Positions 1 to 64,000 of a stretch of DNA of 64,000 nt are shown piece after piece (position 1 is the first letter of the stretch; the number at the start of each line of letters is the position of its first letter). The notes beneath the pieces are model-generated. The model was not told the DNA's origin. It saw only the letters and a list, made by a program, of their open reading frames with translations, and did not search any database. The stretch spans positions 1 to 64,000 of the forward strand of contig CAIYOY010000215.1 of assembly GCA_903927905.1 (NCBI GenBank), read 5' to 3'. The position numbers were made by a program, and so were the translations under genes. The stretch is from an uncultured Verrucomicrobiales bacterium. Its GTDB lineage: Bacteria; Verrucomicrobiota; Verrucomicrobiia; Limisphaerales; Palsa-1400.

Positions 1-67
1 ACACTCTGTATTTTTTTAATAAGTTTCATCACGTTTTCGTGAAACTTATTAAAAAAATACGGAGTGT
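1..67 (+). repeat. 28-bp inverted repeat (long hairpin)
   Basis: Positions 1-28 are the reverse complement of 40-67 except for one pair, T7 against G61, around an 11-nt spacer. In plus-strand RNA that pair is a G-U wobble, so the helix would be unbroken over 28 pairs. In minus-strand RNA it would be an A-C mismatch. No T-run follows the right arm, so this is not a textbook terminator. The arms may extend left beyond the window. Confidence 0.85.
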
Positions 68-144
68 GCTGGATGGCACGGGACCGTCGAAATAACGGAC
101 GGCCTCCGGAAATCTTTAACTAACTTCTTCGTACGGCAAAGCGG

Positions 145-213
145 TGGCAGAGGCGGATAAGCAGCAGGCATGACAGACGCTGCGGCTGGCATGACTGCTG
201 CCCGCCTCTGCCA
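145..213 (+). other. Composite hairpin
   Basis: A 12-bp stem (145-156 with 202-213) continues, after a 4-nt bulge (157-160), into a perfect 7-bp stem (161-167 with 195-201). The apical loop contains two GGCATGA(C) words. It is the second strong hairpin of the structured region. Confidence 0.75.
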
Positions 214-310
214 GCGCGTGCCACTAATATTCCGGGTGAGACATCGCTAAACCGAAACGCTGATATTGCATCACAAAGCGTGGTGAACCCGTGGGATTCG
301 TGCCTCTGAG

Positions 311-372
311 TGCGTGGCGACTGTCCTGCTCTAATGCTCTTATATTTTAAAAAGCAGGACAGATGACACGCA
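311..372 (+). other. Composite hairpin
   Basis: A perfect 10-bp stem (321-330 with 353-362) caps a 6-bp stem (311-316 with 367-372), separated by a symmetric 4-by-4 internal loop. TTCG at 297-300 could also pair with CGAA at 373-376. The terminal loop is AT-rich. Confidence 0.75.
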
Positions 373-448
373 CGAACTAATGTTCTGCGTGGGACGTTGG
401 TGAACCGGAACCGTCCTCTGGCATCGAGGCGTTTATGGAATTGTTTCG

Positions 449-532
449 GGACCATGATAATCACGGCGAGCGGACGGCTGCTGCGTAGGCACCTTGCGCC
501 AGCACGGTGCCGGAGCAGGAGCCGGACGCGGA
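449..532 (+). repeat. Imperfect direct repeat, copy A
   Basis: This 84-nt unit matches 580-663 at all but 12 positions by hand alignment. It begins GGACC and carries an internal GGCACC...GGTGCC hairpin. A shorter degenerate relative of its first 25 bases occurs near 80-105. Confidence 0.8.
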
Positions 533-537
533 CACGG

Positions 538-569
538 CATGAGTTGCTGAATCGTGTGCGAAACTCATG
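538..569 (+). other. Hairpin between the two repeat copies
   Basis: CATGAGTT (538-545) pairs perfectly with AACTCATG (562-569) around a 16-nt loop, in the spacer that separates the two copies of the 84-nt repeat. Confidence 0.65.
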
Positions 570-579
570 GCCCGGCACT

Positions 580-663
580 GGACCGTTAAAATTACCGTGA
601 GCGGATGGCTGCCGCGCAGGCACCTTGCGCAAGCACGGTGCCGGAGCGGGAGCCAGACGCGGA
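580..663 (+). repeat. Imperfect direct repeat, copy B
   Basis: Second copy of the 84-nt unit at 449-532, about 86% identical by hand count. The GGCACC...GGTGCC stem is kept, and the inner bases here form the palindrome CTTGCGCAAG. Confidence 0.8.
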
Positions 664-785
664 GCATGTCTGATCCTGACACTCATCTGACTTTTCTCAA
701 AACCGACGGCTAGTGACAAACAAATCCGCTCGTTTCCGGTGGTGTCTGTATATTTTACTCTCGGGCCGGGATAAATTAAAAGTGG

Positions 786-2447
786 ATGCCCGTAAATACT
801 TTACATCCTGAATACGAAAACCACCAAGATTGGTGGCGCACGTTGCGTGATGTGATGGAGGGCGACCGCACAATGAAGCGGGCGGGTATTCGGTATCTGC
901 CACGGTTGGAGGGAATGAATGATTTGGAATACCGCTGGTATGTCGAAAGGGGATTCTTTTACAACGCCACGGCCCGCACGGTGCTGGGTTACCTCGGGAT
1001 GATTTTTCGGCGCGAGCCGGTTCTGAAATTACCGGACCCTGGCACGGCGTTGGGCGATGCACTCAAAGCATTCGTGAATGATGCCGATCTGTTGGGCAAG
1101 GAAATATCTCATTACGCCCGCGAATTGACCACGGAAGTGGCGGTGATCGGTCGCGCCGGGACGCTGGTGGATTGGTGCGACGCGCCGGAGAATCGAGCTT
1201 ACCTGACGTTTTACGGGGCGGAAGATATTTTGAATTGGCGGGAGCAACGCATCAATGGACGGATGCAAACGACGCTAGTGGTTCTGCGGGAACGCACGGC
1301 CAGCGGATTGAATGACGAGTTTGCGGTGGCGGAAGTGGAACGGCTGCGGGTGCTGCGGTTGGTGAAGGGGAAAGTGAGAGTGGAGAAAGAAAGCTCGTCC
1401 TCACCCCTGCCCTCTCCTCCAGGAGAGGGAGAATCGCTCGCCGCGTCTGTGACTGGAGCAGAGGGCTGGCATTATGTGGTGGAGGTTTGGGGGCGGAAAA
1501 AGGACGGGCGTGGTTCTGATGCGCCGGTGGGAAGTGAAGAAGGCGGCGGGGCGAGTTCTGGTTCGGCGGTCCCCTCCTCCACTGCGGCAAGTTTTCCGGC
1601 GGTGTCGGCGGTGAATCGGGTCGGGACGGATGCTCATGCTTTTGAGTTATTGGAGACGCGGGTTCCTCTGCGCCGGGGCAAGGCGCTGCCGAATATTCCT
1701 TTTGTGTTTCACGGGCCAAGTGCTTCCAAGGCGGCGGTGGAGCGGTCGCCGATTTCTGATTTGGTGGCGGCGAACTTGGACCATTACCGCATGACCACGG
1801 ATTACAAACATGGGATGCACTTCACGGCGCTGCCGACTGCTTGGGTCTCGGGCTTCGACAAGGATGTGGTTTTGCGGATTGGTTCCAGCACGGCGTGGGT
1901 GACGGAGACGCCAGGCGCGACGGCGGGATTTCTGGAATTTAAGGGCGATGGTTTGCAGACGTTTGAACGGGCGCTGGATCGCGTCGAGCGATTGCTGGCG
2001 GTTTTGGGTGCGCGTTTGTTGGAATCACAAAAGCGGGCGGCGGAAAGCGCTGAGTCGGTGCAGCTCCGGCAAGCGGCGGACAGCAGCGTGATCGCGGGAA
2101 TTGCGGTGGCGGTGTCGAAGTCGCTGAACAAGGCGTTGCAGTGGGTCGTTTGGTGGAACTCCTCGGAGGAACATCCTGACCAAGTTTCGAGCGGGGACAT
2201 GCTGATTTCTCTCAATCGTGATTTCGACATCGTGCGACTGACGGGGAAAGAAATTCAAGCGCTGGTGGTGGCTTGGCAATCGTCGGCCATCAGTTTGGAC
2301 ACGGTGCTGCATCAAATGGAACGGGGCAGCGTGTTGCCTCCGGGCCGCAGTGCTTCGGAAGAAATGGAATTGATCAAAAAGAATCCTCCGCCACTCGCGC
2401 CACAACAACATACGCCTTGGGGACAAAGTGGTGGCGGAGAAAATTAA
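786..2447 (+). CDS. Phage portal-like protein (DUF4055)
   Basis: The 553-residue product starts with the TLHPEYENH...W..RDVMEGDR pattern of DUF4055 proteins, which sit at the portal position of phage head operons. A portal forms the dodecameric ring through which DNA enters the capsid. Order (portal, scaffold, capsid) and length both fit. Residues about 205-216 (SSPLPSPPGEGE) are the translation of a REP-like palindrome inserted in frame, and the next 60 or so residues are Ser/Gly/Pro-rich and look like a tolerant surface loop. No clear Shine-Dalgarno precedes the ATG. Family assignment is from sequence pattern; function is by family and context. Confidence 0.8.
   Translation: MPVNTLHPEYENHQDWWRTLRDVMEGDRTMKRAGIRYLPRLEGMNDLEYRWYVERGFFYNATARTVLGYLGMIFRREPVLKLPDPGTALGDALKAFVNDADLLGKEISHYARELTTEVAVIGRAGTLVDWCDAPENRAYLTFYGAEDILNWREQRINGRMQTTLVVLRERTASGLNDEFAVAEVERLRVLRLVKGKVRVEKESSSSPLPSPPGEGESLAASVTGAEGWHYVVEVWGRKKDGRGSDAPVGSEEGGGASSGSAVPSSTAASFPAVSAVNRVGTDAHAFELLETRVPLRRGKALPNIPFVFHGPSASKAAVERSPISDLVAANLDHYRMTTDYKHGMHFTALPTAWVSGFDKDVVLRIGSSTAWVTETPGATAGFLEFKGDGLQTFERALDRVERLLAVLGARLLESQKRAAESAESVQLRQAADSSVIAGIAVAVSKSLNKALQWVVWWNSSEEHPDQVSSGDMLISLNRDFDIVRLTGKEIQALVVAWQSSAISLDTVLHQMERGSVLPPGRSASEEMELIKKNPPPLAPQQHTPWGQSGGGEN
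1399..1431 (+). repeat. REP-like palindrome inside the portal gene
   Basis: CCTCACCCCTG is followed by CCTCTCCT...AGGAGAGG. It matches the elements at 3262, 4350 and 5111 in layout and orientation. It is read through in frame without a stop. Confidence 0.8.
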
Positions 2448-2453
2448 AAATTT

Positions 2454-3227
2454 ATGACACTGAAATTCAAATACCAAAAGAAGGAAGAAATTCCGGCGGA
2501 ACATCTGGCCTTTTACGCGGAGCGTGATGGTGCCTGGCAACTTGATGGCGACGGTGTCGCCGACAAAACGAAGCTGGATGAGTTTCGCAACAACAACGTC
2601 GCGCTGCTCAAGCAATTGGATGAGCAGAAGAAACGATTTGAAGGAATTGACCCGGACGCGGTGCGAACTCTGGCGGAAGAAAAGCGCCGCTTGGAAGAAG
2701 CGCAGCAATTGAAGGCGGGCGAATTTGATAAGGTTTTGGAAACGCGCGTGCGAGCCGTGAAAGGCGAAATGGAAGGGAAACTGTCGGCGGTGACTTCGGA
2801 GCGAGACACTTTGAACTCGCGGCTGGTGGCAATTCAGATTGACCAAGGCGTGACGACCGCCGCGACGAAACGCGGTCTCCGGGTCACGGCAATTCCTGAC
2901 ATCACGGCGCGGGCGCGAAGTGTTTTCAAGCTGGTGAACGGTGTTCCCACGGCTTTTGAAAACGATGGCAGCACGGTTCGCGTGGGCAAGGATGGCATCG
3001 CGCCTTTGACTTTGGATGAATGGGTTTCTGCACAAGCGGTGGAAGCTCCGCATCTTTTTGAATCTAACGCTGGCGGCGGTGCTGCTGGCAATCCCGGCGG
3101 TGTCGGGTCGGCAGTGGTCAAGAATCCGTGGAAGCGCAATAGCGCCGAATGGAACGTGACCGAGCAAATGACAATGTTGCGGAACGACCCGCAACGAGCA
3201 GCCGCAATGAAGCTGGCTGCTGGATAG
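2454..3227 (+). CDS. Phage scaffold-like protein
   Basis: This 257-residue protein lies between portal and capsid genes, the usual place of the internal scaffold that guides capsid assembly. Residues about 40-125 are charged and heptad-like (LLKQLDEQKKRFE, EEKRRLEEAQQLK), predicting a long coiled coil. The C-terminal third is Gly/Ala-rich and ends with a short helical tail, where scaffolds commonly contact coat subunits. The start lies 6 bp after the portal stop. The assignment rests on position and architecture, as no catalytic motif is expected. Confidence 0.65.
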   Translation: MTLKFKYQKKEEIPAEHLAFYAERDGAWQLDGDGVADKTKLDEFRNNNVALLKQLDEQKKRFEGIDPDAVRTLAEEKRRLEEAQQLKAGEFDKVLETRVRAVKGEMEGKLSAVTSERDTLNSRLVAIQIDQGVTTAATKRGLRVTAIPDITARARSVFKLVNGVPTAFENDGSTVRVGKDGIAPLTLDEWVSAQAVEAPHLFESNAGGGAAGNPGGVGSAVVKNPWKRNSAEWNVTEQMTMLRNDPQRAAAMKLAAG

Positions 3228-3261
3228 AAATTAAGAGTGAGAGTAGAACTTGAAAACCCTA

Positions 3262-3311
3262 CCTCACCCCAACCCTCTCCCTCCCGCGAAACGCGGGCCG
3301 GAGAGGGAGAA
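3262..3311 (+). repeat. REP-like palindrome, long form
   Basis: CCTCACCCC, CCCTCTCC, then a CCCGCG-AAA-CGCGGG stem and GGAGAGGG. It fills most of the 113-bp gap between the scaffold-like and capsid genes. Confidence 0.85.
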
Positions 3312-3340
3312 GACACCGAAAAAACAGAAAGAAAACATTT

Positions 3341-4348
3341 ATGGCTAAAACACAAATCGCGGACGTAATCGTCCCCACAGAATTTGAAAAATATGCGATT
3401 CAACGCACGGCAACTTTGTCGGCGTTTTATCAGTCTGGCATTGTCCAGATGGACAATGAATTTGATGCGCTCGCCGAGCAAGGTGGGACGGAAGCGCATC
3501 TGCCCTTCTGGAATGATATTTCCGGGGCGCGTCAACCGCTGAGTGATTCCGCGCCGTTGGTCACCGCGAAAATCGGCGCAGACCAGGACGTTTGCCGGAT
3601 TCACAATGACGGGCAAGCGTGGTCGGTGAATCAGTTGGCGAAGGCGTTGGCTGGAGATGATCCGATGGACGCCATTCTGGAACTCGTCGGCACGTATTGG
3701 GCGCGTATCAATCAGGGCGTTTTGATTTCGTCGTTGAAAGGAATGTTCGGCGCGGCGTCCATGTCCGGCAATCTGCTTTCGATTGCGAGTGAAAGCATCG
3801 CGGGCCAAAGCACGGCGACAAAGCTGACTGGTGCCTCGTTTGTGGATGCCTGTCTGCAACTTGGCGACCGCGCTGATCGGCTTGTGGCGGTGGCGATGCA
3901 CTCCGCGACTGAGGCGGCTTTGAAGAAACTGGATTTGATTGACTTCATTCCTGACAGTGAAGGCAAGCCTGTCATCCGCGTGTTTCAAGGTCGGCGCGTC
4001 ATCATTGACGATGGTTGCCCGGTTCGCGTTGGAACGACGGACGGAAATGTTTATACGTCTTACCTGTTCGGCCCCGGTGCCTTCTGCCAGGGCGCGGCCA
4101 AACTCAACAATCCGGTCCAAGGCGGCTTCGGAACGGAAGGCGTCGAACTTTCCCGCTCGGCACTGGATGGCGATTCCAATTTGATCAACCGCCGTCGTTA
4201 CATCTTCCATCCGCGCGGTGTGAAGTTCACGTCTGCCTCGGTAGCCGGAAAGAATCCGACGGACGCGGAAATTGAAACGCAAACGAATTGGGTTCGCGTG
4301 TACGAACCGAAAAACGTGCGGATCGTGGCGGTGGTTCACAATAATTAA
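3341..4348 (+). CDS. Major capsid (coat) protein
   Basis: The 335-residue product resembles phage coat proteins that follow DUF4055 portals. It has an N-terminal segment with EFEKYAIQRTA and HLPFWNDISG, a middle part rich in small residues with ARINQGVLISSLKGMFG, and a C-terminal beta-rich part. It would form the icosahedral shell. No cleavable propeptide is obvious. It follows the scaffold-like gene after a REP-like element, and the next structural gene starts 60 bp downstream. Family placement is by pattern and gene order. Confidence 0.8.
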   Translation: MAKTQIADVIVPTEFEKYAIQRTATLSAFYQSGIVQMDNEFDALAEQGGTEAHLPFWNDISGARQPLSDSAPLVTAKIGADQDVCRIHNDGQAWSVNQLAKALAGDDPMDAILELVGTYWARINQGVLISSLKGMFGAASMSGNLLSIASESIAGQSTATKLTGASFVDACLQLGDRADRLVAVAMHSATEAALKKLDLIDFIPDSEGKPVIRVFQGRRVIIDDGCPVRVGTTDGNVYTSYLFGPGAFCQGAAKLNNPVQGGFGTEGVELSRSALDGDSNLINRRRYIFHPRGVKFTSASVAGKNPTDAEIETQTNWVRVYEPKNVRIVAVVHNN

Positions 4349-4349
4349 A

Positions 4350-4389
4350 CCCTCACCCCTGCCCTCTCCCGCCTGACGGGAGAGGGAGC
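4350..4389 (+). repeat. REP-like palindrome
   Basis: CCCTCACCCCTG, CCCTCTCCCG, loop CCTGA, CGGGAGAGGG. It begins right after the capsid stop codon and could also act as an mRNA-stabilising hairpin between structural genes. Confidence 0.85.
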
Positions 4390-4407
4390 GGAGAAAGGAA
4401 TGTATTT

Positions 4408-5031
4408 ATGAAAATTCTTTCGTTGGAAAAGACAGCCAATTACGGGCGGCGATACTCGAACGTGCTGCGCATTGCGTCGAACGTGGCCGATGGCGAGACG
4501 GTGACAATCGCGAATGAGGTTTACGAAATTGATAACAACGCGGCCATTACGGCCGGAAATATCCTCGTGGACTGTTCCGGTGGCGTGACGCCGGTTCTGG
4601 CCGGTGCTGCTTTGGTGGCTGCGATCAACGCGAACACCAAACTGAAAATCACGGCCAAAGCAATCAGCGCCAATGAAATTCTGGTCACGTCGCGCACTGG
4701 CAAAGCCGGTCGCCAGCTTGCGTGTGCTGAGACGTTGGCCGGGGCAAACAACGCTTGGGCGGCGGCTCTGATGTATGGCGGTTCGGATGTTTTCAAGGCG
4801 GTGCAAATTCAATCGCGAGCCGTGAACGCAACTGAGGTCGCACTGGCCGCGATGCGGTTTGCCTTCACGTTCAATCCGGTTTCGGCGCTGGTGCAAGTGC
4901 GGACGGCGGCGGGTGCGGCGAAGGCTTGGGGCGGCACTACCACCCTGACGGGTGATCGGGTTGACCTGGCGAATACCGGTTCGACCGATTTCGCGTCAAC
5001 AGATGTTGTCACGGTTTTTGCCGGGGAATAA
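4408..5031 (+). CDS. Phage structural protein, unassigned
   Basis: I do not recognise a family for this 207-residue protein. It is rich in Ala, Thr and Val with many short beta-like stretches and no signal peptide, membrane segment or catalytic motif. Its place directly after the coat gene suggests a head decoration, head-fibre or head-tail protein. AAAGGA lies upstream of the ATG, one of the few plausible ribosome-binding sites in this module. Head association is inferred from gene order only. Confidence 0.6.
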   Translation: MKILSLEKTANYGRRYSNVLRIASNVADGETVTIANEVYEIDNNAAITAGNILVDCSGGVTPVLAGAALVAAINANTKLKITAKAISANEILVTSRTGKAGRQLACAETLAGANNAWAAALMYGGSDVFKAVQIQSRAVNATEVALAAMRFAFTFNPVSALVQVRTAAGAAKAWGGTTTLTGDRVDLANTGSTDFASTDVVTVFAGE

Positions 5032-5033
5032 CT

Positions 5034-5252
5034 ATGGAAGGACTTTATCCGATTATTCGCCGGAAACGCAAACCACTGGTTGACGTTACGCCACAAGTGA
5101 AAACGCCGGTCCCTCACCCTGGCCCTCTCCCATCCGATGGGAGAGGGAATGTTCCTCCGATCCCTGAAAATGAAAAGACACCGATACAAGATATTCCCGC
5201 CGCTCCCGTCAAAGGGTCGGGTAAGCCTGCGCGGTTGGTGGGCGGAGCGTGA
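5034..5252 (+). CDS. Small phage protein carrying an in-frame REP-like element
   Basis: A 72-residue Pro/Lys-rich frame starts 2 bp after the preceding stop, which suggests coupling. Residues about 27-38 (PHPGPLPSDGRG) are encoded by the REP-like palindrome at 5111-5149, so roughly half of the protein predates the insertion. Its TGA at 5250-5252 overlaps a GTG at 5249 that could start a following protein in another frame. No domain is recognised. It may be a small head or fibre accessory protein, or a decayed gene. Confidence 0.45.
   Translation: MEGLYPIIRRKRKPLVDVTPQVKTPVPHPGPLPSDGRGNVPPIPENEKTPIQDIPAAPVKGSGKPARLVGGA
5111..5149 (+). repeat. REP-like palindrome
   Basis: CCCTCACCCTG, CCCTCTCCCATC, CG, GATGGGAGAGGG. 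It lies inside the 72-residue frame and supplies the first ATG of the overlapping LamG frame. Confidence 0.85.
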
Positions 5253-5949
5253 GCAACGGCGGCGGCGCGAGCGTCTCGACTCCTCAACCAACACGGCTCC
5301 GCCAGTGTTGTGGCTGAAAGGGTCTGACATTGTTGGCAGTCCCGGTGATTCGATTGCGTTCTGGGCGGACGCAAGCAGTTATTCAAACAATGCGGCGCAA
5401 GACACGGTCTCAATGCAACCGACTTTGCAATCGGTCACGTTTGCGGGGAAGACCTTCAAAGTGGCGCGGTTCGACACAGTGGACGACGGAATGATTACCC
5501 AGGCCATTATCAACGATCCTACGCCCTATTCCATTTTTGTGATTTGGCGTCCGGCTGATCTTTGGACCACTTCGGCCATCATCTCCAGCGGTGATGAGGA
5601 TTGGTTGATGGGAACGGACGGCGGCAGAATGCTTTGCTACTTCACTAATTGGAGCGGCGCGACTGTACCGGATGCGATAAACACGGATGACTTTTATCTT
5701 TTTGAAGTTCGCATCACGCCCGGCGAAGATCCAACCGGAATTTATATCAATGGGGTCCAGACCTATGTTTTTCCCGGTGGTGGTTCGGATGCACCGAATC
5801 AAGTCATGCTGGGGTCGTCGGGCAGCAATCCTTATCCGGGCGGATGTGATGCGGCGGAAATCATGATTTACGACCGGCAGTTGCCGGATGACGAAGCGGC
5901 GGATGTTCGGGCGTATTTTCAGGCGAAATACAATTATCTGAAATTATGA
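5137..5949 (+). CDS. LamG/concanavalin A-like phage protein, N-terminus uncertain
   Basis: Residues about 53-270 form a LamG-like jelly-roll module (VLWLKGSD, YSIFVIWRP, GIYINGVQ, AEIMIYDRQLPDDE), common in phage fibres and secreted proteins that bind glycans. The first 50 residues are arginine-rich and start inside a REP-like element, so they look like read-through rather than coding. A GTG at 5249 overlaps the previous stop and opens a better N-terminus (SNGGGASVSTPQPT) in another frame, which would need one frameshift near 5285-5300 to join the LamG frame. A shorter start is also possible. The reliable part is about 5293-5949. Confidence 0.55.
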   Translation: MGEGMFLRSLKMKRHRYKIFPPLPSKGRVSLRGWWAEREQRRRRERLDSSTNTAPPVLWLKGSDIVGSPGDSIAFWADASSYSNNAAQDTVSMQPTLQSVTFAGKTFKVARFDTVDDGMITQAIINDPTPYSIFVIWRPADLWTTSAIISSGDEDWLMGTDGGRMLCYFTNWSGATVPDAINTDDFYLFEVRITPGEDPTGIYINGVQTYVFPGGGSDAPNQVMLGSSGSNPYPGGCDAAEIMIYDRQLPDDEAADVRAYFQAKYNYLKL

Positions 5950-6275
5950 ATCAGCGTTTTCTCATTATCATTGCGGCGGCTGATCGGGACGCGGCCAATT
6001 CCTTGGCGAAAGCGCAATTCGATACGGCGGGCGGGGAAAAGACTTTCTCGGTCGGGCTTTCGGCGAGTGGCGCGGCTCCGGCGTCGCATTACTGGTGTTC
6101 GGCTTTGTTCACGGGGGATGGGCCGGAAAAGTTGGCGGCGGCACAGGCGGTGTTTCCATCGGCGGTGGTGCAAACTTATGACGCGGATGGTGATCCGGGG
6201 TTTCCTGGGCGAACGATTGCCAGCTTGGGTTTGAAGCAAGTGGTGAATTTACCGGGAGGTGCGCCATGGCTTTGA
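5946..6275 (+). CDS. Small phage protein of unknown function
   Basis: The 109-residue product begins at an ATGA overlap with the LamG stop, indicating translational coupling. It has a hydrophobic N-terminal strand (FLIIIAAADRDAAN) and a Gly/Ala-rich body without a known motif. Its end overlaps the next gene by 10 bp. A head-tail adaptor or minor structural role is plausible from context only. Confidence 0.6.
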   Translation: MNQRFLIIIAAADRDAANSLAKAQFDTAGGEKTFSVGLSASGAAPASHYWCSALFTGDGPEKLAAAQAVFPSAVVQTYDADGDPGFPGRTIASLGLKQVVNLPGGAPWL

Positions 6276-6889
6276 CGCTGGTTAAAGAGGATGGGACGGG
6301 ATTGGTGAATGCAAATTCGTACGCGGCTGCGGCGGATGGGGATGCTTACCACGATGGGCATTTGTACGCGTCGGCTTGGACCGGGGCGAGTGACGGGGAC
6401 AAGGAAAAGGCGCTGGTGATGGCGACGCGGTTGATTGACGCGGAATGTGAGTTTTTGGGTTTCCACAAGTCGAACACGCAAGCTTTGCAGTGGCCGCGCG
6501 TCCAGGTGCCTGACCGGGAAGCGAGCGGAGTGTTTTGGGCGCCGGGTCTGGTGATTGGACTTGGCCCGGCTGCGCCCTTGTATCTTTCCAGTGATGTTGT
6601 GCCGCCGTGCGTGGTGCAAGCAACGTGTGAGTTGGCTCGGGAATTTCTGGTGACGGACCGGACGGGGCCGCCGCTGGGGGAAGGTTTGAAATCGGCTTCG
6701 GTGAAAACGACGACGGCGACGAAGACCGGCGGCACGACGGGGACGGCTTCGTCTTCATCGGATGCGTCTGCTTATGTTTATGACCGGGCTGATCGCCGGC
6801 CTATATTAACGCGAGTGGTTGAATCTTTGCTGCGGCGGGTGTTGGCGAGTTCGCCGGGGAGCATGACGGTGAAGTTGGTGAGGGCGTAA
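6266..6889 (+). CDS. DnaT-like phage head completion protein
   Basis: The 207-residue protein opens with LVKEDGTGLVNANSYAA, followed by KEKALVMATRLID and QWPRV..PDREA. This is the pattern of the DnaT-like family found next to head genes, generally taken as head-tail connector or completion proteins despite the DnaT name. A low-complexity Thr/Ser linker (about 140-170) separates a short C-terminal helix. It overlaps the previous gene. It is the last recognisable structural gene, and no tail genes follow on this side. Confidence 0.65.
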   Translation: MALTLVKEDGTGLVNANSYAAAADGDAYHDGHLYASAWTGASDGDKEKALVMATRLIDAECEFLGFHKSNTQALQWPRVQVPDREASGVFWAPGLVIGLGPAAPLYLSSDVVPPCVVQATCELAREFLVTDRTGPPLGEGLKSASVKTTTATKTGGTTGTASSSSDASAYVYDRADRRPILTRVVESLLRRVLASSPGSMTVKLVRA

Positions 6890-6903
6890 ATTCTGTTTAC
6901 CCC

Positions 6904-8085
6904 ATGGTTTACCTTAACAATTCTTCCTTCGTAGATGGCATTGCGGATTTTCCTCTACCACGATTATTAAAGCGTAAAGACTCAATTGACGATAAATTGC
7001 TTGCTCCTACTGAGTTTTTTGAGAAAGCTTTTGAGAACGAAGAACCCGAAAATATCAATATGGCAGAACGCGAATGGGCTGTCCCAAAATTTTCAAAAGC
7101 AAAAGTGGATAAAGCTGGAACTGATCTTTTTTCGGAGGATTTGTTTTACTCTGGAAACTCATTAGAAATTATTGATAATTGGCGTTCTGCACATAATTAT
7201 CCTTTAAACATTCTTCAAGACGGTTTGCGCAAAAGGGCAAAACCTATTTACAATGACTGCATTATTTCCCAACGAATAAAAAGATTATCTTCGATTACTG
7301 CGAAATTACGCCGATTCCAAAGCATGCGGCTTTCAGTGATGCAGGACATTGGTGGATGTAGGGCTGTATTAATCTCCGTCAAACAAGTTGAAAAACTGGT
7401 TCAAAATTACAAAAAAAGTGACATCAAGCATAAATTGCAGCAGGAAGATGATTATATTAAAAACCCGAAACCTTCTGGATATAGGGGCGTTCACCTTATT
7501 TATCGGTATAACGGAAGGAAATCTGAATACAACGGTTTGAAGATTGAAATACAAATTCGATCTCTTTTCCAACATGCTTGGGCAACTGCGGTGGAAACGG
7601 TGGGAATGTTTATACAACAAGCTTTGAAATCGAGTCAGGGACATCAGGATTGGTTGCGCTTCTTTGCATTGATGGGCACTGCCATTGCTAAACGTGAAAA
7701 AAGCAACCCTGTTCCTGGGACGCCGACCGAAGATTCTTTGCTGAAATCGGAATTAATTGAATATTCAAAAAAACTCGATGTTGAAAACCATCTTCACGCT
7801 TACGGGGAAGCGCTTCAAGAATTAGAAAAACTACAAGATGACGCACATTACTTTCTTCTCACTCTTGACCCCTCAACAAAAAAACTTGAGATCGTTGGGT
7901 ACTCGGATAAAGAGTTGCAAAAAGCGTCTGATGCTTACCTAACAGTTGAAAAGCAAATTAAGGGAAGCAGCAAGGATGCCGTCTTGGTTTCAGTTGATTC
8001 TATTGCTACACTCCGTAAGGCGTATCCGAATTATTTTTTGGATACAAAAATGTTCGCCGACTTGGTTAAAGAAGCAATTGCCTGA
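6904..8085 (+). CDS. RelA/SpoT-domain alarmone synthetase-like protein
   Basis: Stand-alone RelA/SpoT synthetase fold: RIKRLSSI..KL (124-135), QDIGGCRAV (147-155), GYRGVHLIY (192-200) and EIQIRSLFQHAWA (215-227) carry the nucleotide-binding signatures. Such enzymes transfer pyrophosphate to GTP/GDP or, in some toxins, to ATP or tRNA. There is no HD hydrolase domain. A C-terminal region of about 150 residues may be sensory. Family members I know begin near AEREWAVPKFSKAKVDKAG, so Met53 (7060) is a plausible true start. The gene is visibly AT-richer than its neighbours, suggesting separate acquisition as phage cargo. Confidence 0.85.
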   Translation: MVYLNNSSFVDGIADFPLPRLLKRKDSIDDKLLAPTEFFEKAFENEEPENINMAEREWAVPKFSKAKVDKAGTDLFSEDLFYSGNSLEIIDNWRSAHNYPLNILQDGLRKRAKPIYNDCIISQRIKRLSSITAKLRRFQSMRLSVMQDIGGCRAVLISVKQVEKLVQNYKKSDIKHKLQQEDDYIKNPKPSGYRGVHLIYRYNGRKSEYNGLKIEIQIRSLFQHAWATAVETVGMFIQQALKSSQGHQDWLRFFALMGTAIAKREKSNPVPGTPTEDSLLKSELIEYSKKLDVENHLHAYGEALQELEKLQDDAHYFLLTLDPSTKKLEIVGYSDKELQKASDAYLTVEKQIKGSSKDAVLVSVDSIATLRKAYPNYFLDTKMFADLVKEAIA

Positions 8086-8138
8086 ACTGCCTTTTTTGGA
8101 TTGGAAAGCGGCTGGCCTGGTTGTGTAAAAATCTGGAG

Positions 8139-8354
8139 TCATCGGCGGATGGGGAGGGTTTCGCGCTGGCGGCAGCGGTTGCAGACCAGGAACACGGTCA
8201 TTTCACCGGCTTCTTCGTCCATTTGGGTCACCACTCTAAGTTGATAGGAATTACAGCCAAGGCATTTTACATCGAACTTGCGGAACGGGCTGGCCGCCGG
8301 TGTTTGGCGCGGCTGGTAATCTTCCCGTCGCATAAAGGCGCGTGCTGCGTTCAT
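8139..8354 (-). CDS. Small zinc-ribbon protein
   Basis: The 71-residue product has two knuckles, CLGC (about 31-34) and CNRC (about 58-61), spaced like a zinc ribbon, with a basic N-terminus. Small zinc ribbons of this size are common in phages and near restriction genes, usually nucleic-acid binding. It ends the minus-strand cluster, 88 bp after the HNH gene, and converges with the RelA/SpoT gene. Function beyond metal binding is unknown. Confidence 0.6.
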   Translation of the reverse strand: MNAARAFMRREDYQPRQTPAASPFRKFDVKCLGCNSYQLRVVTQMDEEAGEMTVFLVCNRCRQRETLPIRR

Positions 8355-8442
8355 GGCCAGACCTTACGCCTACGGGTTGGACAATGGCTGTCCAAGGGGG
8401 GAGGGAAGTTGAGGGTTGATGGCGGGGAATAAGGGAAAGGAG

Positions 8443-9054
8443 CTAAGTGCCCTGTTTTAGAAAGATGACGCGGGAAATGTCGCGCCGTCCTGCCCGCTTG
8501 TTATGCAGGGCGATCTCGGCGGTGTTTTCGGTCCAGTTTTCAACCTGGTAATCCCCTTGGTAGGTCCAAGCGCGGTGTTCTTCTTCGTAGATGAAGATCG
8601 GGACGGGGAAGCTCTGTCGGCAAAATAGCTCGGCTGGCTCGGTGATGCGGGCGAAATCGCCGGGCAGCAGAATTTTCGGCGCATCAGGATTGTACTGCCG
8701 GCGAAAGCATCCGCAAACGACATGGCCCTTGTGCATGGGCAGAAATCCTGTGGTTTGACCGTGAAGCTGATCGGAAATTTGTTGACGGGTGTATGGCTGG
8801 CCTTTTTTGAAGCGATCTGCACCTCGCAGAAAATCGTGCTCTAACTGGTGGCATTTGGCGCAGAGGACTTCAAGTTCTGCGAGTTCGTATTCCCATGGAG
8901 GGACACGGCGGTAAACGCGGTGATGGACATGCAGGGTTGAACGGTCGTCTGAGCAACGGATGCAGCGCCAGTCGGCGGCGTCGAGTGTCTGTAATCGTTT
9001 TCGTTGCCACCGTGGATCACGCAACTGGTCGCTGTAGAATTGGGCTGTCGGCAT
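8443..9054 (-). CDS. HNH endonuclease-like protein with unassigned C-terminal domain
   Basis: An HNH nuclease core is clear: WRCIRCSD, LHVHHRVY, PWEYELAEL and LCAKCHQLEH supply the cysteine pairs and the catalytic histidine. It would be a metal-dependent DNA nuclease. I chose the ATG at 9054, 16 bp after the res stop; a longer frame would overlap res. The last 80 or so residues (LLPGDFARI, PVPIFIYEEEHRAWTYQGDYQ) form a second domain I cannot name, perhaps a nucleic-acid or modified-base reader (speculative). It appears to be the downstream member of the res operon. Confidence 0.7.
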   Translation of the reverse strand: MPTAQFYSDQLRDPRWQRKRLQTLDAADWRCIRCSDDRSTLHVHHRVYRRVPPWEYELAELEVLCAKCHQLEHDFLRGADRFKKGQPYTRQQISDQLHGQTTGFLPMHKGHVVCGCFRRQYNPDAPKILLPGDFARITEPAELFCRQSFPVPIFIYEEEHRAWTYQGDYQVENWTENTAEIALHNKRAGRRDISRVIFLKQGT

Positions 9055-9070
9055 GGCGGGGTGCGATGTC

Positions 9071-12000
9071 CTACGAGATGGTTTTGCGGAGCATTTTGCT
9101 GATGTAGGTGGCTTTGTCCTCGGTTTGGAAAAGGACATGGCGGGACTCGAAGGCGGCTTTGGACATGGGCTGGCCGGTGCCGGGGGTGAGCCAATGTTCG
9201 ATTTGCTGGTGGCGGGTGGAGGAAATGATGAAGGAATTGAGAATGACGTTCGGGTCGGCCAGGCGTTTCTCCAAGGTTTTGATGGTCTTGAAAAATTCTA
9301 TTTTCGGATCGTTCGCGCCGTCGAGGTTGCGGATGCCTTTGGGGTCAACGAAGGAAACGTATTGTTTGCCATCAACCAGCAGCCAGACGATGAAGTCGGG
9401 GTAGAAGTTGCCCGCCTCGAAAAAGCCGATGCCCCGGCCCCGGCTGAGATTGCGCAACAGGTAAAGTTCCTTGCCAGCAAAGAAGGCAGGATCGGTTTCG
9501 TAGAACTTTTTCAGGTCCAGAACAAAGTCGCGCTCGCCTTCGTTCAAGACGACGGGGCGGACATCAACGGCGGCGCTGTTGATGTAAATCAGCGGCTGGT
9601 AAAGGTGCGGGCCGAAACAAATGGAACGGAACGTGCCCCATTCGATTTGTTTCAATTGCTGGTTGGTGACGGCTTCCTTGACCTCGTTTAATTTGGCAAT
9701 GATTTCCTTGGCGGACTGGTCAATGAGAAAGCGGTATTCGGTGATGAAATTCTCGTCGTTCTCATCGAGGATTTCATAGCGCAGTTTGGGTGACTCCCAA
9801 GCGGATTTTTTCGTTTTGAAAAAGGCATCGCAGTATTTTTTCAGGAGGGCGATGGCGATTTCCTGCCAGCGGGCGACGCGGTCAAAGCGGCCAATTTCCA
9901 TTTCCTGCGGCGGGATGAAAAGGGTGTACCAACTCTGATCCTGCAACAAAGCGCGGCAAGCGTCCGGGGGCAAGTCCAGATTGAACCAAGCCCGCTCGTT
10001 TTTGAACTCCTGCAACTGGCGGTCAACATCGCGCCAGTCGAAGAAGGCAAGGTGTTCATTGGTGAGCTTGGCTTCGTGGCGCGGGGCAAGATCGGCTGAT
10101 GCGCCAAGGCCGGGAGCCTCGCGGCTCTGGATTTTGGGGTACCAGTCGAGGGCGATGCGACGGTCCCGCATGTCGGCATCCGGCGGGCCAAGGGCGGGCT
10201 TGGGGCCGTTGCGTTTGAAGTCGAGGTCTTCGGGCAAGCGCAAGATTTTGAGTTTCTGCGAGCCAAGACTTTTGAAGGTGGGCAGGATAAATTCGATGCG
10301 GTCGTCGTTGGGCGGGAGTCCTTCCTCCTCCAGGTATTCTTTGAATTGCTGCATGAATTGGGCGCGGACGCCGAAAACATTGAGAGTTTCCAAAAGGCGG
10401 ATGTGTTCCGGCCTTTTATTGCGGACCTCGTCAACTTTGTCGCTGCGTTTCAAACCGAAGTTGTAGCCTTTGAGGCGCACACCGCGCCCGAAAAGCTGGA
10501 TGATTTGCGCCCCCTCGGTCAGGCCGACATTCATCAGGCCCATGGTGCTGACGCGCCAACTGCTCCAGCCTTCGGTGAATTTCTTGGAGCCGATGAGCAA
10601 ATTGATTTTGGAGTCCGGTTCGTTCAATTCGGCGAAAAGGGAATTGGAGAAAGGGCGTTCGGTCACAATCAACCATTCGGGGTGCAAGCCGCAGAGATCC
10701 CAGAGCTTGGCAGCGTCGCCGACATTGATCACGCCAAAGGCTTCGTTATTATCGCCGATGCGGAGCGCGATTTCGCCGTCGCTGCCTCTCAGGAGATCCA
10801 CATGTAAAGCTGCGACCTTGGACGTGTTGAAAACATTTTTCAGGATGTCGGTGAAAACAGCAGCAGGGGCGAGGCTGCTTTCCACAAGGAAAGGGAAGGC
10901 GCTTCTGAAAATGTCGTTGCCGTGATCATTGAGCAATCCCGTATTGCCGGAAAGAAGGCGCTGAATCCGGGCGATCGAATCGGTATCGCCTTTGATAAAT
11001 TCGGCGAGAAAGAGCAGGACATCAACCACGTCGGAAACGTCTTTCCGGCCTTCGGTGCGGACGGCGGTCACTTTGCTGCCGACCAGAATCCAAAGGGGGC
11101 GCTCAATCAGGAAAGGGCGGAAGCCGCGCTCCTGCTGCCCGAAAAGGATCAATTGCTGGTAGTAGGCGAGCAAACAGGCGGTGAGGTAAAGGCGGCGGGT
11201 CTCTTCGTCGCGGTCGTCGGCCAAGTTTAGAATCCGGTAATCTTTGCCAAAGCCGTCGCGGTAAAAGTATTTATAGGAGTAATCAAAAAGAACACACTTG
11301 GCGTATTCCTGGGTAAGCTCCGGTTTGTTGGCGGCTTTAAGCGCCTGGCTGAATGTGGCGGAATACTCAAAGGTGAAACCGTTTTCGCAAAGGCGGTCGC
11401 GGTTGCTTTTCCACTTGAAGCCGCCCGCGCCCCGGTGACCTTCATCCACCAGCACGAGGTTGTTGCTCTCAAAGGCGTCCACGGCGATGGTTTTATCGCC
11501 GCTTTCCTCCTGCAATTTGGTGATCTCCAGAATTTCGACCGATTGGCCGGCGAAAAGTCCCCGGCCATCTTTGGAGAAGATTTCCGCTTCGATGCCGCTG
11601 GCTTCCAACTCCTCCAAGTGCTGGCGGGAAAGTCCTTCGTTCGGGGTGAGCAAAATGGTGCGGTTCAATTCGCGCTCGCGTCCGTGCAATTTCAGGTAGT
11701 GGCGGTACTGGAGAATGTTGATGTGCATGAGCAACGTCTTGCCCGAGCCGGTCGCGCTCCAGAAAGCGAGCTTGTGCAAGTCGTCGGCGGTAAAGGCGCT
11801 GAGTTGGTCGCGCTCGGCGATGGTGGCATTGAATGTGGCGAGGTGCGAATTGAGATCGGCCAAAAGCTGGCTGGGGTCGCGGAAATAGCGGTCCAGATAG
11901 ATTTCGGTAAACAGGAGCGCAAGGTATTGAAAGTATTTCCAGCGGATGGGCGCGGCGCGGCGGGTGCTGATGGCCTGGGTGTGGCGGACGATGTTCTGGT

Positions 12001-12259
12001 CGTAAAGCAGCAGGACATCGCGGGAAAGCTGTTGGCGCTTGAAAAGGCGATTGGCGATTTCATGGTGAAAGCGAGAGATGTTGTTTTCATCAACGCCTTC
12101 AAGGCTGGTGTCGTGCAAGCCATCGGTGAGGGGGATGAAGGAGTCCGCCTCGAACAAGCCGAGAATCCACTGGTTCAAAACCAGTCGCTGGTCGAAGCGC
12201 AACGCGGGTGTCTGCGGCTTGCGGGTGCGGCGGTTGGTGGCTGTGGGTGCGGCGGGCAT
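9071..12259 (-). CDS. res: Type III-like restriction Res subunit (helicase-nuclease)
   Basis: The 1062-residue protein has an SF2 helicase core with Walker A ATGSGKT (169-175), DEGH box (272-275) and a C-terminal helicase motif with QLFGRGVRL. Near the end, YPDF (953-956) and VDPKG (971-975) fit a PD-(D/E)xK nuclease. Type III Res proteins translocate on DNA from unmethylated sites and cut with their Mod partner. It starts 3 bp after the HigA-ImmA stop, so it is probably in one transcript with the toxin-antitoxin and Mod-like genes. The reading frame is intact, which is notable because the adjacent Mod-like gene seems to lack its catalytic core. Confidence 0.85.
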   Translation of the reverse strand: MPAAPTATNRRTRKPQTPALRFDQRLVLNQWILGLFEADSFIPLTDGLHDTSLEGVDENNISRFHHEIANRLFKRQQLSRDVLLLYDQNIVRHTQAISTRRAAPIRWKYFQYLALLFTEIYLDRYFRDPSQLLADLNSHLATFNATIAERDQLSAFTADDLHKLAFWSATGSGKTLLMHINILQYRHYLKLHGRERELNRTILLTPNEGLSRQHLEELEASGIEAEIFSKDGRGLFAGQSVEILEITKLQEESGDKTIAVDAFESNNLVLVDEGHRGAGGFKWKSNRDRLCENGFTFEYSATFSQALKAANKPELTQEYAKCVLFDYSYKYFYRDGFGKDYRILNLADDRDEETRRLYLTACLLAYYQQLILFGQQERGFRPFLIERPLWILVGSKVTAVRTEGRKDVSDVVDVLLFLAEFIKGDTDSIARIQRLLSGNTGLLNDHGNDIFRSAFPFLVESSLAPAAVFTDILKNVFNTSKVAALHVDLLRGSDGEIALRIGDNNEAFGVINVGDAAKLWDLCGLHPEWLIVTERPFSNSLFAELNEPDSKINLLIGSKKFTEGWSSWRVSTMGLMNVGLTEGAQIIQLFGRGVRLKGYNFGLKRSDKVDEVRNKRPEHIRLLETLNVFGVRAQFMQQFKEYLEEEGLPPNDDRIEFILPTFKSLGSQKLKILRLPEDLDFKRNGPKPALGPPDADMRDRRIALDWYPKIQSREAPGLGASADLAPRHEAKLTNEHLAFFDWRDVDRQLQEFKNERAWFNLDLPPDACRALLQDQSWYTLFIPPQEMEIGRFDRVARWQEIAIALLKKYCDAFFKTKKSAWESPKLRYEILDENDENFITEYRFLIDQSAKEIIAKLNEVKEAVTNQQLKQIEWGTFRSICFGPHLYQPLIYINSAAVDVRPVVLNEGERDFVLDLKKFYETDPAFFAGKELYLLRNLSRGRGIGFFEAGNFYPDFIVWLLVDGKQYVSFVDPKGIRNLDGANDPKIEFFKTIKTLEKRLADPNVILNSFIISSTRHQQIEHWLTPGTGQPMSKAAFESRHVLFQTEDKATYISKMLRKTIS

Positions 12260-12262
12260 CGC

Positions 12263-13351
12263 TCAATTCTTGGCCCAAATAAATCTGCGCTTCAAGCTGT
12301 TAAATCGGTCGTAGCCGATGGCCTTGTCGTGCTGCAAGCGGCCAACAAGGATGCCGGGTGCGATGTTCAAGCCGGCAGCAAAGCAACTGATCTCGGTCCC
12401 GGTAAACACTCCGCGTCTGAGGAAAGCAGCGTACTGGTCCTTTGGGATGAGAAAATCGGCGGCGAAATCGTTGGCGTCTTTTTCCGCATCGTCACCGTCT
12501 TTAAGCCCCTCGACAAAGACGCCGTTTTTGATTTCCTGCAAGACGTGGCGGGCTTCGTGGAAAAAGGTAAACCAGAAATGGTCGTCGGACTTGTAGAGCA
12601 AGCTGAGTTGAATGAGCGCCTTGTCTTTGGTCAGCCAATATGTCGCGCCGCTGACGCGGAGTTTTTTCAACTCCGGGGTGAAAACGAGCGCGACCCCGGC
12701 CTCGGCGCAAAGTTCGCGCATTTGGGGCTGGAACGCGTCCGCATTGGTTTTGGTCAAGGCGCGAATTTTTTTCAGCGCCCCATGAAATTTATCCGCGTCG
12801 AACGGCGCGGTCTGAACCTTTTGGGCGTCGAGTTCGCCTTTGCGCAGCCAAGCCGAGACGATGCCAAGCTCATTGGTGGCCACTTTAGATTTACGGAAGT
12901 TAACGGCAAACTTGGTCCAACATGCTTCCCATAGATCGGGCGTAGCGGTGCCGTAATAGGCCAGGGCCAAGCCGACTTGCTCCTCTTCGCTTTGTCCAGC
13001 AGGGAGCCAGCATTTTTCGATCATCTCTTTAAACGGGATGCGTTTCAGCCAGGAAATCCCGGCCTGAAAAGTCTCCTGCTGTTTTTTCCGGGCGAGAAAT
13101 TCCTGGTAGTTGGCATCAAGATTAAGCCAAAAGGCGGCGGGAGTGCCGAGAGCAGTTTCCAGCTTCACAGCGGTTTCCGCCGTGATGGGGGCGACGCCCT
13201 GAACGATCTGGTTGACGGTCTTACGGCTCAAGCCGACACGATCAGCCAAGTCAATTTGGGTCATGCCCAAGGCTTCGAGCGTCTCGGCGAGAGTGTCGCC
13301 GGGGGGAGTTCGATCCAACGGGGCATAGCGAATGGGAGTTTTTTCAGCCAT
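12263..13351 (-). CDS. HigA-type antitoxin fused to ImmA/IrrE-type metallopeptidase
   Basis: The N-terminal 75 residues are an XRE/HigA helix-turn-helix (MTQIDLADRVGLSRKTVNQI). The C-terminal half carries a zinc-peptidase motif HEARH (265-269) with downstream acidic residues, as in ImmA/IrrE enzymes that cleave repressors. The 362-residue fused form is known from toxin-antitoxin loci. It overlaps the HigB-like gene by 8 bp, so the two are co-translated. It probably represses its own promoter and neutralises the toxin; the peptidase half might relieve that repression on damage or infection (inference). Confidence 0.8.
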   Translation of the reverse strand: MAEKTPIRYAPLDRTPPGDTLAETLEALGMTQIDLADRVGLSRKTVNQIVQGVAPITAETAVKLETALGTPAAFWLNLDANYQEFLARKKQQETFQAGISWLKRIPFKEMIEKCWLPAGQSEEEQVGLALAYYGTATPDLWEACWTKFAVNFRKSKVATNELGIVSAWLRKGELDAQKVQTAPFDADKFHGALKKIRALTKTNADAFQPQMRELCAEAGVALVFTPELKKLRVSGATYWLTKDKALIQLSLLYKSDDHFWFTFFHEARHVLQEIKNGVFVEGLKDGDDAEKDANDFAADFLIPKDQYAAFLRRGVFTGTEISCFAAGLNIAPGILVGRLQHDKAIGYDRFNSLKRRFIWAKN

Positions 13352-13682
13352 GATAGTCTATTATTTCATTAACGGTTATTGCCGTGACGCTTTTCCAGTC
13401 CAGTCCGCCGTCGTCTTTGCAGGGAACGGGGTCGTGCGCGGGGGCAAACAAAAGCCTGTAGGGATGATCCAAGTCCACAGCCAACTGGCCTTTCAGATTA
13501 CCGGTCAACTCGTGACATCGAGCGCCGGGCAAGGACCGCATCATTTCCAGGTTTGTCGCCGCCGCAAGTTCGTCGAGCCTGCGGCGAAGCAATTTTCCGC
13601 GCCTTTCGCCCCATTCCCGCTGGGCACTCTCGATGGTTTCGGAGTGCTTGCGGAACTTCGATTTACGGAAATATACATCCAT
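13344..13682 (-). CDS. HigB-like RelE/ParE-family toxin
   Basis: This 112-residue basic protein has the length and pattern of plasmid-maintenance killer proteins: a helical N-terminus, [24 protein letters not shown], and a C-terminal VNEIIDYH. Family members cleave mRNA at the ribosome or act as related growth inhibitors. It precedes and overlaps its HTH antitoxin gene, which is the higBA order. The pair sits between the Mod-like and Res genes. Confidence 0.75.
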
Positions 13683-13740
13683 GTGATCTTGCCGGCAAGG
13701 ATTTTGTTTACCTATTTGGTTACACGTTTTTCCCGATACA

Positions 13741-15042
13741 TCAAACGTCCTGCACGTCGAACATGAGGCGTTTGAACTCGTCCTCGGTGCGGCGGACTTT
13801 CCAGGTCTCGTCGGCCCGTTTTAGGTTTTCAAGGTTGTTGTCGCCGTTAACGTAGATGACGGCGAACTCCAGGTCTTTGGTGTTGTAGCCTTGTTTTTGG
13901 AAAAAGGCGTCGAGGTCGGCGTTATTCTTTTCGGTGACGTTGCGCCAGATGACCAGGACTTTTTCACCGGCGGGATTTTCGCCCTGCACCACTTTGAAGC
14001 CGCGGATGGTGTCCATGTGGGCGACGCGCAAGCCGAGCAAGTATTGTTCCACCCGCGACGTGGCTTCGGCTTCGATGTCGTCCAGGTGCATGATCTCGTT
14101 CTTGATAAAGAAATCGAGTTCGCGCCGGAGAAAGCCGCCGATGTCCTTGTGAATGAAATAATCGAAGGAGTTGCGGGCGGTGTAATCGGCCAGGTGTTTT
14201 TCCAGCAGGGTGCGGTTGGGGTTTTTCTCGGTGGGGCGCAACCCGGAAAGGTGGCCGTAAAAAGGCGCAAATGCAGGAGTGCCAAGCAGGGGCAGGACGG
14301 TTTGGACAGCTTGGGAGTTTAGATCGGCCTGTTTGCGTTTATCGGTGTCGGGGCGGTACTCGAAGCGGATGATGAGTTCGCCGTTAGCTTCCTGCACCGG
14401 CTCGGCGGCAAGAATGAAACGGCGTTCCTGGCCGGTGGCGGCTTTCTTGTTGTCCGCCTCGGTATCGGCCTCCACCAGTTTGAAATGGACGCGGCGCGGC
14501 GATCCGCCGGGGCCGATGTCCCCGAGCCGGAAAGTGTAATCCCGGAGATATTCGCTGGTCTTAATATAGTACTGGTCGGCATTGGCCCAATGGAGTTTCA
14601 CTTCCTCGCCTTCGTAGGGGATGGCATAGACGCCCGCCTTGTAGCGGCGCAAGGCGAGAAAATCGCCGCCCTGATAATAGCGGCGGAAGAAATTGGCGAG
14701 GTCGGAGAAAATTTCGTTTTCGAGTTCGGCGGGATTGGCGTGGGCTTCGATCCGGGCCTGTAATTCTTTGACCTTGGGAATTTGCTCGGCCTGTTCGCGG
14801 GTGAGGCCCATGCCCACGGCAGTGGCGATGGCCTTGGCCTTCTCGGTTTCCAGCGCAGCGCGGTCGCCGGTGTCCACGGCGGCAAGGGTCTGGCGGACCT
14901 GGGGCAGGAGATCGTTTTCCAGAAAGTGGGTGACTTCAACGCGCTTGGCGTTCATCACGCGGTAGATGCCGAAATCGAGGTCGGCCTGGTCGAGCATGAA
15001 AAGCTCGGCCAAGAGTTCTTTAAGTTTTTCGAGATTGGTCAT
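13741..15042 (-). CDS. Mod-like DNA methyltransferase remnant, catalytic core missing
   Basis: The ends match large type III-like adenine methyltransferases: the start ([25 protein letters not shown] split at residues 4-27) and the end ([40 protein letters not shown]). Full-length relatives run to about 1000 residues, with SAM-binding and DPPY-type motifs in the middle. Here 433 residues remain and neither motif is visible. The join lies near residues 323-335 (about 14040-14075), where [11 protein letters not shown] runs straight into [10 protein letters not shown]. The frame is kept, so a non-catalytic protein could still be made. It overlaps the Fic stop by 4 bp. The family comparison is from memory. 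Confidence 0.7.
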
Positions 15043-16238
15043 TGTGCGCCCGTGCTATCTGATTTTTTGTCAGATGTTGGGGCAGCCCGCATGGGAAGGA
15101 AAGCCAGAATTATTTCGCGCTTGGCGCGTATGCCCTCGGGAGTGCGCTCGACCAGATTTAATTTTTCCAATTCGGCCACGTCACGCTGCAAAGTCTTGGG
15201 ACTTTTGGTGGCGTAGGCTTTGGCGAGGCGAGGCGTGGTTTCGGTAATTTTAGCCAGCGGCACGGCGACGGCAAGAGTGCCCAAATCGAGAGCGATATGG
15301 CGCTGGCGGATATCGGACGCCTTCATTTTGTCGCGGAACATTTCATGGACGAAGTTGCGCCAGGCGACGTCCCATTGCTGCTCCCGGACCAGATCAAGCT
15401 GCCCACGCAAACCATCCACCAACCCCTGCACGGCGTAATCAAGGAAAGGAAGGATGTCGCCACCGGATTTACTGGCGTAATCAAGCTGGCGGTAATACTC
15501 CTGCCGGGTGTGATTGTAATGGTTGCTTAAAAGATGGGAGACGGGGGACGGAACGCCGGCGGTGAGCAGGAGTTGGAACTCGACCAAGCGGGCGGTGCGG
15601 CCGTTGCCGTCGCCGAAAGGATGAATCCAAGCGAGGTAAAGATGGGCGAGGACGGCTTTGATAATGGCATAAACAATGGCGTCGGCTTGCGGGGCATGAA
15701 AATCATCGCCATTGAGCCAATCACAAAGTTTCTGGAGAAGGAACTCGCAATCTTCCGCCGGAGCGCCGCGATAACGCAAGACGCCGACGGAATGGGCGCG
15801 AATCTGGCCGGGGACAACTTCCGGTTCGACTTTCAATTTGTCAAGCACAGCGGCATTGAACTCCTTGAGTTTTTCCACATTGAGAGGCACTGGCTGGCTG
15901 GCCTTAAGAAGCTGGCCAATTTTATTGCAGGCACCGAGGACATTTTCAATTTCCTGCTGGAGATATTCCTTGGAAGGAGGGAGTTTGAGGGTCCCCTCCA
16001 AAATCTGGCGAACTTGGTCCTCGGTCAGGGTATTGCCTTCAATGGCGGTGGTCCCCAAAACGCCCTTGGCGAGATAAAGTTTGTGGAGTTCCTGGGCAAC
16101 GGATGGGCGCAAGGGAACGCCAGCAATGTGCTCACACTTCGACCGGGCCTCGCCCAAATTCATCCAAAGCCTTGGCGCGGCGTGCTGTAAATTCACCTGA
16201 AATTTTATCCATGGATGTGTCGTTTCGTATGTCCGCAT
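15039..16238 (-). CDS. Fic-family AMP-transferase
   Basis: The Fic motif HPFGDGNGRTAR (206-217) is complete, so the protein should transfer AMP, or another nucleotide moiety, to a hydroxyl side chain. The inhibitory helix signature [ST]xxxEG is present as TTAIEG (63-68), marking a class II, self-inhibited Fic protein. Residues about 330-385 resemble a winged helix, as in Fic proteins that bind DNA. It starts the Fic-Mod-TA-Res string. The gap at 16239-16348 upstream may hold its promoter. Confidence 0.85.
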   Translation of the reverse strand: MRTYETTHPWIKFQVNLQHAAPRLWMNLGEARSKCEHIAGVPLRPSVAQELHKLYLAKGVLGTTAIEGNTLTEDQVRQILEGTLKLPPSKEYLQQEIENVLGACNKIGQLLKASQPVPLNVEKLKEFNAAVLDKLKVEPEVVPGQIRAHSVGVLRYRGAPAEDCEFLLQKLCDWLNGDDFHAPQADAIVYAIIKAVLAHLYLAWIHPFGDGNGRTARLVEFQLLLTAGVPSPVSHLLSNHYNHTRQEYYRQLDYASKSGGDILPFLDYAVQGLVDGLRGQLDLVREQQWDVAWRNFVHEMFRDKMKASDIRQRHIALDLGTLAVAVPLAKITETTPRLAKAYATKSPKTLQRDVAELEKLNLVERTPEGIRAKREIILAFLPMRAAPTSDKKSDSTGAQ

Positions 16239-16348
16239 TTTTGTCTTGCTGTATTGCTATGTAGCACAGGCAATATCAATGTCTTACACGCAAGGCAATA
16301 TAAATCTGTCTGATATTTTGTCCAGTCCTCTGACGATCTTTAATTATT

Positions 16349-19339
16349 TTAAATAACTTGCCAGCGAATGGAAAACAAATGCTCGCTGGTGGTGCGCTGA
16401 CTGAGACGTTTTTCCAAGTGGTCAATGAGGGTGTCGCGCCGCTTTTTGATGCTGTCCTCCACGTCGAAGATGCGCTGGCGCTGGGTGCGCTGGGTCTTTT
16501 CCAGTTCGCGGATTTGGTTTTGGAGGGCGTGCTGGTCGTCCATGGTGGCGGCAAGCCGGGTCTGGCGGTTCAAGGTTTTTATCTGAGCCTTGGTGTCGGA
16601 CAATTCTTTTTCAGCGGCCATGACCATATCATCGGCCCAACGCTCCAATCGCTCGCGCTCCGCCTGAAAAATTTTGCTGTTGGTTTCCAGCGAGCGGGCG
16701 ATGGTGGCCTTGGCGTGGCGGGTGGCTTCCTGCTGCAATTTGGCGGGCGGCTGGGCGTCCGTAGGGGTGGCTTGCACGGTGGCATTGCACCGGAAAAGTT
16801 TCTCGCACGTTTCCTGATAAAGCGGATTGCCCTGATCCATGAAGGCTGAAAAGAGCATGTGTTCCTCGCGCTCGAAAGATTCGATGGTGAGTTTTTGCAG
16901 CAGCAACCAACCGGATTGACCCTGCAATGCTTCCACCTCGGCAATGCGGGTGGGGTGGGCGCTAACATTGAAAACGACGGTGGCAACGGGGGCCGCGCAT
17001 TTCCGGCCGGTGTCCAAGACGTGTTCGCCCAAGGGGTGGGAGAGGCGGTAAAGAAATTCGCCGGGGACGTTCGGCTCGGGCTTGGGGATGTCAATGCCAG
17101 CGGGCGAGCGGGATTTCCATACCTCCATGAAGTCGCCGGGTTTGGTTTTGGAAATGAGCTTGTAGCGTCCGAGATGGATTTCCGGCTTTGGCGTGGTGTG
17201 GAGATCGAAGGCGAGCGCGTCGTCGTCGAACTTGGCGCTATCGCGCAGCATGAAACGGCTGAGCGCCCAAAAGATACGGCTGACGCGGTCAAGCTGCACC
17301 CATGTCCGGTCCAGTTGGAATTTCAACCGGGCGTGAACGTCTTCGTCAAAGTGTTCCAACAAGGCACTTTTGGTTTTGTCTATCCGCTCGCGGATGCTGG
17401 CGTCCATTTCGGCCTGGAGTTTTTGGAAGGCCTCGGCGATGGCGTCCTGGGAACGGCAGCTTTGATAGATGGCGAGAATACGTTTCTCAAAATCAACGCC
17501 GGATTCAATGGAGCCAAGGACTTCGTCGGACGCGCCAAAGACGCCGTTAAAGAGGTTGAATTTTTCACCGAGCAATTCCAAAACGCGGCGGTCGGCATCG
17601 TTGCGTTCGTTTAAGAAATTGATGACAACGACATCGTGTTTCTGGCCGTAACGGTGGCAGCGGCCAATACGCTGCTCAATGCGCTGCGGATTCCAGGGCA
17701 AATCGTAATTGATAACGAGCGAGCAGAATTGAAGGTTGACGCCCTCGGAGGCGGCTTCGGTCGCGATCATGATGCTGGCCTGGTCGCGGAAGTTTTCGAT
17801 GATGGCGGTGCGGATGTCCACGGGGCGCGAACCGGAAGCGCGGCCCGTGCCGGCATTGGTGGAAAGCCAGTTCTCGTAAACGGCTTTTGAATCGGGGTCG
17901 GAATTGGTGCCATTGAATAGCACGATCTTCCCGGCATAGCCGTTGCTGGCGAGGAAGGAGCGGAGATATTCCTGGGTGCGGCGCGATTCGGTGAAGATGA
18001 GCGCCTTTTGGCTGGCTCCCATTTTCAGCATCTCGGCAAAGCCGATTTCGAGGGCACTGAGCAAGGAACGGGATTTAGTGTCAATGCCGATGCCCCGCGC
18101 CCAGCCGATGTAGCGGTCAAGCTCGGTGATTTCAGCCTGGAGTTTGACGGGGTCGAGCTTGGCCTTTTCCTCGGCGGGCGGCGGTGTGCCTTCCGGGTTG
18201 TCGGGAAGCTCCAACATCTCATCGAGGTAATCGGTTTCCAGTTCGTCGGCATTGATGAGGGTTTCGACGATGTTTTCCTCGGTCGGCTGGCCGTCGAGCA
18301 TTTTTTGCAAGCGGTCTTTCATCGTTTCCAACGTGCCAGCGATGGCGTGGCTGGAGGAGGCGAGCAACTTGCGCAGAATGAGGGTGGTGAGGGAACGTTG
18401 TTGGACCGGGATGGAAAAGGAATCGTCGCGCAGTAAGAACGCGGAAACGGTCTCGTAGAGCTTATGCTCGTCGTCGGTGGGACGAAACGGGCGCGTGATG
18501 GCGCGGCGCTGGGTGTATTGAATGTATTCGGTGACCTGGTTGCGAAGGGTGCGCTTGGTGAAGCCGGTCAGCCGGGCGCGAAGATCGGCAAGGTTGCTGT
18601 CTTTCCCAACGTATTGAGAGCGGAAGGATGAGACGTCGCCGAAAAGATTTTCGTCAATGAGTGAGGCAAGGCCGAAAAGTTCCATCAGGGAATTTTGCAA
18701 CGGCGTGGCGGTGAGCAGGAGCTTGCGGCGATTCTCCAAGGCCCAGCGAAGGCGCTGGCCCATTTGATTGTTGGGCTTGTAGGCATTGCGGAGTTTGTGG
18801 GCTTCGTCAATGACAACGAGGTTCCAATCAACGGCGCGGACATCGCCCTGCATGGCGCTGGCAAAATTGATCGAAGTGATGACAACGCGGTCGGTCAGGA
18901 ACGGCGCCGGGTTGCCGCCGCGCTGGGCTTTGCGGTAGGCAGTGGCGTCCAGGATGGTGGTTGGGACGTTGAATTTTTCCTCCAATTCCAAGCTCCATTG
19001 CTTGCGGATGGAGGCGGGGCAGATAACGAGAATACGACGACGGCGCTCGGCCCAAAGCTGGCAAAGGATCAATCCGGCTTCGATGGTTTTACCCAAACCG
19101 ACTTCGTCGGCGAGCAGGACGCCTTTGCTGAGCGGCGATTGAAGGGCGAATAAGGCGGCGTCAATCTGGTGGGGGTTCAGGTCAACAGTGGCGTTGAACA
19201 ATGAGGCGGAGAGACGGTCAACATCGGCAGAGGGCCTTTGAAGCGTCAGTTCATGCGCGAAATAGCGGGCGTGATAAGGCGTTATGGTTTCCCCGGTCAC
19301 AGCGGGGAAAGGAATAACGGGAATGAGCGGAAGGCGCAA
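16349..19339 (-). CDS. SNF2-type DEAD/DEAH helicase (defence-associated)
   Basis: The 996-residue protein has the SNF2/HepA layout: DEVGLGKTIEAG (79-89), DEAHKLRN (178-185), LLTATPLQNS, and a C-terminal helicase half ending in RIGRCHRYGQ. The last 150 residues form a charged coiled coil (about 850-960). Such helicases accompany methyltransferase/Res genes in several defence islands, for example DISARM and uncharacterised type III-like clusters. There is no nuclease motif that I can see. It is the first gene of the minus-strand cluster and is separated from the Fic gene by 110 bp. Confidence 0.8.
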   Translation of the reverse strand: MRLPLIPVIPFPAVTGETITPYHARYFAHELTLQRPSADVDRLSASLFNATVDLNPHQIDAALFALQSPLSKGVLLADEVGLGKTIEAGLILCQLWAERRRRILVICPASIRKQWSLELEEKFNVPTTILDATAYRKAQRGGNPAPFLTDRVVITSINFASAMQGDVRAVDWNLVVIDEAHKLRNAYKPNNQMGQRLRWALENRRKLLLTATPLQNSLMELFGLASLIDENLFGDVSSFRSQYVGKDSNLADLRARLTGFTKRTLRNQVTEYIQYTQRRAITRPFRPTDDEHKLYETVSAFLLRDDSFSIPVQQRSLTTLILRKLLASSSHAIAGTLETMKDRLQKMLDGQPTEENIVETLINADELETDYLDEMLELPDNPEGTPPPAEEKAKLDPVKLQAEITELDRYIGWARGIGIDTKSRSLLSALEIGFAEMLKMGASQKALIFTESRRTQEYLRSFLASNGYAGKIVLFNGTNSDPDSKAVYENWLSTNAGTGRASGSRPVDIRTAIIENFRDQASIMIATEAASEGVNLQFCSLVINYDLPWNPQRIEQRIGRCHRYGQKHDVVVINFLNERNDADRRVLELLGEKFNLFNGVFGASDEVLGSIESGVDFEKRILAIYQSCRSQDAIAEAFQKLQAEMDASIRERIDKTKSALLEHFDEDVHARLKFQLDRTWVQLDRVSRIFWALSRFMLRDSAKFDDDALAFDLHTTPKPEIHLGRYKLISKTKPGDFMEVWKSRSPAGIDIPKPEPNVPGEFLYRLSHPLGEHVLDTGRKCAAPVATVVFNVSAHPTRIAEVEALQGQSGWLLLQKLTIESFEREEHMLFSAFMDQGNPLYQETCEKLFRCNATVQATPTDAQPPAKLQQEATRHAKATIARSLETNSKIFQAERERLERWADDMVMAAEKELSDTKAQIKTLNRQTRLAATMDDQHALQNQIRELEKTQRTQRQRIFDVEDSIKKRRDTLIDHLEKRLSQRTTSEHLFSIRWQVI

Positions 19340-19392
19340 TGCTAAAGGGGGAAGGAAAGGGAAGCGGGGTGAAACCGCCGGTCAGCGGCGGT

Positions 19393-19608
19393 TTAATGCA
19401 CAGTGGCAATCGCGGGAGAATAATTTATCGAAAAACTTTTTTGAGAGGATGCCGGTTTGCTTGGGCTTGATGCCTTTACCTTCTCTCGAAGGCGCGCCAC
19501 GAAAACTTCCAACTCTTTGCGCTCAGTTGGATTGGCGCATTGCTCTAATTTCTTCTCAAAAAAAGCTAACGCTTGCGACTCCTGGCCTTCAATATATGCA
19601 AAACTCAT
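19393..19608 (-). CDS. Small helical protein coupled to the Ntn hydrolase
   Basis: This 71-residue frame starts 1 bp after the stop of the Ntn-hydrolase gene, which strongly suggests translational coupling. Residues 10-50 are predicted helical with alternating charges (EKKLEQCANPTERKELEVFV). The tail is Ser/Lys-rich. I recognise no family. A partner, regulator or substrate of the Ntn hydrolase is possible. Its base composition is AT-richer than the flanking genes, like that of its neighbour. Confidence 0.55.
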   Translation of the reverse strand: MSFAYIEGQESQALAFFEKKLEQCANPTERKELEVFVARLREKVKASSPSKPASSQKSFSINYSPAIATVH

Positions 19609-19609
19609 A

Positions 19610-20413
19610 TTATCTATCGAGTAGGCGATACAATTCTTTTTGCGCTATCCATTTAAATCCACCTCTATGGGTAACAAGCGCAACATCAATCTCGCCCCCA
19701 ACATTCGGCAACTGACCAGAAAATCTTTGATAATCTGATGTTGTTCGTATCAAAAACTTCGCATAATCAATCGCATCTTGCAACGAAAAGGCTTCAAAAT
19801 TTGCTCCAGCATTACCATTTGGCCAAAGAAGTGCTACCACCGAAGTGTCACCAGTACAAAACGCTGCGCCACTTTGCTTTTCAACTTTAGATTTTTTCCC
19901 TATGCTAAGACCATAAATCACAGCCACCGGTTCTCCATTAGAGTCTTTTGCAAATCCAGCTAATTGAAAACCAAATGGGTAATAAGTGTCTGGCAACAAT
20001 GCTTCGTTTACGCTTCCCTTCTTCCATTCCAACCGCAATTGCTTATCGAAATATAATTTAATTTCCTCAGCGATAACAGCCAGATGATCATCTCCATCTT
20101 TGGAAGGTTCGGGAAGCTTGGCATTTAAATCCAAAACGTGATTATACATGCTTCTGCTATTCACAAACGCAGAACCGTATATTGCCAGCGCGAACTTTCC
20201 TTTAATATCAAATAATTTTTGTGCGTATGGAAATGTTGAACTTGGCACTGACACTGGCGGCACTTGGACATCCTTGATTTCTACCTGATCAGAACATTTT
20301 GGACAAACCCCGGCCACATTCATTTTTTGAGTGATTGGCCGCGTTAACGTCATGAGGCTATCGGATGCAATGACGATACCATCAGGAACTCGCAGTGAAA
20401 CATTTAAGGTCAT
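19610..20413 (-). CDS. Proteasome beta-like Ntn hydrolase
   Basis: After loss of Met1 the chain would begin with Thr, followed by VSLRVPDGIVIASDS. The aspartate then falls at mature position 17, as in proteasome beta subunits and their Anbu/HslV relatives. A lysine in AQKLFDI (Lys66) is a good candidate for the catalytic lysine, displaced by an insertion with one CPKC knuckle (37-40). KFALAIYGSA continues the beta-fold pattern. A Thr-nucleophile amidase or protease is therefore predicted. It is cytoplasmic, AT-rich, and lies between a defence cluster and an integrase. No cognate ATPase gene is near. Confidence 0.7.
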   Translation of the reverse strand: MTLNVSLRVPDGIVIASDSLMTLTRPITQKMNVAGVCPKCSDQVEIKDVQVPPVSVPSSTFPYAQKLFDIKGKFALAIYGSAFVNSRSMYNHVLDLNAKLPEPSKDGDDHLAVIAEEIKLYFDKQLRLEWKKGSVNEALLPDTYYPFGFQLAGFAKDSNGEPVAVIYGLSIGKKSKVEKQSGAAFCTGDTSVVALLWPNGNAGANFEAFSLQDAIDYAKFLIRTTSDYQRFSGQLPNVGGEIDVALVTHRGGFKWIAQKELYRLLDR

Positions 20414-20475
20414 CTCTGGTTTTGCTTGCGACAGTAGCGATCCTACGAGCTCCCGTCAATCGTTTTGGTTCTGTC

Positions 20476-21870
20476 TCACGCAGCGACTTGGAGGTCTCTT
20501 GTTGCTGTTGTGAGTTTGGCGATCGGCCCTTTGACTGTTTTGGGAGTGATGGCCCAAAATTCTTTGGCGTCGGCTTCCTTCACCAAACCACGGTAATGCT
20601 TATGCAGAATGTTGGGGGAGTTGCCGGCCCATGTGGCGGCTTCACCTTCGTGTTTGTTCGTGGCCAGAAACATGGAGACGGCGGTGTGGCGCATGTAATC
20701 CTGCACCCACGGGCGGAGTTTTTCGACTGCCACGGCTTTTTCGGTACGTTTGCCTTTTTTGGCTGACGCGACTGTCTCGGCGGTTTTGCTGGCTTTCTTA
20801 TTGGCGGCAGCGGCTTCGCGTTTCTCTTGCTCGGCTTCTTCGTTGCCATATCCGGCGGCTTTTTTGACGCGGCCAAAGTGACGCGCAAAGGCGGCTGGAA
20901 CGAACGCTGGCTTCTTGGTGGCCATAGGGGTGAGCCAGTCAAGGGCGTTGTCGGAAAGCTTCACAATGCGGCGCTGGCGCGTCTTTGCCATGCTGCCGTC
21001 GAGGGTGATGGTCTTTTCTTCAAGGTCTATCCGGTCCCAGGTGAGGCGGGCGACTTCGGCGGGGCGGAGTCCGGCAAAGAGACTGATGGCGACGTAGGGC
21101 AAGAGGACGCCGTCGTTGTATTCGCGGGCGGCGGACAGTAGGCGGCGGCAATCCTGCACGGCAAGGACGCTCGGCTCGTGGCTGTCGGTGGCGGGCTTGT
21201 CCACGGTGAGCATGGGGTTGGTGTCGGTGTATTTGCGGCGGAGGCACCAATTGAGGAAATTGGACCCGGCCAGGCGGTTGTTGATCTGTGTGCGCGGCCC
21301 GGTGTTGTCGCGCATGACGAAATCACGGCAATCGTCGGTGGTGAGGTCGGAGACGTTCTTGGCGCCATAGAGGCGGTGGAACATGCCAAGGCGACCCTTG
21401 AGGTTGCGGATGGTGTCGGGGCGGCGGTTCTGCTTCTCGCGCTCGGCGACAAAGAGGTCGTAGGCAGCTAGGACGGTGATTTTGTTGATCGGCTCGCGGT
21501 AGTTGGCAATAAATTGTTGAATGCCGAAGAGCAAGGATTTGTCGTGCAGTTTGGGATGCGCTTTGAGCAGGGCCTTTGCGCTCTCGGCGTCTTTGATATC
21601 GTCGTCGGTCAGGCGGGTGGCCTTCATGCGGGTGACGATGTCGGTGTGGAAGTTGGCGACCTCAATATCTAGGTTGCCTTTGGCGGCGATGGCTTCTTCC
21701 TGGGTCTTGTAATTCTCGCGGACGCGGGTGCCGTCGGCCTTGTAACCGGCCACGCGGAAAACGGAGTCGCCGCTGGGGTTGGTGAAGTGGTTTATGTGAA
21801 AACGCTCCTTGGCGGCGCGTTTAGCTTTGGTCTTGGTTTTGGTTTTGCCGGTGGTTGCCGTTGTTTTCAT
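20476..21870 (-). CDS. int: Tyrosine recombinase (integrase)
   Basis: The catalytic set is visible: Arg269 (AGLRPAEVARLTW), Arg394-His395 (YMRHTAV), Trp414 (ATWAGNSP) and nucleophile Tyr426 (LHKHYRG). An SAM-like core-binding domain precedes it, and the N-terminus is basic. A Lys/Ala/Glu-rich insert of about 45 residues (341-386) interrupts the catalytic domain. The start lies about 90 bp from a tRNA-Ser 3' end, the expected attachment site, so this enzyme very likely integrated the element. A tandem 12-bp repeat directly upstream may be a binding site. Confidence 0.92.
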   Translation of the reverse strand: MKTTATTGKTKTKTKAKRAAKERFHINHFTNPSGDSVFRVAGYKADGTRVRENYKTQEEAIAAKGNLDIEVANFHTDIVTRMKATRLTDDDIKDAESAKALLKAHPKLHDKSLLFGIQQFIANYREPINKITVLAAYDLFVAEREKQNRRPDTIRNLKGRLGMFHRLYGAKNVSDLTTDDCRDFVMRDNTGPRTQINNRLAGSNFLNWCLRRKYTDTNPMLTVDKPATDSHEPSVLAVQDCRRLLSAAREYNDGVLLPYVAISLFAGLRPAEVARLTWDRIDLEEKTITLDGSMAKTRQRRIVKLSDNALDWLTPMATKKPAFVPAAFARHFGRVKKAAGYGNEEAEQEKREAAAANKKASKTAETVASAKKGKRTEKAVAVEKLRPWVQDYMRHTAVSMFLATNKHEGEAATWAGNSPNILHKHYRGLVKEADAKEFWAITPKTVKGPIAKLTTATRDLQVAA

Positions 21871-21877
21871 GGTTTCT

Positions 21878-21901
21878 ATTTAGGCAAATATTTAGGCAAA
21901 T
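21878..21901 (+). repeat. Tandem 12-bp repeat upstream of int
   Basis: ATTTAGGCAAAT occurs twice without spacer (21878-21889 and 21890-21901), directly upstream of the integrase start and about 60 bp from the tRNA fragment. Its position suits an arm-type integrase or operator site. Confidence 0.6.
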
Positions 21902-21959
21902 GTCAACCATGTATGCAAAGATATTGATTTTATTGGGTGAAATTGATGCTGTCCGTAGG

Positions 21960-22020
21960 CTTGCTAAACCGTTATACTAGTAAAATCGTATCGGGGGTTC
22001 GAATCCCCCCCTCTCCGCCA
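21960..22020 (+). other. Attachment site: 3' half of tRNA-Ser(GCU)
   Basis: TTGCTAA (21961-21967) fits a Ser GCU anticodon loop. A long variable arm follows, then a T-arm (GGGGG TTCGAAT CCCCC) and CCTCTCC-GCCA. Upstream, the acceptor 5' strand GGAGAGG and a D-arm are missing, and the anticodon stem is not completed. This is therefore a partial copy left by integration, not a working tRNA. It marks the right end of the element; the intact tRNA should lie at the other end, left of the window. Confidence 0.85.
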
Positions 22021-22166
22021 GTTTTTAATAAGGGCAAAGATTTTCCAGCGGAGCATGGTCGGCCAACGGCTTCGAGATGTTGCGTTCTTTCCATGAATAC
22101 TTGGGAAACAAAATGAATACGTCAGCCCTCCCTAGGGGGCTTATTTTCCGATTTGATTCTCCTCGC

Positions 22167-23369
22167 ATGAATATTCAGCACAACTTCAGCTTATCCATTT
22201 ATTTCAGTACGGCAGTCGTCGCGGGACTGGCCTTTGCCCTGGCGACTGGTCAAGCCAGAGGCGGAGACTCGTTCGCGCCTGTCTCGGCCGCCATGCAAGA
22301 GTGTATCGCCAACCAGGAAGCGGCTGGCGTGGTGGCGTTGATCGCCACGCCCAAAAAAATTATCCATCTTGAGGCCGATGGCTTGTCAGATATCGCCGCC
22401 AAAACCCCGATGCGCCCCGACACCATCTGCCGGATCGCTTCGATGACCAAGCTCTTCACCGCGACAGCCGTGATGATGCTGCAAGAAGAAGGAAAACTTT
22501 CGGTGGACGATCCCGTCGCCAAGTACCTGCCGGAACTGGGCGATTTGAAAACGACCGACGGCAAAACTCCGAAACTGACCTTGCGGCATCTGTTAACCCA
22601 CACCGCAGGCATGTCCGAAGGGACGAGAGCGCAATATCGAACGGCCCACTGTCTGGCGGATGTGATTCCCTTCTATGTGGGCAAACCGCTCGGGTTTGAG
22701 CCAGGGAGCAAATGGGAATATTGTCAATCGGGCATCAATACGCTGGGACGGATTGTTGAGATCGTCTCCGGCCAATCGTTTCCTGATTTCCTGCAGAAGC
22801 GAATCTTTGATCCGCTGGGCATGAAGGACACCACGTTTTATCTCCGCCCGGAGCAGCTTCCACGGCTGGCCAAGATCTATCAGCGCATCGATGGAAAACT
22901 TCAAGACGACCCTTTTGATCCCAAAGGACCATCGCCCACCGACCACCGTCGTTTTCCCGCGCCCAACAGCGGTTTGTTCTCCACGGCGCCGGATTTCGCC
23001 CGGTTCTGTCAAATGATTCTCAATCAAGGTAAACTCGATGGGAAACGTTACTTAAAACCGAAGACTGTCAAACTGATGACCAGCATCCAGACGGGCGACC
23101 TCAAGACGGGCTTCACCGAGGGCAACGGGTGGGGTTTGGGCTGGTGCGTGGTGCGCCGACCGCAGGGAATCACCGCCATGCTGTCTCCCGGAACCTGCGG
23201 GCATGGTGGCGGCTTCGGCACGCAGGCCTGGATTGATCCGGCGAAACGTGTGATTTACATCCTAATGTACCAGCGCTCGAACTTTCCGGACAATGCCGAC
23301 GACTCCGAGGTGCGCCAGGCCTTTCAAACCACCGCCGCCGATTCGTTGGGGTTTAAGTTCAAGCATTGA
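22167..23369 (+). CDS. Secreted serine hydrolase (class C beta-lactamase family)
   Basis: The protein has the SxxK catalytic motif SMTK, a tyrosine motif at YCQSGIN, and an HGGGFG box in place of KTG. This places it in the serine beta-lactamase-like/DD-peptidase-like family (EstB and related). I chose the Met at 22167 because it heads a signal peptide (hydrophobic IYFSTAVVAGLAFALATG, then QARG). Starts at 22077 or 22113 would add residues before the signal. It is the first gene after the attachment site and converges with nifJ. The substrate could be a peptidoglycan fragment or an ester; sequence alone does not decide. Confidence 0.85.
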   Translation: MNIQHNFSLSIYFSTAVVAGLAFALATGQARGGDSFAPVSAAMQECIANQEAAGVVALIATPKKIIHLEADGLSDIAAKTPMRPDTICRIASMTKLFTATAVMMLQEEGKLSVDDPVAKYLPELGDLKTTDGKTPKLTLRHLLTHTAGMSEGTRAQYRTAHCLADVIPFYVGKPLGFEPGSKWEYCQSGINTLGRIVEIVSGQSFPDFLQKRIFDPLGMKDTTFYLRPEQLPRLAKIYQRIDGKLQDDPFDPKGPSPTDHRRFPAPNSGLFSTAPDFARFCQMILNQGKLDGKRYLKPKTVKLMTSIQTGDLKTGFTEGNGWGLGWCVVRRPQGITAMLSPGTCGHGGGFGTQAWIDPAKRVIYILMYQRSNFPDNADDSEVRQAFQTTAADSLGFKFKH

Positions 23370-23457
23370 CCGGCCTGCGCCGTGGAAGCTTCCACTCGTG
23401 CACATCATCAAATTATGAGGGCCCTTTGGTTGCCGTTGCAGATTTGACGAACCGCAT

Positions 23458-26400
23458 TCAAGCAACAGGTGCATGAACCGGAGTCTCGATCGCAGGCGTT
23501 TTCTTGACCGGTTCCGTGGCCAGCGGGACCAAGCCGGCAAGTTTTTCATAGAACTCGAATCGCTTGAAAACATTTGCCTGGGCCTCGGCGAGCAACGCGC
23601 GGGCGCGATCCGGGTCTTTGGCCGCCAGGATCTGAAAGCGCGTTTCCGCTTTCCAGAAACTTTCCAAAGTAATCTTGGGGGCCGGGGAATCGAGCTTGAG
23701 ACCGGGCTGGCCGAGCGCGGCGCGGCGCGGGTCAAACCGGTAGAGCGGAAAATAGCCACTGTCAACAGCATGTTTTTGCTGCTCCAGCCCCAGACCCAAC
23801 CCATAGCCATGGGCGATGCAGGGGCTGTAGGCGATGATCAACGAGGTGCCATCATAAGACTCCGCTTCTTCCAAAACCTTGACCGTCTGGCTGTCCTTGG
23901 CACCAAGGGCGACTTGGGCGACATAGGCAGTGCCATAGGTCATGGCGATAAGGCCCAGATCTTTTTTGCCCTGCCTTTTGCCGGAGGCGGCGAATTTGGC
24001 CGTGGCGCCCAGCGGAGTGGACTTGGACTGCTGACCGCCGGTGTTGGAATAAACTTCCGTGTCCAGCACCAGAATATTGACGTCGGTATTGGAGGCAATA
24101 ACGTGATCCAGCCCGCCAAACCCGATGTCGTAAGCCCAGCCATCACCGCCAACGATCCAGACGGATTTCTTGACGAGAAAATCAGCCACGGCCATGAGCT
24201 TGGAACCGTCCAGTGAATCCAGGGTCTGCAATTGTTGTTTCAACGCGGCAACTCGCACCCGTTGCTGGGCAATCTCCGTTTCCGTTGCTTGTTTGGCGTC
24301 GAGCAATTCGTCCACGAAAGAATCGCCCAGGCGCGGCGCGAGCTTTTTCAGCAGATGCCGCGCGAGTTCAGCTTGCTGGTCCACACCCAGGCGCTGACCC
24401 AAACCATATTCCGCGTTGTCTTCAAAAAGAGAATTGGACCACGCCGGCCCCCTGCCCTCACGATTGACCGAATAAGGTGTGGTTGGAAGATTGCCGCCAT
24501 AGATCGAAGAGCAACCCGTGGCATTGGCGATGAGCAAACGATCGCCATACATTTGTGTCAACAACTTAATGTACGGGGTCTCACCGCAACCCGAACACGC
24601 GCCGGAATATTCCATCAACGGCTCCATGAACTGGACTGATTTGACATCGAGCGCCAGCTTCGTCCGGTCCGGCGAAGGCAGGCTGAGGAAGAATTTGAAA
24701 TTCTCCTTCTCCTGTTCCCGCACCGGTTCCATCGGAACCATGTTCAAGGCCTTGCGGGCCGGGTCTGTTTTTGACTTCACCGGACAAACGGCAAAACAAA
24801 GGTTGCAACCGGTGCAATCCTCCGGCGCGACTTGCAGGGAATACTTGGTCCCTTTGTGTTCGTTGGAACGAAAATCAACCGCCTTAAATTTTTCCGGGCC
24901 TTCGGCCAGATGTCCCGCCGGGTACCACTTCGCCCGAATGGCCGCGTGCGGACAGACCAGCACGCATTTATTGCATTGGATGCAAATGGCCGAGTCCCAC
25001 TCTGGAATCTCCAGCGCAATGGCCCGTTTTTCCCATTTGCTCGTGCCGGTCGGCCAGGTGCCGTCCGGGGTGAACACGCTCACCGGCAAGAGATCGCCTT
25101 TGTTCGCCATCATCATGCTGGTGACCCGCTGCACAAAATCAGGAGCTTCCAGCGGGACCGTCGGAGCCTGGTGATGGCCCGATGCATCCGCTGTCGGAAT
25201 CGGAACTTCATGCAGCGCGGCCAGGGTTTGGTCCACGGCCGCAAAATTCTTTTGCACCACCGCTTCACCTTTCTTCGCATAGCTTTTACGAATGGAATTT
25301 TTGATGTGTTCGATGGCCTCATCGCGTGGCAGCACACCGGAGATGGCGAAGAAGCATGTCTGCATGATGGTGTTGATGCGGCCACCCATGCCGGCCAGTT
25401 TGGCGACTTTGTAGGCGTCAATGATGTACAGTTTCAAACCCTTGGCCCGGATCTGCTCTTGGACCTCGATCGGAAAATGGTTCCAAACATCCCCCGGGCT
25501 GTAAATCGAATTGACCAAAAACACTGCGCCGTGATCCGCACAACTCAGCACGTCGCAACGTTCCAAAAATTGCCATTGATGGCAGGCGACAAAATTCGCG
25601 TGCCGCACCAGATACGGCGACTTGATGGGATTTGGGCCGAAGCGCAGATGCGAAATGGTCATCGCGCCCGATTTCTTGGAATCATAGACAAAATAACCCT
25701 GGGCATAATGTTCGGTCTCGGTGCCGATGATTTTGATGGAGTTCTTATTTGCGCCCACGGTGCCATCGGCGCCAAGCCCGTAAAACACCGCCCGCACGAC
25801 TTCTTTCGGCTCGATGTCGAATTCGGGATCAAACGGAAGGGAATGATGCGTGACATCATCCGTTATCCCCACAGTGAAATGATTCTTGGGATGGCTCTTT
25901 TTCAGTTCATCAAAGACTGATTTGACCATCGCGGGGGTGAATTCCTTGGAGGACAGACCATAGCGCCCGCCGGTGATTTGCACCGGCGCGTCGAATGAGC
26001 CAAGCCCCGCTTCACATCCTTCGTGCAGCGCCGTGACTACATCCTGATAAAGCGGTTCGCCGATGGCTCCCGGTTCCTTGGTTCGATCCAGCACCGCAAT
26101 TCGCTTGGTGGTGGCCGGAAGTGCGCTGATAAAGTGTTCCACGGAAAACGGACGGAACAACCGCACTTTCAAAACTCCGACCCGCTCGCCACGAGCGTTC
26201 AACCAGTTGGCCGTTTCTTCCGCCGTTTCACCACCCGAACCCATGATGACGATCACCCGGTCGGCCTGGGGATGGCCGACATAGTCAAATAACCGGTATT
26301 TTCTGCCCGTCAGCGGGGCGAACAAATCCATCTGCTCCTGCACAATGGCGGGGGTTCGATCATAAAAGCGGTTGGCGGCTTCACGCGCCTGGAAAAAAAC

Positions 26401-27096
26401 ATCCGGATTCTGCGCCGTGCCCCGAATGAACGGGCGATCAGGGGAAAGACCGTTCTGCCGAAAAGCCTGCACCAAATCGTGAGAAATCATTTTGCGCAGT
26501 TGTTCATCGGTCAAGGTCCGGATTTTTGCCAATTCGTGCGAGGTGCGAAACCCGTCGAAAAAATGCAGAAAAGGGATGCGCGATTCCAGGGTCGCTGCGT
26601 GACAAATACAGGCCAGATCCTGCGCCTCCTGCACGGAACCGGAGGACAACAGCGCAAAACCGGTCTGACGGCAGGCCATCACATCCGAGTGATCGCCGAA
26701 AATGGAAAGGGCATGAGTCGCGACCGTCCGCGCCGTCACATGCATGCATACCGGCAGCAGTTCCCCCGCCATCTTGTACATGTTCGGAATCATCAGCAGC
26801 AAGCCCTGCGACGCGGTGAACGTCGTGCTGAGCGATCCCACTTGCAGCATCCCGTGCATGGCTCCGGCGGCTCCGGCTTCAGATTGCATTTCCACCACAT
26901 GCGGCACGGTGCCGAAAAGATTCTGGCGTCCTTCCGCCGACCATTCGTCGCACGATTCTGCCATGGCCGAGGAGGGCGTGATGGGATAGATGGCGATGGT
27001 TTCGGTCAACCGATAGGCGACCGAGGCGACGGCCTCATTCGCGTCCAACGTGGCGAATTCGGCTTCCGATTCAGCAGTTTGGGGTAATGGATTCAT
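23458..27096 (-). CDS. nifJ: Pyruvate:ferredoxin (flavodoxin) oxidoreductase
   Basis: The 1212-residue single-chain PFOR has all parts in order: pyruvate-binding N-domain (YPITPSSAMAE), a 2x[4Fe-4S] ferredoxin domain (CIQCNKCVLVCP near 703, CTGCNLCFAVCP near 757), the proximal cluster (CSGCGETPY) and the thiamine diphosphate site (GGDGWAYDIGFGG, LDTEVYSNTGGQ). It converts pyruvate and CoA to acetyl-CoA, CO2 and reduced ferredoxin. Its ATG overlaps the nuoN stop as ATGA, so it is translated with complex I genes. With no nuoEFG in the cluster, reduced ferredoxin is a plausible electron donor to this complex (inference). Confidence 0.95.
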   Translation of the reverse strand: MNPLPQTAESEAEFATLDANEAVASVAYRLTETIAIYPITPSSAMAESCDEWSAEGRQNLFGTVPHVVEMQSEAGAAGAMHGMLQVGSLSTTFTASQGLLLMIPNMYKMAGELLPVCMHVTARTVATHALSIFGDHSDVMACRQTGFALLSSGSVQEAQDLACICHAATLESRIPFLHFFDGFRTSHELAKIRTLTDEQLRKMISHDLVQAFRQNGLSPDRPFIRGTAQNPDVFFQAREAANRFYDRTPAIVQEQMDLFAPLTGRKYRLFDYVGHPQADRVIVIMGSGGETAEETANWLNARGERVGVLKVRLFRPFSVEHFISALPATTKRIAVLDRTKEPGAIGEPLYQDVVTALHEGCEAGLGSFDAPVQITGGRYGLSSKEFTPAMVKSVFDELKKSHPKNHFTVGITDDVTHHSLPFDPEFDIEPKEVVRAVFYGLGADGTVGANKNSIKIIGTETEHYAQGYFVYDSKKSGAMTISHLRFGPNPIKSPYLVRHANFVACHQWQFLERCDVLSCADHGAVFLVNSIYSPGDVWNHFPIEVQEQIRAKGLKLYIIDAYKVAKLAGMGGRINTIMQTCFFAISGVLPRDEAIEHIKNSIRKSYAKKGEAVVQKNFAAVDQTLAALHEVPIPTADASGHHQAPTVPLEAPDFVQRVTSMMMANKGDLLPVSVFTPDGTWPTGTSKWEKRAIALEIPEWDSAICIQCNKCVLVCPHAAIRAKWYPAGHLAEGPEKFKAVDFRSNEHKGTKYSLQVAPEDCTGCNLCFAVCPVKSKTDPARKALNMVPMEPVREQEKENFKFFLSLPSPDRTKLALDVKSVQFMEPLMEYSGACSGCGETPYIKLLTQMYGDRLLIANATGCSSIYGGNLPTTPYSVNREGRGPAWSNSLFEDNAEYGLGQRLGVDQQAELARHLLKKLAPRLGDSFVDELLDAKQATETEIAQQRVRVAALKQQLQTLDSLDGSKLMAVADFLVKKSVWIVGGDGWAYDIGFGGLDHVIASNTDVNILVLDTEVYSNTGGQQSKSTPLGATAKFAASGKRQGKKDLGLIAMTYGTAYVAQVALGAKDSQTVKVLEEAESYDGTSLIIAYSPCIAHGYGLGLGLEQQKHAVDSGYFPLYRFDPRRAALGQPGLKLDSPAPKITLESFWKAETRFQILAAKDPDRARALLAEAQANVFKRFEFYEKLAGLVPLATEPVKKTPAIETPVHAPVA

Positions 27097-28577
27097 AAAT
27101 TTGAGGCGACCAGGGTTAAACCGTCATTCAATCGGCCCAACAACAGACCAGGCGCAAAGCCCAGCACGATGACCGCAATGGCCAGCGCGACGATGCCGAT
27201 TTGAGCAGGCATGGATATGTTCAACGAGCCGACATTAGCCGGCGCGGGAGCGACGTAAATCTGCTTAAGCACCTGTAAATAGTAATAGATCGAAACCACG
27301 CTGGTGGCCCCGCCCACGATGAGCAGCCAGAAGGCCTGCAAATGGTCGGGTCCGGAGATGGCGGCGGTGAACACGTAAAATTTTCCAAAGAAGCCGGAAA
27401 GCGGCGGGATGCCAGCCAGGGAAAGAAGAAACACCAACATGCAAAACGAAAGCAATGGCGCGCGGCGGCTCAGCCCGGCAAAATCAGAAAAACGATCGCG
27501 GCCACCACTATGTTCAACCATCGCGACGACGCCAAATGCGCCCAGCACCGTGATCGCGTAAGTGATGACATAAAACAACAGCGAACTTACCGCCCGTTGT
27601 TCGTCCGCCAACAAAGCCATGAGAGCATAGCCGCCGTGGGCAATGGCGGAATAGGCCAGCAAACGCTTGACACGAGTTTGCACGATGGCGACGAGATTGC
27701 CGATGACCATCGAGACCGTTGCCAGGATGGCCAGAACCGGAACCCAACCGGCCGCCAAGTGTCCCCACCCTGCCCCACCACGAGCAGAGCCGAATCCAGC
27801 CAGAACGATGCGGGCCAGCACAAAGAAACTCCCCACCTTGGAGGCGGAGGCGATAAATGAGGCGATTGGCGTCGGCGCTGCTTGATACACGTCCGGCGCC
27901 CAAAGATGGAATGGCGCGGCGGCGATTTTGAAGGCGAAACCCGTCAGCGTCATCACCAGGGCGACGTAATGGATCGGTTCCAAGTGTTGGGTTTGGAGTT
28001 TTCCAGCGATGGCGTCCAGTTGCAACTGGCCAGTCACACCGTAGAGCAAGCTGATGCCGAACAGCATGAAGGCCGCCGCCACGCTGCCAAAAAGAAAATA
28101 TTTCAGGGCCGCTTCCGCCGAAGCCGGGCTGGTTTTGTCCAGCGCGGTCATGGCGTAAAGCGAGAGGCTGACCAGTTCCACCGCGACGAAAATCATCAGC
28201 AGATTGTTCGAGCTGATCAAGAGCATCAACCCAACGGCGGCCAGCAGCAGCAACGCGTAATATTCGCCGATGTGGCGGGTAAATTTGGCATCAAAGGAAA
28301 TCAACGCAGTCACCAGCGTCAAACCCAGCAGCACTTCCTTGAGCAAAAAGCTGACGGCGGGCAATTCCACCATAGAGTAACTCCCCTCGGGCCGAATGCA
28401 GGCGATCCAGATCATCACTGTCAAACAAGCCACTCCACTCAACGAACCGACCACCCATTGCCGCACTTTGGCTGACTGTTCGCGCAGCGTGGCCACGTCC
28501 ATGAACAGCGCGGTCAGCGCGAAGATCACCAGAATACATTCGGGCGCGACCAACCGCATCAAGTTGAGGGGATTCAT
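27093..28577 (-). CDS. nuoN: NADH-quinone oxidoreductase subunit N
   Basis: This 494-residue Mrp-antiporter-like membrane subunit shows NNLLMIFVAVELVSLSLYAM with the conserved glutamate and GFAFKIAAAPFHLWAPDVY with the helix-7 lysine. It has about 14 membrane helices and contributes one proton channel of the complex I arm. Its start overlaps the nuoM paralog stop by 4 bp, and its stop overlaps nifJ. Confidence 0.95.
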   Translation of the reverse strand: MNPLNLMRLVAPECILVIFALTALFMDVATLREQSAKVRQWVVGSLSGVACLTVMIWIACIRPEGSYSMVELPAVSFLLKEVLLGLTLVTALISFDAKFTRHIGEYYALLLLAAVGLMLLISSNNLLMIFVAVELVSLSLYAMTALDKTSPASAEAALKYFLFGSVAAAFMLFGISLLYGVTGQLQLDAIAGKLQTQHLEPIHYVALVMTLTGFAFKIAAAPFHLWAPDVYQAAPTPIASFIASASKVGSFFVLARIVLAGFGSARGGAGWGHLAAGWVPVLAILATVSMVIGNLVAIVQTRVKRLLAYSAIAHGGYALMALLADEQRAVSSLLFYVITYAITVLGAFGVVAMVEHSGGRDRFSDFAGLSRRAPLLSFCMLVFLLSLAGIPPLSGFFGKFYVFTAAISGPDHLQAFWLLIVGGATSVVSIYYYLQVLKQIYVAPAPANVGSLNISMPAQIGIVALAIAVIVLGFAPGLLLGRLNDGLTLVASNL

Positions 28578-30091
28578 GGCGCGCCCCCTTTCCAGACCCG
28601 CTCAAATAACGGCGAATGCAAGCTGGGCAAAATCAAATCGAGCAAGACACTTGGAAACAGGCCGACCAAAATCGCCATGCTTAACAACAAGATCGCGCCC
28701 GCCTTTTCCGGCAGGGAAATGGCGTTAACCCCTGCGCGGTAAGTGGATGACTGCGCGTTTTTGTCACTGAAAAACGCCAGCACCATCACCCGCAACGTAT
28801 AGGCCACCCCCAGGATGATACCCAGCCCGGCTAGCAGGGTTAAGTGCGGAAAAGTGCGCCAGGCACCCACCAAGACCTGCAATTCCGCCATAAATCCGCT
28901 GAACCCCGGCAAGCCCATGGAGGCCGCGCCAGCAATGACAAACGTCACCGACGCAAACGGCAACACCCGGCCCAAATGCAGCGGTTCCAGTTCCGACAAC
29001 TCGCGGGTATGCGAACGCTCATAAACCATGCGACCGACCACGGCGAACAGCAGCCCGGCAATGATGCCGTGCGAAAACATTTGCAAGACCGCGCCGCTCA
29101 AGCCGATTTGCGAGAGGGTCATAAAACCGAGCAAAACAAATCCCATGTGACTGACGCTGGAATAGCCGATGACAAATTTGAAATCGCGCTGCACCAGCGC
29201 CACCATCGCACCATAGACAATTCCGATCACCGCCAGCACCGCAATCGGATAGCGCCAGAAATCCAATCCGAGCGGAAAAAGAGTCATCGCCACGCGCAAC
29301 GCGCCGTAGGCGCCGAGCTTCATAACCACCCCCGCGAGCAACATTGAAGCCCCCGTTGGCGCAGCCACGTGCCCGGTCGGCGCCCAGGTATGCAGCGGCC
29401 AAATGCCTGCCAAAATTGCGAAACCAATGAAGATCAAAGGAAACGCCCAGTACTGAAAAGTGGCCGGAAACGGATGCTGCGCCAGAGTTGCAAGATCAAA
29501 GGTGTTTGCGCCAGAGACAACGTAAGCAGCGATCAGTCCGATGACCACCATCGCGCTGCCGGCGAATGAGTAGAGGGCCAGCTTCATCGCGCCATACTCG
29601 CGCCGCGTGGAACCCCAAATGGCGATGAGAAAATATTTCGGAATGATGGCGATCTCATAAAACACCAGGAGCAGAAAAAGATCAAAACTCAGGAACACCC
29701 CATAAACCCCGCCGATCAGAACAAAATAAAGCGCAAAAAATTCCTTGGTGCGATAAGTGACGTTCCACGAGAAAAGCACCCCGGCCAGAGCGGCGATGCC
29801 GGTGAGCAGAACGAGGACCACGCTGATGCCATCGGCGGCCAGATGATAATGGATGCCAAGCTGGGGTATCCAATTGAGATTGATGATTGATTTAAGAACG
29901 CCCAATTCGTCCAGGTCATTGGGAAACAAAAGTTGGGTCAGAGTAACGGCCAGGCCGGCCGTCGCCGTCAGCAGGGCGAGCGCGCGAGTGTAGCGGGTCG
30001 GCACCAGCAGGAGCAGTGCCGCCCCAATGAACGAAATATAAATAGTCCAAGCGAGCATACCGTCGTGCAATGAAGGTATCGGGCGGGACAC
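28574..30091 (-). CDS. nuoM: NADH-quinone oxidoreductase subunit M, second paralog
   Basis: This 505-residue NuoM-type subunit keeps the helix-5 glutamate (LLLVFYEIAIIPKYFL). Where the other copy has FAVKVPLLPFHTWLP, this one has FAILAGIWPLHTWAP, so the conserved helix-7 lysine is replaced by leucine. It starts a nuoM-nuoN-nifJ operon about 4.7 kb from the main nuo run. Met12 (30058) is an alternative start. A second NuoM beside a lengthened NuoL suggests a complex I with one extra antiporter-like subunit. The gap to the divergent cupin gene (30092-30248) probably holds the promoters. Confidence 0.92.
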   Translation of the reverse strand: MSRPIPSLHDGMLAWTIYISFIGAALLLLVPTRYTRALALLTATAGLAVTLTQLLFPNDLDELGVLKSIINLNWIPQLGIHYHLAADGISVVLVLLTGIAALAGVLFSWNVTYRTKEFFALYFVLIGGVYGVFLSFDLFLLLVFYEIAIIPKYFLIAIWGSTRREYGAMKLALYSFAGSAMVVIGLIAAYVVSGANTFDLATLAQHPFPATFQYWAFPLIFIGFAILAGIWPLHTWAPTGHVAAPTGASMLLAGVVMKLGAYGALRVAMTLFPLGLDFWRYPIAVLAVIGIVYGAMVALVQRDFKFVIGYSSVSHMGFVLLGFMTLSQIGLSGAVLQMFSHGIIAGLLFAVVGRMVYERSHTRELSELEPLHLGRVLPFASVTFVIAGAASMGLPGFSGFMAELQVLVGAWRTFPHLTLLAGLGIILGVAYTLRVMVLAFFSDKNAQSSTYRAGVNAISLPEKAGAILLLSMAILVGLFPSVLLDLILPSLHSPLFERVWKGGAP

Positions 30092-30248
30092 GCCATGACT
30101 CGGCGGTTATTGTCATTTGCTTCGCATTTTTTGCTCAGTGGCCGGGCAATGCAGGTGAGTGAGGAAGACAGAGGCGGATTGACACGGATGGATTTTGAAC
30201 GAAGGAGCGGTCGGAAAGGGAATCTTGCTGGCCATGGTTTGATGAGGT

Positions 30249-30725
30249 ATGACTGATTCCATGAAAGCCATTCAAGGTTATCATCTCATCAAGCCGGAGG
30301 ATCTCTCTTGGCGGCCCTCCAACCTGATGCGCATTCCGAACGCGGATTATCTGGAGCGCACCGGCAGCGAAAACATTGGGGCACGCCTCTGGCGGCTGCC
30401 GCCGAAAAGCGCGAACACATGGCACAAGCATATCCGGGCGGAAGAATTTTATTTCGTGCTGGAAGGCGTCGGACGCATCCGCGTGGGTGATGAGACATTG
30501 ACTGTGCCAAAGTATGGCGGATTGTTGGTCGGACCGGATGAGTTGCGTCAGGTGTTCAATGACACCAACGCCGAGGTGCTTTGGCTCATCATCGGCGCGC
30601 CGGAGGAACTGGAATTTCTGCAAGGCTCAAAGTCGTCGGGCATGGATCTCAAACTTATCTATCCGACCGACCCGACGCAGTTGCCGAAGGAACTCACCGG
30701 CGTGCAATGGCCACTGAAGCAATAA
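30249..30725 (+). CDS. Cupin-domain protein
   Basis: The 158-residue single cupin has HKHIRAEEFYFVLEGVGRI, giving the His, His and Glu metal ligands of motif 1, and GGLLVGPDELRQVFND near motif 2. Such proteins bind a divalent metal and act as small enzymes or sensors for sugars or acids; the substrate is not evident. It is divergent from the nuoM-nuoN-nifJ operon. Met5 (30261) is an alternative start. No signal peptide is present. Confidence 0.8.
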   Translation: MTDSMKAIQGYHLIKPEDLSWRPSNLMRIPNADYLERTGSENIGARLWRLPPKSANTWHKHIRAEEFYFVLEGVGRIRVGDETLTVPKYGGLLVGPDELRQVFNDTNAEVLWLIIGAPEELEFLQGSKSSGMDLKLIYPTDPTQLPKELTGVQWPLKQ

Positions 30726-30893
30726 AACGAAGGCACAAAGGTAAAGGGTGAGTTGCGGAATGGGCGATGGGGTGAAAAAATTCAAAATTCATTTTTCAAA
30801 GCTGCCCTCATCGGCAAAGGAGGCGAACCACGCCAACGGGACGGGGTGAAAATGCCATTGACGGGCAGGCGAACCAGGATTTAGGTTCGTGGC

Positions 30894-31442
30894 ATGAACC
30901 CGGCTGAGAAACAATTCCCATCTTCCACGCCACGGATAAAAAAGCCGCAGCCGGTCATTGGACTTGGGTTGCTCTACCTCACCTCCACCATAATCATCAG
31001 TGTGCTCATCAACACTCCGGTCAACGCCGCCCTGGGGATCACCTGGCGCTATCTGGCCTTGCCCGAGGCTCTGCTGGTGTTTGGCTACACCGCGCTGTCG
31101 GCCCGGCCAGGGCAGGGAGAAAAACGGCGCTGGTTTGCTTGGCCCCTGGCTTTGGCCATCTACTTGCTGGTGGTCATCACCTCGCAAAACTATGTTGTCG
31201 CAGCCAACAGCATCGCGTCAGGGCACGAAGAAATTGTGCTGTCAGGACCGATCCTGAAGAAGTGGACGCGCAGCTACAAGACAACGGGATTCTATATCCA
31301 GATCCAGGATGCCCGAAGCGGGGTCAAATTCAGCCTGCCTGTCTCCAAGGAGGAATACGGGGCAAAAGAGACGGGCGCAACCTTCAGCCGAACCTACTTG
31401 CTGGGACGTTTTGGCATACCCTATCGCTGGACCTTTAGGTGA
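30894..31442 (+). CDS. Small membrane protein of unknown function
   Basis: This 182-residue protein has about three membrane segments (near 22-40, 50-68 and 83-103), followed by a soluble C-terminal part with beta-like stretches (TTGFYIQIQDARSGVKFSL). I recognise no family. It stands alone on the plus strand between the cupin and the convergent pap gene. The 168-bp gap before it shows no site I can identify. Confidence 0.6.
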   Translation: MNPAEKQFPSSTPRIKKPQPVIGLGLLYLTSTIIISVLINTPVNAALGITWRYLALPEALLVFGYTALSARPGQGEKRRWFAWPLALAIYLLVVITSQNYVVAANSIASGHEEIVLSGPILKKWTRSYKTTGFYIQIQDARSGVKFSLPVSKEEYGAKETGATFSRTYLLGRFGIPYRWTFR

Positions 31443-31632
31443 TAACCGCGAACCGGACGAACGACGCGAACAGGAGCAGGCAAAGGGCCAAGCCGGAGGA
31501 ATTTGAGAGTTGTCGAGATGAGAGTTGAGAGTGGGCAACAAAGCTGGCACAGAGGAAACGGAGGGGAGTAATCAGCAGTTATTATTTCGGTTCGCATTTT
31601 TGACCAATGGCTGTGTTGCGCAGGCTGCCTGA

Positions 31633-33105
31633 TCAAAGCTGCTTTTCCAGCGCGGCGCAAAGGGTCCGAAGGATTTGGATGCGGGCGAATTTTTTATCGT
31701 TGCCGGCCACCACCGTCCACGGGGCGTATTCGGTGCTGGTATGCGCCACCATGTCGTTGATAGCGCGTTTGTAGGCGTCCCATTGTTTGCGGTTGCGCCA
31801 GTCTTCGTCGGTGATCTTGTAGCGTTTGAACGGGGTGTTCTCGCGCTCCTTGAATCGGCGCAGTTGTTCCTCTTTGCTGATGTGAATCCAGAATTTGGCC
31901 ACGGCAATGCGGGCATCAGCCAGTTGTTCCTCGAAATCGTTGATCTCCAGATAGGCCCGCTGCCACTCGTCCACCCGGGCAAACCCCTCGACCCGCTCGA
32001 CCAGCACGCGGCCGTACCAGGTGCGGTCAAAAATCGTCACCCGCCCTGCCCTGGGCAGATGCCGCCAGAACCGCCAGAAGTAATGGTGGGCGCGTTCCTC
32101 ATCGGTCGGCGCAGCCACGGGGATGATCTGGTATAAACGCGGATCAACGGCGGAGGTGACGCGGCGGATGGCGCTGCCCTTGCCAGCGGCGTCCCAGCCT
32201 TCAAACAAGGCCACGGTGGAAACTTTCTTTTTGTTGGCCGCCCAGGTCAGGCGGGTCAATTCACCCTGATATTTTGCCAGTTGCTTGTCGTATTCGTGGT
32301 CGGTAAGGCGTTGGCTGAGATCAACATGGTCGAGAATGGTGATTCCCTTTTTGACAGGAAGCGAGGCAGCGTCGCCAGTCTGGGTGGCAACAGGCTGCTT
32401 TTTCAAACGGTCCCGCAAAGTCTTCAAAATGATTTGGCCGGCGGTCAATTCGCGATAACGCCGGTCGGTGGCCTCGATGACATGCCACGGGGCCGGCCCG
32501 GAATCGGTGCGGCGCAGGGCGCGTTCGCTGATCTTGACAAACTTGTCAAACATCTTGAAATGCTTCCAGTCGGAGGGCAGGACGCGCCAGTGGGTCTTGG
32601 GATTTTTTTCCATGGCCTTGAGCCGCTGTTTCTGGGCTTTTTTGGGCAGATGAAACCAAAACTTGATGATGACCGCGCCGTCTTCGGCCAGCATTTTTTC
32701 AAAAAAAGCGATGCGCTCCAGGGCGTTGTCCAGTTCGCTGGTTTTCGACTCGCCATAGACCCGGCGGATGATCGGCTCGGTGTACCAGGAGCCAAAGAGA
32801 ATCCCGATGCGCCCGCGAGCCGGTAACGCGCGCCAAAACCGCCAATAGGGCGGACGTTCGCGCTCCTCGTCCGAGCTTTGCCAGAAGGCATGGGTGTCCA
32901 CGCCGCGCGGGTCGAGCCATTCGTTCAACCGATGCACGGCTTCGCCCTTGCCCGCGCCGTCCGCACCGGAAATGATGATGATGACCGGAATTTTCGCCAC
33001 CTTCAGGGCAAAATGCGCCTCCAGCAGCGCAGAGCGCATTTTGGGAAGGGCGGCCTGATATTTTTTCTCTGAAACTTTTTGTCCTAACTCGGCGGCTTCG
33101 AACAT
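31633..33105 (-). CDS. pap: Polyphosphate:AMP phosphotransferase (two-domain PPK2)
   Basis: Two PPK2 modules are fused in 490 residues, each with a Walker A (SGADGAGKGE, 46-55; EGWDAAGKGS, about 304-313) and lid (ERERPPYWRFWR; EERAHHYFWRFWR). Walker B DRTWYGR is complete in the second. In the first it reads GSWYTE, so catalysis is expected from the C-terminal half. This is the class II PPK2 layout that phosphorylates AMP to ADP with polyphosphate. Its start overlaps the adenylate kinase gene by 22 bp, which makes a polyphosphate-to-ATP pair likely. Confidence 0.92.
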   Translation of the reverse strand: MFEAAELGQKVSEKKYQAALPKMRSALLEAHFALKVAKIPVIIIISGADGAGKGEAVHRLNEWLDPRGVDTHAFWQSSDEERERPPYWRFWRALPARGRIGILFGSWYTEPIIRRVYGESKTSELDNALERIAFFEKMLAEDGAVIIKFWFHLPKKAQKQRLKAMEKNPKTHWRVLPSDWKHFKMFDKFVKISERALRRTDSGPAPWHVIEATDRRYRELTAGQIILKTLRDRLKKQPVATQTGDAASLPVKKGITILDHVDLSQRLTDHEYDKQLAKYQGELTRLTWAANKKKVSTVALFEGWDAAGKGSAIRRVTSAVDPRLYQIIPVAAPTDEERAHHYFWRFWRHLPRAGRVTIFDRTWYGRVLVERVEGFARVDEWQRAYLEINDFEEQLADARIAVAKFWIHISKEEQLRRFKERENTPFKRYKITDEDWRNRKQWDAYKRAINDMVAHTSTEYAPWTVVAGNDKKFARIQILRTLCAALEKQL

Positions 33106-34505
33106 AACAGGTTTCCTTTCAATTTGAGCGATTGCGCGGCGGCGATGGTCCGCTGGCTGATATCAACGGGGGCGCCTTCGCCCTGGACCGTTGCCAGCAA
33201 TCCGCGCTGGCGATAATAGTCAAGCAGCGGTTCGATCTGGGCGTGAAACGTTTTCAACCGGGCTTTGATGGTTGCGGGATTATCGTCATCCCTTTGCCCC
33301 AGCACCCCGCCGCAGTGGTCGCAGAGACCGGGCTGATGCGGCGGTTTGAATTCCAGATGATACGAGGCCTGGCATTGGGTGCAGATCCTGCGTCCGCCGA
33401 GGCGTTTGATGATTTCCGTGTCTGAGACATCAATCAAAATCGCCCCGGACAAACGCCGCTCGGCCGCCGTCAAGATCTCATCCAGCGCCTTGGCCTGGGC
33501 CAGGGTGCGCGGGAAACCGTCGAGCAGGAAACCATCGGCGGCATCGGATTTTTTCAGCCGCTCGGCCACCATGTCTTCGGTGACGCCGTCGGGGACAAGT
33601 TCGCCGCGGTCCATGTAAGATTTGGCCAGCTTGCCCAGGCTTGTTCCCTGTTTGAGATTCTCGCGGAAAAGATCCCCGGTGGAAATATGCGGCAGCGCGA
33701 GATCACGACAGATATGCTCGGCCTGCGTTCCTTTGCCCGACCCGGGGCCGCCGAGCAAAACCAGATCCAGACTCGGGCGCAGCACGTGCGTGGCCGGGAG
33801 GATGACTGGCTCCGGCACTTTCAAAGTCTCCAACTCTTCCATCGTGGTCGCGCGCCATTCCTTTTGCCGCAGCAGTCCGGCCAAGACGCGATAAACCTCC
33901 GCCGGTGCCCCTTCTGCATCCTCGATGGTCAGCCGGCCGGCCGAGTGATAATGATAAAGGACGGGATCAATGGTCCGGTGAAAAATGCCAAGGCGGGCCC
34001 GGGCCGATTCTACTTCATCGTCGGGGCGATGATGCAACCCACCACCACAAACATCGCAGCGACCAGGCTGGGTTGGTGGATGAAATCTGGCGTGATAACT
34101 GGCCTGGCAGTTGGGGCAGATCAGGCGTCCGGTCAAGCGCCCCAGCGCGACATCATCGCGCACTTTAAGATAAACAACGCCGTCCAGACGCTGGCCTCGC
34201 AAGTGCAGGATCTCGTCCAAAAACAACGCCTGAGCCAGCGTGCGTGGAAAGCCATCAAACAAAATCCCCTTGTCCGCCGGAACTTTTCCGAGCGACTCTT
34301 CGACCATGGCATCGGTGACTTCATCGGGCACGAGTTCGCCGCGATTCATGTAATTGCGGGCGAGCAATCCAAGCGCGGTCTTGTGTTCGAGATGGTCGTG
34401 AAAAAGGTCGCCGGTGGAAATGCGGATAAAATCAAAATCAGCCACCAACCGGCTGGCATGAGTGCCTTTGCCGGAGCCTGACGGCCCGATGAGTGCGATA
34501 TTCAT
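33084..34505 (-). CDS. adk: Tandem-fused adenylate kinase
   Basis: Two complete adenylate kinase domains sit in one 473-residue chain. The first has GPSGSGKGTH (7-16), FDGFPRT and a four-cysteine zinc lid (Cys130, 133, 150, 153). The second has GGPGSGKGTQ (252-261), LDGFPRT and its own CTQC/CDHC lid. The usual enzyme is a single domain of about 215 residues. It interconverts 2 ADP with ATP and AMP. Coupled to the downstream PPK2 gene, it can turn polyphosphate-made ADP into ATP and recycle AMP. Domain swap, altered nucleotide choice or extra stability could explain the fusion. Confidence 0.92.
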   Translation of the reverse strand: MNIALIGPSGSGKGTHASRLVADFDFIRISTGDLFHDHLEHKTALGLLARNYMNRGELVPDEVTDAMVEESLGKVPADKGILFDGFPRTLAQALFLDEILHLRGQRLDGVVYLKVRDDVALGRLTGRLICPNCQASYHARFHPPTQPGRCDVCGGGLHHRPDDEVESARARLGIFHRTIDPVLYHYHSAGRLTIEDAEGAPAEVYRVLAGLLRQKEWRATTMEELETLKVPEPVILPATHVLRPSLDLVLLGGPGSGKGTQAEHICRDLALPHISTGDLFRENLKQGTSLGKLAKSYMDRGELVPDGVTEDMVAERLKKSDAADGFLLDGFPRTLAQAKALDEILTAAERRLSGAILIDVSDTEIIKRLGGRRICTQCQASYHLEFKPPHQPGLCDHCGGVLGQRDDDNPATIKARLKTFHAQIEPLLDYYRQRGLLATVQGEGAPVDISQRTIAAAQSLKLKGNLLCSKPPS

Positions 34506-34788
34506 AGGACAAAGACCATTGGTCTGGTCAAATGAACTCTATCCCCTGCCCCGGTTCTTACTACCCGTATTTTGGCAGGATGCGACCTTCCTTTGGCTTC
34601 CGAAACTGCGGCAATTGCGCGCCACCTTTATTTCCAGTCAGAATGGAAAATTTTGGTAGTGACTAAATTTGGATGGCGAACAGATGTTCGAGCATGGACA
34701 GACGTATTGTCGGCCCAGCAGGTAAAAAACCTGCGATACAGCAGATTGAAAATTTGCACTACGAAAAAGCAAATTAAGGCACTACCAA
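34506..34788. other. Intergenic region with consecutive palindromes
   Basis: Between nuoM and adk lie CGAACAGATGTTCG (34678-34691), a GCAGGT-AAAA-ACCTGC hairpin (about 34718-34734) and a GCAGATTGAAAATTTGC near-palindrome just after it. GGTAGTG near 34653 and CACTACC near 34780 bracket the set. The arrangement resembles dispersed palindromic elements of Pedosphaera-like genomes (from memory). The adk promoter should also be here. Confidence 0.5.
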
Positions 34789-36357
34789 TTACTGCGCCAA
34801 CTTCTGAACCATCTGCACGGCGGTTGGGTTCGTCAGCGCAATCACGATCTGCGGATATATTCCCAGCACAAACATAAGGGTGATGATGGGAATGACGGTG
34901 AATCGTTCGGTCCGTGTCAAATCAACGGCCCCTGAATTAGCAGAACTCGTCCCTCCGGGGAGAGGGCCGTGAAAGACGCGTTGAATCAGCGTCAGAATGA
35001 AGATAGCGGTCACCATCAGTCCTATGGTTGACACTGCGGCAGCAGCGGTGGCCAGCGGGAAGACACCTTTGAAGATCAGAAATTCACCGATGAATCCGTT
35101 CAGGCCAGGCAGGCCCAGCGAGGCGAACAGGGTGATGCCCATCAGGCCACAGAGGATGGGGGCGGTTTTGCGCAGGCCGCCGAAATCATCAATGGAACGC
35201 CGTCCGCTGCGTTGTTCAAGAATGCCGACAAAGTAAAACAGCGCGGCGGCGGTCAGGCCGTGGTTGAACATTTGCAGCATGACGCCGTTGAGCACGGCGG
35301 TTTTTTCGAGCGGGCCGTTGACGGAAGTCCCCGTCACTTGGGCGACCGCAAAAATACCGAGCAGGCAGTAGCCCAGATGATTGATGGAGGCGTAGGCGAC
35401 CATGCGTTTGAGGTCTTTTTGGGCGAAGGCGGCAAAGGCGGAGAAAACGATGGTGGCGACGGCGAGCCAAAGCAACGGCGTGAGCGCGGCGCGGGTTTGG
35501 TCGGGAAAGATCCGGAGCAGGATGCGCAGGAAACCATAGACGCCCATCTTCGACATCACCCCGGTGAGAACCATCGAAGTGCCGGTGGGAGCTTCGGCGT
35601 AAGCATCGGGCAGCCAGGTGTGAAAGGGAAGGAGCGGGACTTTGACGGCGAAACCGAGGAAGACGCCGAGAAAGAGAACGGTGCCCAGGATCTCCCTGGT
35701 TTTGAATAATCCGCCGCCGAGTTTGGCGAAGAGGATGGATTGGAGTTCGCCGTCGCGGGCCAGATCGGCGAGTTGAACGAAATCACAAATGCCGGTGGCC
35801 GACAAGATGGCGAGAAAGGCCAGCAGCATGGTCACACTGCCGACCAGGGTATATATGAAAAACTGCATGGCGGCGCGGGTGCGGTTCGGGCCGCCCCAAA
35901 GTTTGATGAGGAAAAACGCCGGGATGAGGCTCAATTCCCAAAAGATGAACCAGTGAAAAAAGTTGATCGCGGTGAAGGTCCCGAACAAGCCGGTTTCGAG
36001 CAGAAGCAGCAGCCCGAAATAAAGTTTTGGATTTTCGGTGATTTTCCACGAGGCCAGCATGGCAAAAGGGATGATAATGGCCGCCAGCAACACCATGAGC
36101 AGGCCGAGCGCATCCACGCCCAGATGAAACTCGATGCCCAAGGATGGCACCCAGACGGCGCGCTCGGCGAATTGCATCCGCCAATCGGCGGGATCATAAT
36201 GGCACCAAAGCCATCCGGTCAGCCCCAGGGTAAGCAGAGCGGTCGCGAGAGCAAATCGGCGGACGAATTTAATCTTTTCCGGCGGAATGAAGGAAAGCAG
36301 AGCGGCGCCGACGAGCGGCAGCAGCGTCAGGATGGAAAGCAGTGGCAATGAATTCAT
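34789..36357 (-). CDS. nuoM: NADH-quinone oxidoreductase subunit M
   Basis: This is the canonical NuoM of the main run, with FIFWELSLIPAFFLIKLWG (helix-5 glutamate) and GFAVKVPLLPFHTWLPDAY (helix-7 lysine). I start it at 36357, where the ATG overlaps the nuoL stop as ATGA, giving 522 residues; a longer frame would run into nuoL. Near the C-terminus, HGPLPGGTS is encoded by a GGGAGAGGG-containing stretch that may be a decayed half REP-like element. It is the last gene of the A-B-C-D-I-H-J-K-L-M run. Confidence 0.94.
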   Translation of the reverse strand: MNSLPLLSILTLLPLVGAALLSFIPPEKIKFVRRFALATALLTLGLTGWLWCHYDPADWRMQFAERAVWVPSLGIEFHLGVDALGLLMVLLAAIIIPFAMLASWKITENPKLYFGLLLLLETGLFGTFTAINFFHWFIFWELSLIPAFFLIKLWGGPNRTRAAMQFFIYTLVGSVTMLLAFLAILSATGICDFVQLADLARDGELQSILFAKLGGGLFKTREILGTVLFLGVFLGFAVKVPLLPFHTWLPDAYAEAPTGTSMVLTGVMSKMGVYGFLRILLRIFPDQTRAALTPLLWLAVATIVFSAFAAFAQKDLKRMVAYASINHLGYCLLGIFAVAQVTGTSVNGPLEKTAVLNGVMLQMFNHGLTAAALFYFVGILEQRSGRRSIDDFGGLRKTAPILCGLMGITLFASLGLPGLNGFIGEFLIFKGVFPLATAAAAVSTIGLMVTAIFILTLIQRVFHGPLPGGTSSANSGAVDLTRTERFTVIPIITLMFVLGIYPQIVIALTNPTAVQMVQKLAQ

Positions 36358-38372
36358 GAGCACCCCCATAATAGTAACAACACCAGCAGGCAGAGCGCCG
36401 CGCCAATCACCCGGAGGTAACGCTGGACCTGGCCGTTTTGCCACAGGCCCAGCAACCGCGACGAACCGCGCACAGTTTGGCAGCCTTGGTCGAAACCTTG
36501 ATTGACACCTTGTTCATCCACGGCCCGGCTGAACACCGAAAGAGCAAGGACAACCCAGGCGATGGCACTGACGACTCCGCTCCAAATAACGCGATCAAGC
36601 CAGTCGGACAATTTGGCGAGGCTGCCATTCAGCCGCACGATGGTCGCAGCGTAAAGTTCATCAATGAAGAATTTTTGGCCAAGAAGATGATACAGGGCCG
36701 GGAAAGATTTTTCCAAGGGATCAAGCGCCTGGGAAGCAACTCGAGCGCGATAGATAAGGTAGCCGGAGCCAAGGCCGACAGACACCACGATGATCGAGAA
36801 AAGCATCAAACCGGCGGTGGCGGAAAAATTGGCCAACTGAAATTTCACTGGTTCGCCGGAGAGATAGCTTTCAAACCACGGCCAGGCCGGAGTGCCAATA
36901 AAGCCGAGGAGGACGGAGCACGCGGCCAGAATGACCAGCGGGATGGTCATCACCGGCGGACTTTCGTGCGGCGGGGCAGACTGGGAGGATGCTTTCTGGC
37001 CGAAGAAAACATAGTGCATTTGCCGTGTCATATAAAAGGCGGTGAGAAAAGCGCCGACGATGCCGAGAACAAACGGGACAATCGAAACGGGCCAGTGCCG
37101 GGCGGCGTGGAGAATGGCGTCCTTGCTCCAGAAACCGGAAAAGAACAACGGCACGCCGCACAGCGCCATCATGCCGACGGCATAAGCGGCAAAAGTGACG
37201 GGCATGTATTTCCGCAGCGCGCCCATCCGACGGATGTCCTGCTCGTCGTGGCAGCCGTGAATGACTGAACCGGCGCCAAGGAACAACAACGCTTTGAAGA
37301 ACGCGTGGGTGATGAGATGAAACATGCCCACCGCCACGCCACCGACTCCCAGCCCCATCATCATGTAACCGAGTTGCGAAACGGTGGAGTAAGCCAGGAT
37401 ACGTTTGATGTCGTTTTGGGCCACGGCGATCGAAGCCGCAAACACAGCGGTGATTGCGCCGATCCAGGTGATGACCTGCAACGGGACGGCTGGATGCAGC
37501 AGGCTGCCTCCGTCGCTCATCAGGGGAAAAACTCGCGCGACCAGAAAAACCCCCGCCGCCACCATGGTCGCAGCATGGATCAGCGCGCTGACCGGTGTCG
37601 GACCTTCCATCGCATCCGGCAGCCAGACGTGCAGCGGGAATTGCCCGGATTTTCCCATCGCCCCACAGAAGATGAGAATTCCAATAACGGAGGAGACGGC
37701 CATCCCGCCAATGGTGGTATGGGCCACAAGTTTGGCCAGCGCAGATTGTTCCAAGCAACCATTGCCGTTATCATAAAAGAGTAGCGTCCCGGTGTTGGCA
37801 TAAAGCCAGATCATGCCCAGGAACAGTCCGATGTCACCGAGCCGGGTGACGATGAACGCCTTTTTGGCCGCCGCCGCCGCGCTCGGTTTGTGATACCAAA
37901 ATCCGATTAAGAGATAAGAGGCAAGACCGACCAGTTCCCAACAGATAAAAAGCAGCAGCAAACTGTTGGCGATGACGATGCCCAGCATGGCCGCGGCAAA
38001 GAGCGACAAAAAGCAGAAGAAGCGGCCGAAGTTTTCGTCGTGCTCCATGTAGCCGAGGCTGTAAATAAAAATCAACAGCCCGACAAAGGTGACCATGACC
38101 AGCATCAGAACAGTCAGAGGATCCAGCACGATGCCAAGACGGACGGAGGTGTCCGCCAGATCAAACCAGCTAAAATTCAGCACCGAGCGGGACGCGTGGA
38201 AGGTGGCCATGAACGCGGAGCACGCCAGCAGGAAAGAAATGAACATGCTGCCGATGGCCAATGTAGCCGAGAGACGCCGGGAGCCGCGCGGCAGCAGCGC
38301 GGAGATTCCCGCCGCCAGGAGCGGCAGGACCGGGATGAGCCATAAAATTTTAAGAATGAAGGGCATGGTCAA
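36354..38372 (-). CDS. nuoL: NADH-quinone oxidoreductase subunit L, lengthened lateral helix
   Basis: NuoL carries the Mrp-like core (LLLLFICWELVGLASYLLIGFW split over the helix-5 glutamate; GAMGKSGQFPLHVWLPDAM with the lysine) and a C-terminal lateral helix. At 672 residues it is longer than typical NuoL (about 610-650). The excess sits in the lateral-helix region: after KFFIDELY and WLDRV comes a hydrophobic stretch, residues about 596-618 (SGVVSAIAWVVLALSVFSRA), before the usual G-V-x-x-G segment. In complexes with two NuoM subunits such an insert lets the helix span the extra subunit. It overlaps nuoK by 4 bp. Confidence 0.94.
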   Translation of the reverse strand: MTMPFILKILWLIPVLPLLAAGISALLPRGSRRLSATLAIGSMFISFLLACSAFMATFHASRSVLNFSWFDLADTSVRLGIVLDPLTVLMLVMVTFVGLLIFIYSLGYMEHDENFGRFFCFLSLFAAAMLGIVIANSLLLLFICWELVGLASYLLIGFWYHKPSAAAAAKKAFIVTRLGDIGLFLGMIWLYANTGTLLFYDNGNGCLEQSALAKLVAHTTIGGMAVSSVIGILIFCGAMGKSGQFPLHVWLPDAMEGPTPVSALIHAATMVAAGVFLVARVFPLMSDGGSLLHPAVPLQVITWIGAITAVFAASIAVAQNDIKRILAYSTVSQLGYMMMGLGVGGVAVGMFHLITHAFFKALLFLGAGSVIHGCHDEQDIRRMGALRKYMPVTFAAYAVGMMALCGVPLFFSGFWSKDAILHAARHWPVSIVPFVLGIVGAFLTAFYMTRQMHYVFFGQKASSQSAPPHESPPVMTIPLVILAACSVLLGFIGTPAWPWFESYLSGEPVKFQLANFSATAGLMLFSIIVVSVGLGSGYLIYRARVASQALDPLEKSFPALYHLLGQKFFIDELYAATIVRLNGSLAKLSDWLDRVIWSGVVSAIAWVVLALSVFSRAVDEQGVNQGFDQGCQTVRGSSRLLGLWQNGQVQRYLRVIGAALCLLVLLLLWGCS

Positions 38373-38680
38373 CCTTTGAGCGTGTCAAGTTTCTCCAGTT
38401 GGGTGGTTTTGCGGTGACGATAGACCGCGATGATGAGCGCCAGACCGACGGCGGCTTCGGCGGCGGCAATGGCGATGGAAAACATCACCGCCATGATGCC
38501 GGTCGGGGCGGCGCCGCTGACGCCGTAGCGCCAGAAGGCGATGAAGTTCAAATTAGCGGCGTTCAGCATGAATTCGATGCCGACCAGCACAATCACGGCA
38601 TTGCGGCGAGTGACCACGCCAGCGAAACCGATGGCAAAAAGCAGCGTCGAAAGAAAAAGATATTGGGAGAGCGGTGTCAT
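38369..38680 (-). CDS. nuoK: NADH-quinone oxidoreductase subunit K
   Basis: This 103-residue, three-helix subunit has the two buried glutamates of the proton path (GIEFMLNAANLNFIAF and AAAEAAVGLALIIAVYR). Length and motifs are standard. Both ends overlap neighbours by 4 bp as ATGA, so translation is coupled through nuoJ-nuoK-nuoL. Confidence 0.95.
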   Translation of the reverse strand: MTPLSQYLFLSTLLFAIGFAGVVTRRNAVIVLVGIEFMLNAANLNFIAFWRYGVSGAAPTGIMAVMFSIAIAAAEAAVGLALIIAVYRHRKTTQLEKLDTLKG

Positions 38681-39255
38681 GGTTGCACCTCCGCGACCAG
38701 TTCCTCGGTGGTGGGTTGCTTTCGGATTTCGGATTTCGGATTTCGGATTTCAGATTCTTCCGGCTCACGCAGGGCGATAACGGCGGCCCCAATCAGCGCG
38801 ACGGTCAAGAGCAGCCCCATGGTTTCGAGCGGAAAAAGATACCGCGTCATCAACTCTTCTCCGATTAATTTGACCGGAGCGACAGTCATCTTCGGCGCGA
38901 TCTTCTCACCAAACGAACTCGAGCAAACCGGAACAGCGATGACAAAAGCGACCAGGACGGCGATAGCCAGGCCAGTCAACCAGTGCGGCGACGCCAGCTC
39001 GACTCCGGGTTGAATGTCACTGCCCCGGGTCAGCAGGACGGCGAAGATCACGAGGATGGAAATGGCACCGACGTAAATGAGCAATTGGGCAAAACTGATG
39101 AATTCGGCATCAAGTTGGAAATAAATCACCGCCAGCCCGGCAAAAGCCGCCGCCGCCGCCAGCGCGCAATGCACCGGGTTGCGCAAGCGCATGGCGGCAG
39201 TCGCGGTCGCGAGCACACCGACCGCAAAAATATAAAATGAAATATTATTCGGCAT
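38677..39255 (-). CDS. nuoJ: NADH-quinone oxidoreductase subunit J
   Basis: This 192-residue membrane subunit has the NuoJ pattern (NPVHCALAAAAAFAGLAVIYFQLDAEFISFAQLLIYVGAI, residues about 26-66, here partly paraphrased) and five helices. The C-terminal tail is unusual: SEIRNPKSEIR comes from a tandem array of a 7-nt unit (38724-38751). Because seven is not a multiple of three, array changes would reframe the tail and move the stop that overlaps nuoK. It overlaps nuoH by 11 bp. Confidence 0.93.
   Translation of the reverse strand: MPNNISFYIFAVGVLATATAAMRLRNPVHCALAAAAAFAGLAVIYFQLDAEFISFAQLLIYVGAISILVIFAVLLTRGSDIQPGVELASPHWLTGLAIAVLVAFVIAVPVCSSSFGEKIAPKMTVAPVKLIGEELMTRYLFPLETMGLLLTVALIGAAVIALREPEESEIRNPKSEIRKQPTTEELVAEVQP
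38724..38751 (+). repeat. 7-bp tandem repeat within nuoJ
   Basis: Four perfect copies of GGATTTC, followed by a degenerate unit, lie in the nuoJ C-terminal codons. A related 7-nt array (GGAATTT, three copies) lies before nuoI at 41059-41079. Confidence 0.9.
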
Positions 39256-40426
39256 ACTGGTAAATGCGGGTGGGCCGGTTCGGGCTCAAGGCGCGGCCAA
39301 AATAAACGTAAGCTGGAACAATCATGGCGGCGGAGATCAGCCAGCGCAGCGACTGATCCAGGCCCGCTCCGAGGCTGGTAAAATGCCAGACGACGGCAAC
39401 GAGCAAATTGACCAGGGTCAGCGGCACCAGAAAACGCCAGGAAAAATTGAGCAACTGGTCAAAACGCAGGCGCGGGACAGTGCCGCGCACCCAAATGAAC
39501 ACCGCGATAATGGCGGCAAATTTGACAAAGAAACAAAACCACGAGGGCAGAAACTCCAAAACTTGCAAAGGCGCATGCCAGCCGCCGAGGAACAATGTCA
39601 CCGAAAGTGCGGTGACAGCGAACAAGCCGAGGTATTCGCCAAGGAAGAAAAGGGCATATTTAAAACCGGAATATTCCGTAAGAAAACCGGCGATGATTTC
39701 CGATTCACCTTCCGGCAGATCGAACGGGGAACGGTTGGATTCAGCCGTGGCGGCAATGAGGAAAAGAAAGAAACCAGCAAATCCCCAAGGCGTAAAAACA
39801 TTCCACTGCGCCACGCCGAAAGCATAACCAGATTGCGCCTCGACAATTTTATTTAAGTTCAACGACCCGGAAAGCATGATCACCGGGATGGTGGCCAGGA
39901 CCAGCGGAACTTCGTAACTGATCATTTGCGCGATCGCGCGCATCGCGCCAACGAGCGAATACTTGTTGCGGCTCGACCATCCGGCCATGAAGACTGCCAG
40001 TTCGGAAGCGCCTCCCACGGCAAAAAAGAAGAGCACGCCGGCATCAAGATCAATGGCGCTCATCTCGCGGCCAAAAGGAATCACGGAAAACGCCAGCCAG
40101 ATGGGGACGGTCAAAACCAACGGTGCGAGGTAATGGACAACTTTGTCGGCAGCAAACGGGACGATGTCTTCCTTGGTCAGCATTTTAATGGCATCCGCCA
40201 TGGGCTGAAGCAAACCACAAGGACCAACGCGGTTGGGGCCATAACGGTTTTGGATGCGGCCCAGTCCTTTGCGTTCAAGAATGGTGGTCAGCGCAAAACA
40301 GGTTCCAAAAACGGCAATGATGGCAATGATGTCGAGCACGATGGAAACCAATGACTGCACCCCGCCTGGAAGCTGGGAAAGCAGCCAGTATTTTGCATAA
40401 ACAAAAATTTGATCCAGGTTGTTCAT
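39245..40426 (-). CDS. nuoH: NADH-quinone oxidoreductase subunit H
   Basis: This quinone-site membrane subunit is clear from ERKGLGRIQNRYGPNRVGP, QPMADAIKMLTKEDIVP and SPFDLPEGESEIIAGFLTEYSG. It has eight or more helices and links the quinone cavity to the proton pumps. At 393 residues it is somewhat longer than the 325-350 usual, mostly from N-terminal and loop extensions. It overlaps nuoI by 4 bp. The order I before H differs from the common H-I order. Confidence 0.95.
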   Translation of the reverse strand: MNNLDQIFVYAKYWLLSQLPGGVQSLVSIVLDIIAIIAVFGTCFALTTILERKGLGRIQNRYGPNRVGPCGLLQPMADAIKMLTKEDIVPFAADKVVHYLAPLVLTVPIWLAFSVIPFGREMSAIDLDAGVLFFFAVGGASELAVFMAGWSSRNKYSLVGAMRAIAQMISYEVPLVLATIPVIMLSGSLNLNKIVEAQSGYAFGVAQWNVFTPWGFAGFFLFLIAATAESNRSPFDLPEGESEIIAGFLTEYSGFKYALFFLGEYLGLFAVTALSVTLFLGGWHAPLQVLEFLPSWFCFFVKFAAIIAVFIWVRGTVPRLRFDQLLNFSWRFLVPLTLVNLLVAVVWHFTSLGAGLDQSLRWLISAAMIVPAYVYFGRALSPNRPTRIYQYAE

Positions 40427-41034
40427 GCTGCGACCTCCACCTGCTTCGCACTGGCTTCAGAACTCTTGATCGCTGCCGCTGCTTTGGCGGCCACCGCCGC
40501 TTTGGCTTTGGCTTCAGCCTTGCGTTTGTCCTCATCACGCCGCGCGTCAATGTCACCGGCATCGGAGGGATGTATGGCGTGGAAATATCCGTTGGCTTTG
40601 GCCAGATCTTCTTTATGAAGCAGCAAGCCGCTGAAACGATTCTGCGTGCTGAGTGCAAACACCTGATCCATCATGATCGAGTCGAATGGACAGACCTCCG
40701 CACAGATGCCGCAGGCCATGCAGACCGAAATATCAATATCGAACACCCTGGGCTGGAATTGCATACGGCCAAGATAATCCGACTTTTTGACCGTATCTTT
40801 GACGATGTATATGCATTGCGCCGGACATTCCATCTCGCAGATGCCGCAAGCGGTGCAGCGCAAATGCTCCATGTCGCCGTCGTAAACCAGCAGCGGAATG
40901 GTGCGCGCGTTTTCGTGCGGGGCCAGTTGCTGCTCGGGATATTGCACCGTCGTAAGCCGCTCCCGGCTGACATAGCTGCCGAAAAAGTTTCGCGCCGTCT
41001 CCACCATTCCCTTGATGATGCCTGATCCTAGCAT
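40423..41034 (-). CDS. nuoI: NADH-quinone oxidoreductase subunit I
   Basis: This 203-residue ferredoxin-like subunit has two [4Fe-4S] motifs, CTACGICEMECP and CMACGICAEVCP, which pass electrons to the N2 cluster of NuoB. The last 35 or so residues are an unusual Ala/Lys/Glu tail (KRKAEAKAKAAVAAKAAAA), likely helical or disordered and absent from standard NuoI. It follows nuoD directly; the NADH-module genes nuoE, nuoF and nuoG, often found between, are missing. No Shine-Dalgarno is visible after the 7-bp repeats upstream. Confidence 0.94.
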   Translation of the reverse strand: MLGSGIIKGMVETARNFFGSYVSRERLTTVQYPEQQLAPHENARTIPLLVYDGDMEHLRCTACGICEMECPAQCIYIVKDTVKKSDYLGRMQFQPRVFDIDISVCMACGICAEVCPFDSIMMDQVFALSTQNRFSGLLLHKEDLAKANGYFHAIHPSDAGDIDARRDEDKRKAEAKAKAAVAAKAAAAIKSSEASAKQVEVAA

Positions 41035-41058
41035 AATGGTGTTTGAATTTTAGTGCTT

Positions 41059-41079
41059 GGAATTTGGAATTTGGAATTT
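41059..41079 (+). repeat. 7-bp tandem repeat between nuoD and nuoI
   Basis: GGAATTT occurs three times in tandem inside the 46-bp nuoD-nuoI gap, where the nuoI ribosome-binding site would be expected. Confidence 0.9.
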
Positions 41080-41080
41080 T

Positions 41081-42304
41081 TCATCGATCCACCTCCCCCA
41101 GGACAATATCCACACTGCCCAGGATGATGACCACGTCGGCGATGGTGTGCCCGAGGCACATGTCTTCGAGAACGGTCAGGTTGATAAGACTCGGCGGACG
41201 GATGCGAAAACGATACGGATTCGGCGACCCATCACTCACCACGTAAAATCCCAGCTCGCCCTTGGGTGCTTCGATGCGGCCATAGGCTTCACCGGCTTTG
41301 GGACGCAAGCCGCGTTGTTTGGCCTTCGGATCCACGATCGGCCCGGCCGGGATGGTGTCAAGGGCTTGTTTGAGAATGCTGAGAGATTCCCGCATCTCCA
41401 GCAGGCGAATCATGTAACGATCAAAAACATCCCCATGCTGGCCGAGCGGAATGCGGAAATTGAAGCGCGGATAAATACTGTATTTATCCACTTTGCGAAG
41501 GTCGTAGCCAACCCCGCTGGCGCGAAGCATCGGCCCCGTGACCCCGGCATTGACCGCCAGTTCCTTCGACAACACACCGATCCCCTGCGAGCGCACGAGA
41601 AGAATTTCATTCCCAGTGAGCAGCGCTTCAAATTCATCAAGAAATCTTGGAAATTCCGCGACAACTTGTTTGGCCTCTTCGATCCAGCCATCCGGCAGAT
41701 CGCAACGAACGCCGCCGAAACGCATGTAATTGCACATCATGCGCGCGCCGCTGAGGGATTCAAAGAGGTCGAGAATTTTTTCGCGCTCCCGGAAGGCATA
41801 CATCAACGGAGTCCCCAGCGCGCCCATGTCCTGCAAAAGAAAACCAACCAGACAGGCGTGATTGAAAAGGCGCGTCAACTCGCCAACGATCACGCGGATG
41901 TATTCGGCGCGTTCCGGCGGTTGAAAGCCGGTGAGCTTTTCGACGGTCATGACATAAGCCCAGTTGTTGGTCATCGAGCAGATGTAATCGAGCCGGTCGG
42001 TGTAAGGGATGGCGGCGAGATAACTGTTTTTCTCGGCGATTTTTTCATGGTTGCGGTGGAGATACCCGAAGACCGGTTTAAGCCGGACAACTTCTTCCCC
42101 GTCAAGCACAACATCCATCCGAAAAACTCCGTGGGTTGAAGGATGATGCGGCCCAAGGGCAACTTCCAGCAGATCATGATCCGGAAGGCCCCCTGCCCTG
42201 TCGTCCGTAGGCCCGGCAAAGGAGGACCTGTCCTCCGCCAACCGCCAAATTGTCCCGGAAGGCGGCGCTTCGTGCATCACCGGTGGTTCAGCAAGGGCCG
42301 TCAT
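41081..42304 (-). CDS. nuoD: NADH-quinone oxidoreductase subunit D
   Basis: This 407-residue 49-kDa-type subunit shows [14 protein letters not shown] with the quinone-site histidine region, [12 protein letters not shown], and a C-terminal DIVLGEVDR. Together with NuoB and NuoH it forms the quinone pocket. The N-terminal 45 residues are a variable extension. It overlaps nuoC by 4 bp; nuoC and nuoD are separate genes here, not fused as in enterobacteria. Confidence 0.95.
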
Positions 42305-42936
42305 ACGGTTGCCTCCTGTGCGTAGTGGCGCTGCGCCTTTTCCAGCACATCATCGTGCGGTGTGGGCTCGTATTCGTAGTCATCCGGCTCAACATAATCT
42401 TTGCGCATGGGATGATCTTTGAATCCGTCCCACATGAGGATGCGGCGCAAGTCGGGATGACCGTCGAAAACGATTCCGAAGAGATCAAAAATTTCGCGCT
42501 CCTGAAATTCACAACTCCGCCAGACCGGTGTCAGCGATGGCAAATGATTGTTCTGGCCGCGATCACCCGTGCGCAGGCGAAGCACGAGCGGGCCGGTGGA
42601 AAGACTCATCGAATAGAGGTGATAAACGGTTTCGAGAAAAGCGGGGGTTTTCTTCTCGGTAATTTCCTCCACCTCTTTCTCCACGCCATCCACCATTTTC
42701 TTCACTTTATTTTTTTCCTTGATGACCCGTTCAGGCCAGTCAATGCCGGTCGCGTTGGAAGCAAAATCAAAGGCCAATTCCTCGGCATCGCGCAAAAATG
42801 TCGTCGCGGCCAAAGCGTGATCACTATCAATCAAAATCGAAGCGGGGCCACCTGGGCTGCCGTTCGGCACCAGCTCGATTTGCGCGCCAGGCACGTTTTG
42901 CTCGATCAGGCTTTTGATTTGTTCGGGTGTTTGCAT
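42301..42936 (-). CDS. nuoC: NADH-quinone oxidoreductase subunit C
   Basis: This 30-kDa-type subunit has the signature [20 protein letters not shown] and [17 protein letters not shown] charged, lysine- and glutamate-rich loop near residues 70-95 ([19 protein letters not shown]) is inserted before the YHLYSM strand and is not usual in short NuoC. The start codon shares a base with the nuoB stop (TAATG), so translation is coupled. Confidence 0.94.
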
Positions 42937-43553
42937 TATTTCTCAAGCAGCACGGCTGCGGGGTGAAACAGGGCGGGATTTTTGTCGGGTACAAGGTCAT
43001 GCTCGCCAAATTCCGGAATTGGAAACTCGCTGGGCGCATCAGGGCGAATGTGACGCGGACGATTGGCTCCGCGCAGCGTGTCGCCTTCGATCTTTTTCTG
43101 CAAAGCCATCAGCGCATCCAACAAGGCTTCGGGACGCGGCGGACAGCCGGGAATAAAAATATCCACGGGAATAAAACGGTCAATCCCCTTGAGCACATTG
43201 TAGCCCTGCTTGAACGGCCCGCCGGAAATGGCACAAGCCCCCATGGCAATGACGTATTTCGGCTCCGGCATTTGATTATAAAGACGGACGACTTGCGGCG
43301 CCATTTTTTTGGTGACCGTCCCCGCGACAATCATCAGATCGGCCTGACGCGGCGAGGGCCGGAAGACTTCCGCGCCAAATCGGGCAATATCAAAACGCGC
43401 CATGGAGGCGGCAATCATTTCAATGGCGCAACAGGCCAAACCGAATTGCAGCGGCCAGATGGAATTTTTTCGGCCCCAGTTGTAAAGTTCCCCCATGGAC
43501 GTGATGACCACGCCTTGCTTTTCCAATTCTTTGCGCGCGATTTCGTCAGTCAT
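42936..43553 (-). CDS. nuoB: NADH-quinone oxidoreductase subunit B
   Basis: NuoB binds cluster N2. The vicinal cysteines in [10 protein letters not shown], then GACAISGG and PGCPPRPE supply the ligands. At 205 residues it carries a C-terminal extension of about 40 residues ([19 protein letters not shown]) after the core. It overlaps nuoA by 8 bp. Confidence 0.95.
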
Positions 43554-43989
43554 ATTGATGCCATTTCAAAATGCCCTTCCAGCAGGCCCAAGCCAGGCCT
43601 TCGACCAGCAAGAGGATAAAAATCAACATCGCCACGGAAGCGCCAATTGACAACTCTTTGAACGCGACGGCAAAAGGCAGAAGAAACAAAACCTCCACAT
43701 CGAAGACGAGAAAGACAATGGCGTAGAGATAATATTCGGCCTTGAATTGGATCCACCCGATCGGCTGGGTGTCGAGCCCACATTCATAAACCGCATTCTT
43801 GCTGGGGCCGGGCTTGTGCGGGGAAAAAAGCCTGGCCCAAAGCCACGCGATACCCAGCGGAGTCAGCGCGAAAATCACCGCAGCGGCGGCGAAAACGGCT
43901 AGAAATATTTGCGTGTCATTCACTTTGTGTCGCACAGCTTTTTTGCTGTGGCGATAGAATGAGGGAATGGGTTCAAGCAAACTCCACAT
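43546..43989 (-). CDS. nuoA: NADH-quinone oxidoreductase subunit A
   Basis: This three-helix subunit has [11 protein letters not shown] and the second-helix segment [19 protein letters not shown]. The 147-residue form starts at 43989; a GTG at 43923 would give 125 residues beginning [10 protein letters not shown], which also fits the family. Neither has a strong ribosome-binding site. It heads the nuo operon. The FNR-like palindrome at 44079-44092 lies about 90 bp upstream, shared with the divergent DUF1080 gene. Confidence 0.93.
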
Positions 43990-44078
43990 ATCTTGTCAAA
44001 AGCTTCGCGGTTTTTGTGGAGTCGAATTTGCCTGTCGAAGCCCTGATGAAACTTGAATTCATGTTGCGCAAAAAATGT

Positions 44079-44092
44079 TTGACCCAAATCAA
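44079..44092. promoter_or_regulatory. FNR/CRP-like palindrome TTGAC-N4-ATCAA
   Basis: TTGACCCAAATCAA lies between divergent nuoA and the DUF1080 gene. Its centre is about 40 bp before the DUF1080 start at 44126. Three related sites lie at 48817, 52773 and 58477. Confidence 0.5.
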
Positions 44093-44125
44093 AGCAATCT
44101 CATTGGGACTATCGTCTTTAACCAC

Positions 44126-44728
44126 ATGAAACGAACCATCACTTATTTCAGCCTTTTCCTCGGCGTATGTGTCTTGACCGCCGCCACCCCGCAATGGAAA
44201 CCCCTGTGGGACGGAAAAACTTTAACCGGCTGGCACATCATCGGCAAAGGGCAATGGACCGTCGAGGACGGCGCGATTCATGGCACCCACCCAAAGACGG
44301 AAAAAGAATTCGGCCACCTGGTCACGGACAAGATTTATAAAGATTTTACCGTGCGGATGAAATTCAAGGCGCTCAAAGGCAACAGCGGCCTCTATTTTCG
44401 CATCGAGGAAAAAGGCCACAGCGGCGTGACCGGTTTTCAGGCGGAAATTGACGAGATCAAGGATGTCGGCGGACTTTATGACACCAATGGCCGCTCGTGG
44501 GTATCCAAGCCCACGCCAGAGCAGGTCAAGACCTGGTTCAAGCCGGGCGAATGGAACGATATGTGTGTGAACGCACATGGCGGCCATATCATCGTGACGG
44601 TCAACGGCATCAAAACTGCGGAACTCAAGGACGACCCAGGCCGCGCGGAAGGCCGGATCGCATTGCAAATCCACGCCAATCTCGATTGTGATATGTGGTT
44701 CAAGGACCTCGAAATTCAGGCGGAATGA
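44126..44728 (+). CDS. Secreted DUF1080 protein (3-keto-disaccharide hydrolase-like)
   Basis: The 200-residue protein starts at 44126 with a signal peptide (KRTITYFSLFLGVCVLTAA), followed by a single DUF1080 jelly-roll: WKPLWDGKTLTGWHI, WTVEDGAIHG, GNSGLYFRIEE, EWNDMCVNAHGGHIIVTVNG. This family is abundant in Planctomycetes and Verrucomicrobia and includes 3-keto-disaccharide hydrolases, although many members are uncharacterised. It would act outside the inner membrane on glycans. It is divergent from nuoA and close to an FNR-like palindrome. A start at 44075 would add 17 non-signal residues. Confidence 0.88.
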   Translation: MKRTITYFSLFLGVCVLTAATPQWKPLWDGKTLTGWHIIGKGQWTVEDGAIHGTHPKTEKEFGHLVTDKIYKDFTVRMKFKALKGNSGLYFRIEEKGHSGVTGFQAEIDEIKDVGGLYDTNGRSWVSKPTPEQVKTWFKPGEWNDMCVNAHGGHIIVTVNGIKTAELKDDPGRAEGRIALQIHANLDCDMWFKDLEIQAE

Positions 44729-44938
44729 AAATGAAAAGCAATTGGGCCATCGCCGCTGCCCGGCCGGGTGGCAAAAAATGATGATAGTATGCGACACGCA
44801 AAACAGATTGGCTCAATTCGGCAGCTCGTGAACAAGCAAATTTGCATTGCAATTCGAATTAACGAGGTGTAGGGCTAGCAGTATTCACTGGACGGCAAAC
44901 CCCGTCCGCTCACAGCAAATAATAATCCCGAATTGTTT

Positions 44939-47900
44939 ATGAAAATCAAATTTCATCGTTTATTTATCCTGCTGGCTTTGCTTGGTGGCAATCATCCAGT
45001 GGTCGCGCAAAACTGGACGCACACCAGTGCGCCATATAACGACTGGGTATCCATTGCTTCGTCAGCAGATGGAACCAAACTTGTGGCTGCATGTATTAAT
45101 GCTGATAGTGCAGCAACCGTTTCACCTGGTGGAATTTACACCTCGACCAATTCGGGAACGACTTGGACTCTGTCCGGCATATTCAGCAATTGTGATTTTT
45201 CCATCGCCGTTGCCTCTTCAGCAGATGGGAAAAAATTGGTGCTAAACACCTTTGGTGGGGCTTATACCTCGACCAATTCGGGGGCGACATGGAACCAGAC
45301 CAGTGCTCCTACTTTCACAAATTCAGGATGGTATACTTTGCCTTCTGTCGCCAGCTCGGCCGATGGGAATCAACTGGTGATAGCGGGGTTTTTTAGTAGG
45401 GGAATTTGGATTTCAAAAAATTCTGGTGCGACTTGGGCACAAACTACTGCCCCTTGTGATGGATGGTCCAGCATCAGCTCTTCGTCAGACGGAACAAAAC
45501 TTTGCGCGGTAAGTGCTTCGCTATTTGACAACTGCTTATCGGTTTCTGCGGGTGGTGAGGTTTATATCTCGACTAATTCAGGCGCCACATGGACGAAATC
45601 CAGTGCGCCAAGTGGTTCAACAGTTCAATATAATTCTGTCGCTTCGTCGGCAGATGGCAGCAAGCTGGTTGTTGGAACGATCGGCGAAAATGGTGGCCCC
45701 GGTTTTATTTATACCTCGACTGACTTTGGTTTGGATTGGATGCAGACCAGCTCGCCCAACACGTATTGGGAGTCCGTTGCCTCTTCCGCCGACGGCACAA
45801 AATTATTGGCGTCGGGTGAGGGTGGGACTTATGTTTCGACTAACTCCGGAGTGTTATGGACACAAACAAGCATGTCAAGCATGTGGGTGTTTGGAAATTC
45901 AGTTTGCTCATCTGCGGATGGAACCAAATTGTTTGCGGTGATCAAAGGCGACTCCATTTATACCGCACAAACTCCGTGGACCAATATAGTCATCAGCCCA
46001 GCCAACCCCGTCATTATCACCGGCGCGAATGAAGCTTTTACCGCGACCGGCTATTTCTCCGACGGCTCGTCGAGCAGTCTCGCCCCGACCAATGGACTGG
46101 TTTGGAGCAGCAGGTATCCCAGCATAGCCACCATCAACACCAACGGCGTCGCCACCGGCTTGACCAGCGGCACCACGACCATCACCGCCATGTCCGGCAG
46201 CGTCAGCAACAGCACGATTTTAACCGTGGTGGCTCCGCCGTCCATTTCCCATACTTCATTTTCGCTTTCCACCAATTATAATGTTGGAAATAATCCGGTT
46301 TCGGTCATGGTCTTCACCAACGTGAATGGCAAGTTGGACATGGCCTACGCGGACTTTTATGGTAATCCAGGTCTTACGATCATGACCAACGATGGCAGCG
46401 GAAACTTTTCCATCAAAAGCTCCATCACTCTCGCTACCGGTTCCCAGCCCAATTGGCTGACGGCGGCGGATATGAACGGGGATGGCAAGATGGATCTGGT
46501 CTGCCTGAATTATGGGGTCAACGGCTTACTGACGGTGTTGACCAACGATGGCACCGGCGGTTTTGTGATCGCTTCCACCATCATACCCGCGCTAAGAAAC
46601 GGATTGAATTCGGTCACGGCAGCGGATGTGAACGGGGATGGCAAAATTGATTTGATCGCCACTGCTTCCTCGACCAGCGGCCATCTTCTGGTGCTGACCA
46701 ATGATGGACACGGCGGATTTGTCCTGGCCTGTTCACCCGGCGTGGGCAGTGGCCCCAATTCGCCCGTGGTTTTCACCAATATGAATGGCCAGATTAACAT
46801 CGCCTGCGGCAGCACTGTAAACTCCACCCTCACGTTGCTGACCAATCAGGGCAATGGCGTCTTCGTGGTTTCCTCCTATCCCACGGGCGGTAATAACCCA
46901 AGCAGTCTGGTGGCGGCGGACGTGAATGGCGATGGCAAGATGGATTTGGTCTGCGCCGACACGGGCGACGGCACTCTTACCGTGCTGACCAATGATGGCA
47001 GCGGCGGATTTGTCATTGCGACCAATCTGGCTTCAGGAACACATGTGCAAAATAATGGCACCTATGTCACGGCAACGGATGTCAATGGCGATGGGAAAGC
47101 GGACCTGGTCAGTGTAAATAATATTGATGGCACCCTAACGGTTTATACCAACAACGGCAGCGGCGGGTTCGCGCTGGTAACCAACATTTACTCAGGCAAC
47201 CAGCCCAGGTGCGTGGCGACAGGGGATGTGAACGGGGATGGCAAAGTGGATTTAATCAGCGCCAATTTCAATAATTCCACCATTTCCGTGCTGCTGAACA
47301 CATCCGTTTTCCCGTCTGCGACGTTGGTGACCAACATCATCGTCAGTCCGGCCGGAGCCACCATCGCCGTCAGCTCCAACATGTCCTTCACCGCGACGGG
47401 CTATTTCAACGATGGCTCCAGTCACACGCTGACCACAAATTTGACGTGGGCCAGCAGCAGCGTCAATGTGGCAGCCATCAACACTAACGGCCTCGCCACC
47501 GGTTTGGCCCAAGGCGTGACCACAATCACCGCCACGTCAGGCAGCGTCAGCAACAGCACGACATTGACCGTCGTGGCACCACCGTCCATTTCCGTGCAAC
47601 CGACAAACGACATTGTTTACCCCAACGGCCAAGCGAACTTGAGCGTCGCGGCAACCGGCGGCGGATTGAGTTATCAATGGCGGTTTAATGGAACCAACAT
47701 CAACGGCGCAACTGGGGCAATTTATACCATTACCAATATCTCCTCCGCCAACATTGGTGTTTACACTGTTGTCATAAGCAATCTTGCGGGCAGCATCGTC
47801 AGCCAGGCCGCCATGGTGGGCACCACGTCCATCCAGATGTATGCTGGCATTGCGGTCAACGGGCCGCTGGGTTCTAACTTTGTCATTCAGTCAACCGCAA

Positions 47901-48019
47901 ATCTTTTTAATGGCTGGACGACCCGAACCAACCTGGCCCTGCCGTCGCAACCTTACATCTACATTGATTACAATTCGCCAACCAACCCGCAACAGTTTTA
48001 CCGCGCCCTGCCACAGTAA
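44939..48019 (+). CDS. Large secreted protein with propeller, FG-GAP, Big_2 and Ig-like domains
   Basis: A signal peptide (KIKFHRLFILLALLGG, cut near VVAQ) precedes 1000 residues of repeats. Residues about 25-340 hold five or more ASSADGTKL / TSTNSGATW repeats, a sialidase-like propeller. Two Big_2 domains end in GVATGLTSGTTTITA and GLATGLAQGVTTITA. Five FG-GAP/VCBS repeats carry the calcium-binding loop DVNGDGKxDL. An Ig-like domain (YQWRFNGTNI, GVYTVVISN) and a short C-terminal module (YIDYNSPTNPQQFYRALP) finish it. It probably works at the cell surface or in the medium. ATG 44939 was chosen over an upstream TTG. Confidence 0.85.
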   Translation: MKIKFHRLFILLALLGGNHPVVAQNWTHTSAPYNDWVSIASSADGTKLVAACINADSAATVSPGGIYTSTNSGTTWTLSGIFSNCDFSIAVASSADGKKLVLNTFGGAYTSTNSGATWNQTSAPTFTNSGWYTLPSVASSADGNQLVIAGFFSRGIWISKNSGATWAQTTAPCDGWSSISSSSDGTKLCAVSASLFDNCLSVSAGGEVYISTNSGATWTKSSAPSGSTVQYNSVASSADGSKLVVGTIGENGGPGFIYTSTDFGLDWMQTSSPNTYWESVASSADGTKLLASGEGGTYVSTNSGVLWTQTSMSSMWVFGNSVCSSADGTKLFAVIKGDSIYTAQTPWTNIVISPANPVIITGANEAFTATGYFSDGSSSSLAPTNGLVWSSRYPSIATINTNGVATGLTSGTTTITAMSGSVSNSTILTVVAPPSISHTSFSLSTNYNVGNNPVSVMVFTNVNGKLDMAYADFYGNPGLTIMTNDGSGNFSIKSSITLATGSQPNWLTAADMNGDGKMDLVCLNYGVNGLLTVLTNDGTGGFVIASTIIPALRNGLNSVTAADVNGDGKIDLIATASSTSGHLLVLTNDGHGGFVLACSPGVGSGPNSPVVFTNMNGQINIACGSTVNSTLTLLTNQGNGVFVVSSYPTGGNNPSSLVAADVNGDGKMDLVCADTGDGTLTVLTNDGSGGFVIATNLASGTHVQNNGTYVTATDVNGDGKADLVSVNNIDGTLTVYTNNGSGGFALVTNIYSGNQPRCVATGDVNGDGKVDLISANFNNSTISVLLNTSVFPSATLVTNIIVSPAGATIAVSSNMSFTATGYFNDGSSHTLTTNLTWASSSVNVAAINTNGLATGLAQGVTTITATSGSVSNSTTLTVVAPPSISVQPTNDIVYPNGQANLSVAATGGGLSYQWRFNGTNINGATGAIYTITNISSANIGVYTVVISNLAGSIVSQAAMVGTTSIQMYAGIAVNGPLGSNFVIQSTANLFNGWTTRTNLALPSQPYIYIDYNSPTNPQQFYRALPQ

Positions 48020-48133
48020 ATGAGAGCAGGAAAAATGCTTTTCATTCAGGCCCGCTCGCCAAGATGTAAACCCCGCGTCAAGGCGATCTTTGCCCCATTA
48101 AGCCCGTTCAGCTTTAAACATTGCTTGAACTGC

Positions 48134-48787
48134 TCAAGGAGCCAACCGATCAATTTTCCACGAATCATCCGCCTGGCGGGTGTAGAGAAAACGATCATGC
48201 AGCCGGCTGGCCCCTCCCTGCCAGAATTCGAATTCACGCGGCACCACGCGAAAACCACCCCAGAATGATGGCAACGGGATCTGGCCATCGGAAAATTTAT
48301 GCTTCATTTCCTCGATTTGCATTTGCAGGACTTTGCGCGACTCAATGACCCGGCTTTGCGGCGAAGCACAGGCGCTCCACCGGCTTTCCAGCGGCCGGGT
48401 CATAAAATATTTCAGCGTCTCCGCTTTGGAGATTCGTTCCGCGCTGCCGGTGATGATCGCTTGCCGCTCCAGCGCCAGCCAAGGAAAGAGCAGCGCGACA
48501 TTCGGATTTTCGGCGATCTGCCGGGCTTTTTTGCTTTCGTAGTTGGTGAAAAACACGAAGCCGCGCTCATCAAATTGTTTCAAGAGCACGGTCCGAATGG
48601 ACGCCCGCCCATCCGCCGACGCCGTGGCCAGGCTCAGTGCGTTTGGCTCGTGCAATTGCGCCTGGCACGCCTGGTCGAACCAAATGGTGAATTGGTCGAA
48701 CGGATTATCTTTGATATGCTCGCGATCCAGCGCAACGCGGGTGTATTCGCGCCGCATGTCGGCAAGGTTCGTTCCTGTCATCGCCAT
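48134..48787 (-). CDS. pdxH: Pyridoxamine 5'-phosphate oxidase
   Basis: The 217-residue flavoenzyme oxidises pyridoxine or pyridoxamine 5'-phosphate to pyridoxal 5'-phosphate. Recognisable segments are NALSLATASADGRASIRTVLLK, here spanning residues 48-69, then FVFFTNYESKKARQI and FWGGFRVVPREFEFWQG. The C-terminus RLHDRF...WKIDRLAP is the usual end of PdxH. It is a single, standard-length gene converging with the upstream exoprotein and divergent from the propeller gene. Met3 is an alternative start. Confidence 0.95.
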   Translation of the reverse strand: MAMTGTNLADMRREYTRVALDREHIKDNPFDQFTIWFDQACQAQLHEPNALSLATASADGRASIRTVLLKQFDERGFVFFTNYESKKARQIAENPNVALLFPWLALERQAIITGSAERISKAETLKYFMTRPLESRWSACASPQSRVIESRKVLQMQIEEMKHKFSDGQIPLPSFWGGFRVVPREFEFWQGGASRLHDRFLYTRQADDSWKIDRLAP

Positions 48788-48816
48788 AAAGATACACGCG
48801 GAATTCGCGCCTTGTT

Positions 48817-48830
48817 TTGATGCAAGTCAA
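48817..48830. promoter_or_regulatory. FNR/CRP-like palindrome TTGAT-N4-GTCAA
   Basis: TTGATGCAAGTCAA lies between divergent pdxH and the beta-propeller gene. Its centre is about 46 bp before the propeller start at 48870. Confidence 0.5.
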
Positions 48831-48869
48831 CTTATTGCCCGCCGCCGCGCAGTCTGTTTAGGCAGATTG

Positions 48870-49781
48870 ATGAAAACACATATCAAATATCTGTTCCTCC
48901 CTCTCCTTGCCGTCGGCCTGGCGCAAGCGGAAATCCAACCGGGTCAGGGCCATCACTTTGTCTGCGCCGACTATACCCTGGGTAAAATCTTCATTGTTTC
49001 GCCCGGGGGCAAGGTGGAATGGGATTACCCTGCCCCGCATTGTGATGAACTGTGGGCGTTGCCCAACGGCAACCTCCTTTTCACCACCGGCCACGGCGTC
49101 AAGGAAGTGACGCGCGACAAAAAGGTCGTTTTCACCTACGAATCCAAAAGCGAGATTTACGCCTGCCAGCGATTGGCCAACGGCAACACGTTCATCGGCG
49201 AATGCAATGCCGGGCGTTTGCTCGAAGTCACTCCGGCGGGCAAAGTGGTCAAAGAAATCCGGCTCCTGCCTGATGGCGTCACCGGTCCGCACCTCTACAT
49301 GCGCAACGCGCGCCGCCTGGACAATGGCAACTATCTGGTCGCCCATTATGGCGATCAGGTGGTCAAAGAATACGATCCACAGGGCAAAGTCGTTCGCAGC
49401 ATCCCCGCGATGGGCGGGCCGCATAGCGTGGTTCGCTTGAAAAATGGCAATACCATCGTCGCCTGTGGCGATCTCAAAGGTGGATCGAGGGTCTTCGAAA
49501 TTGATCAACACGACACCGTGGTTTGGGAAGTGAAGGACGGCGACTTGCCCTGCATCAGCTTCAAAGTGATGGCTGGTTTCCAACGTTTGCCCAACGGCAA
49601 CACCGTCATCACCGACTGGCTTGGCCACAACCATTTCGGTGAAGCGCCGCATTTGATCGAAGTGACGCCGAATAAAAAAGTGGTCTGGACTTTTGCCGAC
49701 CACAAAACGATGAAAACAATCGCCTCCGTTCAGCTTCTCGACGTGCCCGGTGATGCCACCAAAGGTGAAGTGGCCCATTGA
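48870..49781 (+). CDS. Secreted beta-propeller protein (PQQ-like/NHL type)
   Basis: The start at 48870 gives a signal peptide (KYLFLPLLAVGLAQA) and a 303-residue protein. Repeating blades follow the pattern LPNGNLLFTTGHGVKEVT, LANGNTFIGECNAGRLLEV, LDNGNYLVAHYGDQVVKEY, LKNGNTIVACGD and LPNGNTVITDW, about six in all. Proteins of this type bind ligands or act as extracytoplasmic enzymes or partners; no catalytic residue can be named. It has an FNR-like palindrome just upstream and converges with the large heme-binding gene. Confidence 0.82.
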   Translation: MKTHIKYLFLPLLAVGLAQAEIQPGQGHHFVCADYTLGKIFIVSPGGKVEWDYPAPHCDELWALPNGNLLFTTGHGVKEVTRDKKVVFTYESKSEIYACQRLANGNTFIGECNAGRLLEVTPAGKVVKEIRLLPDGVTGPHLYMRNARRLDNGNYLVAHYGDQVVKEYDPQGKVVRSIPAMGGPHSVVRLKNGNTIVACGDLKGGSRVFEIDQHDTVVWEVKDGDLPCISFKVMAGFQRLPNGNTVITDWLGHNHFGEAPHLIEVTPNKKVVWTFADHKTMKTIASVQLLDVPGDATKGEVAH

Positions 49782-49821
49782 GTCATAAAGGAGCGCGGGA
49801 TGAATGCCGCGTCCTGGGACA

Positions 49822-52737
49822 CTACCGGCGATGGGTCAAAGCCTTGCCGACCAAACCATCCGATTCTAAAAACTCGATCAAATCCAAAATTTCATCCTTG
49901 CTCAAAATATTCAGCAACCCTTCCGGCATCAGCGACACTTTGGAAACCATGCGGGACTGAATCTCACTTTTGTTCACCTCGACGGATTTGCCGTTCAACG
50001 GATCAACCATGACCACAATTTTCCGGTCATCTTCCTCGACGATGAATCCGCTGGTTTGCTCGCCGTCCCTGGTAAAAATATTATAGCGCTGATAACGGTC
50101 GGAAATGATTTTCGACGGCGATAGGATATTGTCAATCAAATCACGCCGGCTGAAACGGCCCGAAACCCCGGTCAAATCCGGCCCCACCACACCGCCCACG
50201 CCGCCGATCCGGTGACAAAGAATGCACTGCGCTGCGGCAAAAATTTCCCGTCCTTTGGCTGGCGAACGTCCCTTCCCGGCGGCAGCCAGCCCGGACGACA
50301 AATCGCCCAATGTCCATTCGCGGACGAATTTTCGCGGCGACAGCGCCGCCGTTTGGGACGGACGGATCGCGTCAATGATGGCCGCGAGAGCGGTGTGATC
50401 GTCGGCGGACAACCTGCCCGCCGCCTCTTTGCGGATATTGACCAGATACTTGTCAAAGCTGTTGCCGCCTTTGTATTCGGCCAGCGCCTTGTTGAACCAC
50501 ATAAAATAAGTTTTGCGCTCGGCCATGGTCCAGCCATTGGTCACATTGCGCAGGGTGAAGGCGTAAAACATTTGCTCCTCCTGTGTCGGCGCGCTGCCAA
50601 GCAAGGTAATGGTTTTCGTCAGCACATCGGGCGAATCCAGATAAACGAGCAACTGGCACAATTCCCGGCTGATATTGAGGGATTTGTGCGGGAAACCAGG
50701 CGAGAGGACATCAGCTATCCGCTTGACTGTCGCGGCCTCCGGCTTCCCCATGCGGGTGAAACAAACTTCAAAATCTCGCAGCAGTTCCAAGGTTTGCGCC
50801 TCGTTTTCCGAAGCGACCAGAAGATTTTGCAGGCGCGACAGAATTTCGGGCTGCAACTTTTTATCACCGCAGCGTGAAAGTGCCAGCAAGGCCGTCAGCG
50901 CCGCTTCAGTGTTTGTTTCCGCCAGCGCGCGTTTTTGCCAACCGGAAACGCTTTGGGATTCGATGGCCACACGAGCCGCGTAGCGCAGCCAGCGATCCGG
51001 ATTGGCCAAGTACGGCCAGGCCTGGTCCACGGCGGCGGAATTTTTCTGGCCGTGAAAGGATTCGAGTTTGTGGCGAATTTTTCGCTGCTCGGACGCCTGT
51101 TGCGCCAGGCGTGTTTCCTCCGGCGAAATCATTTTGGGTTTATCCGGCTCACCCACATAGCTCACACGATAAAGTCCTGACTGCGTTTTCCATCCGCCGA
51201 TGATGAAATACATCGCGCCATCCGGACCGAATTCCAAATGGGTGACATTAAGCGGCTTCCCGCTGATAAACGTTTCAAATGTTCCGCCGTAACTCGCGCC
51301 TTCCGGTTGCAAATGAACGGCAAAGATTTTTCCGTAGGCCCAGTCGGCGGCAAAAAGGGCGTCCTTGTATTTTTTGGGGAAGTTGCTTTTCGTCCCGAAC
51401 CGCACTCCCGTCGGCGAACTGAGCCCGACATCCAGATTACTGGGCAAACTGTCATGATCATAAACCGGCCATTTGCCCGAACCGGAGCGCCAGCCGTACT
51501 CGCCGCCGCTGACAATGTGATTGATTCGCGTTGGCCGGTACCACGGAGCGCCAACGTCCCATTCCATGTCGCTGTCGAAGGTGAACATTTCACCGTCGGG
51601 ATTGAAATCAAAGTCGTAGGTGTTGCGAAAACCGCCGCATATCAAATCCCACTTCTTTCCATCGCGATCAGTCTGCAGCACATATCCGCCCGGTGCCAGA
51701 ATGCCCTTGGCATGGCCGTTTGGGTCCCAGAGCCGTGGCAGGAGCAAGTCCTCCTGATAATTTCGATGAGGCGAATTCAGGTCAATTCCGGGCGGCACTT
51801 TGGTGTGGTTGCCATTCATCACATAAAGTTTTTTATCCGGACCGAAGGCCACCGCGTGATAGCCATGCTCGTTTTCGCCATCGAAATTTTTCAACAACGT
51901 GATTTCGTTCGGCTCAAATTGGTCATTGTGATTTTTATCGGTCAGGCGGTAAAGCCCTACACCCTTGGGACCGTGTCCGTTCACATAGAGACTGCCAAAC
52001 CCATAGCAAAGTCCCATCGCCCCGCGCATCGGCGCGGCAATGGCTTCTGTCTTCACCACTTCGCCGCCTTTCGAAACCGTAATGCGCAACAACGGAAACT
52101 CCATTTTTTCCGGCGAGATGATGAACCGCCCTTGGTCATCCATCGTCATGCAAATCCACGAGCCTTCATGCCGGCCGGCGGATTTCAGCAACTCCGCCTT
52201 AAAACCCGGCGGCAAGATCAGCGATTCCGCCAGTGTGGCAGTCGGTTTTCCCAGCGCTTCACCCCAAGGTTCCATGCCGAGCTGGCCGAGGCTGGCCGAC
52301 GGACGCCATTTTTCCACCGCGATCGCTTCGTTGGTCGAACACAGCCACGTTTTATCCGTCAGCACGAAAACCGGCGAGCCATTGGGCGTGCGCATTTCGA
52401 GCTTGAGCACCACGCCGGCGGCAGACTTCAGATTTTTCGCGCGAATGGTAAAAACATTTTCACCCATATGTATCCTGTCCCCCACCTCCATCATCACAGG
52501 TTCCTGCCAGTTGGTTATCACGGCGACTGATTTGCCGTTCAGGAACACTGACATTTCATCGTCCGCCGTGCAACGCAATTCGGCTTTCGCCGGTTTGAAC
52601 CCGCAGGAGAACGTCTTGCGGAAAAAGCACGTTTGATTTTCCGTTGCATGGCCGTCGTGCCAGATCCACTCGGGAACCTGGGCCGTCGCGGCAAAAGACT
52701 CTGTTAGAAACATGATTAGCAGCCAGCGCATTCGCAT
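49822..52737 (-). CDS. PVC-type membrane-bound dehydrogenase / putative heme-binding protein
   Basis: This 971-residue exported protein (signal MRMRWLLIMFLTESFAATAQ) begins with a galactose-binding-like domain (FFRKTFSCG, MSVFLNGKSV). A propeller of the Pirellula/Verrucomicrobium dehydrogenase type follows (LPPGFKAELL, GDPN-like loops, YGKIFAVHL), then a HEAT-like helical part and a C-terminal c-type heme domain with CILCH near residue 832. That last domain (GREIFAAAQ, VGPDLTGVSGRFSRRDL, IVEEDDRKIVVM) is characteristic of PVC bacteria. It probably oxidises a carbohydrate and passes electrons to its heme. An FNR-like site lies 36 bp upstream. Confidence 0.88.
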   Translation of the reverse strand: MRMRWLLIMFLTESFAATAQVPEWIWHDGHATENQTCFFRKTFSCGFKPAKAELRCTADDEMSVFLNGKSVAVITNWQEPVMMEVGDRIHMGENVFTIRAKNLKSAAGVVLKLEMRTPNGSPVFVLTDKTWLCSTNEAIAVEKWRPSASLGQLGMEPWGEALGKPTATLAESLILPPGFKAELLKSAGRHEGSWICMTMDDQGRFIISPEKMEFPLLRITVSKGGEVVKTEAIAAPMRGAMGLCYGFGSLYVNGHGPKGVGLYRLTDKNHNDQFEPNEITLLKNFDGENEHGYHAVAFGPDKKLYVMNGNHTKVPPGIDLNSPHRNYQEDLLLPRLWDPNGHAKGILAPGGYVLQTDRDGKKWDLICGGFRNTYDFDFNPDGEMFTFDSDMEWDVGAPWYRPTRINHIVSGGEYGWRSGSGKWPVYDHDSLPSNLDVGLSSPTGVRFGTKSNFPKKYKDALFAADWAYGKIFAVHLQPEGASYGGTFETFISGKPLNVTHLEFGPDGAMYFIIGGWKTQSGLYRVSYVGEPDKPKMISPEETRLAQQASEQRKIRHKLESFHGQKNSAAVDQAWPYLANPDRWLRYAARVAIESQSVSGWQKRALAETNTEAALTALLALSRCGDKKLQPEILSRLQNLLVASENEAQTLELLRDFEVCFTRMGKPEAATVKRIADVLSPGFPHKSLNISRELCQLLVYLDSPDVLTKTITLLGSAPTQEEQMFYAFTLRNVTNGWTMAERKTYFMWFNKALAEYKGGNSFDKYLVNIRKEAAGRLSADDHTALAAIIDAIRPSQTAALSPRKFVREWTLGDLSSGLAAAGKGRSPAKGREIFAAAQCILCHRIGGVGGVVGPDLTGVSGRFSRRDLIDNILSPSKIISDRYQRYNIFTRDGEQTSGFIVEEDDRKIVVMVDPLNGKSVEVNKSEIQSRMVSKVSLMPEGLLNILSKDEILDLIEFLESDGLVGKALTHRR

Positions 52738-52772
52738 ATGGACATTCTGACGCAGCGAAGTCCCCGGCTCAC

Positions 52773-52786
52773 TTGATTCAGGTCAA
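52773..52786. promoter_or_regulatory. FNR/CRP-like palindrome TTGAT-N4-GTCAA
   Basis: TTGATTCAGGTCAA lies upstream of the heme-binding dehydrogenase gene. Its centre is about 42 bp from that gene's start at 52737. Confidence 0.5.
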
Positions 52787-52805
52787 ATATTCAGGTGATC
52801 CATCA

Positions 52806-53183
52806 TTAACCTTCCGTCTTGATTGAACGTGTCCACAGTCCGCATAAAAGCAACAGAATACCCGGCGCGGACAGCAGCACAAAAGCAAACCCCCTCGGAA
52901 ATCCCGATGACATGAAGTAATGCGCCAAATAAAAGCCAGCCAGACTCACAACCGTGATGCCTCCGCCCAAACCCTCCCAGCGCCAAGCCAGAGCCATCCC
53001 CAGACCAACTCCCAATGGGAAGAAAGCGAATAAAACCAAATCGCGCGTGGAAAAATGCAAAAAATTTAATCCTTCTCCGAAGGCAAATAAAAGGACAACA
53101 CCCAGCGAAAGGAGGCTCAACACCCTGGCCGACCAACGCAGAACGCCAAGTAAAAGCAACCGGTTTTTCATCGGGCCATTCAT
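52806..53183 (-). CDS. Small four-helix membrane protein of unknown function
   Basis: The 125-residue protein has four hydrophobic segments (near 15-35, 47-65, 72-90 and 97-115), a FPLGVGLGMALAWRWEGLGG loop, and a basic N-terminus. I recognise it only as a generic small inner-membrane family. It lies upstream of the heme-binding gene on the same strand. The 244 bp beyond its start show no identifiable gene or site. Confidence 0.65.
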   Translation of the reverse strand: MNGPMKNRLLLLGVLRWSARVLSLLSLGVVLLFAFGEGLNFLHFSTRDLVLFAFFPLGVGLGMALAWRWEGLGGGITVVSLAGFYLAHYFMSSGFPRGFAFVLLSAPGILLLLCGLWTRSIKTEG

Positions 53184-53427
53184 TTTTATCTTCTTCCTTT
53201 CCGCTGTATCAATCGTGCGTCACTGGTGATCATGTTCATGGTTCAGCCGTTTCCATGAGTTTCCGCCAGCCATCGCCAACCGGCTTACCCTCTTTTGCCC
53301 AAGCCTTGACTTTACTTGGCGTGATTTATTTTTGAGCGGGCCGCTGAAAGGTTCTAACTATTTTTTGGCGCGTGTCCTGCGCTTATTTATCTTCGCGCAC
53401 CAAATAATTTTGCCCGGGGAACAACGA

Positions 53428-53949
53428 TCAGGGACTGGCTGACGCGGTTGCCGACGCTGGGCGGTCGCCTATCCGGACCAGCGCGTAAATGATTCCCGCC
53501 GGGATCCCGGCAATCAAAGCCAGCAGAATGAAAATCCCTGAGCCTTGGCCGCGTTTGCGGATGTCGCCATAAATCCAAATGGCCATGGTGATGTTAAAGA
53601 CAATCGCTCCGAGGAAGCAGATTCTAATCAACCCGGCAAGATGACGGTGGAACTTTTCGACTTCGGGCTGGCGGAGGCCGACCTGAGGTGGAGCCGGAGG
53701 CAAGCCGGCGGGGTCAGGCAACGGTCCCGGTGGCCGGCGATCAAACCGGCTTTGGGGATCATTGTCCGGCAGCCGTTGGCGGGCGAATTGTTCGGGATGC
53801 CGCAGATCAGGGCGCCGGTCCGGGCCTTGCATTCGATCCGGCTGTTGGTCCGGGCCGGAGGGATCGCGTTCCGCCGCCAGGGCAACGTTCAGGTTGGCGG
53901 CCAACAAAAAGCCAGCCAGCAAAACAATCAGGGTTGGGATTTTTTTCAT
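53428..53949 (-). CDS. Exported proline-rich protein with two C-terminal membrane helices
   Basis: The 173-residue protein has a signal peptide (KKIPTLIVLLAGFLLAANLNVALA), a Pro/Arg/Asp-rich middle part (residues about 27-95) that is probably disordered, and two membrane segments (near 105-127 and 138-160) around a short basic loop (YGDIRKRGQGSG). The C-terminal hairpin resembles the small phospholipase D-nuclease N-terminal-type transmembrane hairpin. Function is unknown. It precedes no obvious operon partner. Confidence 0.6.
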   Translation of the reverse strand: MKKIPTLIVLLAGFLLAANLNVALAAERDPSGPDQQPDRMQGPDRRPDLRHPEQFARQRLPDNDPQSRFDRRPPGPLPDPAGLPPAPPQVGLRQPEVEKFHRHLAGLIRICFLGAIVFNITMAIWIYGDIRKRGQGSGIFILLALIAGIPAGIIYALVRIGDRPASATASASP

Positions 53950-54032
53950 AGGTTATCTGTTAGACGGCTCTCCTGGAGGGAAAGTTACGGTTCCTTTTCC
54001 CTTTCACTCCACTCTCACACTCACTTCGTCAT

Positions 54033-54122
54033 TCACGGATGCAGCGAAAACGACCCCACATTCGTCGTCCCGATCAAATACCCCGCCCCATTGGTATTCA
54101 CTTGACCCACGATCTGCTCCAC
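54033..54122 (-). pseudogene. Fragment of a SUMF1-protein linker
   Basis: On the minus strand this stretch reads VEQIVGQVNTNGAGYLIG followed by TTNVGSFSLHP and a stop. It matches the linker just before the SUMF1 domain of the next gene (DQVKTNGAGYLIGTTNVG). About 57 bp are nearly identical to 54864-54920. It is a leftover of tandem duplication, lying directly downstream of the intact gene. Confidence 0.75.
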
Positions 54123-54136
54123 TCCGTCTGTTTAGC

Positions 54137-57100
54137 TCACTGACCTGGGGCCAGGACCACCCGGAAACCGAGGAAGGTGCCCGTGCTCGACGGGAAGTTG
54201 CCGTAGCGATTGGCCGACCGGCAGTTCGCGCCGTCGTCACTCCAATCGCCGCCGCGGATCACGCGGTCCGAGCTTGAGGCAGGACCTGACGGATTCGTCA
54301 CACTCCCGCCGGGATAGGTTCCAAACCAGTCCTGGCACCACTCAAACACATTCCCGTGCATGTCATAAAGCCCCCACGGATTAGGCAGTTTTGTTCCCAC
54401 CGGCTGCGTCGTACCGCCGCTGTTGCTGGAATACCAGGCATACGACCCAAGCAGGGTGGAAGAGGGATCATCCCCAAAACTAAACCGCGTGGTCGTCCCA
54501 GCACGGCAGGCATATTCCCACTCCGCCTCCGTCGGCAAACGATACACCCAACCCGCAGGCAGCCTCCCGGCGGTCTGCTCCTGGGCGTTCAACTGCGCGC
54601 AATAATTGGTCGCGTTAACCCAACTCACCGTTTCCACCGGACGATTGGCGTCGCCAGTGTAATGGCTCGGATTGCTCCCCATCACCGCGAGATAGTCCCC
54701 CTGCCTCACCAGATACTTGCTCATGAAGAATCCGGTCGTCAAGGTCACCACCGTCTGCGGACCCTCATCAGAATTACGATCTTGTTCGTTGTCTGGGCTG
54801 CCCATGGTGAAAGTGCCGGGCTGAATCCAGACCGCCGGCAAGGAAGGAACAGGGACGCCCCAAGGATGCAGCGAAAACGACCCCACATTCGTCGTCCCGA
54901 TCAAATACCCCGCCCCATTCGTCTTCACCTGATCCACGATCCCCGCCAGCGTCTTGTTCGGGCCGCCCGTCGTCTGATAAGCGATGTTCAACGTCCCGTC
55001 CGCCGGATTGATGGCTGCCACCGACAATTTATTCGTCGCGCTCCCCGCCACCACCACCAAATTCGTCGCCCGCAATTGCACATTCCACAACAAATCCCCG
55101 CCCGCATTGTTCGTCGAAAAACCTTCGCTGTCATGCACCGTCAACACCAAATTCGTCTCCGCCAACACCCGCGCCGGGGACACCGGTTTGGTGTAAGTGT
55201 CTCCGCTCAGCGCCACCGTATTGGTGAACCCTTCCGGATACGTCCCGACATTCGTCAACCCACCCGGCTTGATCCAAGTCGCGCTCCCCGTCATCGCTCC
55301 GTTGGTGAAATTCAACATCCCGGCCAGCAAACCCTGGCTGTTATAAAGCTTCACATACAACGGCACATTTCCATCCTTCGAAATCGGAACCACTTGCGAG
55401 ATGCCGCTCCCGTCCGCCACCTTGCCTATAAGATTAAACATCCCCGACGAACTGTTTGAAATCGCTCCATAACCATCCCCCTGCGGCCCGCTCACCGCAG
55501 GCGCAATCACCGAGGTATATCGCCCTGCCGTCGCGCTGCCGGCCGCCTGATCGAGCAACAACGTCGCGCTCCAAGGATCAGCCAGATCAGTATTTGTCAC
55601 CGTCCCCGTGATCTGCTTCGTCCCGTTCACCCAATCCAAGTGCAGCGTCGCCACCAGATTGCTCCGGACGGGAATGGTGGCCGTGCGTTTGATCAAGAGC
55701 GTGCTGTCTCCGTTGTTGTCAAATTTCCCGGTGAGATAAGTATTCAATATGGTTGGATACGTCTTCCCCTGCACCGTCACCGTGCAAGAATAAGTCCCGT
55801 TGCTCGCCACCACCAGGTTCCCCACAAATCCCGCGCTCCTCAAATCCATCGGCGAAGTGTTAAACAACCCGTTGTATTTCCCAAACGCATGATTCGCTGT
55901 GATCGGGTTGGTGACGAAATTGGCCGTCAGCACCAAATTGCTTTGCATGACAAAAATGCAATTGGTTACGTTGGTGACCACCACCGTTGGCCCGCCGTTG
56001 GCCGAGGCGAGCCAGTTGCTGAAGACGTAATTTGCCGAGGCAGTAGCGCGGTTGGTATAGACTTTGGTCAGGACAAGGTTGGTGCCGTTGGCCATGGAAG
56101 TCTTGCCGTGACCGTTGGTGATGACGGTCAAAGGCTGGACCACTTTCAGGAAATAATTATTGGTGTGCAGGGCGGAAACATTGCCGCGATAATCCAGACT
56201 TTGCGCTGCAAACGTGTTCGATCCCGGATTCAGCGTCACCGTGGCCGACCAATTGGCGTACTGATTGGTCGTACCGGCCGGTTGGAGCGGGCCGTCATTG
56301 AGCGAATACAGCACCAGCGCCACGCCCGTGTTGGGGGTGCCATTGGTATCGCGAGCCGCTCCCTTGATGGTGGTGATGAAATTGGTGACCGCGGCGTTGT
56401 TCGTCGGAGAGGTTATGGATAATGTCGGTTTGTTGGTGTCCAGGGCCGAACCGCTCGGAGCAATGGTCAAGGTGGCTGGCGCGCTCGTCACACTGCCGTA
56501 ATTATTTGTCACCATGATGGTGTACGTGGCCTCATCCGCCTTGCTGAGGTGGTTCAGCGTTAAACTCGCGGTCGCCCCTCCGGAAACATTTCCGCCGTCC
56601 GAAATGGGCGCATTATTCTTGCGCCATTGAAACATCAGTGTCGGATTGCCGGTGACGGTCGCGCTAAAAATCACGGTAGTTCCAAAAAAGTTAGTCTGGC
56701 TCTGCGGCTGTGACGTGATCTGCGGGGGAAAGCGCAAGTCGAGGACAAAATCCGGCGAATCATTTGCGGCCGGACCGAAGACATAGAGCACTGCCGGTTC
56801 GGTGATCACGCTTCCAACTGAGTTGGTTGCGGTGAGCGTGTAACTTGCCATATCGGACAAACCAACATTGGTCAGGACGAGGCTGGCCGACGTGGCCCCG
56901 GAAATATTTCCGCCGTCGGTCAACGCCGTCCCATTCTTCTTCCATTGGAAGTTCAGTGGCGAGGAGTTCCCCACCGCCAGGGAGAAGGTAACTGTCTCCC
57001 CCTCATGCACCGTTTGGTTCTGCGGGTGGATCGCCACATCAAGCATAAAATCAGGCGAATCAGAATAGCCTGAATCAGCCAGCGCTACCGCCGGGCTAAA

Positions 57101-57187
57101 AAACGGAGCAATCGTTAAACCAATCACCAATAAACTGTATAACACCCGACAAACCGATGAAATCGGCCCTTTTTTTATAGGTTTCAT
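54137..57187 (-). CDS. Secreted Ig-like protein with C-terminal SUMF1-fold domain
   Basis: Starting at 57187 gives a signal peptide (YSLLVIGLTIAPFFSPAVALA) and 1016 residues. Two Ig-like domains (FQWKKNGTALTDGGNISG; FQWRKNNAPISDGGNVSG) are followed by a long region of beta-rich modules and a C-terminal SUMF1/formylglycine-generating-enzyme fold (WIQPGTFTMGSP, YRLPTEAEWEYACRAGTTT, HGNVFEWCQDWFGTY). The catalytic cysteine pair of true enzymes is not complete (GGDWSDDGANCRSANR has one Cys). A binding rather than catalytic role is likely. It lies 25 bp downstream of a paralogous SUMF1 gene. Confidence 0.85.
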   Translation of the reverse strand: MKPIKKGPISSVCRVLYSLLVIGLTIAPFFSPAVALADSGYSDSPDFMLDVAIHPQNQTVHEGETVTFSLAVGNSSPLNFQWKKNGTALTDGGNISGATSASLVLTNVGLSDMASYTLTATNSVGSVITEPAVLYVFGPAANDSPDFVLDLRFPPQITSQPQSQTNFFGTTVIFSATVTGNPTLMFQWRKNNAPISDGGNVSGGATASLTLNHLSKADEATYTIMVTNNYGSVTSAPATLTIAPSGSALDTNKPTLSITSPTNNAAVTNFITTIKGAARDTNGTPNTGVALVLYSLNDGPLQPAGTTNQYANWSATVTLNPGSNTFAAQSLDYRGNVSALHTNNYFLKVVQPLTVITNGHGKTSMANGTNLVLTKVYTNRATASANYVFSNWLASANGGPTVVVTNVTNCIFVMQSNLVLTANFVTNPITANHAFGKYNGLFNTSPMDLRSAGFVGNLVVASNGTYSCTVTVQGKTYPTILNTYLTGKFDNNGDSTLLIKRTATIPVRSNLVATLHLDWVNGTKQITGTVTNTDLADPWSATLLLDQAAGSATAGRYTSVIAPAVSGPQGDGYGAISNSSSGMFNLIGKVADGSGISQVVPISKDGNVPLYVKLYNSQGLLAGMLNFTNGAMTGSATWIKPGGLTNVGTYPEGFTNTVALSGDTYTKPVSPARVLAETNLVLTVHDSEGFSTNNAGGDLLWNVQLRATNLVVVAGSATNKLSVAAINPADGTLNIAYQTTGGPNKTLAGIVDQVKTNGAGYLIGTTNVGSFSLHPWGVPVPSLPAVWIQPGTFTMGSPDNEQDRNSDEGPQTVVTLTTGFFMSKYLVRQGDYLAVMGSNPSHYTGDANRPVETVSWVNATNYCAQLNAQEQTAGRLPAGWVYRLPTEAEWEYACRAGTTTRFSFGDDPSSTLLGSYAWYSSNSGGTTQPVGTKLPNPWGLYDMHGNVFEWCQDWFGTYPGGSVTNPSGPASSSDRVIRGGDWSDDGANCRSANRYGNFPSSTGTFLGFRVVLAPGQ

Positions 57188-57212
57188 AATAAAACTTAAG
57201 CGTTTCGGTTCG

Positions 57213-58319
57213 TCATGGCTGTCCCGGGGCCAGGACAACCCGGAAACCAATACTGGGGATTTGGGTCGCCTGTCCACTGTGGTCCCGACCCGCTGACCGG
57301 CTGAACGTGTCGAAGTCGGTCCAACTGCCGCCGCGGATCACTCGGTCCGAACCTGAGCCCGGCCCCCCGGGATTTGTGACACTCCCGCCCGGATAAAATG
57401 TTCCATACCAGTCCAGGCACCACTCAAACACGTTCCCGGGCAGGTCATAAAGTCCCCACGGATTGGGCAGTTTGGTCCCCACCGGATGTGTCGTGCCGCC
57501 GCCATTGCCGATATACCAGGCATACGACCCAAGCTGGGTGTAAGTTGCATCATCTCCAAAACTGAATCGTGTCGTGGTACCGGCACGGCAGGCATATTCC
57601 CACTCCGCCTCCGTTGGCAAACGATAGACCCAGCCTGCTGGCAGCCTCCCGGCGGATAGTTCCTGGGCGGTCAACTGCGCGCAATAATTGGTCGCATCAT
57701 TCCAACTCACCCGTTCCACCGGACGGTTAGTGTCGCTGGTGAAATTGCTCGGATTGACGCCGGTGACTCGCAGATACTCTCCCTGTGTAACGGGAAACTT
57801 ACCCATAAAAAACATATTGGTTAAGGTCACGATAGTCTGCGGTCCTTCGTCGCCCGAACGATCCTGCTCATTGGCCGGGCTGCCCATGGTAAATGTGCCG
57901 GGTCGAATCGTAATCAACGGGGTGGCGTTCGTCGGGCTGTCCTCCGCTATGACTCTCACCCGGACGGTCGGGAACAGCAGCGGGGCCATGTCCAATTTTG
58001 CGTTCCAAACGATGTGCAGATGGGTGCCTGGCACTACCGGCCATCCGATATCTCCGCTCACATGGACCGGGGTGACATTAAAGGTCGCACCTTGATTGGT
58101 CGAAACCACGACGCTAATGGAGCTAAGCGGAAAGTTCGCATCGGCCAAATCATAGTAGATATCCACAAACCCCGTCCCGCTCTGTTGCGAGGCCGTGACG
58201 TTCGAGACGACCGGCACGGCGAGAGCGGAGTTCAGCGCCGCGCCACAGAAGGCCAACGCGAGCGCCAGGGTCAGTGGAAACTTTTTCAAAGCCGGGAGTT
58301 TTTTGATATTCATTTTCAT
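57213..58319 (-). CDS. Secreted SUMF1-fold protein
   Basis: The 368-residue protein has a signal peptide (FPLTLALALAFCGAALNSALA), a beta-rich N-terminal domain of about 110 residues (SNVTASQQSGTGFVDIYYDL), and a SUMF1 domain closely similar to that of the downstream gene. The stretch equivalent to the active site reads GGSWTDFDTFSRSAGRD, without any cysteine, so formylglycine-generating activity is not expected. The pair probably arose by duplication and is likely co-transcribed. Met3 is an alternative start. Confidence 0.88.
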   Translation of the reverse strand: MKMNIKKLPALKKFPLTLALALAFCGAALNSALAVPVVSNVTASQQSGTGFVDIYYDLADANFPLSSISVVVSTNQGATFNVTPVHVSGDIGWPVVPGTHLHIVWNAKLDMAPLLFPTVRVRVIAEDSPTNATPLITIRPGTFTMGSPANEQDRSGDEGPQTIVTLTNMFFMGKFPVTQGEYLRVTGVNPSNFTSDTNRPVERVSWNDATNYCAQLTAQELSAGRLPAGWVYRLPTEAEWEYACRAGTTTRFSFGDDATYTQLGSYAWYIGNGGGTTHPVGTKLPNPWGLYDLPGNVFEWCLDWYGTFYPGGSVTNPGGPGSGSDRVIRGGSWTDFDTFSRSAGRDHSGQATQIPSIGFRVVLAPGQP

Positions 58320-58476
58320 GGCTGGTCTAACTGTGGATTGCTTACGTGTTATTCTACATGACTTGCTGAAGTCAGCAGCATTCGGAAATCCCAGATGGAT
58401 GACAAGCTAATTTTTGCGTCTTTTGCGCATTTTTCGGCCCGATCAATTCTCGACCCTCTCCCTCTTCACCCAATCC

Positions 58477-58490
58477 TTGACCTGCGTCAA
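58477..58490. promoter_or_regulatory. FNR/CRP-like palindrome TTGAC-N4-GTCAA
   Basis: TTGACCTGCGTCAA is a perfect palindrome about 100 bp before the multiheme gene at 58590. It lies in the 270-bp gap that also separates the divergent SUMF1 gene. No other site is apparent in that gap. Confidence 0.5.
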
Positions 58491-58589
58491 AGCCCCCCGC
58501 CCCGCCGCAACGTCATTCTAGGGAGAAACACATTTTAACCGTGGGAGAAAAGTTGAACGAATTTCGCCGGCGGCCGGCGATCAATCAAT

Positions 58590-61397
58590 ATGACACGACA
58601 CTTCTTCGCGACCCTGGCTCTGCTCGCCCTGGCCATCGGCCCGGCGCGGGCCGCCATCGAACACTTCACCGCCGACGAATGGCGGCGAAAACTCGAAGCC
58701 GACTGGCTGACCGACGCGGAAATCCGCACCTCCACCCAAGTCCAAATGCGCGCGACGCAAAGCGACGCCGCCGGGGGCGTAGATGGAATCAAAAACGGTC
58801 ATGGGGGCTTTCACACCGGTAATCAAGCCAAGCCATGGTGGCAAGTGGATCTCGGCCAAAGACACCCGCTCGACCGGGTGGCCATCTGGAACCGGTGCGA
58901 TGAGGCCGGGCGGGCCAGTCATTTGCAAGTCCTGTTGTCCGACGATGGCAAGGAATGGCGCAACGTTTACACCCACAAAGGCCCAAACTTTTATGGTTTC
59001 ACCGACCACAAGCCGTTGGAAATAAAACTGGCCAACCAGTCCGCCCGGTTTGTCCGCGTGCAGCTTCCGGGCAAAGATTTTTTGCATCTCGACGAGGTCG
59101 AAGTGTTCGGCGCGAACCAACCGGATAAAAATATTGCGCTCCATTGCGCGGCGGATCAAAGCAGCGTTTCTCCATGGTCCCACGCAAACGGCAGCCGGAA
59201 AAAAGTCGAGCCTGACTGGCCGGCGCGAATCAGCGAATCCCTGGCCGGATGCCAATGGCTGCTCGAACAACTGGGCGCAGCCGGGGTGAAAGTCTCGGCG
59301 GAAGCAGGGCAGTTGCAAAAATTGAAACAACGCCTAACAGACCGGCCAACGAAGGAAGTTTATTTTGCCGCGCGGACACTGCAACGCAAACTTGCCCTGG
59401 CCAATCCGCTGCTCGATTTCGACACCGTCCTCTTTGCCAAACGCGCCCCCGGCACCTTCAGCCACATGTCAGATCAATATTACGGCTGGTGGTCCCGCGG
59501 CGATGGCGGACTTTATCTGCTGAAAAATTTCAAGAGCGACCGGCCGGTGCTCGATTGCCTGACCACCGGCATGCCGTCGGGCAGCTTCCTGCGACCGGAG
59601 CTGTCCTTCGACGGGAAAAAAATCCTGTTCGCCTACTGCACATTTTATCCCGGGGTCGCGGGCGAAACCAACAAGACCGACCGGCAACGCCTGCCGGAAG
59701 ACGCTTTTTATCATGTTTTTGAAATGAACGTGGACGGCTCGGGCCGGCGGCAATTGACCCATGGCCGCTATAACGATTTCGATGCCCGTTATCTGCCGAA
59801 CGGCGAGATCGTCTTCCTGTCCACGCGGCGCGGCCAGTTCACCCAAGCCAATAAAAATTGCGCGACAAAAACTTTGGAGCACGACGCGCTGCCGGACGCT
59901 TTCGTGCGCTGCGGAGGAGGCGACGAGCGTCCGGTGGCGGTCTATACGCTCCATGTGATGGCCCGCAACGGCGGCAATCTGCGCGTCATTTCGCCCTTTG
60001 AAAGTTTCGAGTGGAACCCGTCAGTGGCGAACGACGGACGCATCTTTTATTCGCGCTGGGATTACATTGACCGCGACAACATGCCGTACATGAAACTGTG
60101 GTCCACCAATCCCGACGGCACCCGGCCGCAATTGGTCTATGGCAACTTCACCCACAATCCCTATGCCGTGTTCGAAGCCCGGCCCATCCCCAATTCGCGC
60201 AAAATCATTTTCACCGCCTCGGCCCATCATTCCATCGCGGGCGGCAGCCTGGTGCTGCTGGACCCGACCAAGGGCAGTGAAGAATCCGCCCCGCTCAAAC
60301 GCCTGACCCCGGAAGTGTGCTTCCCCGAAACAGAAGGATGGCCTGAAACCTGGTATGCCGGGCCTTATCCGCTGTCGGAGGAATTTTATTTGACTGCATG
60401 GAGCAACACCCGGCTCATCGGCCAGAGCGCTTCCAATCCCCGTGCCGGCTTGGGCCTGTATGTCTATGACGCTTCCGGCAATCGCGATCTCCTCTATCGC
60501 GATCAGGAGATTTCCAGCATGGACCCGATTCCGGTTCGGACCAAATCCATCCCCCCCACCCTCTCCAGCAGCGTTGAATGGGACGGGAAGCAGGAAGGCA
60601 AGTTTTTGGTGCTGAATGTCTATGACGGATTGACCGGGGTGCAACCGGGCGATGTGAAAAGCCTGCGCATCGTCGCCGTGCCAACGAAAACTCAGCCGAC
60701 CATGAACCAACCCAATCTGGGCATCACCCGCGACGATCCGGGCAAATGCATCCTCGGCACGGTGCCGGTGGAGGCGGACGGCTCGGCCTATTTTCGCGTG
60801 CCTTCGGGCGTGAACCTCTTCTTCCAGACGCTCGACGCCCAGGGCCAAGCCGTGCAAACCATGCGAACAGTCACTTACGTTCAACCCAACCAAACCGTTT
60901 CGTGCGGCGGCTGCCACGAACTGCGCTCCGCCGCGCCGCAAAATGTTGCGACCCTGGCCTGGCATCGTGAACCCTCGAAAATCACCCCCGGCCCCGAAGG
61001 TTCCTGGCCGCTGCGCTTTGATCACCTGGTGCAACCGGTTTTAGACCGGCAGTGCGTGAACTGCCATGACCACTCCAGCAAATTCGACCTCACGGCAGCC
61101 GCGTCGTACGAAAAACTTATTTCCTACGGCAAAAACAGCCTGCAACAACAGATCCACGAGCACTACCGCGAAGGCAAATCCGAGTCAGGCCAAAGCCCGT
61201 CCAAAGACAGCGCCCTGCTCGCCTATTTGCGGGCCGACAAACAACATCAGGCCGTGAAACTCACTCCGGACGATCGCAACCGCCTGAATACCTGGATGGA
61301 TGTTTATGCCCAGCGCCTTGGCTCCTTCAGCGACGCGCAAGAGCACGAGCTGCAAGACCTCAAAAAATCCTTCGCCTCACTTTTAGAACACAAATGA
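58590..61397 (+). CDS. Exported discoidin-TolB-like-c-type heme protein
   Basis: The 935-residue protein has a signal peptide (RHFFATLALLALAIGPARA), an F5/8 type C (discoidin)-like domain (WWQVDLGQRHPLDRVAIWNR), and a PD40/TolB-like propeller (FEMNVDGSGRRQLTHGRYND, RYLPNGEIVFLSTRRG). Two c-type heme sites follow, CGGCH near 772 and CVNCH near 822. The build recalls hydrazine-synthase-alpha-related proteins of PVC bacteria, but that is a fold relationship, not a function. It probably binds a glycan and passes electrons extracytoplasmically. Its stop overlaps the start of the next gene as ATGA. Confidence 0.82.
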   Translation: MTRHFFATLALLALAIGPARAAIEHFTADEWRRKLEADWLTDAEIRTSTQVQMRATQSDAAGGVDGIKNGHGGFHTGNQAKPWWQVDLGQRHPLDRVAIWNRCDEAGRASHLQVLLSDDGKEWRNVYTHKGPNFYGFTDHKPLEIKLANQSARFVRVQLPGKDFLHLDEVEVFGANQPDKNIALHCAADQSSVSPWSHANGSRKKVEPDWPARISESLAGCQWLLEQLGAAGVKVSAEAGQLQKLKQRLTDRPTKEVYFAARTLQRKLALANPLLDFDTVLFAKRAPGTFSHMSDQYYGWWSRGDGGLYLLKNFKSDRPVLDCLTTGMPSGSFLRPELSFDGKKILFAYCTFYPGVAGETNKTDRQRLPEDAFYHVFEMNVDGSGRRQLTHGRYNDFDARYLPNGEIVFLSTRRGQFTQANKNCATKTLEHDALPDAFVRCGGGDERPVAVYTLHVMARNGGNLRVISPFESFEWNPSVANDGRIFYSRWDYIDRDNMPYMKLWSTNPDGTRPQLVYGNFTHNPYAVFEARPIPNSRKIIFTASAHHSIAGGSLVLLDPTKGSEESAPLKRLTPEVCFPETEGWPETWYAGPYPLSEEFYLTAWSNTRLIGQSASNPRAGLGLYVYDASGNRDLLYRDQEISSMDPIPVRTKSIPPTLSSSVEWDGKQEGKFLVLNVYDGLTGVQPGDVKSLRIVAVPTKTQPTMNQPNLGITRDDPGKCILGTVPVEADGSAYFRVPSGVNLFFQTLDAQGQAVQTMRTVTYVQPNQTVSCGGCHELRSAAPQNVATLAWHREPSKITPGPEGSWPLRFDHLVQPVLDRQCVNCHDHSSKFDLTAAASYEKLISYGKNSLQQQIHEHYREGKSESGQSPSKDSALLAYLRADKQHQAVKLTPDDRNRLNTWMDVYAQRLGSFSDAQEHELQDLKKSFASLLEHK

Positions 61398-64000
61398 AAA
61401 CATTGTTGAAGTGCGGGTATGCGTTACTCGGGACGCTTTCAACCATGGCGGCAGCGAATTTACCTCCCGTGCCGACGGCGGCGAAGCCAACGGAGCAGGA
61501 AATATCGGCCCGAACCTGGCAGCGGCAGGTGGAAGAAGATTGGCTGAAACAAGCCGGTGTGATTTCCCATTCGAATTATCCCACGGCAACCTGGATTGAC
61601 CACGGCCTGCGGCTGGCGGCGGATCTGGGTGAAAATGAATCCAGCATTCACGCGTTGCATGAAATCGCGGCCCGCCTGAAAGCATTGCCCGCCAATGCGC
61701 CGGACAAAACGAAGCGGCAGCTTTATTTTCAAACGCGCTGGATGGTGCGGCGACTGGCGCTGGGCAATCCCCTGCTCCATTTTGACCGACTGCTGTTCGT
61801 GAAACGATTCACCCAGGAGGCTTACCCGGATGTCTGCCTCAATCACATGCCGTGGGTCTCGCGGCCCGGCGGTGATCTCTGCGTTCTGTCCGCCGCCAAT
61901 GGTAAAAAATTATTTTCCGCCCTATCCGTGTCCAGTGGACAAAACATTGCCGTCCAAAACATCATAAACAAGGCGCTGGGGCCGGGTCACGTTCACGGCA
62001 TGGATCTGCGGTGGGATGGAAACAGGATTGTGTTCGGCTTTGCCCGAGCGTCCAGCGATCAGCCGCCGCCAGGCTGGCTCGACCGATCGCAGAGTTTCCG
62101 GCTCCGACGCACGGAAGAGCCGACGCACATTTATGAAATCGGCGTGGATGGCGGCAACCTTCGCCAACTCACGTCCGGCGAATGGAGCGATCTGGACCCG
62201 ACCTACGCCCCCAGCGGCGACATCGTTTTTGTTTCCGAACGCTGCGGCACCTCCCTGCAATGCAACGAATACGACAAGGACGAAACCAGTTGCAACCTTT
62301 ACGTGATGAACGCCGACGGCAACGGCATCCGGCGCCTGAGCGTGAGCAAGGACGGAGATTATCTGCCGCACACATTGGACGACGGCGCCATTGGTTACAC
62401 GCGCTGGGAATATCACGAGCGCGGCTGGGCCTTCATTCAATCACTGTGGACGGTCCATCCCGACGGCACCGGCGCGGACGCCATCTTCAAACAGCATTTC
62501 ACCAACCCATGGTCGCTGGAAGACGTCCGCTCGATACCCGGCAGCAAAAAACTGGTGTGCATCGCCGCCGGCCATCACACCCTGGCCACCGGCCCCTTGG
62601 TGGTGGTGAATCCCGCAATGGGCATCAATGAAAGCAAGGGCATTTCCATCATCACACCCAAAGTCAAACCGCCCGAAGGCGGCATGGATGGTGTGAACGT
62701 GACCGAAGGCGGCGTGCAGGATGCCGGCGGTTTTTACTCCACGCCCTGGGCGCTGTCGGAAAAATATTTTCTCGCCAGTTACACCTATGCCAATAAACAA
62801 ACCGACGCCACTGGCTACGGCCTCTATCTGCTCGATGTCTATGGCAACAAAGAATTGCTTTATCGCGATCCGGCAATTTCCTGTTTCATGCCCATGCCAT
62901 TGCGCGCCCGTTCGCGCCCAACGGTTTTGCCCAATAATGCCAATCTTTGCAGCGACTCGGCGGTGTGCCTGCTGAGCGACGCAAGTTTTGGCTGCGACGG
63001 CATTGCGCCGGAACGCGCGCGTTACCTGCGCATCGCCGAACCGGTCGCCTGGCCGTACGACAACCAATACGGCGGCCAGCGTTACGGCGAACCCCATCGT
63101 TACAGCGGCCCGGATGGCGCGAAGAAAAATCTGCTGACTTGGACGCCAGTGCGAATCCTGGGTGATGTGCCGATCGAACGCGACGGCAGCGCGCATTTCA
63201 AAGTGCCGGCCGACACCGCCGTCTATTTCCAATTGCTCGACGAAAACCGGATGGAAATCCGGCGCATGAGAAGCTTCGTGAGTTTTCAACCCGGCGAAGT
63301 TCGCGCCTGCGCCGGTTGCCACGAATCGCGCGGCATCTCGCCCCCATCCGAGCGGGTTTCCATCGCCGCCAATCGCGCTCCATCCGACCCCATGCCGCCT
63401 CCGTGGGGTGATCGTCCGGTCAGTTTTCTGCGCGACATCCAGCCGGTGCTGGACCGCAATTGCGTCAGTTGTCACAGCGGTTTGAAACCGGCGGGCGGCC
63501 TGGATTTCTACGGCGGACTCACCTCGCACGATGCCGACATCCCGGGCTACGGTTACAATCGCGCGTTTGAAACCATCCGCGACCATGAGCTGGTTTCGAT
63601 TTCCAAAGCGATGCTGGCGGATGCCAGCATTACTCCACCGCTGGCTTATGGCTCGCTCCAAAGCAAATTGATCTCGTGCCTGGGCCGGAAACCGCATGTT
63701 CAGGAAGTGAATTTGTCAGCCGATGACCGCCTGCGCCTGGTCATGTGGATTGATGCCAATGCGCCGTACCATGATGCCTTTGTCAACAAACGGGCTGGAG
63801 CCGCAGCCTACGACCTGCCGGCCGATATGGAATTGAAAAAGCAGATCGCCGCCATCCACCAAACCCGCTGCAACAAATGTCATCAGCCGTCAGAAATAAC
63901 GCGCCTGGACTGGATTGATTTCCGGCAGCCGCAACGCAGCCTGTTCCTGACCGCGCCCCTGGCCAAAGAATGGGGCGGAACCAGCCGCTGCCCCTGCGCG
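61394..64000 (+). CDS. Exported TolB-like multiheme protein (3' end beyond window)
   Basis: The frame is open from the ATGA overlap with the previous gene to the window edge, 869 codons. A short signal peptide (LKCGYALLGTLSTMAAA) is followed by a helical N-domain, a PD40-type propeller (IYEIGVDGGNLRQLTSGEWS, YAPSGDIVFVSERCG) and three c-type heme motifs: CAGCH (residues 639-643), CVSCH (690-694) and CNKCH (826-830). It resembles the upstream protein without the discoidin domain, and the two are very likely translated together as partners in an extracytoplasmic redox system. The stop lies outside. Confidence 0.85.
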   Translation, partial: MKTLLKCGYALLGTLSTMAAANLPPVPTAAKPTEQEISARTWQRQVEEDWLKQAGVISHSNYPTATWIDHGLRLAADLGENESSIHALHEIAARLKALPANAPDKTKRQLYFQTRWMVRRLALGNPLLHFDRLLFVKRFTQEAYPDVCLNHMPWVSRPGGDLCVLSAANGKKLFSALSVSSGQNIAVQNIINKALGPGHVHGMDLRWDGNRIVFGFARASSDQPPPGWLDRSQSFRLRRTEEPTHIYEIGVDGGNLRQLTSGEWSDLDPTYAPSGDIVFVSERCGTSLQCNEYDKDETSCNLYVMNADGNGIRRLSVSKDGDYLPHTLDDGAIGYTRWEYHERGWAFIQSLWTVHPDGTGADAIFKQHFTNPWSLEDVRSIPGSKKLVCIAAGHHTLATGPLVVVNPAMGINESKGISIITPKVKPPEGGMDGVNVTEGGVQDAGGFYSTPWALSEKYFLASYTYANKQTDATGYGLYLLDVYGNKELLYRDPAISCFMPMPLRARSRPTVLPNNANLCSDSAVCLLSDASFGCDGIAPERARYLRIAEPVAWPYDNQYGGQRYGEPHRYSGPDGAKKNLLTWTPVRILGDVPIERDGSAHFKVPADTAVYFQLLDENRMEIRRMRSFVSFQPGEVRACAGCHESRGISPPSERVSIAANRAPSDPMPPPWGDRPVSFLRDIQPVLDRNCVSCHSGLKPAGGLDFYGGLTSHDADIPGYGYNRAFETIRDHELVSISKAMLADASITPPLAYGSLQSKLISCLGRKPHVQEVNLSADDRLRLVMWIDANAPYHDAFVNKRAGAAAYDLPADMELKKQIAAIHQTRCNKCHQPSEITRLDWIDFRQPQRSLFLTAPLAKEWGGTSRCPCA

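Follow-up and report, generated by a model that had tools for sequence, protein, structure and literature searches.

A proteasome-like threonine hydrolase gene and its coupled micro-partner gene as foreign cargo in Verrucomicrobiota

What is the role of a proteasome-like hydrolase which has no cognate ATPase next to it and is followed, after a single base, by a gene of only 71 codons? The question is raised by two genes on the reverse strand of contig CAIYOY010000215.1 of an uncultured Verrucomicrobiales bacterium. The window analysed here is the whole stretch of 64,000 nucleotides from this contig. A first-pass annotation, made from the sequence alone, described the genes as a separately acquired and undescribed Ntn hydrolase with a coupled small partner, serving as a proteolytic defence or toxin pair. 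The best explanation, with a probability of about 0.6, is a mobile two-gene module composed of a Thr hydrolase and a dedicated micro-protein ligand.

The hydrolase and its predicted active site

The two reading frames were confirmed at the positions and sizes first reported (267 and 71 aa, one base apart). The features of the pair and its flanks are as follows.

16349..19339 (-), DrmD-like SNF2 helicase, downstream of the pair with a 53 bp gap (PADLOC DrmD, E 5.8e-202)
19393..19608 (-), micro-partner, 71 aa; homologs directly behind the hydrolase in loci L002, L013 and L120; under purifying selection
19610..20413 (-), proteasome-like Thr-Ntn hydrolase, 267 aa; homologs at 58-65% identity, AF2 topology and Foldseek
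19670..19702 (-), C-terminal signature VGGEIDVALVT, residues 238-248; hhalign of the subfamily against the PMI-4-like profile
20174..20176 (-), Gly80, equivalent of the oxyanion-hole Gly47; invariant in alignment A3
20216..20218 (-), Lys66 (Met numbering), equivalent of Lys33; invariant in alignments A4 and A8
20228..20341 (-), insertion of ~38 residues between the Asp17 and Lys33 strands; alignments and AF2 beta-hairpin
20294..20305 (-), CPKC (CxxC) half-knuckle, residues 37-40; CxxC conserved in close homologs
20360..20362 (-), Asp18, equivalent of Asp17; invariant in alignments A4 and A8
20408..20410 (-), nucleophile Thr, residue 2 (Thr1 minus Met); conserved
20476..21870 (-), tyrosine integrase, upstream of the pair with a 62 bp gap (PF00589, E 2.8e-9; phrog_1 integrase)

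The product of 19610-20413(-) is a proteasome-type Thr-Ntn hydrolase, a putative peptidase or ligase. The protein starts with MTLNVSLRVPDGIVIASDS, and removal of Met would free Thr1 and leave Asp at position 17. Every close homolog whose N-terminus is intact keeps the Thr nucleophile, and so do 19 of 19 aligned phage relatives. The triad of T2, D18 and K66, corresponding to Thr1, Asp17 and Lys33 of proteasome-like Ntn hydrolases, is invariant in A4 and A8. The candidate Lys of the first-pass annotation is K66, and the invariant G80 lies 14 residues further on, matching the Lys33-Gly47 spacing of proteasome beta subunits. The numbering of both residues is displaced because the CPKC-bearing insertion of ~38 residues precedes them. 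A profile of the larger, PMI-4-like relatives described below also places the Lys66-equivalent Lys on Lys33 of the Thermoplasma acidophilum beta subunit. Equivalents of proteasome Asp166 and Ser169 were not evident in the hydrolase. The protein is expected to be active as an enzyme.

The CPKC insertion was likewise recognised correctly at the outset, and its CxxC is common to the window protein, L002, L013 and the broken copy in L120. The phage relatives lack the insertion and so, for the most part, do the relatives L004-L007; AF2 predicts it as a beta-hairpin. Only two Cys are conserved, so for this hairpin to bind zinc another half-site would be required, for example from another subunit. 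Two of these Ntn relatives, L005 and L006, adjoin hisC-like genes and keep Ser1 and Asp17 while the Lys33 position is occupied by Asn. They are probably altered or inactive, judging from this loss, so the wider group appears to include such members.

Scans of both proteins with Pfam, NCBIfam and PADLOC gave nothing above curated cut-offs, and phmmer of the single hydrolase sequence against the PDB gave no match. The fold was approached by structure prediction. An AF2 model from two sequences had a pLDDT of 45.7, and its top 15 Foldseek matches in the PDB were all proteasome subunits. With the 21 sequences of the full-length alignment A8 as input, the mean pLDDT rose to 59.5, and strands and helices followed one another as in proteasome beta subunits. 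Every one of the 46 PDB matches at E<=0.001 was a proteasome subunit. TM-scores to these subunits were low, about 0.18-0.25, and the predicted Ntn alpha-beta-beta-alpha sandwich is seen only at the level of topology, and not of packing, in this low-confidence model. As AF2 confidence is modest, the assignment of the fold rests on motifs together with topology. Searched against the whole PDB, the profile of the larger relatives ranked the T. acidophilum beta subunit first (E 0.0014), with Thr1 placed on Thr1. The window subfamily aligned to this profile by hhalign over the VGGEIDVALVT region (prob 96.3, E 1.9e-9), a profile comparison by which it is homologous to the larger relatives.

HslV, Anbu and BPH show the same catalytic pattern and, by prediction, a similar fold. 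The window protein differs from them in the extra insertion, in having no HslU nearby and in giving no match to the Pfam Proteasome family PF00227, which covers proteasome subunits, HslV, Anbu and BPH. Its N-terminus can be aligned to that of HslV, and hhalign to E. coli HslV was not significant (prob 7%). No PF00227 protein was detected in the 81%-complete source genome.

The micro-partner and the origin of the pair

The hydrolase gene and the micro-gene form a true pair, as first claimed. The spacing between them is +1, -4 and 0 nt in the three intact copies, which suggests coupled translation; a conserved and coupled gene pair of this kind is also a feature of toxin-antitoxin systems. A partner homolog lies directly behind the hydrolase in these three copies and in genome G744, making four Verrucomicrobiota genomes with the same gene order. 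Between intact homologous pairs, pN was 0.26-0.28 and pS 0.82-0.89 for the hydrolase, compared with 0.35-0.51 and 0.84-0.96 for the micro-partner, synonymous sites being saturated in both genes (pS 0.82-0.96). Each of the two is a genuine gene kept by purifying selection. The partner evolves faster (30-49% identity vs 58-65% for the enzyme), and its conservation is mainly in the N-terminal 45 residues. Judging by sequence, it probably consists of two helices and a Ser/Pro-rich tail.

That the small frame is a chance reading frame, and that no module exists, is rejected as hardly credible. Such a reading draws on the shortness of the frame and on its lack of any family match. Against it, four genomes conserve the frame, pN is well below pS in the intact pairs, 1000 of 1000 shuffles were beaten in every pair, and analogous frames follow 30 of 30 relatives.

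The close subfamily is rare. A scan of 85,000 species genomes gave only L002, at 64% identity, in the Verrucomicrobiota MAG REEB211 (genome G613); the scan was pattern-limited and missed L013, and thus does not show absence elsewhere. Within the order, L013 (58%) and, in G612, a remnant of the N-terminal part were found by whole-genome searches; with the window's own genome and the remnant counted, the subfamily is present in 4 of 320 genomes. G744, from another family of the class, carries a broken hydrolase copy with a disrupted start region and an internal TGA. At this locus (L120, 7700-8900) the partner gene is intact. The window subfamily gave no match in plasmid, phage or IMG/VR searches, and neither did the L004 and L005/L006 types in IMG/VR. 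The CxxC subfamily has so far been seen only in Verrucomicrobiota.

The pair is recently acquired foreign cargo, in line with the separate acquisition proposed at first. The GC content is 41% for the hydrolase and 44% for the partner, compared with 55-59% for most neighbours, and GC3 is 0.34 and 0.43 against 0.62-0.74 in neighbouring genes. Two of the three intact copies are AT-rich. In G613, ilvN and ilvC are separated by ~1.2 kb which hold nothing but the pair; in two congeners this gap measures only a few tens of base pairs. No repeats marking insert edges were found flanking the pair. The tyrosine integrase upstream is the likely carrier. A split and distant Ntn relative in L121 (6447-7841) lies directly behind a tRNA-Pro gene, a position that suggests tRNA-targeted islands as carriers.

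An ordinary self-assembling housekeeping peptidase, similar to BPH or Anbu, which happened to move is quite improbable in view of the patchy distribution: close relatives occur in 4 of 320 genomes of the order, one of these a remnant, AT-rich copies make up two of the three intact ones, and broken copies exist. It would account for the shared catalytic residues and the lack of an ATPase, BPH and Anbu being likewise without a known unfoldase according to Fuchs, Alva and Lupas 2021 (PMC8665760).

The AT-rich genes do lie between a helicase of defence type and an integrase, as initially noted, and the DISARM DrmD-type and type III restriction genes adjoin the pair directly, yet they form a separate system. 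The three related loci L095, L096 and L097 have the helicase with Mod, and in two cases also Res, without the pair, and membership of the pair in this DISARM/type III system was rejected. Conversely, no DISARM or type III restriction-modification genes are adjacent to the pairs in L002, L013 and L120. The pair is a passenger beside the helicase system, since L095-L097 carry the helicase without it.

Several neighbours in the window are of separate interest. The type III Mod-like protein at 13741-15042 (433 aa) aligns only to both ends of the 1031-aa Mod of L095 and L097, and the central catalytic part is missing. Within the same helicase/Mod/Res run are found a HigB/HigA-like pair (12263-13682; PD-Lambda-2_B-like, E 9e-32) and a Fic protein (15039-16238; SoFic-like, E 1e-54). 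An AT-rich gene (39% GC) with a RelA_SpoT domain is situated at 6904-8085 amid prophage head genes and corresponds to PADLOC candidate PDC-S33 (E 3e-121); it is a second foreign cargo gene.

Larger phage relatives and the recurring layout

The C-terminal signature of the phage family phrog_5990 was matched weakly by the window protein (E 1e-3), and the micro-partner layout is common to both. Members of phrog_5990, which L007 matches over its full length, are of about 400-450 aa and were found in 53 IMG/VR loci, 13 phage records and 10 plasmid records. They are common in prophages, satellite phages and plasmids. With about 430 aa, large inserts and no CxxC insertion, the family is only a distant relative of the window protein. 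In the source genome phrog_5990 gave no match, and the controls were silent as well.

Fuchs et al. 2021 (PMC8665760) catalogue 22 new proteasome homologs, some of them with insertions, and give no genomic context that suggests a function. Among these, PMI-4 occurs in phages. With its large internal extra segments and phage hosts phrog_5990 resembles PMI-4 as described there, and it is probably the same group, an assignment based on size, insert pattern and hosts rather than on PMI-4 sequences. The PMI homologs, and PMI-4 especially, share with the window protein the Thr1/Asp17/Lys33 core without an AAA+ partner. The window protein differs from PMI-4 by its CxxC insertion between Asp17 and Lys33 and by its coupled partner. 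The PMI-4 inserts (after H1/H2 and between H3/H4) are absent from it in A8, and it has 267 aa compared with about 430. The pair is undescribed in respect of the CxxC subfamily and the micro-partner, whereas the class of insertion-bearing proteasome homologs was already known from Fuchs et al. Micro-partners are not mentioned in the parts of that paper covered here.

The layout recurs in the phage relatives. An ATG frame of 35-75 aa was counted on the same strand with its start at -45 to +30 nt from the stop, where sufficient downstream sequence existed, and the other long ORFs of the same loci served as controls (n=108). Such a frame directly follows all 30 non-redundant PMI-4-like phage relatives and 17 of the 108 control ORFs (Fisher p 1.4e-18). 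In a second test, which used a crude gene caller, the counts were 16/25 vs 13/75 (p 2e-5). These p-values overstate certainty, since related loci are not fully independent and the windowed count includes chance ORFs; the contrast is still large. Short coding sequences behind the Ntn gene were observed in Streptococcus satellite phages (55 and 58 aa), in a Providencia phage (58 aa), in a Porphyromonas phage (55 aa) and on an E. faecium plasmid (56 aa). Several phage and plasmid micro-partners had been annotated as CDS by the depositors, and pN was below pS in nearly all testable phage pairs.

Comparison of 33 partners gave about 20 sequence clusters with no detectable common ancestry. The partners of L016 and L122 are related to each other, and a motif seemingly shared between them and the L030 partner was not significant by shuffling. 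As the partners of different clades are not demonstrably homologous, one role shared by all of them can only be inferred. The combination of a proteasome homolog and a micro-partner nevertheless looks like a general module, and this layout across phages and other mobile elements is not described in the searchable open-access literature.

Some positions of the larger relatives may be recorded here. In the Streptococcus satellite phages L102 (9274-10653) and L109 (8517-9886) the Ntn gene and micro-gene are the last two genes, opposite the integrase end. On the rhizobial plasmids L108, L111, L112 and L113, PMI-4-like Ntn genes are near a Multi_ubiq/Prok-E2_E protein and a ThiF E1; a ClpP-like protease and DUF6527 are also present in three of these ubiquitin-type cassettes, and two different gene orders occur.

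Possible roles of the micro-partner

In the preferred reading, the first gene would encode an N-terminal-threonine, proteasome-like hydrolase working without a dedicated AAA+ unfoldase, and the second, translationally coupled gene a micro-protein acting as its dedicated ligand. The micro-protein may dock on the hydrolase, close to its active site and its CxxC insertion, where it would be an inhibitor or regulator, or a protein which is cut or ligated; a cofactor is also conceivable. A binding partner fits the coupled translation, the rapid yet constrained evolution of the micro-protein and the occurrence of a single partner type in each enzyme clade. The two proteins presumably bind each other, the small one controlling or feeding the large one. 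The module would be an accessory trait for the mobile element or the host and not a housekeeping function. Most likely, then, the hydrolase has in the micro-protein a regulator or substrate of its own, carried on mobile accessory DNA.

A more specific version, toxin-antitoxin or abortive infection, takes the hydrolase as a protease toxin, the micro-protein as its inhibitor and phage infection as the event that releases the enzyme. The integrase-side position within a defence island is consistent with it, as are the accessory positions of the relatives (last genes of Streptococcus satellite phages, after lysin, near repressors). Degraded loci point the same way: a broken hydrolase with an intact partner in G744, and an N-terminal remnant alone in G612; a single intact partner beside a single broken gene is however anecdotal. 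Neither protein has a PADLOC match, genes of defence families seldom occur around the phage relatives, and the enzyme gene precedes its partner, although in toxin-antitoxin modules the antitoxin gene more often leads. The survey of neighbourhoods also goes mostly against the defence setting first proposed: besides the three related genomes with the helicase system and no pair, the L002 pair is in the housekeeping ilvN-ilvC operon without defence genes, and another copy adjoins a transporter. L013, flanked by the PADLOC candidates PDC-S05 (ORF6N) and PDC-M63A, does point to defence, a link suggestive at best. No literature linking PMI homologs to defence was found in searchable open-access sources. 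A defence or toxin-antitoxin role for the pair is a tentative option, less likely than not as matters stand.

Connectase offers another comparison. It is also proteasome-like and without an unfoldase, and carries extra sequence between the strands of Asp17 and Lys33. Going by Fuchs et al. (PMC8665760), the insertions of connectase and PMI-5/6 probably lie on this stretch. Since the specificity lid of connectase would sit at the same place, selection of substrates by the insertion of the window protein is a reasonable suggestion by analogy. A connectase-like transpeptidase or ligase, or a processing peptidase, would have the micro-protein as substrate and the insertion as specificity lid. The place of the insertion, the lack of an unfoldase nearby and a short partner with a flexible Ser/Pro-rich tail, conserved mainly in its first 45 residues, would suit this role. 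However, connectase is an archaeal monomer whose insertion consists of two helices and which has lost H1/H2, whereas in the window protein a CxxC hairpin and H1/H2 are predicted, and the partner families have no detectable shared sequence and therefore no common cleavage motif. This reading is rather doubtful.

Returning to the module of hydrolase and dedicated ligand, the widest interpretation, speculative at present and improbable in its full form, is a large and so far unrecognised class of mobile-element modules, joined to a bacterial ubiquitin-conjugation cassette on rhizobial plasmids. Each module would pair a diverging Thr-protease with a micro-protein serving as its specific inhibitor or its substrate, for use in conflicts between phages or between phage and host. 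Two things are new, namely a CxxC subfamily of proteasome homologs and a micro-partner layout extending to a widespread phage group. Through a dedicated and coupled micro-partner, at least two groups of the proteasome homologs of Fuchs et al. become open to study: there is a defined complex, a defined gene pair and a choice among inhibitor, substrate and cofactor that can be put to the test. The accessory positions in satellite phages and prophages make a role in phage competition directly testable.
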